A stretch of 64,000 bases of DNA. Origin: Absidia repens (taxonomy: Eukaryota; Mucoromycota; Mucoromycetes; Mucorales; Cunninghamellaceae). The stretch covers positions 221,001-285,000 of the forward strand of contig MCGE01000037.1 of assembly GCA_002105175.1 (NCBI GenBank). The letters are read 5' to 3'. Positions 1 through 64,000 of this stretch are shown one piece after another (within the stretch, counting starts at the first letter, position 1; every line of letters begins with the position of its first letter). The position numbers were made by a program, and so were the translations under genes. The notes under the pieces are model-generated. The model was given only the letters and a program-made list of their open reading frames with translations. It was not told the origin of the DNA and did no database searches.

Positions 1-614
1 TTGTAATCGAAAAAGAATAATCCCAACGTTTTCATGTCTCTGGATTGGCTGTCGTTTAAAATGAACGTTAAACTTGAACCATGTTCTAAGAGTCACGATC
101 GTTTCACTTTTCCTTTTTCTTTTTTCTTCCCCGCTATTCCCTTTTCTAACACATAGAAAATATCAGATCGGCTGGGGGATCAACATTTTTTTTTTGAGGG
201 TGTCATATGCGACAGTAGTGAATACCTTTCATCTTAAAAAAATGAATGATCGGCCACGTTTAAACGCCGACTTCCTTTTTCATTATCTGATAAGCTTTTA
301 AATTGAATGAATGGACGCCATGAACAAAGAAGGCCCATGACAACTTGACTTGGAGGATTCTTTCAATCTCCTCATGCTACTCCTTATTTGTCTCCTTACG
401 TATATTTTCAAAACCAGCCTTGAAATCTAATGAATCCCATTAAAAAACGTTGCCGCCCCTTTTCTTCCCATCCGCCCCTTTCTTTTCTTCCCAGCTCCAG
501 TTATATAAACCACCGCCATCACCTTTCTTTCCGATTTTTTTTTTTTTTTGAAACATCCAATCCATAAACTCGTACCATTCCTTTTTTTTTTTTTTTTTAT
601 TTGCGCCTTCCTCA
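1..614. other. Intergenic / upstream region
   Basis: I see no convincing coding region here. The DNA is pyrimidine-rich towards its right end, with T-runs at about 536-549 and 582-598, which is how 5' leaders of many genes in this window look. It is probably the promoter and 5' UTR of the gene starting at 615. Confidence 0.5.
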
Positions 615-935
615 ATGTTTTCTAAGCCAATACTCGCCTGGATATTTTTTTTCAAGGCGATAGCCATGGCCGCCCCCATCACCCTAATCCGCACTGATGG
701 CTCCACCCAAGATATAGCATTTAGTGCCTGTACTCCGACTTCCCTTCAAGATTCACAAATCGCCTCCGTCCAATTCAATGCTGTGGCAACGTGCCTTCTT
801 TTTAATGACAATGCCTGTCAATCGACGCCTGTCACCACCCTTGAGCCCATCATGTTTAATGCAGGTTCCAATATTCGCAATGGTGATAGCAGTGAATTGG
901 TTGCCAAATATTTCACCTGCTTGCCTGGTCAATAA
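615..935 (+). CDS. Small secreted cysteine-containing protein
   Basis: A 106-residue single-exon reading frame. Residues 1-20 form a hydrophobic N-terminus with an Ala-rich end (AMAA), typical of a signal peptide, so the product is probably secreted or cell-wall associated. The mature part has four cysteines (about residues 39, 60, 68 and 102), an even number compatible with two disulfides. A pyrimidine-rich leader precedes the ATG. A second in-frame ATG (residue 18) would remove the signal peptide, so the first ATG is preferred. I do not recognise the family. It could be a small effector-like or wall protein, but no function can be assigned. Confidence 0.6.
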   Translation: MFSKPILAWIFFFKAIAMAAPITLIRTDGSTQDIAFSACTPTSLQDSQIASVQFNAVATCLLFNDNACQSTPVTTLEPIMFNAGSNIRNGDSSELVAKYFTCLPGQ

Positions 936-1536
936 ATTTCTTTACTTTTTTTGTTTTGCTTTGATATGAAGGTCTGAGTGAGGTTGTAAGAGTTTATATA
1001 GTAAAAAGGATAGACATGTTTTTAACGAATGCTAATTTTTGTAATAAAAAGTTATTTCTTTGTTTCAGCACGTTTGACATTTAAAAAGATAACATGATTA
1101 ATGTTCGATAAAAATATAATTTTATTTTGGTAGTAAGAGAGGAATCACAAATAGATAAGAAAGAAAAATAGTAACTACTATCTAGAAATGTATGTATGTA
1201 TATGATCCTGCCAGGATAAAAATGTGTAAAAAAATAAAAAATTCCAATTCTAATATTTCTAAATATATGAGTAACATAAACTTGTAAAGATAATAAAAAA
1301 GATGCATGAATAAAAGAGTAAAAAAAATATATAATGCAGAGGGGAAGGTAATATGTATAGATAGAAGATAAAATAAGTAAGTGGAAGTGACAGGGGAATA
1401 TACTAAGGTTGACAGAGGGGATAGAGTGAGAAGATGAGATTGAAGAGGGTGAGAGGCGAAAGACAGCAGTCCATTTTCCTAGTGTGGGTGATTGTTCTTG
1501 TCCATTTGTTATTGTGATTCATCATTCAGTAGTGGT
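936..1536. other. Convergent intergenic region
   Basis: AT-rich DNA between the 3' ends of the small secreted protein gene (+) and the DED1-like helicase (-). It contains several AATAAA-like strings, consistent with polyadenylation of both genes. I found no repeat or gene in it. Confidence 0.5.
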
Positions 1537-3946
<2,410 letters not shown>

Positions 3947-6062
3947 ATTATTGAAGTAATAAGAAAAAAAGAAGAAGAAGAAGAAGAAAAGAAAGGAAAA
4001 AATTCCACCATAACCCCTTTTTTTCTTAGAAAAACATCAGCCACCGAGCCTAGTGCAATCTAGTTTACTGCGGAAACTCAAAAAAAAATTGCGGGATCTC
4101 ATTCATGTTGCATGTCATAAAATCAAAAAAACACCGAACTTGTGACAAGTAACAACTCCAACCTACCAACGTATAAAGACTATATTCAACCATGGTGGAA
4201 TTATATGCTTATAGTTTTCTGTATCCTTGTGTACTACCCCAATGGAATTTCTAAAATCCTTAGGGCGAATGTTCAAGCAGATGATGGTTGTATAATGTAT
4301 AATTTCGGGCAGCAAAAATGTTTAAAATGAATGTGATTGGTCAGGTATCAACCTTATAAAAAATATGTGAATTTTATGCTTAAATCAATCAAAGTTGTAT
4401 GGTGCCGTTCAGCACCAATGTAAAAGAAATTGGGTTTTAACAAAAAAAAAATACTGAAAATCTTTTCCTTTTCCTTGACAATAAAGTGTTAACCATGTAA
4501 CATGATAGTAAATGAAAAACGAAACAAAGTTACATTTGGTTGTTGTTGTTTTTTATATATATAAAAAAAAAAATAGCCCTGGTATTTAGAAGTGGTCGGT
4601 TAACATTTCGAGGAAGTGCACTGTACTGTACTCTACGTACAATGTCGCTATTCCCAATCGACAAGACACGCTAAACATATGAGGGACAATGAAAAGTAAA
4701 ATTAAAAAAGACCGGACTTATATTAGTCTGGTGTTGATATAAACATTGGTATGTCAACTAAACTATGTGGTCTAATACCATGAACCAATCTAAAAGCCAG
4801 TCGTTTAAAAGCGACAGTGTCAGTATGCACAAATCCGATAAGCAGCGTCCTATTATACAGTAAAAAAAGGGAAACTGAGAGAGGTCGAATTGCTCTTTCT
4901 TTGATTGGCAATGCATCAAGAGAAGAAAAAAAAAATCACCCTACCGAGGCTAAATGGCGGTACTATTTGTTGAAGGAGAAGAAGAAGCTGCAGTCGTTGT
5001 TGTCGCTGTCGTTGACGTTGACGTTGTCTTGTTGCTGCTATTGCAGCTTGTTATGATCTTCGTTTCCAGTCACGAGTTTGAAGTACCTTTAGCAAGGCTG
5101 TCTGTTTATATTGCTGTCATCGAAATTAATACCTATACATCTACAATGAACACAACTACTTGATCAATTAGAAGATTGGGCCCAGTTAGGTGATGTAAGA
5201 GTTTCCATTTTGGTGATGGACAAAAAAAAATTGCCTTCAGAGACCATGGGAAGCTTTCAAACCCAGCACACATGAATATTTCTTTTCTCCCTTTTTTTCC
5301 TTCCTTTCCTGTTTTTTTATTTTCTTTTTCTTTTCAGTTTTTCCTCCATCATTCAACTTCTCCGAGGTTATGTTGATCTTAGAATAGTGTCAGGATTAGT
5401 TTAGAAGTGGTTTCAGACCAGGGATTACAAGATGCATGAGGGAAACCCTTTCATTTTGGATCCAGGATCTGCGAAGACCGTTATATTTCTTCATTAGCTT
5501 AATTTAATGTTACTTTTCATAGTTTGTTTCTGCATTTTAATAAAATATATCTCTTTTTACATGCTTCAATGAAAATTATGTCCCACCAGTTTGTCTCATG
5601 TCTTCTGCACTAGATCCTTTTTTTTTGTTATATACTACCATCACCCCTTTCGATTAGTGTTGACCGATGTTATGCTTCGATAACAGATATTATTTTATCA
5701 TGCCTTGTACAATATATTTGCTATAGCATTTTCAGCTATTTCTTTAGATTAGAATTGAACATTCTTTAAAACTCACAATAGTCATCCTCGTGCTTCCTCT
5801 TGATACATCCTTCCACTAAATTACTTGTTACAATGAACCCTTCGTCTATAGTTAGAGTATCTACCAATATGCTGCAATAAAATATGTCCTTTTTCTTAAC
5901 AATTCTTTTACCCATTCTATTTTTGTAAAAAAATGTAAAATGTCCAGTGATTTCAAAAAGGGCCCCATCAATAGAGCGTTTGTTTTATTTTGATTATTGC
6001 TAATAGTGTTCAAGAAAATGATAACTAAATATGTTATGTTAAGGACAATACAACATCCATGT
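3947..6062. other. Intergenic region with a repeat copy
   Basis: Promoter side of the DED1-like gene, followed by AT-rich DNA and a copy of repeat R1 (5240-5900). A GAAGAAGAAG / GTTGTCGCTGTCGTTGACG low-complexity stretch lies at about 4979-5030. A minus-strand reading frame at 4723-4860 has no start or partner exon and is not called as a gene. Confidence 0.5.
5240..5900 (+). repeat. Dispersed repeat R1, copy A
   Basis: Degenerate copy. The head is at about 5253-5280 (GCTTTCAAACCCAGCACACA), followed by a T/C-rich tract, then the conserved core around 5390-5480 (CAGGGATTACAAGATGCATG, then CCTTTCATTTTGGATCCAGG) and two AATAAA boxes (near 5540 and 5875). The same order of blocks is found in eight places in the window. 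No reading frame runs through it. Confidence 0.8.
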
Positions 6063-6405
6063 TTACCACAAGTAGCGAACATTGATAGATGCGTTGGGAA
6101 TTACATAATCAGCCAAAGCATAGGCATTAAACACAGCTTGCCAAAGGGACGCTTTTTGAGGACTATCGGCAAACAAGTACATATACCCCTCTACGTTTTC
6201 ATCATCCTTTAAAACCACTTGATCCATACGTATGTGATTTGTTTTGAATTTAAGAACAATACCATGTTGGCGTCCAAAATAAACCTGCTCTTGAATATCT
6301 TCTCCAGGTTTACAGACGGATTGTAATTCACTTAATGGAATAGACTCTACTGGTCCCTTGTGCTGGAGACAAAAAAAAAAAAAAATACAATCAATGCAAT
6401 TTATT

Positions 6406-6438
<33 letters not shown>

Positions 6439-8680
6439 AGGCACGACATTATACCTCGTTTGAAAATTGTCGGAAGTAAAGCTGACCATGATCTAAAGTG
6501 ACCCAGTACCTATTCCAAGTCTTTTTGCGTATATAAATCACTGTATAAGTATGAATCTTTCTATTTTATTATTATTATTATTATCTTTTCTTACAGGGAA
6601 TTGTTTACTTCGGATGTAAAAAGTCAAATAGTCACCTTGATGGCATGCAGCAAATGCATCTTCAAAATCCACATCACCTGAAGAGAAGTCAGATATGCAA
6701 GCATGTGAAAAGGGTACTGAATCTTCCAACTGAAAAGCAACCATCAATTCCAAATTCATTTCATCCAGCTGTTTTTGATTTTCGTTTTCGTGAGGTTTGG
6801 TCAGAGTGTACCGAGAAAGTCCCTTTCCACTAAACGCCTCAAATCGTTCCCTTGAAAGAAGACAAGTTGATCCAACCACCGGCATTTTAGAGGAAAATTT
6901 AGTAGAGCTATCATTATTTCGGAATGAAGAGGAAGATGAAGAGGAGAACGATGGGGTTTGCTGATGACGGGCAAGGTCCATTTTGGAAATAAATGTTTTC
7001 ATTTTTGAAAATCCACTATTGACAGGCTTGGCACACAGTGTGAATGTCAATGTAAATGGGCTCTTCACTTCACTTTTTGAAAAAATAAAATAAATATTTA
7101 AATTAGATGTATTGATACTGGGTAGACGGTGTGGAACAAAAAAAAAAAAATAAAGAAACACTTACAATGAAATTGATTCCTTAGGACTGGCTGCACTGAT
7201 TCCTTTTGTGATTTTCTTCATTATTCCTGATTTCAAAGCCTGAATATCATCATTCAATTGCACATATAACTCATAATGATATTCTGGATCGCCCATAAAA
7301 AAAATACTTCAGAAAAAATCAAGGCTTCCCTCTCATATGTGTTCCCGTTTACCTTTCGAAGATGCTGTGTTAGTTATTTGTATAACTATGTTGTCAAAAA
7401 AAAAAAAAATCAACATCATACTTATGAAAAATAAAATAAAAGAAGCGTGGTTTTTATTTACTACCTTGGCATCTTAGCACTTTTCTTCTGCTGAAGCGTG
7501 AATTAAGGTCCACCGAATTTTTTTTTACTGGGACGCTGTTTAAAAAAAACGAATTAGAAAAAATGAGACAACGTTCACATTTTACCTCTTACCTTTCTGG
7601 AGTCCACGGTTGTCGATCTTGATTTTCATGACTGCTCATTGGTCTGCGTACACTATGCTCTTGATAATTATTTGGATAATGGTAAGATGGATTATTTACA
7701 GCTGCCGTTGCATTCACAGCTATCGATGATAACGAGGACGAAGAAGAGGTAGATGACGATGATGATCGAGAATGATTTAAATGATTGTCCTGGGACATCA
7801 ATTTGGAGCAGGGTGGAATCGTAAAAGTACCAAGAGTGGAGATCATGGGCGATGACATAAATCGATGAAAAGGCTTCCTGCACCAATGGACAGCTTGTCG
7901 GAGTTTTTGGTCGACATGTGCCTGATGCATTATTTCTTTGAAATAATGAAGTTCGTCAAGTGCATGATTTTTAACATTCAAAGGAGTTGACAATTTGTTG
8001 GAAGGCAATGGCGGTAAAGAGCGATTAGCTAATGATGCTATATTATTTAGCATCAATAAAGCTGGATGTGATTTGGATCCATAATGATGGTGTTGATTGA
8101 GAACATTGTTTTCTTCTTCTTCTTCATCGTTTTCAAATTCCGCTTCCACATCATCCATATCAATGCTGAGGGTGTATAAAGATGACTCGTCTGAGGAAAC
8201 CATGTTGCGTTCATTGAAATCATCCGTATAATGGGAATTGGTTACATCAAAATTGAAAGGTGGTTGATTATGACGGTGGTGAGACAAAGTTGTAGATGTT
8301 AACCCAGGTGTTCCTGAGAAAGAATTAACATCCGCCAAGGAAAAATGTGTGATAATTCTTTTCAATCCTTTTGCCGCTTTTCTTCGCAATCCATGTTTTT
8401 TATCTTGATCATCATCTTCATCCTCGTCTTCCACCCCTTTGGATTTTAAAGGAAGGAGACTACCTTCCATTGAGAATCGTGCCCTGTCCTTTTCACTAGT
8501 AGTTCCTACAATAAGAGGGCCTACTTTATCTCTTTGTTGGTTTACTTTAAAGTTCTGCAAATTCCAGAACCGCTTAGGTACGGATGACCCTGTAGAATCT
8601 GCGTTATGGACAGAGTAAGAGGAGGATAATCTTTGCACTAGGTGATGCTCATAGTCAGACGCCTCCATTATTGATCCCAT
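6063..8680 (-). CDS. PH-domain protein, anillin/Bud4-like
   Basis: Seven exons (7593-8680, 7465-7535, 7353-7385, 7166-7283, 6636-7072, 6455-6540, 6063-6362) sum to 2133 nt, an exact 710 residues plus stop. Residues 1 to about 365 are low-complexity, with an acidic patch, Ser runs and a basic RRKAAKGLKR segment. Residues from about 395 to 575 form a beta-rich region (ELYVQLND, FEVKSPFTLTFTL) like the domain preceding the PH module in anillin-type proteins. A C-terminal PH domain spans about 577-700 (KTWNRYWVTLDHGQLYFRQF, with the closing helix containing LWQAVFNAYA). Such proteins scaffold septins and the cytokinetic ring at the membrane. The PH domain is clear; the anillin/Bud4 link is inference from architecture. 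I chose the ATG at 8680 because the extension to 8800 only translates an A/T-run leader. Confidence 0.75.
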
Positions 8681-9119
8681 TGAGAAGAAGGAGGGAAGAA
8701 AAATTAGCAAGTGAAAAAAAAAAAAAAAAAAGAGCTGTGGTGAATGGTTGAGGAAACTAGATCTGTTTGAGTGCATTCTTGCATAATGCATTCTAACCAA
8801 CTTTTACCCCCCTCCATAAAAAATCCTCCGACCACATGATCCACTTCACCAAAACCCTAAAGAAAATAATTTAGGGCTCACGGAAAATGCTAAGGATATT
8901 TTTTTACATGATAATAAAACATTTAACTTAGTAATATGATAGTAATAGGGAAAAGCAACAAAGTTACGTGATCGGTACGTTCTTGTTTTTGCCTCTATTG
9001 AAAAAGGAGCTTTGAACATTTGTGATTCACTGGATTTCGCTGAGTGGTCGAGACGTTTAGTTTCAAATCCCGCACACGTGGATTTTATTTTCTCTAAATT
9101 TTTTATTTTCTTTCTTTTG

Positions 9120-9169
<50 letters not shown>

Positions 9170-10403
9170 CATCCATTAACTTCTCTGAGGTTATGGTGGT
9201 ATTAGATTAGTGGTAGGACTAGTTTAGAACGGATTTCAGATCAGGGATTACAAGATGCATGGGGAAACTCTTTCATTTTGGATCTAGGATCTGGTGGCAC
9301 TATTGGTTGGCTTTTGATGTCATCATTAGTTTAGTTTAGTTTAGTTTAGTGTTAATTTGTCCATAGTTTGTCTGAATAAAATATATCTCATTTTACATTC
9401 TGCAAATGAACTGTGTATCATTAATCTCTTTCATGTCTTGTGCTATAGATCTCTCTTTTTTTTTTTTTACTACCATCTCACTTTTAATGAGTGTTGACCA
9501 CTTTTACGTTGCAGTCGAAGATAGCCCGTTTGTACTCGTTTATACTGTATCATTATAATACGTCTATTTTTATATTGGTATATTTAGGTTAGAGTTGAAC
9601 ATTATTGAAACCTCATCTTAGCCTGCATCAATCTTCCTCCAATAGAACATTTCATTCACTCACTTGTTACATTGAACGTCCCGCCTTTAGTTTAGTCTCT
9701 ATCAATATCCTCTAATAAAGTATTTCATTTATATTACCGTCGTTTGAGCGATTAGACAGTGAGAAATGTTGCTATAGTATCATGTTTATGACTATCCTAC
9801 CTAGCACTTGATTTCTAATTCACCCACTATGACTACTTTTCTCTTAAAGACCCATGGCCTGATAGGCAGCCCTAGATCACTTGTTATTAAAAATGGACAT
9901 ATTTCCACTATATATCAAGATCGCTATTTGTTATATATTTATTTTGCATGGGGTACAACAATAACAAAATGTGACACAAACTGAAGGCTGTTGATCCTCA
10001 AAGGCGCCTTCTATGAGGATGCAAATGGCAGGAACAGTTAATTATATCAAAAACCACCTCTTTGACAACTTCTCTCTCATTTGACCAATATAATCTAATT
10101 TTTTATAAATGTGGAATTAAATATAAAGAATCGCAGCAATTCAAGTCAACTTCCACGTTTTTGCTTAACTGCACTATATCCCCAACAAAATGCCCAAATA
10201 ACACCCCCCCCAAATCATATGCATTGAGCTAAGAACACAATAAGTGAAAAAAAACAATAAGCAAAAAAAAATCGATGAAGTGGACTTTATTTCAGAGGGG
10301 TAAAACATCTAATACTATACAACATATACTATCTACTAACTATGATCTACAAACTAAATTAACGCTATTTTCTACACTAAATCACCTACACCGTGTTCGC
10401 TTT
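8681..10403. other. Intergenic region with a repeat copy
   Basis: It holds the leader and promoter of the PH-domain gene, a complete copy of repeat R1, and AT-rich DNA leading to the 3' end of the MYH gene. A short AGTTT tandem repeat is at about 9330-9352. No gene is visible. Confidence 0.5.
9010..9790 (+). repeat. Dispersed repeat R1, copy B
   Basis: One of the longest copies. The head at 9039-9080 has a tRNA box A-like string (CGCTGAGTGGTC, 9039-9050) followed by a box B-like string (GTTTCAAATCCCGC, 9060-9073) and CACGTG. Then come a long T-run (9138-9169), the core (CAGGGATTACAAGATGCATG at about 9242), AATAAAATATATCTC (about 9376), a GTGTTGACC block (about 9492) and a second AATAAAG near 9715. 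There is no coding potential. Confidence 0.85.
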
Positions 10404-12515
10404 TCATGAACGTTTCTTCTGGAAAAACGATGCAATATCCTTGGTATTAGATGAAGGAGGTTGTTTGCGTTTTGCTGATGTGGATGAGGCTTTTGTTGAG
10501 CCGATACGCGCCTTTTCTAATAACTTGATCGCCTTCTTCAGTCCAGTTGGTATGGGAGCTTTCTTCAGTTCGTCCATCGTAATCCATTTCTTTTGACCTG
10601 TTGATGCCATTTCTATTCCTGCGGCTGCTGGTATGCGTACCCATTCAATATGATACACCTTTCGGATATGAGAAAAAAGGTGTACCACATTATCCAAGTC
10701 TTGCCGTTTCACCTCCGCTTTAACTGTTGCCGTGGTCGTCAGGTCCAGATTGTATTGTTCTTTCAAAAAGGTTGTTGTTCGTTTTGATCGCTGCGCATAT
10801 GTTGTTCGATTATCACCCAATTCCAAGCTAGGGAATTCCCAAAGTCCTGCCAATAGTCCTGTAATAAATGGCGATGTCAGATACCAGTCAGGAAACTCGT
10901 GTGTGTGTGTGTTTTTTTTTTTTTTCGTGATCACCCTTTTTCATTACCTTTATCAGGCCGTCGTGATATCAGATACAATGACTCTTCATCGCCCTCCTGT
11001 AGTTTTTCCAGTATACAAACAGCACATTCTAGTTGACATCATAAAAAATGAGATGAGTCCTTCTTTATACCCATGACTTCCCAAACCCTTCTTTCTTACC
11101 CTCATCCCTCGGAGGTTTTTTGTCAACCTTAACAGGATACCTAAAATTGAGAAAAAGGGTATATACGTTTATCAAATAAGCTATATAACACTACGTCGCC
11201 TATCCAATATGTGATACAAATATGTCATACGTACCTTGTCACAGCATAATCATCATGGTCCAGTTCATTCGTCATTGCAGGGCAAAATTCGCATTCTAAT
11301 ATATCGACCCCTTTTAGTAAATTATTCCTTCTGATATTTTGTGACCTTTTTATTTGTACTTACCATGCTCCAGTTGACTTGAGTCCGTTGACATTCCTTT
11401 TTGATCCCAAAAGCCACCATCAGCCAAAAACTTGCCATGAAGATTCAAATGTGCCCGGGAAAGACATTGCGATTGCACCGGACAGCCATCACAGTTGGGG
11501 TTTTGAGGGGTACACACTCTTGCACCTAGTTCCATCAAAGCTTGATTAAAGTCACCAGATCTTTCGACGGGTACCAAAGTAGTTGCTAGTTGCCAAAAGA
11601 GAGCCACCACGTTTGCTTTTTTCATGTCAGCACCGATGGCGCGAAGGCGAGCCAAGACACGAATCACATTGCCATCCACCAACGCTGTTTGTTGACCAAA
11701 GACTATGGAAGCAATAGCACCTGCAGTATATGGGCCCACACCGGGGATGTGTTTTTCAAGGTCCTTTGCATTGTTTGGTAATAGTCCATCAAATTCTTCC
11801 ACGACCTTTTTAGCTCCAGCTTTGAGTCGAGCTGCACGGGAATAGTAGCCAAGTCCAGCCCATAATGTATTGACTTCCTAAATATATATAGTAACAAGGG
11901 AATTGAGTACAACAAAATAAGAATTTATGTGATTATAATTAAAAAAAGGGGGGGTAAAGAACTTACTTCAATGTCAGCGGCAGCTAGGTCATATATCGTG
12001 GGGAACCGATCCATCCATCGATTGTAATACTCGATCACCGTCGCTACTTGAGTCTAGTGATATAAAAAAAAATGGTGAGTCTTTCTCCCTGTTCCATGGA
12101 ACAAGCTCAGCTCTAACGATGCCTTCTTTTCTTACTTGTTGTAGCATGATCTCGCTGACCCACACTTCATATGCGCGTTGTCCTAAAGCCTAAAGTACAA
12201 AGAGAGTGAGTATGTGATCTAGCTGGCCTTTGGATTCCACTGCCTTACCTCTTTATCCAAATCAGATCTTGCAGGTTTCCGCCAGGGCATATTGGTTCTT
12301 TGTTCTTTATCAAACCAATCCAAAAGAGCCACTTGTATCTGGTCTATTTCAGTTTGCTTGAATTGGTGATAACGGGTGTTGTGGACCAGTCGGCGACTTG
12401 ATACGCAATCTTCAATACTTGTTGGTTCTCGCATTCTTTCCGTATGTGTTTCTGTGGAGGATATCTTTTCAGTTTTTGCATGCTGTCGTGTACTTCTCGT
12501 CCTCGTAACTGTCAT
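10404..12515 (-). CDS. MYH1: Adenine DNA glycosylase (MutY/MYH)
   Basis: Eight exons (12249-12515, 12136-12189, 11967-12053, 11364-11877, 11235-11295, 11100-11140, 10948-11028, 10404-10858) sum to 1560 nt, giving 519 residues. The enzyme removes adenine mispaired with 8-oxoguanine in base excision repair. Visible features: catalytic Glu102 in SEIMLQQ, helix-hairpin-helix [13 protein letters not shown] (about 180-192), catalytic Asp204 in VDGNVIRVL, and an iron-sulfur ligand set Cys258-X6-Cys265-X2-Cys268-X5-Cys274. The C-terminal part is a NUDIX-like 8-oxoG recognition domain (about 325-470). The last residues contain TKDIASFF, which resembles a PCNA-interacting box, as in human MUTYH. The gene is divergent from TOM22. 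Budding yeast lacks this enzyme, whereas fission yeast has it. Confidence 0.95.
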
Positions 12516-13184
12516 GCTATGTATATGCGTATATGAATAAAAGCTTCAAAGAAAGGCGCGTTCACCAAAAAAAAAAAAAAAAAAAAAACGCAATTTTTTT
12601 TAGGCGACGGGGATTGAACATTGAGATGAGGGCAAATTCTTTTGAGGCACTCTGAATGTCCAGAAAAAAACTTGGGGGTTAGTATTAATGGTGTGTGTAT
12701 GGCAACCTAAGAAAGTGTCTGATAGTATCAACAATTAAATTTAATCCTACCTTTAAATGCACCAAAAGTCAATTTTTTACACAAGCTTCCGTAAAGAATG
12801 ATGATGGTTTTACTTATTCACAGTAGCAGACTTTAAGCCATACGGCGAATTCAAAGATTCGTATTTCTTTTCTAGATATCATTTTCATGCAAATAGAAGA
12901 AACTATGAAAATTGTAGGAGAAAATAAACCTCTTTATCAGGGATCAGTACTGTAAGTGCAGTACAATACATAGGGTATTTTTTATATAACACACTATTAG
13001 CATAGTGTTAAATAAGTCCATTAATGGCGGTGGCTTTGAGTCCATAAATTCACATTCCGCTTGGACGGGCGGTGACTACAATTTTTAGATTGGAAAAAAT
13101 AAAATAAAAAAAGTGGAGGGGTGCATTTTCGAGTTTTTTCTTTTTTTGTCTTTCTCTTATTTACATTCTATTTTATATAATACC
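12516..13184. promoter_or_regulatory. Divergent promoter region, MYH and TOM22
   Basis: This is a head-to-head intergenic region of about 670 bp. On the minus strand a GTTCAATCCCCG string (12608-12619), about 95 bp upstream of the MYH ATG, resembles the box B-like motif seen elsewhere in the window. A GC-rich GGACGGGCGG lies at about 13062-13071 on the TOM22 side. No reading frame of interest. Confidence 0.4.
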
Positions 13185-13717
13185 ATGGTGAAACTTGAAG
13201 AAGTACCTATTGATCAATTTGAAGAAGATGTCGAAGACGTTGTCAGCGAAGACGAATCCGACTATAGCGATGACGAAGACTTTGATGATGACGAAGACGA
13301 GTCTGTGTTGGATCGACTTGCTGCTCTCAAAGATATTATTCCCTTGAAGCACCGCAACAGAATCTCCAATGGTGTCCAATCTGTCACTTCTTGGGGAAAG
13401 ACCGGTGCCACTTTTGTTGGTAAAAGTGCCTGGGTGTTGACTACCTCCATGTTATTGTTGGTCCTCCCCCTTGCTTTGGAAATCGAAAAAGAACAAGCTT
13501 TGGTGGCTTATGAGCAAGAAGCTATGCAACAACAAGGCGCTGCCCAACAGGTAATGAACAATAAGGAAACACACGATGAATAGTCAAATATAACGATTGT
13601 TATTAATATGCATTGATTTTTATTGTTGTTTTTTATGCGTTGTAGTTGATGAATCCTGGTATGTATCAACCCGGACAACCTCAACAACCTCAACAACCTC
13701 AGCAACAAAAGCAATAG
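13185..13717 (+). CDS. TOM22: Mitochondrial import receptor subunit Tom22
   Basis: Two exons (13185-13550 and 13646-13717) encode 145 residues. The N-terminal cytosolic part is strongly acidic (residues 5-45, many Asp/Glu), as expected for the presequence-binding face of Tom22. It is followed by the family signature LLDRxxALKDIxP (here VLDRLAALKDIIPLKHR) and a single transmembrane segment (about 84-103, AWVLTTSMLLLVLPLAL). A short C-terminal tail with CAACCT repeats (Gln-Pro rich) faces the intermembrane space. The protein is a central receptor of the TOM complex in the mitochondrial outer membrane. The ATG at 13185 is chosen because upstream in-frame codons only read a T-rich leader. The length matches fungal Tom22. 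A polyA-type AATAAA follows at about 13976. Confidence 0.92.
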
Positions 13718-13884
13718 ATGAAAACTACATTTTGTACGCTTTTTTTTTTTACTCGATATACAATAACAGAACACCTCGTTTAGTTTTCTCCCCTTATACT
13801 TCACATCATCTCTCCCTTGTATATGATTCATATCCTTCTCTGTTCTATCATATCACCATCCTCTCCCCCCACCCATCCGCCCAC

Positions 13885-13886
<2 letters not shown>

Positions 13887-13921
<35 letters not shown>
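13887..13921. repeat. (CA)n microsatellite
   Basis: A run of about 17 CA dinucleotides in the 3' flank of TOM22. Confidence 0.9.
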
Positions 13922-13924
<3 letters not shown>

Positions 13925-14927
13925 GTATAGTTTGATTAGTTTGCTTTTTGCTTTTTACTTTTTATTTATTTATCGAATAAAAGGATTGAATGATAGATGA
14001 ACTACTTTTGTCTTTTTTTTTTTGTTTTTGTTTTTCATTTTGCTGGAGGTTGATGACAATTAATATAGGATATGTTATGTAAGCAATAGGAGGAGATGGG
14101 TTAAAGAATATTGAATGATTACAAAGGTGATTGTCTGGGCGTGAAGATAGGTCTAAATCTATATGTATATCGTACATTTTGGGTCGAAGTATGTGATATG
14201 GGGTTTTATAAGGCATCGTATCGGATGACAGACAAAGTGATGTTTATGATATAATACAATAAAGTTGTGTTTGGTGAGATATTTATCTACTATATATACA
14301 TATGCAGTGTGCTAAATACTGTACTGTACAGGGAACAATTCTATCATAGGTGACCGTGTATTGAGTTTGATCACGAGGACCATGATAATAAATAGTTTCA
14401 TCGATGTTGTCAATGTGATGTATGGATGGAAATTGTCGTGAACCGAATTACGTTCAAGTATAAAGCATAAATGAGCGGAGTCGTTCTGAATAATTGATGT
14501 CAAAGCCAAGTAGCGCATCGTCGTCATCACCACATGATATGCTATTAAAGCGACTGGCCCAAAAAGGGAGTTATTGCCCCCCTCTTTTCGTTAAACTACA
14601 TGTCATTTCGAAACAAACACTATATTTTATAGTATGAAGAAGTGTATAGAAACTAGGATATGGTATGATACTTTTCTATGTTTTCACACGTACAAATGTA
14701 TGATATAAAAATGAGAGCTATAAATAAGCTGATCAAATTCTGTCAGAGCAAAGTATGTATTACAAAAATATGACAGCCGGATGATAAGTGAGTCCAATGG
14801 AATATATGGAATGAGGTTTTCTCTCTCACCTATTTGATGTTAAGAAACTTCTAATTTGATTGGTCGTTCCGACGAGAGGGGGTAAAGGTCATGTGGGCCC
14901 CAGATTGAAAGTCATAATGAAAATTTT

Positions 14928-14942
14928 ATTATAAAAAGGCGG
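14928..14942 (+). promoter_or_regulatory. TATA-like box of the antizyme gene
   Basis: ATTATAAAAAGGCGG lies upstream of a pyrimidine-rich leader and is the only TATA-like element close to it. Its role is inferred from position. Confidence 0.35.
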
Positions 14943-15459
14943 ATAAAAGTTCCCTCGTCTATTTATTTTTTTCTTCCCTCCACCTTCCATTTCTTACAGT
15001 TTATAGTATTTTACTGTCGGTTCATCCATTCTTTTCTTTTTTTTATTCAGACAATAAAAAAAAAACAAAGACCTTTATCACAAATACACAAATACACACA
15101 CCCTCACAACACACCCATCTTCTTTTATATACTTTGAAACCCTCCATCTTCCCCCCACCTCTCCCATCTTTTTCTAGTTGTTTAGGGCGTTTTTAGGTAT
15201 TTATAACTGCAATAACCCCAATATTGTTGAGGCAGTGAATTTAGTACTCATCTTTATTTCTATTAATATCCTTGTATTTAGTAAAAGCGCTCGCCTGGAA
15301 AAATATAATAGCACTGGACAACACACTCATCATCTTTCTCTTCTCCTCCAACAGCATCCTCTCGAAGGCTACCAAGGAAAAGAATTTTAGTAGTACTAGT
15401 AGTAATAGTAGTAGTAATAGTAATAATAGCTTTTGTTTTAGTAAATTTATCCTCACACC

Positions 15460-16254
15460 ATGATTATCGCAAAACCCAACAAAAAACCAATATCCATACC
15501 TCTTCAAACTTTTCCTTTGTCAAATGGACCAAAGTCTTCTATTGAACCAGCTCTTCCTGACACCATCACCTTTTCTAATCGCTATGGTAACAAAATTTAT
15601 ATATTATCTCAAATGTTGATGACTAACTAATACGGGGTATTTTTCATAGAGGGGGATTTTACGAACAAGGTGTTTGGAATGAACAATGTGATTAATAAGG
15701 TAGAACAAGTCCTGACAATTACAACAACAAGACCAACAGGAGTATATTATCAAAGCCGCAAACTTCAATGTCAAGCCAGTATTTACAACGATACCGTCTT
15801 CCTCTCTTCTCCATTTGTAGGCTCCAACTCAGGTCTGATTAATTGGGCGCCTGGTGATTTTCAATCATGGTAAGTAACTGAGCGATTTAGTTACAAGTGC
15901 TGATTAAGTTTATTCACTCACTTGTCGTTTTTTATTTTGTTTTATTTATTGGCCTTAGTGTTACCCATTTGATCGAATTGGCTGAAGAAAAGACTGGCTG
16001 CAGCGCAATGGTGGTAGTTATTGACAAGCATGACAAGATTGAATGTAAGTTTCAAGATATATATAGCCTTACCGAGAAATTAATTTGATTATTCTCCTTT
16101 TTTATTTACCCTCTTCTTCTTCTTCTTCTTCTTCTTCCCCTTCCCCTTAGTGAATACCATCCTTCGTGCTTTTATGTACATGGGCTTTGAAATGCTGAAT
16201 CCTTCCCTTTACAATCAAGATCCTCGTTTTATTCTCGTTGGATATGAATTTTAA
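15460..16254 (+). CDS. OAZ: Ornithine decarboxylase antizyme
   Basis: Exons 15460-15586, 15650-15869, 15959-16044 and 16151-16254 give 178 residues in one frame. The C-terminal half carries the antizyme fold signature: SIYNDTVFLSSPF, LIELAEEKTGCSAMVVVIDK, ILRAFMYMGFEMLNP and a final FILVGYEF, matching ORF2 of known antizymes in order and length. Antizyme binds ornithine decarboxylase, sends it to the proteasome and blocks polyamine uptake. Known antizymes need a +1 frameshift at a stop, usually TCC-TGA. That string is present at 15555-15560 in the correct relative frame, about 148 codons before the end. However, the ORF2 frame is also open upstream to an ATG at 15460, and the frame preceding TCC-TGA is closed by another TGA at 15543. 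The true 5' structure is therefore unresolved. Confidence 0.85.
15555..15560 (+). promoter_or_regulatory. Candidate +1 programmed frameshift site (TCC-TGA)
   Basis: TCC TGA followed by CAC: slipping one base gives TCC then GAC ACC, which enters the antizyme frame. This is the most common antizyme shift site. Whether it is used is uncertain because the zero frame has a TGA five codons earlier (15543-15545). A CCAG at 15547-15550 could act as a splice acceptor that removes that stop. Confidence 0.5.
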
Positions 16255-16574
16255 CTTTATTTCTCCCCCCCCCCTCACCGTTTTATGTACCTCAGTTTAT
16301 CTTGAATTATCATTGACCCTTATTCTTCTTATTATTATTATTGATGTCTTGAAATAAAACTCTTTATCATCGTCTTTCTTATTCGATCTCACGTGCAAGG
16401 ATCGCATTGCAAAATTGTTGGGTATGGTCCCGTATACTCCGTAATAGCTTGAGCTACAGGGGATGGGGCAAAATGTCATGTTTTCAATCCCCGCTTGATC
16501 CTTTTTCTTGATGCTTATGATTTTTTTTTCTTTTCCTCCTTGTTTTTTTCTTTTCCGCAAACTTTTTTGAAAAA
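16255..16574. other. Short intergenic region, antizyme to TSC13
   Basis: It holds the antizyme 3' flank (GAAATAAAAC near 16350) and the TSC13 promoter. A GTTTTCAATCCCCGC string (16480-16494) lies about 85 bp upstream of the TSC13 ATG and resembles the box B-like motif found upstream of several other genes. Confidence 0.45.
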
Positions 16575-17742
16575 ATGAAGGTCATCATTGCCTCTCGTAA
16601 TCCAAAATCCAAAACATTCCCCATCACTTTGGATTTGGCTGGTGATGCCTCTTCTTTGACATTGACCGATGTATCAAAAGCTCTTCATCAAAAGCTTCCA
16701 AAATACACACCTGACCGACAACGTATTACTACTCAAGATAAAAAGGTGTTGGTGGACGATAAGTCTTTGGCAGACTTGGGTTTAAAGGACGGTGATACCC
16801 TTCAATTCAAAGATTTAGGTAAGCTCTTAGACAAACACGATATTTATGTTTTTATTGTATCAACACGCACTTTTTGTTCTGGAAAACAGGACCTCAAATC
16901 GGTTGGCGTACCGTGTTCTTGATTGAATATGCTGGCCCCATGCTTCTTCATCCTATCTTCTATTACCTTCCAAAACTGATTTATCGTTCGGGCTTTGAGC
17001 ATTCCTCTTTACAGAAATGGACTTTTGCTATGGTGATGCTTCATTTCCTCAAACGCGAACTGGAGACTCTATTTGTGCACCGTTTCTCTCATGGTACTAT
17101 GCCCTTCTTTAATGTGTTCAAGAACTCTGCTCATTACTGGTTCTTATCCGGTATCAATTTGGCCTACTGGGTATATGGGCCTTGGTTCGCTCAAGGTGAA
17201 AAACTGGCTGTTCGCAGTGACGTTTGGATTTATGGGTGTGTTGCTGTCTGGGCTGTAAGTAGAGTGACCTTGAGGCTATGGTAGTAGTAGCCGGGTAGAG
17301 TGAAACACTTGATACCTGATGTTTTTACTAATATTTTACTTAATATTACTACATAGTGGGCCGAACTCTCAAATTTGATTACTCATGTCACATTGCGTAA
17401 CCTGCGCCCACCTGGTACTCGGGTCCGTGCCATTCCTTTTGGTTATGGTTTTGATCTGGTGTCTTGTCCCAATTATCTATTCGAAACTATTGCTTGGACT
17501 GCCGTTTGCTTTTTGACTACAAGCTGGAGCGGTAAGTTTTCTATAAATGGTCGACCTCAGTTTACCTCTTAAACGTACGAAATTCAATACATTGCTTTTT
17601 TTTTTTTTTTTTAGCCTTCCTCTTCAACGTTGTTGCTACTGGTCAAATGTATGTCTGGGCTGTCAAGAAACACAAGAACTACAAGAAAGAATTTAGCACG
17701 TATCCCCGCAACAGAAAAGCTATGATCCCCTTTATCGCCTAG
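16575..17742 (+). CDS. TSC13: Very-long-chain enoyl-CoA reductase (Tsc13/TECR)
   Basis: Four exons (16575-16818, 16890-17254, 17357-17531, 17615-17742) total 912 nt, giving 303 residues, close to the yeast protein. The enzyme performs the last step of the ER fatty-acid elongation cycle, reducing trans-2-enoyl-CoA with NADPH, and so supplies very-long-chain acyl groups to sphingolipids. Residues 1-80 form a ubiquitin-like N-terminal domain (LADLGLKDGDTLQFKDLG). The rest is a multi-pass membrane protein with the conserved stretches HFLKRELETLFVHRFS, LRPPGTRVRAIPFGYGF and SCPNYLFE of the steroid 5-alpha-reductase-like C-terminal domain. It ends with a basic Lys-rich cytosolic tail. A polyA-type AATAAAG follows at about 17792. 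Confidence 0.95.
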
Positions 17743-18051
17743 TTTTATTTGATTCACAACCCATGATTGTTTTCCTTTATATTTTATTCACAATAAAGAA
17801 TACATCCATTTTATCCAACCAATCGCGCCTATTTGCTTTTACTTTACTGATTAAATTTTGTTAAATCTTGTTGTATAAAGCTCATCTTACCGTTTTTCAA
17901 GTTACAGTGCAGTTCTTTTTTTTACACATGTTTTAGTGTCCGACAACCGCCAAAATTTGACCACATCGTTCCTTCTTGTCTCTTCTCTTCCGCTTCCCCA
18001 CTGTTCTACTTCCTCCTTTTTTTTTTTTTTTTTTTTTTTTTGATTTGGTTG
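17743..18051. other. Intergenic region, TSC13 to UGGT
   Basis: 3' flank of TSC13 and promoter/leader of UGGT. It ends in a T-run (about 18018-18041) directly before the UGGT start. No other feature seen. Confidence 0.45.
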
Positions 18052-19453
18052 ATGGTCAAATCCCTACCTATTATATTTACAATATGTTCTGCTGCTGCAC
18101 TGGTAGCAGGTAGTAAGCATATATCGCCACCTGTGGAACTCAGTCTCGTTGCTCCTTGGTTTGCACCTGATCCCTTCCTTGAAATTTTGTAAGTAATTAA
18201 TGAAAATCCTATCGAAGCAACCGTCTCACTTATTTCAAAATAATATAGGGAACTGGTCAAGAAAGAGAGTCCCTTCTCGTATATCGAATGTCTTGACGAA
18301 CTTACCTCTGTTGACAGAACGACTTCGCCGCGCCAGCAATACGAAGAAGCACTGACCATCGCGACAAAGCATTTGGATGGTTCTGATGACACTGATATCT
18401 TCAAATTGAATCTTGCTACGCACTCATCTGCTCCTATCATTCAGGCTCATCATCAATATTATAATCAAACTGTGGTGCCTTCCATTAAGAATTACGATCC
18501 TTCCTGTGAAGTCTGGGCTCAAGTCGACTCCCACCAAGCATGCTCTGTCAAAGAACTGGATACCTATTTACAAATGGCAAGCATGGCAGTTGCGGACGCC
18601 AACTTATCACCCAACGGCCTTGAACACCTTATATGTAATCCTTGCAAGAACGTCCCTCAAGTAAACCTTTACACCTCCTCACTGAACCCAGCATTCACCG
18701 ACTTCCACCGCTATTTGATCAAGAAGGTTGGCTCACAGGGTGATGGTACTCTTGTTTATTCTCTGCGGTATAAGCCTGTTTCTCAACAACCTCAAGGTGG
18801 TTCTTCTCCTCTTTATCTTACCGGATATGGTGTGGAACTTGCTTTGAAAAACACCGATTATTTAGTGATTGATGATCGTGCATCGACACGGGGAAAGGAT
18901 GATCAAGAAAAAGGCGACAACAGTGGTTCAGGATCAGCTGGGTTCATTAAGCAACAGCTTGGCAATATGGGCAAAAAGGTGAATCAAGTCTTATTTGAAA
19001 CTAATGGAAAGTCTACTATTGAACCTTTGACATCAGATGAAATCAAATGTAAGTAATATCTCATATTTGACGGAGAGAGAGAGAGGAGTGTGTGTGGGGG
19101 GCGGCGGATGACAGGGCAGTTGATTGACACTGATCATATTTAATAATGCTTCCATCTTTTGCATGAATAGTACTTGGATTAAAGGCAACACAATTCATTA
19201 TGACATCCAAAGATCCCTTGGCTACCCTGACTCAACTATCTCAAGACTTCCCTAAATATGCACAAAAAATCAGTACTGTCAGTCTGAAGGATGATTTGAC
19301 CAATGAAATTACCAGCAACCAACGACGATTTGTAAAGGCTGGCGCCAATGCTCTGTGGATAAATGGAAGAAAATTGGAAGACAGCGAAATCAACCCATTC
19401 TCGTGAGTGATATTTTCATATTAGAGAAAATATATATATTCATTACTCAACCG

Positions 19454-19484
<31 letters not shown>

Positions 19485-22400
19485 GACGGGTGACTTGATT
19501 ATATTATTAGTATTGCTCGTGATTTACATAGGGAAATGCAGTTGGTCAAGTCATTAGTCAAACTAGGTGGAACTCGGCAACAAGCCATTCGTCTGATCTC
19601 CAGCAAGTTACTGTCTGCTGAGACTTCGAAACCAATGGATGGGGCTCTACAAGATGTGTATGATGTGCGTGTACCCACCGATCAATCTGTGGTGATATGG
19701 TGGAATGATCTTGAAAGCGACTCGCGATACAAAGGTTGGCGTGGTGATTTATCGGCAGTAAGCATATTTAGCTTTTTTTTTTTAAGAATATCGATTACTT
19801 ACTGACCTTTGACTCCATTTTCTTCAATTACAGTTGCTGCAACCTACATACCCCGGACAAATGCGTGCCATCGGGCGAAATATTTACAATGTCCTTATGG
19901 TGGAAAACCTGTCTTCAAGGGCATCTTTACTGCGTCTTACGAATGAAGTACAAAACATGATTCACCATGGTGCACCGCTACGATTTGGTATTGTCCCGTA
20001 CCTTGGAGAAGTAGATAGCCCAGGTAAGCCTTATTATTACTTTTTATTATTATTTGACGACAGGTCAGAAAATCTGATTTGATTCCCTCACTAATTTTCT
20101 TTTTCTATCATTTAGCGTCCCTCGCTGCGAAAACTCTACAATATCTGACGAAACGTTTTGGCAAACGTACAGGAATGGTTTTCCTGACTCAGGTAGGTAT
20201 TAATAGTGGAATGATATCAACGGTGTACCTTATTTCTGATTGAATTTTATATTATTTGTTATTACCATCAAACAGCTTCAAGCGGAACTTGCTAAACATA
20301 ACATCGATTATGCGACGGAAGACAACATCTTTTCTGCGTTGGAAAAAACTAGTGACCACAACGACACTCCCCTTATTCACACAAAAACTGCATGGCCGGA
20401 GATCAAAAACCAATCACAGAATACTGGCATCGTGCAATTTTTAAAACGTATGGGTATTAATCAACTCGAAGATGATCAGGGTGTCTTATTCATGAATGGA
20501 CAATATATGGAGCATAGCTCTGAAAGGGTAATACAGATCATTCACCATCTATTTCATTGCACTAAGTAATGCTTACATGTCTCTTATATTTACAGCCTTG
20601 GACACGCTTGTTGATGGGACTTATGAATATCCAAACGCAAATGCTAACAAGAAGTGTAAGTTGGATTTTAAAGGTTGTCTTATATTACCGAATATTGATG
20701 GCCAGTCCTATTCCAACTTCTCTACGCTCTTACATATAGGTATACCTCGGTGATATCAACGATGATGACAATGTCTACGATTTTTTCTTGAATCAACCAT
20801 ATGTATCCTCAACTCGCAATGCATATGTGGCCGTCAGTGACAACCACCCTTTACTTGTGTCAGGCGCACCAGCAATCAGAAACTCAATTGACAAAGTTGT
20901 TTACCTAGACAATGGTAATAACATATCATAACCACGACTGAATCATATGTACTAATTATTTCGTTCCTCTATTTCACAAATAGGTTCCGGTGAAACTGTG
21001 ACAACCAATATTCTCGCTGTTGGCAATATGAACTCGCCTGCTGGCATTAAACTAGCGCTCAATGCAATCCAGTACGTGGTAAGTGAAAATTAAAAATGCT
21101 TTGCCTGGGCTTTATTTTTATGACTGGGAACTGACCTGTTTTACAATTTTATTATGTAGGAAAACAACAACCAAACCCGTTGTTCAATACTACATGTTCC
21201 TTCCCTGGTGGATCCAACAAACGACGACGTTACTGAGTTTTCTGATGTCCTATATCACGAACTCTACGACAACAATATCAATTTGGAAAACACCAAAAAG
21301 CTATTGGAAACGAGTCTACTCAACAAACTAAAAAGTCACTGGAACTGGGATGGAAAGCATTGGAAAGAAAATGAACACGATGATGGCAAACCCAGTGAAC
21401 GGGTGATCAAGTCAAAATTCATCACTCCTGGCTCTCCAGTTGTCGACTTCACTATCCGAAAAAATGCATTCAGCAAATGGCTCACATTGGCATTGATGTA
21501 TATGCACGAACAAAATGGAAGTTCATCTTACCACTTTACTAATGCGCAAGACCAGCATTTGGGTCTCATTGTGAATGGCAGGGTAAGTGTATCGTAAAAA
21601 AAAAAAAAAAAAAAAAAAAGACACAATCTATTCCAGCTGCATCATCTAACTTACTCTTTTTTTCTAACCATTATTATTCTAATTCCCGTGTTTAGATCAT
21701 CGGACCTTTGGCTGATGAGGATGATTTTACTGTCGATGACTTTGACGCTCTTTGGCAATTCGAAAATACACAGCGAATCACACCAATGGTAAATGCTTTA
21801 CAACAAGTTGAATGGCCTATGGATGTAGATGGTATGAGCTCAGCGGACCTTATTACGCTTATTACTGCTCTTTTGAGTGACGACAAATCCAAAACCACGC
21901 GCAATATTTTACTCAGTGAAGAAGATGCACCTGTTCGGGAAATGTATTATGCACAAATGGATAACGACCACTCTGGAATTTACATCAATAGAAACGACAA
22001 AAATGGCAAAGATAGTGTTTATGCTGAAATTGGAGTTTTGCTGGATCCTGTTAGCGAAGATGCTCAAAAATGGTCAACTATCCTTGAAGTTCTATCTAAA
22101 TTGGAAGGTGTGGCTATCGATATACATTGGAATCCTATCCCGCATCTCGAAGAATTGCCTTTGAAACGATTCTATAGATACGTTTTGGATTCTGCTTGGC
22201 ATTTCAATGATAACGACAATAAGAATGATGAAAATGAACGGCATCAGCAACAAATGGTCAACCCCTCAGCTTACTTTGACGATTTACCTGTGGATGCGCT
22301 TTATACACTTGGAGTGGACACGATAGACGCTTGGCATGTAACAGTCAAGGATGCAAATGTGGATCTGGACAATATTCAACTTGCCACTCTGGCAGCCTCA

Positions 22401-24298
22401 TCTGAAGAAGGAGAACGCGAAGGTGTGCATGCGGTGTATGAACTTGAACGTATTTTGGTGGATGGCCATTGTTTAGACTCGACAGATCAGCGGCCTCCTC
22501 GTGGTCTACAATTTGTGCTAGGAACTGAGTCACAACCTGCTATGACGGACACTATTGTGATGGCCAATTTAGGATACTTCCAGCTTAAGGCGCAGCCAGG
22601 GATTTACCAACTCCGTGTTCGTCCAGGACGGTCAAGTCAAGTGTATGGTATCGAAAGCATTGGATCAAATGGCAATTGGATAAAAAAACCATCATCATCG
22701 ACGTCGTCATCCTCTCAACAAGACAACTCAGCTACAACTCCCTTGATATTAACAAGCTTTGAAGGCCTTCGTTTATTCCCCACTGTAAAGAAACATGCTG
22801 GTATGGAAACGGCGGATGTTCTCGATGATGAATCGACCGGAAACGTACCTCAAGAAAATGAAGGTATTTTATCGTCCTTATCGAATAAGTAAGTTTGTAC
22901 AAAGAAAAGAGAAAACAAAAACACTGAAATGACAGTCATGAGTTGGAAGACATCTGAATTTAATCATTCTTTTACTCATATTTTGTAGACTTTTCGGTAA
23001 AAAGGATGATACGGGGAAAGTCGCAGTAACAATGCAAAAGCAAGCAGACATTAATATCTTCTCAGTCGCATCTGGACATTTATATGAACGATTTTTGGCT
23101 ATTATGATGGCGTCGGTGATGGAAAACACAAACAGTACTGTCAAGTTTTGGTTTATTGAAAACTTTTTGTCGCCTTCCTTCAAGGTATAGCCTTCATCAC
23201 TTTTCCTATCTGGTCCACCTCATGAAGAAAAGAAAAATAATATGAATATGATATTAAAAAATTATTTTATTTTTAGGACTTTGTGCCCGAATTATCAAAA
23301 CAATATGGATTTGACTATGAAATGGTGACATACAAATGGCCTTCTTGGCTTAATGCGCAAAAAGAAAAACAACGTACCATCTGGGGTTACAAGATTCTTT
23401 TCCTAGATGTGCTTTTCCCCTTAGATTTGGACAAGGTTATATTTGTGGATGCAGATCAGGTAATGAATGCATTGTGCAATGGAAGTCCATGAACGGTAGA
23501 TACTAAATACTGCACGTTTTTTTTTTTTTACGGTTTAGATTGTTCGCGCAGATTTACAGGAACTAGTTGATTTGAATTTACATGGCGCACCTTATGGATA
23601 CACACCCTTCTGCAGTGATAGACATGAAATGGATGGTTTCAGGTTTTGGTCTCAGGGTTACTGGAGGGATCATCTGCGTGGTCGGCCCTATCATATCAGG
23701 TAAACAATAAAAGAAAGCACATCAAATTAATTGATCACACCCCACTGATGCCTTTATTTTTTAATACTAGTGCTCTTTACGTAGTAGACTTGGTGCGTTT
23801 CCGACAAATGGCAGCAGGTGATCGTCTTCGTGCCCAATACCAACAACTCAGTGCCGACCCCAACTCATTAGCCAACTTGGATCAAGACTTACCCAACAAT
23901 ATGATTCACAGTGTACCTATTTTCTCGTTACCTCAAGAATGGCTCTGGTGCGAAACTTGGTGCAGCGATGAAAGTCTAAAAAAAGCTAAAACAATTGACT
24001 TGGTAAGTAACCTAAACACTATCAACAAATTGGGAAAGGATTGGTAGGGAAAAGTAGATTAATAATCTGCTTTTTATATGTATTACCACTATAGTGCAAC
24101 AACCCATTGACCAAAGAGCCGAAATTGGATCGTGCTCGACGCCAAGTGCCTGAATGGGAAACGTATGACAAGCAAATAGAATCTATCCGGCAATCATTCT
24201 TACAGCAAAAGACGACTGGAAAACATACCACCATTTTGGACGACAAGCGGGATCCTACTGCCAAGATTGAAATGAATCATATCAAGGACGAATTGTAG
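18052..24298 (+). CDS. UDP-glucose:glycoprotein glucosyltransferase (UGGT)
   Basis: I reconstruct 17 exons (18052-18188, 18249-19048, 19171-19402, 19511-19757, 19834-20023, 20116-20192, 20276-20527, 20596-20655, 20740-20914, 20984-21078, 21160-21582, 21696-22888, 22989-23184, 23277-23459, 23539-23699, 23771-24002, 24095-24298). They sum to 4857 nt, giving 1618 residues. UGGT reglucosylates misfolded N-glycoproteins in the ER lumen so that they rebind calnexin. The N-terminus has a signal peptide (about 1-20). The long middle matches the family's thioredoxin-like and beta-sandwich region. The C-terminal GT24 catalytic domain shows [18 protein letters not shown] with the DxD metal site at about 1417, [23 protein letters not shown] and [10 protein letters not shown]. 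The protein ends in KDEL, an ER retrieval signal. Confidence 0.96.
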
Positions 24299-25679
24299 TT
24301 ATAGCTATAATTATAATTACAGTATAGTTATAGCTATAGTATGTGCTAGTTAGTTTATATACGAATTTCTTATCAATTTTTATGTGTTGTCAATAAAAAA
24401 TTGGATGATGGGTGATTGATAAAATAATAAATAGTACATTTGAAATTCCTGGGAGTTTGCGTTATGATAAAACTGAAGCTGAAGATTGGTTGAAAAATGT
24501 GTGGAAACCACGAAACTTTGCATGTAGATAGAATTGATAAAGGGTCTCTTAGTTGCTTTGAAAAAGAGTTTAAAAGTAATTGGGTGTCCAACATAATTGA
24601 ACGGGTGAAAGGTTTTTCCAGAAGTTAGGATTTTACTAAAAGCATTATAGTAAAAGATCAAACGACTTCAAATACAACGCTGGAACTCTAGCGGGGAGTA
24701 ATCATAGTGGGTGATCTAGTAAACAAAGTATTTCATAGAACACTCACAAAGCACCTACAATAGTGACATTTTTCACTATCTGATGTATCTGAAGGCGGTT
24801 AATAAAAAGGAATGTTTTATTGAAAATTATTGGTAGAGGTTAAAACTAAAGGCGATGGGTTCAATGTAACAAAGCATTTGATGGAAAGATCTATTGGAGG
24901 CAACACGAAGGAGAATAAAGAAGAGTCAGCCCTATCAAAATGGAGAATTGCTAAGAGCTAGTATATAGTAGTGTACAGTATAAGACTTTAGAAAGGCAAG
25001 AGACTTCTACGATTAAAGCACGGCTGTGGCTAGCACTAATCACAAAGGGGTGGGTATTGGCTATAAAAAGGAATCTATTTCACAAAACGTGAGAGTGACT
25101 AATGGGACATTTTTCATTGAAATACGCAAACGAGACATATTTTATTCGCCTATATATACGTATATACTAACTATGACAGACTAAAGCTAAACTAAGCTAA
25201 TGAGGGCTTCTGAGCAAATTCATGTTGGTCCCAAATTCTGAATCCAAAATGAAAGGGTTTCCCCATGCATCATGTAATCCCTGATCTGAAACCCCTTCTA
25301 AACTAATCCTGACACTATTCCAAGTTCAACAGAGGCCACAACGGTGAAGAAAAAGAAGAAGGATGAAAAGAAAAAGCGAAAGGAAAAAGCGAGAAAAAAT
25401 GGGGAATTTATGTGCGGAGTATGAATAAACTTCACGTTTTTTTTTTTTTTTTTCAACACACAAAGAAATGCGCAAGTGACAGAACCTTGGCAAGATGCTG
25501 GTTCTGAGGAGCTACCCGCTGAAGCGCGAAATGGTCCGTCTAATTGCAATGCTATCAAATTCACCCTCAAAAAAATGACACTCAAAAAATCGAAGATTTT
25601 TCAAACTCCCATGGAGTGACAAAGTGTTTACTATAAAATACAAATGTAATGAGGTGGAAGAGCTAATAATAGTGCTAAA
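24299..25679. other. Convergent intergenic region with a repeat copy
   Basis: Between the 3' ends of UGGT (+) and the HSD10-like gene (-). A TATAGTTATAGCTATA-type AT stretch (24298-24340) and an AATAAAAAA signal (about 24391) belong to the UGGT 3' end. Repeat R1 copy C fills 24730-25440. Confidence 0.5.
24730..25440 (-). repeat. Dispersed repeat R1, copy C
   Basis: In minus orientation the core reads CAGGGATTACATGATGCATG (plus-strand 25265-25284), followed by CCTTTCATTTTGGATTCAG, the GTTTAG block and two AATAAAAT-type motifs (near 25140 and 24808). The tail near 24740-24750 reads CTCACAAAGC on the plus strand. The head is degenerate compared with copies E-G. A T-run on the plus strand (25437-25453) lies immediately beyond it. 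Confidence 0.8.
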
Positions 25680-26866
25680 CTAATCCTTGGTGGCATAGTC
25701 AGTGAATCGGAAGGCACCATCGAGACGAATGACAGATCCGTTTAACATGGCGTTGTTAATGATGGAAAGACAGAGATCAGCAAATTCTTGAGGTTTACCA
25801 ATACGTTTGGGGAAAGGACAAGGAGGAGAACCTTCAGGAAAAGGATCCAGAATCGGGGTATCTATTATTGATGATAATAATAATGAAGTTCAACACAGTG
25901 TAAGTCACAAAAATCAATATGCTGAAACAACATCAGCAGCAAAAGTAAGCACTCTGGGTCAAGAACTTACCAAAAGGTCCAGGGGCGATACTCATCACAC
26001 GAATACCGTGAGGTGCCAACTCTAACGCTAGGGGACGGGACAAACCAGCAACACCAGCCTTTGCAGTACCATAACCAACCATCATGCCATCCAAAGCAGA
26101 AATGGAAGTAGTGGTGATAATTACCCCCCGTTCCTCTACAGAAGCGGAGTTTAATAAAAAATAATGCACGTTCTTTTTTCCTGTTTGATCACTTACTGTC
26201 TTCGTTAAATGGGTCGTTCTTGATGAGTTTTTCAGCCACTTTTTGAGCCACAAGATAACAACCCAAGAGGTTGACCTTGATATAAAATTCGAATTGCTTA
26301 TAGTTGGTCAGCATACCATTAGGACCATAACCAGTGAGGGAGGGAGGAGGGAACAAAACGCCGTGACAGACGATCGCACCTGCGAGTGTAACTCCTTCAA
26401 AGTGTTTTAGAGCTAAATCTAAAGCATTTTCCACTTGAGCCTGAAGTATTTTATTGTGTGGAAAAAAACGCCATTGTCAACGCGTGCCTTCATCTTCCTT
26501 TCTTCTTTCTTTCTTTTTTTTCAGTTGCAGGAAAGTAGCTTACCTCATCTGTACAGTCGACTGAACCAGGGAAAAATGCATTTTTTTCACCGAGTTCTTC
26601 CGCTAAAGCTTGACCAAAGGGAGCATTTAAATCAAAGATCTAATATAAAAAAGGTTAATTATGCTCTGAAAACACGTTACTTTATGCCTACTTACAACAG
26701 CATGTCCTTTTTGAGCGACAATGGTTCGCACGACAGCTTTACCAATACCACCAGCACTGTAAAAGAATAGACATAGAGGAAATGATCAAATCACCATAAT
26801 CATCACCATGATTGTTTTTTATACTTACCCTCCAGTTACAACAAATAGCTCTCCTTCAACTTTCAT
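25680..26866 (-). CDS. Short-chain dehydrogenase, 3-hydroxyacyl-CoA dehydrogenase type 2-like (HSD10)
   Basis: Six exons (26829-26866, 26696-26756, 26544-26639, 26197-26440, 25971-26135, 25680-25861) sum to 786 nt, giving 261 residues, the same length as human HSD17B10. The Rossmann NAD-binding motif TGGAGGIG is at residues 11-18, the catalytic Tyr168-x3-Lys172 sits in VGYGTAKAG, with serines at 157/159. The segment following the Tyr-Lys pair ([18 protein letters not shown]) and the end ([13 protein letters not shown]) match the HSD10 type closely. The expected role is NAD-dependent oxidation of short-chain 3-hydroxyacyl-CoA in mitochondria. Oddly, the usual NAG-type structural motif reads CHG here, and the N-terminus is short with no clear mitochondrial presequence. 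Substrate is inferred. Confidence 0.88.
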
Positions 26867-28604
26867 GGCAGTATGCTATAAATCTCAGTAAAAAAAAAAG
26901 ATGAAATAGAAGAAAAGAAGAAAAAAGGAACAGTCTGTGCATTCTTTATAGTCGGACCTTCGCACCATTGATTATAAGTTTAAATCCCGCCAATGGGATT
27001 TTTGACTTGTACCACTAAAAAAAAAAAGTGGTGGAATAAGGAATTGATGGCAGACCATCCACCACCATCCACAACAGCTGAAAAAAAAAAAAAAAAAAAA
27101 TACAGTAAAGACCAGTGCGAATGAGAATGCTTTTTAGAATAGACTAAAAAAGGGAATCATATAATGTGCATCGGCTGCGTTCGTTTTATTCGATGAATAA
27201 GCTTTTTTTATACCTGTACATAGTCTCACCAGCTTATTTTTGTGTAAGACATATCGCATTCAAAAAACTGACATTGGTACAACCCAAAAATCTTACGATA
27301 TAACATTTTATTGGAGATGCCGGAAAATATGAGAACATTCACCGCGCTCGAAATTGTGATTTAAAAAGATCCCAAGCCAAAAAAAAAAAAAAAAGAAAAA
27401 AAAAAAAAAAAAAAAAAAAAGAAGCGTACATAGTATGATGGACAAATGTTTAATGTAAGGCACCACAGAACTCTGAATGTCCGAAGATAAAATTGGACCA
27501 ACATTAACACCCCAAAAATAATAAACCATAATATTTTCAAATTTATTTAATCAACATAAAAGTCTCTTTGCTACTAGTATACCTTGTCAAAGTACAAAAG
27601 ACATTTTTATGTAGCTTTAAAGGTTTGTCGGAGTGTACATTACCGGCTATTTATTTTTCTTGCAAGCTGAGGTCCTATTACAATGACGGGATCAATGTAA
27701 GCGATGGAATCTACTATTTTTGGTAAACCACAATGAAAGTGTGTGTTCGAACAATGAATTGGGATAGAAGCAGGTAAAATGAGCCAGAGGTTGATTTTTT
27801 ATTTATTTTATTTCATTCTGTGATCGTAAAATATACGACATTCATTGTGCATTTTAAAGTAAATTCAGGAACATTATTGAATTGCCTTTAATTTACTTGC
27901 TGAATGATGTGATAATTAATCATAACAACCACAACTGGATTCATGTTTGATATCATACCGTACATCAGCAACAACAGAATACATAGAGATACTGTAATTA
28001 CGTATTTAAAGTAACGGCGTACAATATAACTTTGGAGGTTTCATATTTTCATTTTTCTGAAATCAATCAAGATGACAGAATCCAATATCCAAGAGTGAAT
28101 ATCATGGAGTAAATGGGGAAACGGTTTGCTTGATTTGATTCAAATACACGTGCAATTATCCGCACTAAAGTTTGTGTTACACTAGTTTTGGTATAGCTTG
28201 AAGGTTTCTCACCTTTTTTTAATATAAAAGATAACCATAAAGTACCTCTTTCATTGTCTTTGTCTTGCATTTATGTATGCAGTAGGCTTGAATAGCATAC
28301 ATTGAAAGGTATATGTAATAAAATACGATCTTCGACTATATGCATTTCGAAAAATAGAACAAAAAACAATGAGAATAAGTGGCTTTTTGGTAGTTTTTTA
28401 CTTGCTGCTTGAAATTTTCGTGGCCACTAGTAGATTAAATATTTTTTTTTTTTTGGTGGTACCTGAGCTTCAAAAATAAAATGAAAAACAGCGATCCCTT
28501 TTGATTCATTTCTTTTTTCCTTTCTGTCTTCTCCATTCTCTCTCTCTCTTTCTTTCTTCTTCACTCTCCATTCCTTTTATTCCACTCCTTCCACTTATCC
28601 ATTC
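26867..28604. other. Divergent intergenic region, HSD10-like and RhoGAP genes
   Basis: About 1.7 kb of promoter DNA. A GTTTAAATCCCGCCAAT string at 26978-26994 combines a box B/E2F-like core with a CCAAT box about 110 bp from the HSD10-like ATG. Long A-runs are at 27080-27099 and 27379-27420. A pyrimidine-rich leader (28500-28600) precedes the RhoGAP start. No further gene seen. Confidence 0.45.
26978..26994 (+). promoter_or_regulatory. Box B/E2F-like motif joined to CCAAT
   Basis: GTTTAAATCCCGCCAAT. The core AAATCCCGC recurs in heads of the R1 repeat and upstream of other genes. The CCAAT part is a possible site for the HAP/NF-Y complex. Function is inferred from position only. Confidence 0.35.
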
Positions 28605-31600
28605 ATGACTACTCAGGTAATCAATCCACCTGGTCTCTCCATTACTACCCCTTCTTCTCAAAATGACCACTTTTGGAAGATCATTGAGAAGCAACGCTCC
28701 ATTATACAAGACCTGCAATTCAATTTGGCCAAAGTTACTGAAGAACGTGATGTCTTATTGAAACAAGTCAACCAATCCTCCTCCTCCTCGTCCTCCTCCT
28801 CGCCCGTTACTGCTTCAAACTATTCTTCTCGACAATTGTTACCAATGGAAACTTCACTTACTGCGGATCTCACCGGGAGAGCTCCGTCACCCATGTCCAC
28901 TTCCAGGAACTCTGACACAACTACAACTATGTTATCTCCTACTGAACAGACTAATTCATCCTCCTCTACTACTACTTTGAATAATACAACGCGGCGGGCG
29001 GCTACCTCTCCATTTGACCTCATGTTCTCTTCAAGTGATTCTAAACCTCTATCCAGCAACACCGAAATCACCTTATCACCAACCCAGGCAAACGACCTAA
29101 AGAACTACTATATTGATGAATTCTTAGCCAACGATGATGAAACAGCCCCAATCAACTCAGCAAGTCCGCAACCTTTACGTGCCAACTCTAATTCGAGCGT
29201 CGATCATATCGCTCGTACACCCTTACCAGCTCCACCAACAACACAATCAACTCAAAGACAAACTGCTTATCCTCAGCGTCAACAATCTGCTCCCACATCT
29301 TATTTGGCTGACTCAGTCTCTGCCCACACTTATTCTACCGTTAATCATTTCTCACCAACACAACAACATTATCCCGTAGATAGTACACCTCAACATTCTG
29401 CAAGTTTGGATATGGTTCGGTATGAAGACAGCTATTACGATCCTTCTCTTGAAAATGAAGAATTCAGCCCTGGCTTATCGCCCTCCAAATCGCCCGAAAT
29501 GGCTCTCCCAGCCACCCCTTCATCACCTGTACCTATGCTGGCAAATATCATGGTGACCATCCTTAGCTCAAATATGACAACCAATGAAAAAGGCAAGGAT
29601 ATCTTCTCCTTTACGATCTCGGTTAGAAAAATGGATTCTTCTTTGCCCCAGGGAATGGAACAACTTTGGTGTGCTGAAAAACTTTTTTCAGACTTTGTCA
29701 ATCTGGACTACTTGGTAAGTTGGAACAAGGGGCAGAGCCGGTTGGATATGATGAAAATTGACAGCGCATCCTTTTTCTTTAATATTTATGTAGGTCAAAT
29801 CAAAGCACCAAGACTTGGCACCCAGATTGTATCGCCTACCTGATAAGTCTTTGTTTTTATCAAAAGCGCCCAGTAAGGTGGACGAAAGAAAAGTAAGAAT
29901 GCCCTGTTATCCTATGTTACATACTGAAATTCAGAACTTCTAACATTTTCGCTTTACTTATTTTTTAACAGCAAGCAATGGAAAAGTATATCCAACAGGT
30001 GCTCACTTTACCTCTGAATGATATGTCTGATGTATGTGAATTTTTAAGTACCAACGTCATTGAACAAAGGACTGAAGTAAGTGCAATAATACATAATGAA
30101 GGACACGTATTTATTGCGACATATACTTATATGATATTTGCTTTTTATTTAGCCTCCTAAAAGAAAATTTGGATATCTGACTAAGCGTGGCAAGAACTTT
30201 GGTGGCTGGAAAATGCGATTTTTTGTACTGGATGGGCCAACTGTCAATTATTATGAAAATGTAAGTTAAAAATACAGGAGACACTTGAAAGACACTAGTG
30301 AAATAAGCGCATATATTGATTGAATTTTTTCTTCTTACCATATAGAAAGGTGGACCTTATATGGGCTCAATCAGTCTGGCAAGAGCACAAATCGGCAGAC
30401 AAGTTGCACAGCCTACATCTGGGGATTCCTTCCGACATGCGTTGATGATTTTAGAACCCAAGAAATCGGCACCGCAAGGTGTTCAGCGGCATGTGCTTTG
30501 TGCGGATTCTGATTTGGAACGCGATCAATGGGTAGACGCCATGAGTCAATTTATCAATTACGATGATTTCGGCCAACCTCCTCCCCCTCCTACAACAACT
30601 GATTATCGTCAACAGCTCAACAAATTTCTTCAACGATCTACAGGTAGCTCGACTGGAACCGACTCGACACAGCAACAAGATCCGTCTATAGATGATGACA
30701 AGAAAAATAAATCTCGGAACTTTTGGGGCAAGAAGATGTTCAACTCGAGCAACACCAACAACAACAACAACAATGACCTCAGTAGCTTAACTCAAGCATT
30801 ACAAGGTGGACTGACTCCTGAGCAAGCTACCGCACTGATGAACTCGGCAGAACTTTCCGGCTATATGGATGGCTCAAATGTCAATGGAGCAAAGCAAGCT
30901 GAATGTGGACCTAACCAAGTATTTGGAATTCCTTTGGACGAAGCTGTTAAAGTCTGTAGAATTTCACATGATTATGAATTGCCCGCTTTGGTGTACCGGT
31001 GTATCGAATACTTGGAAGCAAAGGATGCCGCTCAAGAAGAAGGTATCTATCGATTAAGCGGCAGTGCCGCCAAGATCAAGAAGTTGAAAGAAAAATTCAA
31101 TCAAGGTAAGAAAAATAAAGCAAAAGAAAACAATGGAAACATATGCATTGGAACTAACATACTGCTTACCAATAGAGGGGGATGTGCAACTTCTTGACAT
31201 GGAAGAATATAACCATGAGGTACATGCGATAGCTGGCTTGTTGAAAATGTGGCTACGCGAGCTTCCCGGTAGCGTTGTGACAATGGATCTATTGAACGAC
31301 TTTCTTCATATTGCGGGTAAGAATAAAAAAAAAAGTATAAGGAGGATTCAATACTCATAAGTTTCACTTTACATGTTACCAGATATGGAAGATAGAGGCG
31401 AACGCACAACTGAATTGGGTCGACTTGTCTCTTTACTACCATTATCCAATTATACTTTGCTCCGAACTTTATCTGCTCATTTGATTCACATTGTGCAAAA
31501 TGCTGGCATCAACAAGATGACTCTTCGAAATCTTGGTATTGTGTTTTCGGCAACTTTAGGGATCCCTGCTGTCATCTTCAACCTATTTTTGACTGAGTTT

Positions 31601-32163
31601 GAATACGTTTTTTGGACAAAACAAGATCACAACCAACCTATACTTCCCCCAATCTCACCTCCACCCACTGACACCGACACTCTGCCATCATTACAATTGC
31701 AGAAGTCAAATGAACCCACACTGCCAACAACCAAGAATGCTGATATTAGTTATGATTCCTCACCAGTTGTTACACCAAATGCGCTATCTTACACTGGTTC
31801 CTCCCCTTCTTCTATTCCACCTCCAGCTGCCTTTCCGACAGCGTCACGCAATAGAAGCAACAGAAATAGTATCCAATACACTGATTATGCACCTCAATCT
31901 ATAGTTAGTTTGGAAAACCGATCTGAAGGTATTATTGAAAGTTCCATCATGCCAATGTTCAAATCATACTAATCCATATTTTTGATTATATAGATTTTGG
32001 AGCTATTATTGACGAAGAAGACGAAGACAATACCCTTGGATTTGATTATGATCCATATATGGAACAACAAAATCTGCAATCGCACAGTCCCCAGATCATT
32101 GGCGGTGGAAGTCCTACTTATGAATACACCGCCACGGTCATCGAACCCCAAATTAGACGATAG
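28605..32163 (+). CDS. BEM3: PX-PH-RhoGAP protein, Bem3 type
   Basis: Eight exons (28605-29714, 29794-29892, 29972-30076, 30153-30260, 30346-31105, 31176-31316, 31383-31928, 31994-32163) sum to 3039 nt, giving 1012 residues. The order is a short coiled coil (about 22-55, KIIEKQRSIIQDLQFNLAKV), a Ser/Thr/Pro-rich linker, a PX domain (about 315-435), a PH domain (about 442-540, FGYLTKRGKNFGGWKMRFFV) and a RhoGAP domain (about 660-860) with the arginine-finger loop GIYRLSGSAAKIKKL. This matches yeast Bem3, a GTPase-activating protein for Cdc42 at polarised membranes; PX and PH bind phosphoinositides. The acidic C-terminus is encoded by its own small last exon. A polyA-type GAATAAAAG follows at about 32285. 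Confidence 0.92.
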
Positions 32164-34842
32164 TAATGTTTTTATTATTTTTTTTTTAGCTAGTTATGTC
32201 ATTTTATATATTTTATCATCCACTCCTCTCTAGTTAATTTCACACATATAGTTTACCCCTTTTTTTTTTCCCCCTTCATCTTGTGAATAAAAGAAAATTC
32301 GTTGTCCAATACCAATGTCATTGTATGCTTCGTGCCTGTGTATGTTTTTTGTTGATCCAAAATCAATATTATGAATAACAATGTTGTTACAGTCATTTGT
32401 CCTCATTTTGATCCAATTATCGATGATGTGAGCCGCAATTACTTGTAATTTTTTATCTTCAATTTCGTATCCTATAAAAAATTGCTCGACTGGGTTCAGC
32501 GGCTGTTACCGATGTGTGGTTTTGATGATATTAGAGCCTCCTCACCATTTTGTTTTCAGTTTGGTCTTAATATTTTATTATTATACAACATGCAAAAAAA
32601 GTAGAAAAAAAAAATAGCAAAAATTATTGTATATACATCTTCAGTCTAGTGTATGTTACCCGGACCAGTGGCATGGTCCAAGTTGATTGATATGAGTAGG
32701 ATGAATCCAGGTTTAATACTAGGTGACCTAGAACTGCTAACGAGTCATTGGAAGGTCAGTGATGGAGCAAGAAGTCCTAGATAACTAGAAAGCGGTAATA
32801 AATTCGCCATAGCAACGGCTAAAGGAACAGCACAGACCTAGGTTTAATTTACATTATTGGTTCAATAGTAATTACTTATGCCCATCATCCGGTTCAGGTG
32901 TAAAGGGAAACAGAATTAGACAGCGAATGTTTGCTAGTACTCTCACAGAATAGCTACATTAACGGTAGTGTTCATTACCCGATGAGTCAGAGTATGGTTA
33001 ATAAAAAGGTATATTTTATTAAGGCATATCGGTAGATGGTAAAAGTAAAGGAGAGGGATATATTGTAACAAGGGAGTGGTCCATTGGAAGGAGCATGATG
33101 GGGTCTAATATGGGATTTGAAGAATGGTCAACACTAATCTAAAGGTGCAATTTTAAAATGAGAGCTAATATACTGGGAAGGATAACAGAAAAATGAAAAG
33201 GACATAGATTGTTGAAGCACAACAATAACGATTAACACTAATCGAAAGGGATGATTGTAATAAAAAACAGATCTATTGTACAAGGCCTGGGAGAGGCTCA
33301 CAGAGCATTTATATTGAGTAGGTGAAAAGAGACATATTTTATTCAGACGGAGAAGATGTAAACTAGATCAAGCTAACACTAAATAAACTATGGGAAGGCT
33401 TTCTAAAGAGCCTAGTGGTGGTCTCAAATCCTGAATCCAAAATGAAAGAGTTTCCCCATGCATCTTGTAATCCCTGAGCTGAAACCCCTTCTAAACTAGT
33501 CCTGATACTATGCTAAGTTCAACATAACCCCATAGGAGTTGAATGGTGAAGAAAAAACTAGGGAAATCAAAATAATTAAAAAGAAAGAGAACGAAAAAAA
33601 TAAAAAATGCGGGAAGAAAAAATAAATATTTCGCGTGGGCGGCTTTTGAATTTGTCTACCCTGTGCATTCGGATGGTCTGTCATTCAGGATTTGTGCCTT
33701 TTTTTTTTGGAAGTTACAAAAAAGGGAATGTTCTCTGTTTCTTTGCGCAACTAGCCATATACCATGCAACATGAACGACATGGTAGTTCTATTCTCATGA
33801 TGGAAACCGCAACTATTCATTAGCGACGGCATCACGTCTCCCTCTTCCTTTTATAGCAAGCCGCACCATTCAACATTGGTTGCATCATCTTTGTTTCTTC
33901 TCAAGACAGCCGCACTCTTTTCCTTTTACAACAATCCCATTCATCCCACCATTGCTGTATTATGAAACTCCGATACCTTTTAAAGTAATTATTATTAGTA
34001 CCCCACACAAGATCGACCGCATGATGGTTTTAGACGTAACATGGACTACTATATAGTTTAGCTGGTCCCCATCTCTATTGTAGAACAGAATGCCACTCAA
34101 AATAGATGGCTTATACTCTTTACTTCAACTAGTTGATCTTAACGTTATGTTCATTCAACAACAATGTATACAACCCTCATCTCATTATGTATGTTAAGCC
34201 CACTAGTATTATGTAATTCTAGTTTCCTCTTTGCTTGCCCTAAATATTTATATATATATACGCTTTAATTCAATAAACAAAAAGCGATTACTTCAATATA
34301 TACTGCAACTTTATTGTGTATGGTGTATTTGTATTTTACTTGTTTATCTATTTTTAATATTATTGGGTTGGTTTGCTTGTTGGGCAGTTTTGACTTGGAT
34401 CGTATAGTTAACATTATACATAACTCGCATCATTTACAGAGAAGAAGTCCGACACTAAATCCAATGTCACTTGCTTCGAACCGCACAGACCCCCCTTCAC
34501 GCCTAATTCCCTTCACTCCTAAACCTTAGCCTGCATCATCAAATGACAAATCATCATTCGTCCGTAATGCTCTCCTCCATCATCTCATTTAAAACATCCT
34601 TGATAATTATGACACATAAATTTTCACAAAAGCCTTTATTGGGTACTGATAATAATTCTAAAAGTTATATTAAGAATGAATGACCGATGAAGGATGAAAA
34701 TATAGCAAATGAAAAGAAAAAAAAATTTTCTTTTCTTTTTTTGTTGATGGCGATAAGAATCAGAGAATAAAAATATCGACAGTATATATAGTAAATAGCT
34801 AAGCTTGAGATAATTGAATAATAGTAACACCAGTACTAATAA
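32164..34842. other. Repeat-rich gene desert, left part
   Basis: It holds the 3' flank of the RhoGAP gene, repeat R1 copy D, and from about 33700 to 34330 degenerate sequence that shares short strings with DNA to the right of copy E (CATGGT-GTTCT-TTCTC). An AATAAACAAAAAG string is at about 34273. No convincing gene. Confidence 0.45.
32935..33660 (-). repeat. Dispersed repeat R1, copy D
   Basis: Head at about 33622-33652 (plus strand CGCGTGGGCGGCTTTTGAATT), core at 33450-33500 (CTCAGGGATTACAAGATGCATG on the minus strand), AATAAAATATG near 33335, GTGTTGACC block near 33132, second AATAAAATATACC near 33010, and tail TGTGAG at 32940. All blocks appear in the common R1 order. Confidence 0.88.
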
Positions 34843-35112
34843 TCACCCGAAAGGCACAACATTGCTTGGTATTGCTTGATTGCGTAATTTTCCTTCATTA
34901 GTCTTGGTTGATTTGATAACACCATCATCAACATTCAAAAAGAGGGCGACATGGGTATTTGACAGATATAGCAGCGATACAAAGAATTTTTTATTTAACA
35001 CCGTGGGCTTTCTGGACCATAGTTGCATTTTCCTTTCGACCTGACTTGATATAGGACCATTAATCTATAGTAATAAAGAAGAAAAGGAGAATTACCGACC
35101 TATCGATGCCAT
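34843..35112 (-). CDS. Candidate small two-exon gene, unknown function
   Basis: Exon 1 at 35096-35112 (ATG GCA TCG ATA GGT CG, donor GTAATT) joins exon 2 at 34843-35044 to give 72 residues in a single frame. Exon 2 alone holds an open frame of over 60 codons with a varied, protein-like composition (MQLWSRKPTVLNKKFFVSLL, then HVALFLNVDDGVIKSTK), unlike the homopolymer-driven frames nearby. A pyrimidine-rich leader at 35222-35262 resembles those of real genes in this window. The predicted chain is basic with a hydrophobic middle segment. I do not recognise a family. Other acceptors (AG before 35029) are possible, so the first exon is uncertain. It could also be a gene relic within the desert. 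Confidence 0.35.
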
Positions 35113-35734
35113 TAGTTGTATTTGTTCTTTTTTATATTTACCTTTTTTCAAAAAGAAATTAAACGCAAAAAGACATAGAACGCTTCCAGTTTTATGATTT
35201 TGTTTTGAAGATGGACTTAAATCAAAACCAAGTGAGAGAGAGAAGGAGAGAAGGATTTCACCTCACCCAAATAAAAGAACTGTTCCTACTCGCTATTTTA
35301 ATCATTTTTCGTTCATGAACGGGGCTCAACGGGGCTACCTATATTCATTCATACAATAAAAAGAAAAATCAAAAAAGTCAGTAGGCAAGAAAGGGGCGAG
35401 AGACAAGGAGGATGTTATATTAGATATGTTATATGGCTTATCCTAAGCATACGGTTGCAATAGTTTTAACCCCTCCCCCATTAACAGGAGTGAGGAGCAT
35501 GAGTTGTTACACACCCTATCGATACGTTCGCATAACTGAGGGAGGCACTTCAGGATACCTAGTCCTATGCTTATCAGAACATTGAAACATGGCTAAGTGA
35601 CCACCAACGTACCGATTTTATGTGACGACGAAAAAGAGAGAGAGAAATGTAAACAACAACAATGTTTTTTTATGGATATGGTAACAGGGGAGAGGGGAGG
35701 AGCGAGAAAGCATGTGTTTGATAGACCGTGCGCA

Positions 35735-36415
35735 AAACAGCTATTACTATACTATACGTTAGAGGATGGTTAATGAAAAGAATATATTTTATTGAAATGG
35801 AATTGGCAGATAGTAAAACAAATGAACGGGCTCATTTCAACGAAGAATTTAACAGAAGGTTCTATTGGATGTACTATGTAAGGGACTGGTTTGAAGAATG
35901 GTCAATACTATTTTAAAGAAATGGTAATGAAACGGTTGTAAAATGGGGTTTTATATATTGTACAAGACGGTCACTGTTTTTTACAGAATACGACAAGGGA
36001 TCTAAACACTAATCAAACGGGATTGATTGCTAGTAGAAAAAAAAAAACAAGGAATATATTATGCAAAACATAAGAGAGATTAATAAGTCATATTTCATTG
36101 AAACAAGTAAAAAGAAACCTATTTTATTCAGATATAGAGATAAACTAACACAAAACTAAGCTAATGAAGACTCCAAAAAGCCAACTAATGGTGGTCCCAA
36201 ATCCTGAATCCAAAATGAAAGAGGTTTTCCATGCATCTTGTAATCCCGGAGCTGAAAACCCTTCTAAACTAGTCCTGACACTAATCTAAGTCCACCATTA
36301 TGTCATGGAGTTTGCAATCATGAAGAAAAAAGAAGGGAAAAGAAATAAAAATAAAAAACTGGACGAAAATAAATATTCACGTGGGCGGGATTTGAAATAG
36401 GTTCTGTGGTCATTT
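35735..36415 (-). repeat. Dispersed repeat R1, copy E
   Basis: The well-preserved head is on the minus strand at about 36376-36396 (ATTTCAAATCCCGCCCACGTG), preceded by CACAGAACC, and followed by AATATTTATTTTC. The core CATTTTGGATTCAGGATTTG is near 36200. AATAAAATAGG is near 36122 and a second AATAAAATAT near 35785. A plus-strand T-run (36418-36428) abuts the head. Confidence 0.88.
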
Positions 36416-36594
36416 GGCTTTTTTTTTTTATTTATTTTATTTTATTACAAAAATCAACACCGTAAAATATAGCAAAAATTATGGTTTTTTCTCTTGTGAC
36501 AGTAGACACATCACTCGACATTGATAGCATGGTTGTTCTCTTCTCTTGATAGCTTTACAAGCAAGACGGAGAAAATCAATCTGACGTAGCTAAA

Positions 36595-36870
36595 TCCGTC
36601 ACTCTAGAATAGCTGGTTACTCACCGTAGGATAGTTTATCCTCTTTGCAAGGTCTAACATAGCTGATCTTTGTTTATTTCAAGTACAACAAGATACGCAC
36701 TCTTACTCTCACACACTGCACGCTCACCCGTATACTCTCCTAGTTGCCTTACATTTTGATACGTGTCATAGTATTATCATTAGGCCAGTTTAGGTTAGTT
36801 GTCATGGTTTATATCTATATATGAATAAAATATTTCTTGCCTTTTTGATATAATATTGTCTCTTATGTGA
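36595..36870 (+). repeat. Dispersed repeat R2, copy 1
   Basis: It shares ordered blocks with 62515-62770: AGAATAGCT, CTCACCGTAGGATA-TTTATC, TTTGTTTATTT, TCTCACACACTGC, CGTATTATCATT-type, TAGTTT and finally TATGAATAAAATATTTCTTG, CTTTTT. Both copies lie about 180 bp beyond the head of an R1 copy, in opposite orientation to it. The AATAAAATA end resembles a polyadenylation signal or the R/U5 part of an LTR. Confidence 0.7.
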
Positions 36871-37689
36871 TTAGTTTGTCATGGTGAATAGGTGCAGTAT
36901 ATTGAAAGAGTACAATGCAGTACAGCGCTGGTGCATGTAGAAAAAAAGGAAATGTGATTGTAAAAAAGAACAAGATTAGAGATGGAGTCACATAGATTAA
37001 CCGTTGTTCTCGCTGCTCCGTCTACTGTACAGTACTGTACTGGGTTTCTAATATAGAGTTATAGGGATTTCTTAAATGGGTTTAGAAATAGTCGTGGTGG
37101 ATGCATGAAAAAAAGACAGTGAAGGACGCATAAAAAAATAGGTGGCACTGGAATGTATTCAGTTTTCCCGCCATAACATTCCTTTTTTTTTTTTTTTTTT
37201 TTTTTTGGTATATGATTTGACGTTGCAATGCAGCGACCCTTCAACCAAAACCGACCAACTTCAAATACCTAAGGCTTATATAAAAATGTGTATATAAAAA
37301 CATAAACTAGCCGCGTAACATTTATTTATTTTGCCACCTTTTCTATGATATCCTATAATAACCGTAATATTTTCTGAGGGACACAATTTTTTCACGTTTT
37401 TGCTGAACTAAACTATTGTACGATAAATCAATGTGATAGTATAAATATGAAGATGACTAATTTTATTGAGTTTTTTCTACGAAGTGGTAATAATGTAGCA
37501 TAAAAAAGGAGATAAGGGGTGGAGAAATGCCTATGCCTAGTGATGATGGAGGAATAAGATATATATAAAAATAACACACACACACACACACGCACATACA
37601 CAAAAATAAGTAGAAAAGAGGGATCGAGGTGTGGATAAACTAAACTACAACAATGTAATCATATTAAAAAAAAGGTAGTATGCAAAGGT

Positions 37690-38873
37690 CTAATTTTCCT
37701 TTTCCAGAGCTTTGATTCTATCTTCCTTGTCGATCGCCACCAAGACCTTGCTTGCATTGACGATTTGTACTACATTGATAAATTGTTTGGCGAAGCAAAT
37801 TATACCGGTCGTTGACAATGCAATCCACCACAAAACTAAAAAAAAAATAATGGAGGATTTAGCCAAATACCTTGCCAACTCCCCCATCATATATTTATAT
37901 ATTTACCGTTCAGGGGTTTAGCAATGTTTGCTACGCTAAGGATATAGAGAAGGACAAAAAACAATTCGTTGCCAGCACACATAATAAACAAGATGATCTA
38001 TGATAAAAAAGATAAATCCACTTGGTTAGTTAATCCCTGGTCGCCATCTATCACGTTTCTTGTCCTCTAGTCTCACGTACATTATTGGTATAATAAAGAC
38101 GAAGATACCAACTTCCACCTTCAGCAATCTTTTTATGACTTGATGATCCTTCAGTCATGGAGCTATAATAATGAATGTTCCCAATAGTGAGATAATTTGA
38201 CGGAGAGGAATGGAGGGCATTTTTTTCATATATACCTGTACATGTGCATATAATGTGATGCGAAATCCAGTGATATAAGGAATTGGAACACAATAGTCCA
38301 ATCTTGATTTCGGAGAGATAAGAAGCAAAGTAAACAAGTGGTTGTACATCTATTGACAATATAAAGGTCAATGAGCTCTTGATCAATAGTCATTCTAAAG
38401 TTCCAGTTCGTTTGTCCTGAAGCTCTCTGCCGCTATTACTTCGTTTTTTTTTTACCTGTCAGTCACCATATCCAGTACAGCGCCGAACCGACTACCTAAA
38501 AAAGGTAATACATATTTCTGTTTAACACACTGTCCAATATGACTAGTACATAATATATATTCAACTTACATTGATTGAAGAAGCGAGCAGCATTCCCGTC
38601 AACGGCATCCAGTAAACAAGAGATGCTGTACAAGGCAACACAAGCCTTTGGGTGGATGGGCATATAGTATAGCGACAGTGCAGCTAGTATAATACGAGTA
38701 TATCCTATGTATATATTACATATAAAGGTCAGAGCCTTTGACACCTTCGTTTTTTTTTTTCTGTCTGTCAAGGGGTTGAGCTTACCAATAATATTCGGAA
38801 TATACAGAAACACGTTGTCAGAAGTTTGAGTTGCGTCGGTCACTGGTTTTTTCAGGTTATCGTCTTTGGTCAT
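37690..38873 (-). CDS. PIS1: Phosphatidylinositol synthase
   Basis: Seven exons (38786-38873, 38570-38704, 38456-38495, 38236-38349, 38081-38162, 37907-37997, 37690-37835) sum to 696 nt, giving 231 residues. The enzyme transfers a phosphatidyl group from CDP-diacylglycerol to myo-inositol at the ER. The CDP-alcohol phosphotransferase signature is complete across two introns: Asp62, Asp65-Gly66, Ala69-Arg70, Gly79, Asp83 and Asp87. Several hydrophobic membrane segments follow, with the PI-synthase stretches LDFASHYMHMYR, SSHKKIAEG and YYTNN, and a Cys-Ala-Gly-Asn-Glu-Leu-Phe-Phe segment. The tail is charged. Each intron is short and its reading phase is consistent at every junction. Confidence 0.95.
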
Positions 38874-39704
38874 GTTGGTGTATATGTGAGTGTATATGTG
38901 AGAAGGTGTTTATTAAAAATAGAATGACAATTTTTGCTTTGATAAGAGTAAGTATATTTCTGGGAGTGAAGAAAAAGGAAGAAAAAGAAAAAACAACCCT
39001 CGCGTATAATTTTAAACGACTCATTTATTTACGCGCCGCTCTAAAAGGATCGTCTTCGGGAATGGCCACAAGCTTAGATTGGGGTGTAGAGCATTAACAA
39101 GTTTTATTTCAGCATTCTATTTTCACAGAGTCTCATTTTGACTAGATGCACACAATAAAAAACCAAAGGATATTGATAATAGACAACATTCACAGTTTAA
39201 TTAGCTGAACTATGAAAATAAGCTGAAGACCAATCCTGTAGAAAGAAGAATTTCTAATCAATTCAAAGCTGGACTGTCGGTTAATAAAATATTCAACGAC
39301 AAGTTGTACAAAGTATGAAGACATGAAATGACCATTCATATTAACAATATCCGTCCAGCAATAATATAATTTCTACAGAGCATCATGCTTCATTATAGAT
39401 ATATCAGTCATATATAAATAAAAGCTACTAGAAGAACAGAGGGAAACCAAAAAAAAAAGAGGTTGACTGCTATTAATCATAAGAGACGTTTTTCCAACTT
39501 TATTTTATTTGGGGTAAATCTATCACGTCCACGAAAATAGTCAGGAAAAGGAAAGTCCGTGCAGTTAAGCTACCATGTGAAAAAAAGGAAAGAAAGGCAA
39601 ATGCATCACACACAGGCAAAATAATAATAACGAGAATAGTAATAACATGTATAAAATTTATTTGATTTATAAGAAAAAAATAACTGTAAACTAAAAAATC
39701 TAAA
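38874..39704. other. Intergenic region, PI synthase promoter
   Basis: AT-rich DNA between the PI synthase start and the 3' end of the LRR gene. A TATATGTGAGTGTATATGTGAG direct repeat lies at about 38879-38901. No gene or R1 copy seen. Confidence 0.45.
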
Positions 39705-41460
39705 CTAATCCCAGGAGTCGGCACCTAATCCGGTCGATACTGATTCCTCTTGTTCCTTGGTTTTTTCCAAAGTAGCCAAAACATCTTCGCTGTCGACCTT
39801 TTTCTTCATTTTTTTGGAGTTGTCCACTCTGGATAAGACACCGGTATGTTCACTTCGAGAGATTTGGGCCTCGGCTTTTCGTTTGCTTAATTTTTGTTCA
39901 AGGGCCGTCGCCGTTGGTGTCAAAGATGTCTTTGTCGATGCAACTGACTCATTTGGTGTGGCTGTGGTTGTTGTTGCCACTGCTGCTGGTGCTGTTACTG
40001 ACGCTGTTACAGGTGCTGTTACTGGTGCAGTTGCTGTATCGGACATGTTCGCTGATTCGGCGGCCTTAGCATCAAAGAAGGGGTCCCGTTGCGCTTTTGT
40101 CTTTTTCATGGTTTTTTTATGATCTTCCTTATCCACATCCGTAGCATTACTAGGTATCTTCGTTTTCGTGCTTTTGCGCTTTTCCTTATCCACATCCATC
40201 TCATTTTCAATTGCTGCCTTCACCTTCGTTTTTGTTGCTTTGGCTGGTCCTGGTTGTTGATCGTCCTTTTCTTCCCGCAAAACATGCTTATGTCGAGGTT
40301 TTCTTGTTGATGATGATTCGTCCGCGACTTCCCATTGCTTTTCCAGTTTTTCCAGCTTTTCACGTTTTAAGCGATCCTTCTTTTCCATCAGTTTGAAATT
40401 GGTTGCTTGCTTCTGCTTTCGTTCAAGAAATTTGAGGTCAAATCGTTCGCCATCAAGGACACGTAAGGAAGGAATCAAATTGAGAATTTTGTCCTTGTAA
40501 TCTTTCTTGTTGGTGATAGGATTGCCACGAAGATTCAAGTTGTGCAATTTCAGTAAGGAACCAAGGGAAGCAATGTCACTAAGATATCACAAAATGATAA
40601 ATTAGTACAAAATGCATAGTGCATGAGTGTGCATGTGATTTTACCTCCAATTTTCAATTTTATTGTTTCCCAAATCAATGATTTCCAATGCTTGACATTT
40701 TCGTAGTGTATTGGGTATTGTGTCGATGTCATTGTCATTCAATCGCGTTTCCTTTAATGAATCCTTCTGCCCAGAAAAATCAGGAATTTCCTTTAATTTG
40801 TTGTAAGATGCTGAGAGTTTCACGAGATTGGACAAGCAGGATAAATCTGATACTTCTTGGATATTGTTGTGGGATATAACTATAATATTAAAAAAAGGGA
40901 GTTAACACGAATGCATGAATCATCTGGTGGCTGATCTACCCATTTTTATTTTTACTTTTGTATATACAACTTACCCAATGTATTCAAATTGACCAAAGGA
41001 GCCAAATTTGGTGTTTCTTCCAGTTCGTTGTTGTTTACAATAAGAGCTTTAAGATTGGCAAAATGTGACATATCACCAGGAAGTGTCTTGATCATATTGT
41101 TGCTAACATTGAGAACTAAAAAAAAATAAAAAAATAAATAAATCCTTAGCATTTAATAAAACAAGCTGCGCTTTTTATTTTTATCACTATATCCTTACCA
41201 TTTAGTTGCGTCAAGTGTTCCATACCACTGAGAGAGTTGAATTCATTATGAGAGAGATTCAAGAACGTCAACTGGTTCAATCCGATAAAGCTGGTTTTGG
41301 CGTTGGTGAGGAAGTTTTCCGACAAGATCAGTTTTCGTAGTTTGCTGCAAGAAGAAATATCTTCAACCAGTTTTAGGTCTTTCTTTTTAGCGTTGATTTC
41401 TTTGATAGTGTCCAAAGGTTGGTCATACCAAGTCGAGAGTACATCAAAGTCCAATTTCAT
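39705..41460 (-). CDS. Leucine-rich repeat protein with charged C-terminal tail
   Basis: Four exons (41199-41460, 40975-41115, 40645-40879, 39705-40578) sum to 1512 nt, giving 503 residues. Residues from about 40 to 250 contain roughly nine leucine-rich repeats of the LxxLxLSxNxF type (LTFLNLSHNEF, VLNVSNNMIKTLP, KLSASYNKLKEIP, IIDLGNNKI, NLNLRGNPI), closed by an LRR cap (IPSLRVLDGERFDLKFLERK). The C-terminal half is low-complexity: coiled and Lys/Glu-rich (about 270-320), several KTK/KK basic clusters, an Ala-Pro-Val-Thr tandem (about 395-415) and an acidic end. The tail suggests a nuclear or nucleolar scaffold, but no function is assigned. It shares a 164-bp divergent promoter with the adrenodoxin reductase gene. 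Confidence 0.85.
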
Positions 41461-41624
41461 GATCGATTGAAAAAAAGGGAAAGGGAAAAAGGAGCACCCG
41501 AAAAGTTTTCAGTGCGCGCTTTTTCGCTGTTCCACTCGTCAAAGAGCGGAGTTTATCTACGGTTCCTTTTTATACAGTTTTTTAAAACATTTTCTCGCTT
41601 TTTTTTTTAATATTTTCTCTAAAC
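41461..41624. promoter_or_regulatory. Compact bidirectional promoter
   Basis: Only 164 bp separate the ATGs of the LRR gene (-) and the adrenodoxin reductase gene (+), so both promoters must overlap here. No obvious TATA box; a T-rich stretch precedes each start. Confidence 0.6.
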
Positions 41625-43158
41625 ATGCTTAAACGCACCTTCACGACAGTTACAAATGCGGCCAAACCATTTAAACTGGCAGTAGTTGGTAGTGGACCAG
41701 GTGGATTTTACACTGCTCACCGTCTACTCAAGGAACACCCAACAACACAAATTGATATGTATGATAGTCTCCCCATTCCCCATGGTCTTGTACGTTATGG
41801 TGTAGCACCCGATCATCCTGAAGTCAAAGTAATTGCCCTCTCCAAAAACACAATTCAATGGCCGTTTTACTTACTTTCTTCTCTTAATTGTTATCCTTTA
41901 TCCATTAGAATGTTATGACGACCTTTGACAAAGTGGCAGAAGACGAACGATTCCGATTTTTGGCAATGTTACTATTGGCGGACGCAACGATGACAACAGC
42001 AACTCACAACAACCTACACTCACAGTTCCTGAACTTCAGAACCATTACGATGCGATCCTATTTTCTTATGGTGCAAGTGAAGACCGACGATTAGGTGTGC
42101 CCAATGAAGATGTTTATGGATCGACTTCGGCAAGAACCTTTGTTGGTTGGTACAATGGACTCCCTCGGGATCGCGATTTGAAACTACCACTGGAAGACAC
42201 TGACACGGCTGTAGTGATTGGACAAGGCAATGTGGCACTGGATGTCGCCCGGATTCTCCTGAGCCCAATTGACGAACTTCGCAAAACAGATATCACCGAA
42301 TATGCATTGGACGCTCTCAGCAAAAGCAGAATCAAACATGTCCATGTCGTTGGCCGAAGAGGACCCTTACAAGCTGCCTTTACCGCCAAGGAACTTCGTG
42401 AGCAACTCAAACTTCCTGGTGTACAATTCCATGCCGACCATGATTGGATCCACGATCAAATTCAACAAAACCAGTCATTCCTTAGCAAACGACGACCTTT
42501 GAAACGCCTCATGTCACTTTTAGATCAAAAACCAGCAACTACGCATAACAACGACAAATCATGGAACCTAAAGTTTTTGCGCAGTCCGGTGGAAATACTG
42601 ACCAATTCAGACGCATCGGCAGTGGCAGGGATTCGTTATGAAGTCAATCGATTAGAGGGGCCTGTAGAAAAACAACGTGCTGTTGGAACTGGGGAATATG
42701 AAACTCAAGAATGTGGGTTGGTGCTCCGTAGTATTGGGTACAAGAGTCTGGCAATGGATGGTCTCCCTTTTGACAACAATCAAGGTCTGGTTCCCAATGT
42801 TTATGGCAAGATTATCGACAGCGAACAAACCGAACTTCCTGGCATGTATACATCTGGTTGGCTGAAACGGGGGCCTACCGGTGTGATTGTGTCTACCATG
42901 TCTGACGCCTACGAAACGGCCGACACCATTTTGAATGATCTTCGACAGGATGTCCCTATGCTCTCCACCAACCCAAATAGATTATCCGAAGATGACTTGA
43001 TGCAATTAATGTATCGCCGCGATATTTGTCCTGTCTCCTACTCTGATTGGAAATTGATTGAAGCCGCAGAATTTAACGCTGGGTCACTATTGGGCAAACC
43101 GCGGGAAAAATTTGCAACTGTAGACGAAATGTTGAATATTTTGAATAGACGATCTTAG
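41625..43158 (+). CDS. ARH1: NADPH:adrenodoxin (ferredoxin) oxidoreductase, with a one-base frameshift
   Basis: Exons 41625-41828 and 41909-43158. The enzyme passes electrons from NADPH via FAD to mitochondrial ferredoxin for Fe-S cluster and heme A synthesis. Seen: a short N-terminal mitochondrial presequence, FAD motif VGSGPGGFYTA, the family stretch HGLVRYGVAPDHPEVK, NVMTTFDKVAEDERFRF, NADPH motif VIGQGNVALDVARILL, VGRRGP, and the C-terminal GWLKRGPTGVI. Between RFRF and the expected aromatic-Gly-Asn-Val, the frame changes by one base in a run of five T (41957-41961). The next frame then continues correctly (GNVTIGGRN, ILFSYGASEDRRLGVP). Total length is 1454 nt, one short of 485 codons. 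One missing T would explain it, either a base-calling error or a real lesion. Confidence 0.9.
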
Positions 43159-43609
43159 AATAGATTTAGATATATAGTATTGGTTAGCTTATTTAGTTGT
43201 TATGATAGATATCTATGTATTTATATTGATGGTGCTTTTTTTAATAAAGAAAACTGGTTTAATGGAAATAAAATATAGAATAAAATGAATATATGATATG
43301 AAGCTCATGTATATATACATATGTATGTGTTTTGTGTGTTTTTGTGTGATATGAAAAATAATGTGAGAGGAGTGATCCCTTTTATTTTGAGTGTTGTTAT
43401 CAGGGACATGATGTAATAAGGCTATTAGATGAATAGTATAAGAAAAAAAAAAAAAAAAAAAAAAAAACGGAAAAATGTGCTACTGTATTGTCTGGAAAAA
43501 ATGGCAATTCTGCATAAATATCGTGGAACGAGGCTGTTTTTTCACAGTCAACGACCTGTTCATAGGGCAAAGGGTAGTGGGTGAAATAGAAAGTAAGTGT
43601 TGGTTTAGC

Positions 43610-44205
43610 ACACTCACAAAATAGTTATAGTACCGTTAGTGTTTATTATCCGATGAGTCCGGTTCATAGAAAGGCATATTTTATTGGGGCATAATGGTAT
43701 ATACTAAAACTAAAGGAGAGGGATGCAATGTAACAATGGAGAGGCTTATTGGAAGTAGCATAGCATGATGGGGACTAAGTGAGATTTGACGAATGGTCAA
43801 CACTAATCAACAGAGATGATGGTAATAAAACAGAAATATATTGTACAAGGCATGAGAGGGCTCACGGAACATTTTGTATTGAAACAAGTAAAAAGAGACA
43901 TATTTTATTCAGAGATAGATGTAAACTAGGTCAAACTAACACTAAAACTAAGCTAAAGAAGGTTTCAGAGCAAACTAATTGTGGTCCCAAATCCTGAATC
44001 CAAAATGAAAGGGTTTCCCCATGCACCCTGTAATCCCTGAGCTGAAAACCATTCCAAACTAGTCCTAATACTAATCAAAGTCCACCATTTTGTCATAGAG
44101 GTTGTAATCTTGAAGGAAAAAAAAGAAAGAAAAACGTAGAAGTGCGGAAAAAAAAAGGCGGAAATAAATATTCACGTGGGCGGAATGTGAAAAAGTTTCT
44201 GTGAT
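43610..44205 (-). repeat. Dispersed repeat R1, copy F
   Basis: Tail at about 43612 (plus strand CACTCACAAAATAGTTATAG), AATAAAATATG near 43675, ATTAGTGTTGACCATTCGTC on the minus strand near 43790-43810, AATAAAATATGTCTC near 43908, core near 44030, head on the minus strand at about 44165-44190 (CACATTCCGCCCACGTG). The head differs from copy E by an AAATC to ACATT change. Confidence 0.85.
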
Positions 44206-44244
44206 TGTATGGTTTTTTGGTAGACACAAAGAAGGAATCTGATA

Positions 44245-44290
44245 TTTGTATTGCATTTTTGAAAATGCCTCTAATTCAAGTGCTAGTAAT
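44245..44290 (+). repeat. Short repeat R3, copy 1
   Basis: GCATTTTTGAAAATGCCTCTAATTCAAGTGCTAG-like block, shared with 63833-63870. It directly follows the head of R1 copy F. Confidence 0.5.
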
Positions 44291-44845
44291 AATCTAAGAA
44301 TACCATCACTTTATTGAAGTTTTAATAAAGAAGATAAAAAAAGTGAAATGAAAGGAAGAGATAAGACATAAAAGCAAATAAATATAAATTGACCAGGAGC
44401 AAGTAAATGCTGCCACCATCTATATTCTTCTCTTGTGTATAGCCATTAGACTGAGCGCTTTGCACGACTATCGACCCCAAAATTTCAGGAGTCGCATAAC
44501 CTCATCCCATCAAAAACCCACTACTACTCCAATACATACAGTAAATTGAAATATTTCTAAAAGCTCCGACCTGGCGTCATTCCGTCTTCTGTCAAGTAAA
44601 ACTATATGCTCTGTATTTTCAATGAGAACCAATATTTTCAAAACAACAATTTATTAAAAAATAATAATGGTATGATATATATAAAATACTTTACTATCTA
44701 AGTGTGTACAAGGGGTATATAAAATATACAGTATTAAAAAAAGGGAAAACGATTATAGGATTCATTTCTATAAAACTACAAAATAAAATGATAAGGGATA
44801 ATATAACCTAGTGGACATATGATAATAAATTAAACAACAAGATAG

Positions 44846-45700
44846 TCAAACCGTTTCAGATCTGTGATAAACTACTCTAAAGTTGCTGCCCAAATGATTG
44901 CTATTGTCGCCAATTCCATCTCCAGTGGTGGTGGTGATACAAGATGAGCAGCGATAGAGTCGTCGTTGTTCCTCAGTATCCGACCAATCGAGTTGTTCGG
45001 AAGGCAAAAGTACTGCGCGATCGATGGCTGCAGGAAGACCGCGATGTCGCCCATGATACATCAAGATAATCAGCACCAGTTTGCTAGCAATCCGGTAATC
45101 CGCGCTTTGTGACGTTCCTGGTATTGACCCCCCAAAAGACCCGCCTACACAAGCAAACGCCGAAACACATTCGTACACCACAGATACAAAAGTGACTGAC
45201 GAAGGAGACATAATCGCCCGAGCTTCCAAGACGCAGATGCAAAAGATGCCAACTACCACCCAACAAATATCCTTGGTGAGCTGCCGCTGTATTTGAGTCA
45301 TGACAAAAAAATCGAGCCGGGAAAATATTTTTTTGGATGTTGTCATCACACTGCTGATCGTCTGTTGCTTTCGAATTTTGAATAGAATCCCGTCATCGGT
45401 AAGGTGATCATCATAGTTGTCAGTATAAGGAGGGTCACATTCAGTTTTGTAAATACCTAAAGACCGTTCCTAGAATAAAGTTATTAATATAAGTGAGCAC
45501 ACACTAATGTCTATCTATTTTTATTTCGAACTTACCTGATACACATTGCTATTTCGCATTGAAATAGCTACTGGATAAACGCCCATATACATTGCCACAA
45601 TGTAAACGAGAATAGTACCTGGATTCAGTAATGGAAGATTTACAACGGAAAACCCGGCTACGTAGTAGCACCAAAAACGTTAATTTTCATTGTCAATAGC

Positions 45701-45739
<39 letters not shown>

Positions 45740-47411
45740 TCATACCATTTCGAGTAGCAATTCCTTGAAATAATCCATCCAACAGTTGAGATGCGGCAGG
45801 AATACCATTCATCACAGGAAGCCAGAAGTTTGTTGAAATGTAGACTACAATTTCAGTCAGATTTATTGCAATGAGGATCGCCAGTAGCCATCGTGTCTGA
45901 AGAGCTGGGAATAAAGTCGTATAGCACCGTCGAGGATAATCCAATAGGTAACGAAGTGTTTCACGATGCATGGTAAAGGAGTGGGGAGTCAAGTGATACA
46001 GACACCAAAGCATAAATCGAAGAAAAATGGGATATGCAGTATTTCCGGCCAAAATGAGGAAGCCACAGACCAGCAAAGGAAAGGGTGAATTTTGAAAAGG
46101 CACCATTGAAGCATCGATTTGACTGAGGCCCAAGTTGTTCATAGCCGAAAGACAGATGAAGAAGGAAAAATACCATGAATTGATGGGCATGTTGTTGCCA
46201 TTGGAGGTAAGGAGTACCTTTTGAGCGTATGGGGAGACAGTGATGTAGACCTTGAATGCAAAAGACGTGCCAAAAACAATCACTAGATAATACAGAGGGA
46301 TCACAATCGTCAGCAAATCCAGCGCACGATATTCAGCACCACCGACCAAGTACCTTTGTTCCTTTGTAAGTTCCGTTTGATCCCGAGCCAGAGAGATTAT
46401 ATCCACATGTTCGTGAGCACCATTATCACCACCATAATACTCGTCACCGCTGATGTCATTCTGATGCTGCTGATGGTCTTGCGTTGAAGAGATTCGCTCA
46501 TGATATTCTAGTTCGTGTTGTTCCACCTCCAATTTTCGTTGTTTCTCTAGTTGTTGACGAGCAGCCTCACGTTGTTGCTGAATGTTTTCCGCAAATATGA
46601 TATTCGTCCCGCCCGTAGTAGAAGTATTGCCAAAAAGAGAGGCTTTGCTTGCCGTCCAATGATCAGGATTACTTTCATTTGGTTCCCTTTGGTGTGATAA
46701 CGTAGGTGGTGGCACGTGTTGAGAGCTGTTCGTTTTCTTGCCCCGTTCGCATTCATGCTGTTGCTGATGGCGAATTGGTGTTGGGGTGTCATTCTTTGCC
46801 GTTCGTTCAATGGGTATATGTTGCAAGTGGTGTTGATGTTGACATGTTCGTGTCATTTTCAATGGATACGCACAAACACTATCAGTAGTGGAAGAAGTAA
46901 AACTGTGACGTGATGTATGGTCCATTTGCTTCACGTTGTGTTCAATAACATCATCATCAATTTTCCGACCCGATTGTAAAATAAGAGTGATGTTGGGCCT
47001 GCTGCTGTTACCACTACTATGTTGGCGTCTCTGACTTTCCATAAACGTCCTTGCCTTGTTGAAACGCACCACTTCTTGGAATCGATTGTAGAAGTAGTGT
47101 TTCCGCACCATGACAACCACAAATGAAATAACAATATGAGAGCCGAAAAAGGAAGAGAAGTAGAGTACCGAGATTTGAAACGCTGACATTGACGAGACGG
47201 CGATGGTGTTGATGCCAGTGTTGGTACAGCCAGTAGTTGCCATGTAAAGAGAATCAATATATGCCCACGAAGTACCAGGTTGACAGTAATAAAGTCCAGA
47301 GAATATAAAAATAATCAGAGCAATGTAAAGATAATGAAGTTGTAAAAAATGGGCGTGTTTGTTGATGAATTGTCGACCATGGTAGCGTAATGTTGGAAGT
47401 GATGTCAACAT
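44846..47411 (-). CDS. TRK1: Trk-family potassium transporter
   Basis: Exons 45746-47411, 45536-45657 and 44846-45469 sum to 2412 nt, giving 803 residues. Trk proteins carry out high-affinity potassium uptake at the fungal plasma membrane using four membrane-pore-membrane repeats. All four pore loops are visible: TTGCTNTGIN (about 59-68), SAMNNLGLS, ATRNAGFS (spanning the first intron, about 553-560) and SAFACVGGSFG (about 699-709). A long hydrophilic Gln/His/Ser-rich cytosolic loop (about 130-345) separates repeats 1 and 2, as in other fungal Trk proteins. The start at 47411 is used because the in-frame extension to 47603 reads an intron-like or leader T/A-rich region. A T-run of about 40 bases precedes the second exon. 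Confidence 0.93.
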
Positions 47412-47770
47412 CGACAGAGGAAGAAGCGGGAATAGAAAAAACGCATAAAATAAAAGAGGAAGGCAACATATATATATATATATATAGTGGGGGAATAAAG
47501 AAGTGGGAGAGTTGATGAAAAAGACTATTTCTTTTTTTATAGTGATCCGACAGAGTTCTATTCCAAAAAGGGTATTGCCCTGCCCCTCTACATAAATTTT
47601 CAACGGAAATAGACGAAAGGATGTATCATCATGTGATAAAGAAAATAGTGTTTTATTTCAAAATGATAAGCGGGGTATATATACAGACAAATAAAGGAAT
47701 AAAATACAAAATGACGACTAACTGCTAACGACGATAAAAAATAATAATAATCTAATCTAAAGAGGTCTAA
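47412..47770. other. Intergenic region, Trk promoter
   Basis: Contains a (TA)n stretch (47469-47486) just upstream of the Trk start and the 3' flank of the PPR gene. Nothing else seen. Confidence 0.45.
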
Positions 47771-50014
47771 CTATATACATTTGTTCTCCAACCAAAGAGA
47801 CTTGACCTTATCCTGGATGCCATCTTCCAATGTCACGCCTTGTTTGTTGAGGTCGTCATATGTTTGTTTCAGTTTGATCATTTCACCCGCTTGACCATAG
47901 CATATCAGTAAAGCTGCATAGCACTTTTCAGTCATGAGATGATTTGACGACAAGAGATCTACCCAATATTCACAGGCAACCACATTTCCGTCCAAAGCCA
48001 TACTAGATAATACCGCCTGCACTGAGGATTGTAAATACTTGATGTCATCATACCTTAATCCTTCCTTCAAATCACGTTCGGCATCAGCCACATTTCCATG
48101 CTGTAGTCGGGACTGTATCAAGATCGCCCTGGTGCCAATATTGGTGATAATATCTACATCATTTCTACCAAGGAAGTCGTCCAATTTTTTCATTTCACCA
48201 ATCAGTCCATAACCTTCCACCATAACGTCCACTAACTGGCTATCAATTTTGTATGACTTCTGTTGCTGCTGTCGTATGTTGATATACCGTTCGAACAAAG
48301 TTTCAGCCATATCCAGTTGATCCAATTTGAAATACCCCTGAATCATTGCTTGGTACGATGTTGACAAGGATTCTAAGTACCGCTGCCGATTGTTGTTGTT
48401 GTTGTTGCTGGATTCATAAAGTTGTTGCACCTTGTCAAACATGTTGGCTGCCAATTCTAATTGTCCTTGTTGTACATAAGCGCGCACCATAAATGCATAA
48501 TGATCTCCACTGACCGGTTTTCGTAAGGTTTCCTCTATCACATCCACAATTTGTTGGGCTATATCCAGTTGACCCCGCAGCATACAGGCACGCAGTAAAG
48601 ATGATGTCGCAGAGTGGTTTGCCCCGTGACCATATGCCAGTAAATCATAAAACATAGCAATACCAGAAATCAGATGTTGTTTTCGCGCAAAGCCGGTGAT
48701 CGCCTTATAGAAACATATCGCCGTTGATCTTGAGAATGTATAGCCACGTTGTCGTAAATCCCAGTATACCTGTTCCACTGCTGAATAACCTTGGGTCCGA
48801 AGGTAACAGTCCAAAAGCGTAGTTAAGACACCATCATCAAGTTTTTGCCCGTCAGTCATCGTGGTCATCATGGCCTGCCATAATCGTTGTAAAGTATCCA
48901 AAGGCACACCTTGTTGTTTTGTTGAAGTACCTTGGTTTGAATTCTTTAATAATGTTGGTGAAGTATACGCATATAAAAAGTCTTGGTATATCCGATAATC
49001 AGCGACAAGTCCATCGTCCATCATTATTTGGAATAGTTCAACAGCACGATCTATATTCATATCACGAATGTCAACAAAGCCACCACCACGTCCAAGATAG
49101 CCACTAATGACGGTATGATAGGATGTCACATCGGGTATCGCCACTACCGACAAACCAGGATCCATTTCTTGTTGCTGGCTTGAAAGTCGCATCATTTCCA
49201 AAAGTCGTTCAGCAGCATCCATATAACCGCCCTTTGCACAACCAGCGAGAGCGGTGTTCCAAGTCGTCACATCTAACTGAAGATTGGCCTTCACACATGC
49301 CATCATCATCATTGGTAAGATAGTCCCTTGTCCCACACCAGCCATTACTTCCACCAGTTTTTTGACCTTTCGATTCGTCCGTTTAAAGTGCCGTTCTTGT
49401 TCACATTGGAAAAATTTGGTGAATAGCAGTTGCATTTCTTGTAGTGTATCATTGGGAGGAGTAGTGTTGGCCGAGAGAGAGGAGGAGCTGGTATGTATAG
49501 CGTAGCCCAAAAGCAGTTGGATATAAGTTTGAGAATTGGGTAAGATGCCACGGCGTGTCATATCGTCTAATAAAGCATGAGCTTCCAGTTGGCGTTTTTC
49601 ATGGTTGAATTGTTTTGCAAGTGCTTTAATAATATGGTTGTATGTTGTGATAGTTGGTGTGTGACCCAATCGATAGATATCCGCCAATAAACGATGCACA
49701 GAATCCACATCACTGTTTTTGGCTTTATCCACTAGAGCCTTTTCCATCGATTTTCTCGCAAGATTGGCCACCTTATTGCTATTTTTGGTCACTGAGTTGG
49801 AGGTATGCGTTGGCGTCAAAAAGGAGGGCGGCGAGGTCGGCGGTGACAGTGGTGCTGGCGGAGGGGGTTGATAGTTGATCTGGGATGACATGCGGTGTGT
49901 TTGTTTCGTTGCTAAGGATACAGATCGACTGTGTTGTGGAAAGACAATACCATGGCAAATACGTTTGATCCATAAGCGTCGACATAGAGTGGAACCACTT
50001 GAAGTCACGGACAT
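47771..50014 (-). CDS. Pentatricopeptide repeat (PPR) protein, mitochondrial
   Basis: A single-exon frame of 747 residues. The N-terminus is basic and Ser/Arg-rich with few acidic residues (residues 1-45), consistent with a mitochondrial presequence, followed by a Pro-rich linker. From about residue 75 onwards, repeated 35-residue helical pairs of the PPR type are visible, for example TITTYNHIIKALAKQ, VTTWNTALAGCAKGGYMDAA, VTSYHTVISGYLGRGG, YHAFM-type and ALLICYGQAGEMIKLKQTYD. PPR proteins bind organellar RNA and act in its processing, stability or translation. The specific target is unknown. The gene is divergent from the PP2A B55 gene. It lacks introns, in contrast to most neighbours. Confidence 0.88.
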   Translation of the reverse strand: MSVTSSGSTLCRRLWIKRICHGIVFPQHSRSVSLATKQTHRMSSQINYQPPPPAPLSPPTSPPSFLTPTHTSNSVTKNSNKVANLARKSMEKALVDKAKNSDVDSVHRLLADIYRLGHTPTITTYNHIIKALAKQFNHEKRQLEAHALLDDMTRRGILPNSQTYIQLLLGYAIHTSSSSLSANTTPPNDTLQEMQLLFTKFFQCEQERHFKRTNRKVKKLVEVMAGVGQGTILPMMMMACVKANLQLDVTTWNTALAGCAKGGYMDAAERLLEMMRLSSQQQEMDPGLSVVAIPDVTSYHTVISGYLGRGGGFVDIRDMNIDRAVELFQIMMDDGLVADYRIYQDFLYAYTSPTLLKNSNQGTSTKQQGVPLDTLQRLWQAMMTTMTDGQKLDDGVLTTLLDCYLRTQGYSAVEQVYWDLRQRGYTFSRSTAICFYKAITGFARKQHLISGIAMFYDLLAYGHGANHSATSSLLRACMLRGQLDIAQQIVDVIEETLRKPVSGDHYAFMVRAYVQQGQLELAANMFDKVQQLYESSNNNNNNRQRYLESLSTSYQAMIQGYFKLDQLDMAETLFERYINIRQQQQKSYKIDSQLVDVMVEGYGLIGEMKKLDDFLGRNDVDIITNIGTRAILIQSRLQHGNVADAERDLKEGLRYDDIKYLQSSVQAVLSSMALDGNVVACEYWVDLLSSNHLMTEKCYAALLICYGQAGEMIKLKQTYDDLNKQGVTLEDGIQDKVKSLWLENKCI

Positions 50015-50612
50015 TTATGTGTGTATGGAAAGGAAGGGAAGGAAAAGCAAGGACAAAAATTGTTCAAATAATGTAAGAGGCGTAACAATGATTTTTTTTT
50101 TTGTCCTTGACTTTCAGGTAATATCCTTTTCAATATGTACAAATATATGGAGAGTAAAAAGGTAACTGACAGAAGAGGGAAAAATATATTTGAACAAAGT
50201 GGTTAAAAAAAAAAAAAATAACCACTGTGACGTTTAAACAGTCGGGATCTGGAATTAGCCATCAAAAGAGTTTCGGCAGGTACTCACAGTTTGATGAAGG
50301 CATTGACGGACACCCAGCAAACCTTAATTTTTATTATTACACAGGCACTGCAACCTAGTAAGTGGTGATAGTGTTGTTCATTCTATTAAATGCAATTTTA
50401 AACATAATCATCAGTACTCTTCCAACAACGAGACATAATAAAGAATTAGATGACCAGGGCTCATGGAAAAAAATCACCAATAACAGAAAACAGCGGTGTT
50501 TTAACGGGATTTTCGCTAAAACTCCGTTTCACTTTTTTTTTTTCTTTCTCTTCTTTACCTTCAAATATTCTCAATATCTTAAGTACACTATACAACAAAA
50601 TACGACACTGAC
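50015..50612. promoter_or_regulatory. Divergent promoter region, PPR and B55 genes
   Basis: About 600 bp between two start codons. Contains A- and T-runs (50205-50218, 50530-50540) but no recognisable core promoter element. Confidence 0.4.
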
Positions 50613-52845
50613 ATGAACTCCAACGAAGACCATAACTGGAAATTTGCCCAATGTTTTGGTGACAAAGGAGAATCTGACGATATTACTGAAGGTAAAAAAT
50701 AAAGGGAAATAAAAGGACCTCATCTGGCGAAAACAAGATAAAAACAACCTCCGGCCGTCATTGTTTTGAAGTTGATGGGTTACCGGCCGTGGGGGTAGTA
50801 AAAGTGGATAGATATTTTTTACGAAGCTGTTTATGTTTGATTTAATAACCTCTTCTCTCTTTTGTGCCTGCACCAACTTTCATAGCCGACATCATCACTG
50901 CCGTTGAATTTGACCACAGTGGCGACTTTTTGGTGACGGGCGATAGAGTAAGTAAGAAAAAAAAAAAAAAAAAAGGACAAGATAGACAAGAACTAATACT
51001 TTTACTAATACACCTATTCTATTTCTACTTAACAGGGTTCGACGAAAAAAGAAGAAGAAGAAAATAGCACCCGCATGCGCCCTCGTTTATTAGTTGACCT
51101 CTTCTTACATGCTCTTTATTGATATATTTGTAGGTGGCCGTGTGGTACTCTTCGAAAGAAATGATAGCGTAAGTGCTCAATCGATGATGTAATGGTGTTA
51201 TTGTATATGTGTATGTATGTTTTAATGTTTGCGTCTGTACGCGTTTTGTTTTGTTTTTTATAAATGTAGAAAAAGGGATGTGAATACAAGTTTCATACTG
51301 AATTCCAATCCCACGAAGCAGAATTCGATTACCTCAAAAGTTTGGAAATTGAAGAAAAAATCAATAAGATCAAATGGTGTAAACGACAAAACTCAGCTCA
51401 CTTCCTTCTTTCAACAAATGGTAAAGGATTAAAGAAGGAAGAGGTGTTTAGGGTCGGTGTAGGACATGGATTGATATATTTTCTGGCTGACAATTTTCAT
51501 TTGATTCATAGACAAAACTATCAAGCTCTGGAAAGTTTACGAAAAATCTCTCAAGGTCGTGCAAGAAAACACACTGAACGATGGACCACAACCTGTTGCC
51601 AATGCCTTACGTATACCAAAATTGGCTCATCAAGATACAATCATTGCTGCTGCTCCACGAAAAGTATATGCCAATGGTAAGTGAAATACGAAAAAGAGTC
51701 AAAATGAAGATGGTTAATAAACAGGATATTGAATTTTTATTTAGCTCATGCCTATCACATCAACTCTATCTCCATCAACTCTGACAGCGAAACTTACATC
51801 TCGGCGGATGACTTGCGCATCAATCTGTGGAACTTGAACATATCCGATCAATCTTTCAGTAAGTAAAATACCATATTGTAATCGACAACTTTTTTCCTTA
51901 TTTGTTCACGGAAACTAATATCCTTTTTCATATTATTAGACATTGTAGATATCAAACCCGCCAACATGGAAGAGCTCACTGAAGTCATTACTGCCGCTGA
52001 ATTTCACCCCTATCAATGCAACATGTTTATGTACAGCTCTAGCAAAGGCACCATCAAGCTGAGCGATATGCGTGAATCTGCATTATGCGACCAACATGCT
52101 AAAGGTAGAAAAAAAAAAAAAAAAAAAAAAAAAAAAGCGAAAAGAAATACTGCAACCCAATGATTAACACTAGCCATAAAGTATTTGAAGAGGCTGAAGA
52201 TCCTGCCAGTAGATCCTTCTTCTCTGAAATCATCTCTTCTGTGTCCGACATTAGCTTTAGCCATGATGGTCGGTACATCTTATCAAGAGACTATTTGACT
52301 TTGAAAATCTGGGATATCAATATGGACAATAAACCTGTACAAACCATCAACATCCATGACCAGTTACGATCTAAATTATGCGACTTGTACGAAAACGATT
52401 GTATTTTTGACAAATTCGAGTGCACTTTTAGTGGTGATGACAGGTAATATTTGAAGAAAAAAATCGCTGCCTTCGTAGTATTCCCTCATTTAAGTACTGA
52501 TCTTTTTTTTTTTTTTTTTACATTTAGCCATGTGATGACTGGATCTTATAATAATACATTCCATCTTTATGATCGTGAAGGCAAATCCGATATTACTCTT
52601 CAGGCAGATAAGAGTGCATTCAAGGCGAAACGTTTAGGCTCCTCTAAAAACAAGATGGCTATGACAAGAGGTCCAGGAAAAGGCAGTGTGGTTGGCTCCG
52701 ATCCTACTGATTTCAACAAGAAGATCCTTCATTCATCGTGGCACCCCCAAGAAAATACTATTGCTGTCGCTGCTACCAATAATCTTTTCATTTTTACGTA
52801 AGTGATTTTACTTTATATATATATATATACAATCCCATACTGATT

Positions 52846-52889
<44 letters not shown>

Positions 52890-52903
52890 TCAGTGAACAA
52901 TGA
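50613..52903 (+). CDS. CDC55: PP2A regulatory subunit B55 (Cdc55/PPP2R2), WD40 propeller
   Basis: Ten exons: 50613-50691, 50886-50947, 51134-51168, 51270-51420, 51512-51676, 51745-51858, 51940-52104, 52182-52443, 52528-52797, 52894-52903. The chain follows B55 throughout: [123 protein letters not shown] and [20 protein letters not shown]55 directs phosphatase 2A to mitotic and signalling substrates. The exons sum to 1313 nt, one short of 438 codons. The missing base falls between 50947 and 51134, where GDR must join GGRVV. A one-base exon (51036) or a base-calling error could supply it. Confidence 0.93.
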
Positions 52904-53639
52904 TTTGACTGGTAGTTCCTCTTCCATTAGCCTCCCCCTTTATTCCTTTTTTTATAGCTCCCTACCCTCCACACAATATCATTTGATTGTACCACGACAG
53001 TATCATATTTGACATTTGTTTAGTTCTTATCAGATACACCCGCCTTTACCGTCCTATATGAATTCCCTATGTTTTTATTATTCTTGATTTATACATGTTT
53101 TTATCGTCCTACCGTTTATTCTTCTTCAATAAAGATCTATATTCTCTCTTTTTTTTTGTTTTGTTTTATTTTGTTATTGTTGTTGTCGATGACTAGTCCC
53201 TTGTGGTCGTCCAATCGACTTTCATTTTGGGCTTTTTATTATACCATATGTAAATGAAAATTGTGAACTGAGTGTGTACAGTATGCTCCGTCTTGTGGAG
53301 GCTATAACAATTGTAAAGGAGGTTCCTCTAGCATTAAGGTCTTCATTTATTGATATGCTGGGTGGAATGAAAATTAGGCTACATATTATGATAAGTGACC
53401 TGGCAGGGATTAACATAAAACGGGGACCCATGCTCTATGGTTCTGGATTTACTTGCAGTACTGTGCTGTATAGTCCAATTTCATTACTACTAGTGGATCG
53501 TTGAGCAGGTAGAGGGCTGCCGTTAATATTAAATGACCCTATCCAGAAAATAATTCACTGGCGCTTTCGTCGGGAGGGGGGAGGTTGGGTATGATGGGAG
53601 TGGTCATAATAACTAGGCTATAAAACAAGTGTTTGATTG

Positions 53640-54290
53640 CATACTCACAAACAGATACAATAGCGGCATTGTACGACACTTAAAAGAATCAAAAGGATAT
53701 AGAAAAAAGGACATATTTTATTTAAAGAATACTCGATACTAAACTAGAAGAATGGAGATCATTGTAGCCAGGATCTATTGGAAGTACCATGCGGAGACCA
53801 TTAGAAGTTTGAAGAATGGTCAACATTAATATGAAGGGACGATTGTAAAAAGGGTACTAATAAATCGTGCAAGGCATATCTTTTTTTTTTCAAACATATC
53901 AATGGTCACTAATCGAAAGAAGTGTCGCTTTAAAGATATCACATGTACAAGACTATTGGGAAAATGTTTAATTGAAGCAGGTAAAAAACATATATATATT
54001 TTATTCAGATATAGACATGAGCTAACAATAAACTAAGCTAATGAAGGCTCCAAAAAGCCAAACTAATGATGATCCCAAATCCTGAATCCAAAATGCAAGG
54101 GTTTCTCCATGCATCTTGTAATCCCTGATCTGGAAACCCTTTTAAACTAGTCCTGACTCATCCTAAGTTCAACATGACCCATACAAGTTGAATGGTGAAG
54201 GGAAAAAAGAAAACGAGCGAAAAAAAGAGGCACGAAAAAATTCACGTGGGCAGGATTTGAAATATTTTCTGTGGTGTCTCACTGAACTGC
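53640..54290 (-). repeat. Dispersed repeat R1, copy G
   Basis: Tail at about 53643 (plus strand ACTCACAAACAG), AATAAAATATG near 53712, GTTGACCATTCTTCAA on the minus strand near 53815, AATAAAATATAT near 54000, core near 54100-54130, and head on the minus strand at about 54240-54262 (ATTTCAAATCCTGCCCACGTG), preceded by CAGTTCAGTGAGACACCACA, which includes a tRNA box A-like string. Confidence 0.87.
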
Positions 54291-54792
54291 ATTCCCTCAT
54301 ACTTTTCGATAATCTTTTTCATTTCGATGAAAAAATAAAAAATAAAAAATAAAAGAAAGGTTCCAGAAGACCACTGTATTGCTAGATATAGCATGAATAA
54401 ACATTGAAGGATAACAATGCAATTTGGTTTTACTATTGATATCGCTGTTGCGAGTCCCCATTATATGTCTGTGCAAAAAGAAAACGGATATGAGGCAAAT
54501 TTGGTCGCCTACTAGGCTTCAAAAAACAGGGAAGAGAAGGTTTCCTTTAGTGATTTTAAAAAATGGACCAGAAAAACGTCAGCGATGGCCACATATGCCC
54601 GTTGCTGTAACTGCAGTAACAGCGACTATTGTTAGAACATGTTTCTAGCACTTGCGATATTATAAAAAATTCAGTGGACAGAAATTTATGGAAAAAATAT
54701 GAATATAATGGAGAGCAAAATAGTTAATACAGTAACATTATTACAGTAGCAAGCATGCATTTCATTACATGATACGTTGATTTTTAGGAATT

Positions 54793-54805
54793 GTTCAAAT
54801 CCCGC
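54793..54805 (+). promoter_or_regulatory. Box B-like motif upstream of ATP18
   Basis: GTTCAAATCCCGC, about 180 bp before the ATP18 ATG. Identical in core to the heads of R1 repeats. Confidence 0.35.
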
Positions 54806-54982
54806 TTTTTTTGAATTTGGCAGTGACCTGGAAAAAAGTTTTCGTCAGGTCGGATAATGAAAAATTGTGATCTGCCGGGGCAAAAAAGTGTGACTTGTCA
54901 GTGCTTTGAAAAAGAAGAGGGGACATTGGGCGAAAAAAACATCTCTTCTTCCTCTTTTTATTTTATTGTATAAGAAAATAAC

Positions 54983-55343
54983 ATGTTCGGTCTTCGCAAA
55001 TTCAACACCCCTGTCCTCCGTCCTGCCGCTCCCTTCATCGTTGGTGGTGTTTCTGTCCTCTTCCTTGTTGCCAAGATGCAAGATGCTATGATCAACTGTA
55101 AGTGTCCCAAAAAAGCAGGACCACTGTTTACTTACCACATTCTAACAACCTGGGATATACTAACTTTATGTCTTATCATACTCATTTTTTAGCTGACGAA
55201 TACAGAAATGATCCCAGAAACCCTGCTTGTACGTATTGAATATCATGAATAGAACAAAAATAGGCTGGTATCAACATCAGATGAAAACTGGTGAACTAAT
55301 CTTGTTTTATTTTATAGTGTCTGCTGGCAAGAAGGACCATTAA
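54983..55343 (+). CDS. ATP18: ATP synthase subunit j (Atp18)
   Basis: Exons 54983-55097, 55193-55228 and 55318-55343 sum to 177 nt, giving 58 residues, essentially the length of yeast Atp18 (59). It starts MFGLRKFNTPVLRP, followed by a single hydrophobic membrane segment (PFIVGGVSVLFLVAKM) and ends with the conserved DEYRNDPRNP motif and a Lys-rich tail. Subunit j sits in the membrane Fo part of the mitochondrial ATP synthase and helps form dimers. There is no cleavable presequence, as expected. Two of the exons are under 40 bases, so automated callers could miss this gene. AATAAATAAAC follows at about 55437. Confidence 0.92.
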
Positions 55344-56108
55344 ATCTAGATAATTTCTAGTATATATGTTTACCAGTCCCCTTTTATTTTGTCGACCTTC
55401 TTATTATATGCATCATTGTGTCAACTCTAGAAGTGAATAAATAAACAACCAAAAACCAATCCCTTTTTGTAGAATCAAACTATATATATCTTTTGTCTTT
55501 GTCTTTATTATGTTCAATCAAATGTTGGGGAAGGGAATAAAAGAAAAGGTTGGTGATAATTCCAAATGTGTAGATGGGGACAAGTCTTGTATTTAGAAAG
55601 GGGGGGGAAGATTTTGGCAATGAAACGAGAAGAATGGGGAGACTTGTGCTGGCGAAATAGAGGCACAGGAAGAATTTATGATGATTGAGTGGAATGGCGA
55701 AGTGGTGAACCTATGAGTGTAAATGAAGGGATGATGATTTGTATCCTATTGCATGTAGCTTAGGATCAATCAGTACAAACCAGATATCGTTTATTGACCC
55801 TGAGGACGTGGACACATCGATTAATAGAGCTGTGATGCCAATCATCAGTCACCTGTAGATATAATAGAAGCTAAGCCGGGTGAATGCCATTTTACATACC
55901 GTCATTACCACTTTAATTCATGTCGAAGGCTGTTGTATCGACCATGTATATCTCAAGAAATCCAAGTCAAGGCTTCTATGAATTAGTACGTTGACAAGCT
56001 GACTTTTAATTCTTCAATTTTTTTTTTTAATGCGCAGTTTGGGCAGTTGGCTGCCACCTTTTCTACTATTTATTTTATTATTACTATTATTATATTCTGT
56101 TTTATTTT
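55344..56108. other. Intergenic region, ATP18 to BTB gene
   Basis: 3' flank of ATP18 and promoter of the large BTB gene. The leader just before 56109 is T/A-rich (TTTATTATTACTATTATTAT). No other feature seen. Confidence 0.45.
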
Positions 56109-59100
56109 ATGAAAAAAACGAAACCTCACAAAAAAGCGTCGGACGGTGATATTCAGCTACACAAGTTATACCATGCCCTTAAATCCCCTCAGTCGACGAG
56201 CAGTAAACGATATCTTGGATTACTCTCATCGGCGCCTATATCCAGTATTGACCAACTTCTTTGCAAAATAGCCTCACGTGCTCAGAAAAGTAGTCATCCG
56301 ACTCTTACTTCAATCAATGATGCTGGTGATGATGATCTTGAAAGACCAATCTCTGATGAATGGCCTCTTCATCGACTGTTGATTTGTTTCGATGCCGTGC
56401 TTGGACACCTGAAACGCCGATCTTGCCAACATGATCTCCTACCACTTCGATCGTTCAAAGCTTGTGTCCGACTTGTACTCGGCGTTCTCTCTGATGCTGG
56501 TGAAATATCAGATGCGGTTGCCAACGATGATTGTGTTATCTATGCGGTCACCAAACTCAATGGCGCTAAGTGCTGGCACAAACTCATGGAACATATGGCG
56601 AGGTTGACTCAACGGACAACATCCACAACGAACACGGCGGAATCTGGACTTGTCAGGGCGATACTGAAGGACATTCGATCACGGCAAATTCATGTTTGGA
56701 TTCTTCATTGGGCAACAGATGTCTCAGAACATGATATGTCACCATACATATTACCTTCAACTTCTCAACAAACAATGATGCGGGCAAGATGTTATGGTCT
56801 TCGCGGTCTTTTAGTACAATCCTCTTTCTTTGGCTCTGACTTGATTCTACATGATGCATATCGTCGATTATTATGTAATCCTCTCTTTTTATATTTTGGT
56901 CAAGGTCCTCATACTGTGGTGAAGCAAGGTACTTGTTCTTCGTCCTCTTTAGACACATCCGTGGGGAAACGGCGACGGGTACAGCAGCAACGGCATCTTC
57001 TTGACGACACAACTCAACTGCTCTCCATTTGTACTCTTTCAAGTCAACTGTTGGATGCTTTATGCAAAGTGGAGGTGGAACAGAAAGATATCTTTGGGTC
57101 GGGGCGTGGTCACCTTACTTGGGAGGCGTTTATTGGGTCATCAACATCAAACTCAAGTGCATTGGCTCGAATATGGACTGGGGCTATATTGGATTTATTG
57201 TACATCGAGGATACAGCGACATCTCCACCGAACGACAACAAACTGGATAAAGGACGACTATTTTACTGTTTGACGACGGTTTTGATGAAACTACCACCGG
57301 ACAACGAAGTATTCATACATCTCTCGCCTTCTGGTCAGCATCACAATGGCTTGATTACATCATGGTTTATGGCGATGCCAGTGCTTTTTGCTCAATTCGC
57401 TTATTACCTGCAACAGCCACATATTGAAGAACTAGGTAGCGGTGGCGACAGCTCTCATGGTAGAAGTGGTAGACATGATGGCAGTGGCAAAATATCAATG
57501 AAGACAAACGCATTGCATTCTGTGTATACTATGGATGTTTTGATGCGTCTCTTGACTAGACTGTGTCACGTCTCATGGCGATGCTTGGTTTTGATTTTGG
57601 ACAGAAAAAGACAAGGTATTAGCGAAAATGGTGATCTGGATCTACAACAATTCGGGGTGAAGATGACGGGATGCCTGACAAATTTCTTATTGGCATTTAC
57701 AGCTTATCCTGTCTCGGTGGAAAACCTTGTTACAATGGCGTTTGGTGATGGATATGGTGTTGGCGCGAATAGCGGTATGTCCCCGACTTTGCTCTCTATG
57801 GATCTTTGCGCAGATGTGGTGATTCGTGGCTACTTTGGTCTAACTAGCAAGATTGTTGAAGAATCCTATGACCTCCTGGGACCATTATTAGAAACAATGA
57901 TGCAGTATATTCAAGTGGTGCCAACTTCGTGGCGGTTAGAAATTGGGCCTAGAATCGCATGGTGTGTCCGTTCCCAAATGGCTCTTCTCTATGGTGATGG
58001 CAAATTGGATGATTCTCCCTTGGGACCCAAGTTTCAAAAGTTGGTGGTCTACCTGCTACATGATGATGGGGCGATTGATCAATTAGCTGAATCCTCGACT
58101 GGTTTGGGAAAATGTATATGGAAACCTACAATTTTGCAAGCTCTTGATGGTTTGAAAGTGGCATCAGATTTGGTAGCAGTATCAACATCAGTACAATCTT
58201 TGGAACCAGCAACGTCTGTATCATCAATTTCAACTGAAAACCTACAGGCACTTGCCAAATCAAAACGCGCATTAGTTGCTCTGGAAAAGATATCCCGTCA
58301 TCCAAGGGCTTGTGAAAGATTGGCGGAAACGAATATTCTGGATTTAATTGACACTACACTGATTCCTTGTATTTGGTCGGCATCATCACCCTCGGTAGTC
58401 GACGATTTGGAAGCCAAAGTGCGCAATGATCTGCTACAGCATGCTTCAATTCATATATGGTCGGTGTATGGTCTGCTTGTACGGTTATTGGCGTCACTGT
58501 CTGAACGAACATCACTCATGCGATCCAAGCTTTTACAAGAAAGGCGACTTGTGGATGTGATTATGGGACTTCTTTGGTGCACACTTCGATGTCAAACAAC
58601 TCTTTATGCAGACGTTCAACAACAGGATCATAATGAAAAAGCCAGGGAACGAATTGTGGCTTGTCAACATGTGGTGGTCGCATCTTTGCAGGTGGTGTCT
58701 GCTTATCGGTATGACAAATCAGCAACGCTAGAGTGGATGTCTTGGAAACAAGAGGATGAGCGAGGACGAACATTGACCCTAGTATCTGCTTTGATATGTA
58801 TCCTGGTGCCGTGGTACAACAATGATGTCAACGGAAGAGCAGTAGACGACGATAGTGTGAATCGATATCAGTGGATGATCTTCACCAATCAAATGACGAG
58901 TGCCTTGAATGTATTAGAACATATATCTTACCTCGACGAATGTGGAAAACAGTTGATTCATGATAACGACAAGGCATTGTGGGAATTATCCCGATGGCTG
59001 GCAGCTCTCTCTAGCTTAGTGGATCATTCGCAAGAACGTTTACATACCGCAGGCGGCATATCTGACGACAGTTCTGGGGGATCTGATGAGGTGCGAAACC

Positions 59101-60731
59101 AAGACGAAATTGCAATTAATGGTGTCTCTGGTGACGGTACTCGGCAAAACCGATTGGATATGGAAATGGAAATGGGTCTGGATGGTGAAAGTGGACTTGA
59201 CGACACGCGACAAAATCAACTGGATATCAACAATGATGATAGAGGACTCAATCAATTTAATGGCGGCGACAACCTTCTTGCGACCATACTCTGCAACAGC
59301 GCCGGCAACATTGGACATGATTCATGCGATAGAACTTCAGATACAGATGACGATATTGATTATGTCGTTTTGATGTCGACGTTGACTGATAGAATCAAGA
59401 CTGCATTTGTGGTACCATTGCTTCGAGCTTTGATCAGGGTGATTACAACAAAAACCAACTTGAAGGTGATGATTCTTACAGATGGTTTTACTCGATTATT
59501 TGGTCCAATTTTTACAATGGCGCAAACATTGGCAATCGAACATAAGATTGACAAAAGTTTTACTTGGTCAATAGCAACAGAACTGGGTGAAGCTTTATGG
59601 AAACGAGTGGATGATTTGGAACGTCTTTTTCAATTTTTTGGACAAAACGACGATGACATCAACCACCGACATGAATTGACGGCTGTGGCATTAGCGTATG
59701 CATCTTTTTGGAACATGAAACACTGGCATTCAATTTTGGACATCTTTGGCTTTGACACCGGAAAGGAATCTATAGTGTACTCGACTGGCCCTTTTGGTAT
59801 TCTTTGCCATATGTTGGTGTTTGATGGGGAAAACGATAGGCGACAGGATATTCATTTTGCCCCTAGTGATTCAACTGAAATTTTATCCGACAGAACAAGA
59901 AAGGTGGACAACCATGCAAAACAATATGCGGCGGCGCAGATTCTGACATTATTAGCGCATTCGTTTCGTGCAGTATGGCAGCAGCAACTGGATGATTTCG
60001 TGGAATACATTGATCAGCAACTTCTACAATTGTTACCTAGCCATTTTGCAGAAATGGAACATGAGTCAACGCTTGATGGAATTGGCAATCAGTTACTGAT
60101 ACGAACCGATGATGTTTCAGCTCCTCTTCAAGTCAACCCAAAGGATCTCAGATGGATATCACCAGCATTCAAGGCAATGCTCAGCAACCATTACTCAGAA
60201 GCAAGTACGGATTCAATTTACCTTCATGAAATCACTATGGCAAGTTTGCAACACTTCATTTATGCTAGCCAGATTCTTCAAAATCATTCCCCGGAACAGC
60301 ACGATACGACGATTATGGAATATGAAAAACTATTGGACTCGCTAGAAGGTGATAGATGGGAAGCTACAGTCACATTAATTCATATAGCGGATCGGTACGG
60401 CAGTCGGTTGGTGCAATTATTAGGTGAAAGATGGATTTTGGAACAAATCAAAAGTCAACAACCTGGCTACTTGACAGGATGTATGGTTACCTATCGGCGC
60501 CTAAGAGACAAGCATGGTATGAAGGATGGTGGAGGATTGACAAGTGATTCGTGGCCATTTTCCCGGATCCTGAATCATTGTGTCAAAGCAATGCTTCTGG
60601 ACGTGGTAGGTTTGACGGAATCAGCAGCATTCAAGGACCTTTTACAGATCGATAAGAACAGCAACAACCTGGATGATATTGAAGCCTTTTGCAATGCATT
60701 CTTAGTTTTATATCAACACACCTTAGTTTAA
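56109..60731 (+). CDS. Large helical-solenoid protein with C-terminal BTB/POZ domain
   Basis: A single uninterrupted frame of 1540 residues. Most of the chain is alpha-helical with leucine-rich helix pairs resembling ARM/HEAT solenoids (for example RLLICFDAVLGHLKRR, KSKRALVALEKISRHPRACE, VVPLLRALIRVITTKTNLKV). An acidic low-complexity insertion spans about 980-1090. Near residues 1345-1400 is a BTB-like segment (ISPAFKAMLSNHYSEA, SIYLHEITMASLQHFIYA) followed by helices like a BACK region (LIHIADRYGSRLVQLLGE). BTB proteins commonly serve as CUL3 ligase adaptors. An ARM-plus-BTB plan resembles animal ARMC5, but homology is unproven. It is the longest intron-free gene here, in a window where most genes are split. 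A polyA-type AATAAAAAA follows at about 60836. Confidence 0.8.
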   Translation: MKKTKPHKKASDGDIQLHKLYHALKSPQSTSSKRYLGLLSSAPISSIDQLLCKIASRAQKSSHPTLTSINDAGDDDLERPISDEWPLHRLLICFDAVLGHLKRRSCQHDLLPLRSFKACVRLVLGVLSDAGEISDAVANDDCVIYAVTKLNGAKCWHKLMEHMARLTQRTTSTTNTAESGLVRAILKDIRSRQIHVWILHWATDVSEHDMSPYILPSTSQQTMMRARCYGLRGLLVQSSFFGSDLILHDAYRRLLCNPLFLYFGQGPHTVVKQGTCSSSSLDTSVGKRRRVQQQRHLLDDTTQLLSICTLSSQLLDALCKVEVEQKDIFGSGRGHLTWEAFIGSSTSNSSALARIWTGAILDLLYIEDTATSPPNDNKLDKGRLFYCLTTVLMKLPPDNEVFIHLSPSGQHHNGLITSWFMAMPVLFAQFAYYLQQPHIEELGSGGDSSHGRSGRHDGSGKISMKTNALHSVYTMDVLMRLLTRLCHVSWRCLVLILDRKRQGISENGDLDLQQFGVKMTGCLTNFLLAFTAYPVSVENLVTMAFGDGYGVGANSGMSPTLLSMDLCADVVIRGYFGLTSKIVEESYDLLGPLLETMMQYIQVVPTSWRLEIGPRIAWCVRSQMALLYGDGKLDDSPLGPKFQKLVVYLLHDDGAIDQLAESSTGLGKCIWKPTILQALDGLKVASDLVAVSTSVQSLEPATSVSSISTENLQALAKSKRALVALEKISRHPRACERLAETNILDLIDTTLIPCIWSASSPSVVDDLEAKVRNDLLQHASIHIWSVYGLLVRLLASLSERTSLMRSKLLQERRLVDVIMGLLWCTLRCQTTLYADVQQQDHNEKARERIVACQHVVVASLQVVSAYRYDKSATLEWMSWKQEDERGRTLTLVSALICILVPWYNNDVNGRAVDDDSVNRYQWMIFTNQMTSALNVLEHISYLDECGKQLIHDNDKALWELSRWLAALSSLVDHSQERLHTAGGISDDSSGGSDEVRNQDEIAINGVSGDGTRQNRLDMEMEMGLDGESGLDDTRQNQLDINNDDRGLNQFNGGDNLLATILCNSAGNIGHDSCDRTSDTDDDIDYVVLMSTLTDRIKTAFVVPLLRALIRVITTKTNLKVMILTDGFTRLFGPIFTMAQTLAIEHKIDKSFTWSIATELGEALWKRVDDLERLFQFFGQNDDDINHRHELTAVALAYASFWNMKHWHSILDIFGFDTGKESIVYSTGPFGILCHMLVFDGENDRRQDIHFAPSDSTEILSDRTRKVDNHAKQYAAAQILTLLAHSFRAVWQQQLDDFVEYIDQQLLQLLPSHFAEMEHESTLDGIGNQLLIRTDDVSAPLQVNPKDLRWISPAFKAMLSNHYSEASTDSIYLHEITMASLQHFIYASQILQNHSPEQHDTTIMEYEKLLDSLEGDRWEATVTLIHIADRYGSRLVQLLGERWILEQIKSQQPGYLTGCMVTYRRLRDKHGMKDGGGLTSDSWPFSRILNHCVKAMLLDVVGLTESAAFKDLLQIDKNSNNLDDIEAFCNAFLVLYQHTLV

Positions 60732-61589
60732 TGTATCAACACCTCTGCTAGTATTAGAATAGTCTTTGTTTATTTATTTTATACCCCTAGTCTGGGGATC
60801 TCATACATTTTTTTTGTTCCGCCCATTATCATATTAAATAAAAAAGCTTCTTGGACTTGAAGAAAAACAAAACATATTGATCTTTTTTTTTTGCAGGCTT
60901 ACAAAACATGTTTCCGTCGATGTCGTAGTGGACTACAACGCTTATATCTACGATATCGTACACAACGGCTCCTTTTTTTTTTTTTTTTTGAACTCACTAT
61001 TCATTCCTATCCCCGGACACAATACCATACAAAGACTTTAGATACATGAATACTTCTACTGTACCTATACAGCACATATCAGACCCCTCCCTTTTTTTAC
61101 AGTTTTAAATAAAAATGAATCATTATCTATACAGTATCGCATAGTATCGTCATAAGCAAAGTGGTGATAGTCTCTTCATTTACTTGGGACTTCGAGTTGA
61201 CAATAATATATCAAATGAAATAAAGATAAGTCATTGATTTTTAACTGAGGAAAAAGTAACCATCACTGTATTAGGTCAAAATAATTATATCATTGGAGAA
61301 AAGACTTCCATCTTCTCATAGAAAAATGTATACCATATGATGCATTGTGCAACACCATACAGAGAAACCCTTAATGTTTACAATTTTTTATACTCATACG
61401 GGCAAAAACTAGACCTACTGGTGTCAGAGGTAGAGGAAAATGCTCGATAACCGCATTATATTTATTTAATTAATTGATAGAGCAAGTATATGGCTAATCT
61501 TTGATAGGAAAGTGATCAGAAATCAGTTCCTGAAGCCATCACAGTGGATAAACCAGATAGCAACTGATTCGTAGGACACCACAAAACAA

Positions 61590-62335
61590 CCACGACTGCG
61601 ACATTGTTTATTATCCGATATGCTTGAGGATGGTTAATAAAAAGATATAATTTTTATTGAATATTATTGCTAGATACTAAAACCAAAGACGACGGGGGAA
61701 CGTTTCATGTACTAAGGGATTCAATGTAAGGATCTAACGGAGGAAGGATGAGTAAGATTATCAACAAGGGATTTAAAGAATGGTCGACACTAACCTAAAG
61801 GCTGAATTGTAAAATGGGAGCTAATTTAGCGTACAAACATGGGAAGGACTAAAGGAACATCTTTTATTTGAAATACAACAACGGTCAACTCAATCACAAG
61901 GATGTCGGTAGTAAAAAAAAAAAAAAAAAGGATCAATTGCACAAGACATGAGAGAAACTTCTGGGATACTTTTCCTTGAAACTTGTAAAAAAGAGACACA
62001 TTTTATTAAGTTGTTGATACAAACTATGACATACTAACACTAAACTAAGCTAATGAAGGGTCCAAAAACCCAACTCATAGAGGTGGTCCCAAATCTTGAA
62101 TCCAAAATGAAAGGGTTTCTGCATGCATGTTGTAATCCCTGGGCTGAAAACCCTTCTAAACCAGTCCTGATACAATTCAAGGTCCAAAATAACCCCATAG
62201 AAGTTGAATGGTGAAGAAAAATTGAAATGAAAAAAAAAGAAAAGAAAAAGAAAGGGAGCCGAAAATTTAAAAAGGGCAGGAGAGAGAGAAGAAAAAAATT
62301 TCACGTGGTCGGAATGTGAAAAGTATACCTCCGGT
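61590..62335 (-). repeat. Dispersed repeat R1, copy H
   Basis: Tail at about 61580-61600, AATAAAAATTATATC near 61650, GTGTCGACCATTC block near 61780-61790 (minus strand), AATAAAATGTGTC near 62003, core near 62110-62150, head on the minus strand at about 62303-62323 (CACATTCCGACCACGTG). A 52-base plus-strand T-run lies just beyond the head. Confidence 0.85.
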
Positions 62336-62342
62336 TTTGATA

Positions 62343-62344
<2 letters not shown>

Positions 62345-62396
<52 letters not shown>
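62345..62396. repeat. Long poly-T tract
   Basis: About 52 consecutive T on the plus strand, adjacent to the head of R1 copy H. The exact length is likely unreliable. Confidence 0.9.
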
Positions 62397-62399
<3 letters not shown>

Positions 62400-62514
62400 T
62401 ACCATGGTGTCTCTGGCCCCACTGACATAACATTGGAAATAAGGCGATTCCCTTATGTTAATGTCATTGCAGACAATATGGAGCAAATTGGCCTAGTATA
62501 GCTAACTCCTTTGA

Positions 62515-62770
62515 TATGTCATAGAATAGCTTGTCACTCATCGTAGGATACTTTATCTGAGTTATGTTTATTTGACTACTTGATATTATACTCCCTCCCA
62601 CACACTCCATATTCACCTATATCATATACGCCCCTAAACACCTCACCCTTTATATATTTTTCATCGTATTATCATTGTGTAGACTAAATAGCTTAGTTTA
62701 ATTAGCGTGGCTATATCTACATAGGCTGAATAAAAAATACGTCTTGTCTTTTTATTTTGACATCATCGCT
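62515..62770 (+). repeat. Dispersed repeat R2, copy 2
   Basis: Matches 36595-36870 in ordered blocks (AGAATAGCTTGTCACTCATC, GTAGGATACTTTATC, TATGTTTATTTGA, CACACACTCCATATTCACC, CGTATTATCATTGTG, GGCTGAATAAAAAATACGTC). Position relative to R1 is the same as for copy 1. Confidence 0.7.
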
Positions 62771-63649
62771 CATATATTTAGTTTTTCTTGTCAATTGGGT
62801 ATATGTATCCATCCATAATATACAACTCTGCATATAAAAAGATGCAATTAGTAAAAAATTGTAAAAGAAAACAGTGATGTGATATCATGTGTGTTATATT
62901 TATATGTAAAACTACCATGTACAGAAGAGGGACGGATTGTAATCGTAAACTCCTACTTTTTTTATTGACCTCCACATTAACATGTAAAACATCTTCAATT
63001 ATTAGAGTAAAGCTGTAAATCGATATAAGGCAAGGCATTATTGTGGGTGAATTGATTTTTTATCCCTCTATTAAAGAGAGAGGGTGTAAAGCTTATCTAA
63101 AATCTTTGCTCTAAGATAAAGATCTATGGCTTTGAGATACTCTTCCATTCCTCTCATTCACATCACCGTATGAATGTCGCCGCTATTATTTTTTCCCTTT
63201 TCTGGCACCACGGCCACCACTTTTTCAGGCAACTGTAATAAACATATACAATACACAGCATTACTCTTTATATAGTGGGAAATCCAGAGGTAAAATACGC
63301 TGTAGTCTTTTTTTTTTTTTTTTTTTTTTTTTCGTTACTGAAAAACAGCATTCTTATCGAACTTGACGTCTATGACTTTGCAATATCGGTCAACCGAAGT
63401 TTCTAGCGGCAATTTTTTTTTCCTTTTTTTGAGTCACCAGTATTTAATCCCGCCAATAATATAGCATTACCACTAACGCGATCATTGCTACCCTATATAA
63501 TGCACCCAATTGCGAAATGCTGAGAAGACAGGCAACAAAATATTCTGTATTGGACTTTTTTTTACGCAAGCACATAGCTTTCTTCCTACACATAAATACG
63601 CACACATACAAATACACCGGATTTTACTCATGCCCATTCAACGAGACAA

Positions 63650-63825
63650 TAAAAGGCATGAAAGAGATTAATGATAAAAAAACAAGACATGTTTAATTCA
63701 TATATGCATACAGTATAAACGATGACAATAGCACCAACCTAATCTAATGGTATTATTCTACAATGAAGGTTAATCTAGTGGAAGTTGGAAATCACGAATT
63801 CAAAATGAAAGGGTTTCCCCATGAT
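63650..63825 (-). repeat. Dispersed repeat R1, fragment (copy I)
   Basis: On the plus strand it holds ACAAGACATGTTTAATTCATAT (the AATAAA block altered), a TCTAATGGT...GGTTAATCTAG middle and CAAAATGAAAGGGTTTCCCC, then breaks off just before the core and joins R3. Confidence 0.65.
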
Positions 63826-63832
63826 GTTTGTT

Positions 63833-63870
63833 TTACATTTTGAAAATGCCCCTAATTCAAATTCTAACAC
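63833..63870 (+). repeat. Short repeat R3, copy 2
   Basis: ACATTTTGAAAATGCCCCTA followed by ATTCAAATTCTAACAC. Matches 44245-44290 over about 30 bases and again follows an R1 copy. Confidence 0.5.
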
Positions 63871-64000
63871 TAATACTAGATCACCAGTGTCCCGTTGAGT
63901 CTTGTCATCATAACATTCAGACTTTAAAGAAAAAAAAGAAAAAAAAGGAAAAAAAAAAAAAGAATGAAATTAGAGCCTAAAAAAAGTCAGAAATCATGTG

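What the first reader, a model, noticed from the sequence alone, without database searches (positions are those of the whole stretch)
15460..16254. Antizyme gene whose reading frame is open from the first ATG, making the +1 frameshift unnecessary or differently arranged
Seen: the conserved antizyme C-terminal domain is in one frame with an ATG at 15460, no stop between, and total exon length of 537 nt. No ATG exists on the plus strand from 14919 to 15459, so the first likely AUG is already in the ORF2 frame. Also seen: TCC-TGA at 15555-15560 in exactly the frame and position expected for the canonical shift site, but the frame before it is closed by TGA at 15543. Established: antizymes of fungi and animals are normally polyamine-regulated through a +1 shift. 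Either this lineage has a shift-independent form, or an unseen upstream exon is spliced to the CCAG at 15550, or the TAT-TGA at 15543 is used.
Basis: partly seen in the sequence, partly recalled or inferred. Interest (0 to 1): 0.78.

Follow-up and report, generated by a model that had tools for sequence, protein, structure and literature searches.

The report
Mucorales antizyme made without frameshifting
A fungal gene for antizyme, the protein that brakes polyamine production and normally needs the ribosome to skip a base, is here read straight from its start codon, and relatives across the mould order Mucorales look the same, so these fungi probably control this brake in some other way.

Summary
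The window (almost certainly Absidia repens) carries a real antizyme gene: four exons, 537 nt, PF02100, with human antizyme 1 as top structural match. Its frame is open from the first ATG at 15460; TCC-TGA at the canonical shift position lies in a frame closed by TGA at 15543.

It is no quirk or assembly error. A diverged paralog has the same layout, and 54 of 69 homologs found, from 25 named genera, carry the same N-terminal motif (MIIASPAKKEISIPLQ) in the antizyme frame; the other 15 are fragments, partial models or start inside. Between paralogs, exon 1 evolves as protein in the ATG frame, not in the frame a +1 shift would need. In 10 of 36 aligned relatives the protein sequence excludes UGA at that position.

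Best reading: Mucorales antizymes are decoded without +1 frameshifting. How polyamines then control them is open; leads are polyamine-dependent antizyme stability (known in yeast), the conserved disordered N-terminus, and a conserved AUG-free leader. The 2007 survey of antizyme frameshifting could not be read, so priority is unverified.

The parts
15460..15586 (+). Exon 1: start ATG, conserved N-terminal motif, variable linker, start of the antizyme fold
   Evidence: 93% identical protein P0001
15460..15507 (+). Codons 1-16, MIIAKPNKKPISIPLQ: widely conserved N-terminal motif in the shift-free frame
   Evidence: 54 of 69 homologs; mean majority identity 0.84, linker 0.34, over 36 rows; pN 0.14 and pS 0.74 against the paralog over codons 1-20
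15442..15444 (+). In-frame stop (TAA), five sense codons before the ATG, so this frame cannot come from further upstream without a shift
   Evidence: the paralog has an in-frame TAG with six sense codons between it and the ATG (leader sequence)
15587..15649 (+). Intron 1 (GT..AG)
   Evidence: spliced form matches homologs
15650..15869 (+). Exon 2
15870..15958 (+). Intron 2
15959..16044 (+). Exon 3, part of the ODC_AZ core
16045..16150 (+). Intron 3
16151..16254 (+). Exon 4 with stop codon TAA
15555..15560 (+). TCC-TGA in the frame and position of a canonical antizyme +1 shift site; relic or chance
   Evidence: about 10% by codon usage given Leu-Pro-Asp; Pro before Asp, needed for TCC-TGA, in 3 of 36 aligned homologs
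15543..15545 (+). TGA that closes the would-be ORF1 frame; not at the matching place in the paralog
15197..15281 (+). Inferred intron of the 5' leader (85 nt, GT..AG); homologous 91-nt intron inferred in the paralog
   Evidence: intron 43 of 83 aligned bases identical, following leader stretch 88 of 101
15288..15382 (+). Conserved 5' leader element, found only at the two antizyme loci of this genome
   Evidence: 89% identity; 24-base core, 2 matches with up to 3 mismatches allowed, reversed-pattern control 0
15314..15463 (+). Possible CUG-initiated upstream ORF (LDNTLIIFLFSSNSILSKATKE...), stop TGA overlapping the main ATG
   Evidence: coding evidence weak

Best explanation
This is a genuine ODC antizyme whose mRNA is decoded without +1 frameshifting. 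Scanning ribosomes meet an AUG-free leader, start at the first AUG (15460) and read one uninterrupted frame through the conserved N-terminal motif, the linker and the antizyme fold. The layout is shared by both copies in this genome and by every sampled Mucorales homolog whose N-terminus is in view. Shown here: the open frame, the antizyme fold (modelled on a 93% identical relative), the conservation of ATG plus N-terminal motif in the antizyme frame, frame-specific constraint, and lack of conservation of any shift arrangement. Inferred: that an ancestral shift at Asp34 was bypassed when initiation in the ORF2 frame arose just upstream; that the protein still binds and inactivates ODC; and that polyamine feedback, if kept, acts on something other than a frameshift, most simply on antizyme stability as known for yeast antizyme, possibly with leader control.
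Against: No RNA or ribosome data. 15 of 69 homologs do not show the motif: they are fragments, partial or short models, or start at an inner Met, and they include the only Phycomyces, Spinellus and Mycotypha sequences, so a basal family could still shift. TCC-TGA sits at the canonical position in the right relative frame, and in that frame the hexamer is rare (4 in 7895 codons). In the C34 paralog the would-be ORF1 frame is open from a CUG in good context to TAC-TGA at the canonical position. No named homolog outside Mucorales was found (one search scored only the 7990 best candidates), so the ancestral state was not seen. The frame tests rest on one pair of paralogs. Six of the ten mapped ODC contacts differ from human AZ1.
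Confidence: 0.88

Rival explanations
1. Dual decoding: the AUG gives a shift-free protein, but a second product starts at a CUG in the leader, reads the ORF1 frame and reaches the antizyme frame by a polyamine-stimulated +1 shift at the old junction.
For: In C34 the CUG frame (GCACUGG) runs 70 codons to TAC-TGA exactly at the canonical place. The leader block is 89% identical between paralogs. Mammalian antizyme 3 starts in part at a CUG (PMC5009743 section 17, read in full).
Against: In the window the same peptide lies in another frame and stops at TGA 15461-15463, so the fusion is not conserved between paralogs. The ORF1 frame across codons 1-20 of exon 1 is not constrained. 10 of 36 aligned homologs cannot have UGA at that position.
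Confidence: 0.06
2. Ordinary frameshifted antizyme with an unseen AUG exon spliced to the AG at 15549-15550, so that ORF1 reaches TCC-TGA directly.
For: An AG lies four bases before the TCC-TGA.
Against: The AG is absent in the paralog (GAACAAAATCTTCC). Splicing there would remove the N-terminal motif seen in 54 of 69 homologs. There is no ATG from 14918 to 15459, so the exon would lie further off.
Confidence: 0.03
3. Shift site moved to TAT-TGA at 15540-15545.
For: TAT-TGA is in the right relative frame.
Against: No TGA at the matching place in the paralog. The frame before it has no ATG back to 14917 and no sign of constraint.
Confidence: 0.01
4. Assembly or sequencing error that removed a frameshift.
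For: None found.
Against: Paralog C34 and 54 of 69 homologs share the layout.
Confidence: 0.01

Closest known systems
Frameshifted ODC antizymes of fungi and animals (S. pombe SPA, S. cerevisiae OAZ1, mammalian AZ1/AZ2)
   Same: PF02100 domain, antizyme fold, some ODC-contact residues, folded core beginning at the Asp that follows the shift junction
   Different: No +1 shift needed; one AUG-started frame; conserved N-terminal motif seen here only in Mucorales
Tetrahymena antizyme
   Same: Stated to be decoded without frameshifting (PMC5009743 section 17, read in full)
   Different: There UGA is reassigned as a sense codon; here the UGA is out of frame and an upstream AUG in the antizyme frame is used. 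That Mucorales use the standard code is established knowledge, not tested here
In-frame OAZ1 constructs of S. cerevisiae
   Same: Shift-free antizyme; its degradation is still inhibited by polyamines, and ODC degradation is still stimulated (PMC5349141, passages)
   Different: Laboratory constructs, not a natural gene
Mammalian antizyme 3 and polyamine-responsive upstream ORFs (AdoMetDC, antizyme inhibitor)
   Same: Non-AUG starts or leader ORFs in polyamine genes (PMC5009743 section 17; PMC4505036 introduction part 1 of 2)
   Different: The leader ORF here is only a candidate, with weak coding evidence from one paralog pair

Membership tests
ODC antizyme (PF02100) | Sequence match above the curated cut-off | tested here: met
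   45.2 bits against 24.2
ODC antizyme (PF02100) | Antizyme fold | tested here: met
ODC antizyme (PF02100) | ODC-contact residues | tested here: inconclusive
   Of 13 residues named in PMC4595762, ten mapped: four identical (E126, K139, L149, R150); K153 is Gln, A157 Thr, V158 His, F192 Tyr, L193 Met, I197 Met; H202, Y216 and E219 lie beyond the alignment
ODC antizyme (PF02100) | Target enzyme in the same genome | tested here: met
   Two ODC-like loci above the cut-off, both with IKSNP and WGPTCDS (meaning of the motifs recalled)
[quoted passage not shown]
   Needs an assay
+1-frameshifted antizyme genes | Coding domain needs a +1 shift from an upstream ORF | tested here: not met
   ATG-started open frame, constrained in that frame
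+1-frameshifted antizyme genes | Conserved shift codon plus UGA at the junction | tested here: not met
   TCC-TGA is present here, but UGA at that position is impossible in 10 of 36 aligned homologs and Pro precedes Asp in 3 of 36
+1-frameshifted antizyme genes | Polyamine-responsive synthesis | not testable with these tools
   Needs an assay

The most novel reading that the evidence does not exclude
An entire fungal order abandoned antizyme frameshifting under the standard code and moved the polyamine sensor elsewhere in the same mRNA: into the conserved, spliced, AUG-free leader with its CUG-started peptide overlapping the main AUG, or into the disordered but highly conserved N-terminal peptide acting as a nascent-chain sensor or degron.
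Probability: 0.22. Interest if true: 0.82.

Novelty: new variant of a known kind. Interest (0 to 1): 0.58.

Why it matters
Antizyme frameshifting is the textbook case of a recoding event kept from yeast to mammals because it is itself the polyamine sensor. A whole order with natural shift-free antizymes is a ready-made comparison: it asks whether the shift is really needed for feedback, or whether polyamine-controlled stability suffices, and gives a group in which the loss and its replacement can be dated and tested.

Tried and rejected
Rejected: hidden exon at 15551, TAT-TGA shift, assembly error (reasons under rivals). The leader as a known RNA family: the three matches at E up to 5 are far below their gathering scores. 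The leader as an unusually stable structure: the two leader exons, once spliced, pair with each other in both paralogs, but z is only -1.70 and -0.45, -0.15 and 0.92 for the longer stretch, and 2.21 and 1.77 for the downstream exon alone, that is less stable than shuffles. The leader peptide as proven coding: 5 differences in 71 nt, too few to choose a frame.

Led nowhere: DNA of other Mucorales could not be had. Genome contigs gave 127 pattern matches and viral contigs 74, none a relative; metagenome scans were capped at zero and not tried. PF02100 against the own genome found nothing, and its controls rang nowhere, probably because exons are short. The third protein search, from the Phycomyces protein, brought no new sequence. 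Ten paper searches listed no paper on Mucorales antizyme decoding; listings were partly capped (25 of 28, 10 of 127, 15 of 19), and of the listed papers six were opened: PMC5009743 (passages, section 17; the first 300,000 of 475,107 characters are held), PMC4505036 (outline, introduction part 1 of 2), PMC3432380, PMC4595762, PMC5349141 and PMC9104013 (passages). The survey by Ivanov and Atkins (2007, recalled) and the EMBO J 2000 paper are not held.

Full report
What is there. The gene at 15460-16254 has four exons (15460-15586, 15650-15869, 15959-16044, 16151-16254), 537 nt, 178 residues, no internal stop. Its product matches PF02100 (E 9.9e-12). The window lies in a 47.4-Mb assembly. Contig C34 of that assembly has the length (2,241,197) of the contig that bears Absidia repens protein P0006, and the C34 gene encodes the same N-terminal sequence as P0006, so the organism is almost certainly A. 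repens, order Mucorales.

The observation. The stated facts are right: first ATG at 15460 after an AUG-free stretch back to 14917, TCC-TGA at 15555-15560 one frame behind, and that frame closed by TGA at 15543. In addition, the antizyme frame itself is closed by TAA at 15442-15444, with five sense codons between it and the ATG, so this ATG must be the start of the frame unless a shift occurs within those codons.

Order-wide conservation. Three protein searches returned 69 distinct homologs; those with a named organism are all Mucorales to my knowledge (placement recalled, except). One search scored only the 7990 candidates sharing most words. 54 of 69 carry the N-terminal motif (regular expression), 53 at residue 1 and one (P0058) at residue 15. 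The named sources make 25 genera by my count. The other 15 of 69 are fragments (P0051-P0055, P0059, P0060, P0062, P0063, P0066), partial or short models (P0031 Phycomyces, P0034, P0036 Mycotypha, P0047 Spinellus) or start at an inner Met (P0018). Residues 1-16 average 0.84 majority identity over the 36 rows of A2, like the core (0.86 for 110-135), while the linker 17-33 has 0.34. Some entries are raw ORFs that run from the motif through exon 1 into the intron (P0038, P0050, P0064, P0065, P0067-P0069; printed), so the frame is in the DNA and not a product of gene modelling. P0008, P0013 and P0025 are spliced ORFs on contigs of 1093, 1093 and 923 bases, probably cDNA (inference).

Frame-specific constraint. 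Codons 1-20 against paralog C34: ATG frame pS 0.74, pN 0.14, differences by codon position 4, 2, 11; the frame a +1 shift would need: pS 0.12, pN 0.32; the third frame: pS 0.34, pN 0.27. Exon 1 is thus selected as protein in the shift-free frame.

No conserved shift site. In A2 the residue before Asp34 is Pro in 3 of 36. In 7 of 36 it is Gln, Glu or Lys, and in 3 of 36 Asp is replaced by Asn or Ala. In those 10 no codon choice can give NNN-UGA at that position (the placing rests on the alignment). With codon usage from open stretches of the window, Leu-Pro-Asp yields TCCTGA about one time in ten; without that condition the hexamer appears in this relative frame 4 times in 7895 codons. It may be a relic or chance. 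In C34 the matching sequence is TCC-TAC-TGA. The AG ending at 15550 and the TGA at 15543 are absent in C34.

The leader. The two A. repens leaders share an inferred intron (window 15197-15281, 85 nt; C34 91 nt, which holds all four ATGs nearer than -523). Leader bases after it are 88 of 101 identical; intron bases 43 of 83. The element at 15288-15382 was found at no other place in the genome. After splicing, both leaders are AUG-free (each about P 0.05 by shuffles). A CUG in good context at 15314 opens LDNTLIIFLFSSNSILSKATKE; in C34 LDNSLILFLFSSNSILSKATKE. In the window the frame ends at TGA 15461-15463, overlapping the main ATG. In C34 it runs on to TAC-TGA at the canonical junction. Coding evidence and structure evidence are weak. 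This is a lead, not a result.

Phylogeny. A tree of 35 homologs and the window puts the two A. repens copies with their A. cylindrospora counterparts in two separate starred pairs (97/99 and 100/100), so the duplication is older than that species split and both lines kept the shift-free layout. Deeper forks are weakly supported and several rows have long branches.

How it likely works. Ordinary AUG initiation makes full-length antizyme; feedback, if kept, must act elsewhere. In yeast, in-frame OAZ1 constructs are still stabilised by polyamines, and polyamines still promote ODC degradation (PMC5349141, passages), so a shift-free loop is workable. The conserved disordered N-terminus is the natural candidate for a degron or nascent-chain sensor, and the leader is a second candidate (both inference).

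Known or not. A 2016 review of recoding names, in its antizyme section, only Tetrahymena, with reassigned UGA, as decoded without a shift (PMC5009743 section 17), and its held text (the first 300,000 of 475,107 characters) has no hit for zygomyc, Mucor or Rhizopus. Ten searches of the held library, some with capped listings, showed no paper on Mucorales antizyme decoding. The 2007 survey is not held, so I do not claim priority.

Verdict.

Noticed in passing
window 15288-15382; L010: A 5' leader element is 89% identical between two antizyme paralogs whose exon 1 has pS 0.74 over codons 1-20; a run of 35 bases is identical. Function unknown.
   Followed up: partly
window 15314-15463; L008 (gene on the reverse strand as printed): A CUG-started frame with a near-identical 22-residue peptide in both leaders; in C34 it ends exactly at the canonical shift position, in the window it overlaps the main ATG.
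   Followed up: partly
P0031, P0036, P0047 (database proteins): Phycomyces, Spinellus and Mycotypha antizyme models lack exon 1, so whether the family Phycomycetaceae keeps a frameshift is open.
   Followed up: no
G000:C39 and G000:C7 (L011-L014): Two ODC-like genes, both with the lysine and cysteine active-site motifs; neither looks like an inactive antizyme inhibitor (motif meaning recalled).
   Followed up: partly
window 16577-17284: The next gene downstream starts with a TECR-type ubiquitin-like domain (25.6 bits, just under the cut-off of 27), perhaps a very-long-chain enoyl-CoA reductase; its second exon piece gave no Pfam hit.
   Followed up: partly
P0027/P0033, P0043/P0048, P0044/P0049: Two antizyme copies also occur in Rhizopus delemar, Sporodiniella and Dichotomocladium; in the last two one copy has a long branch.
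   Followed up: no
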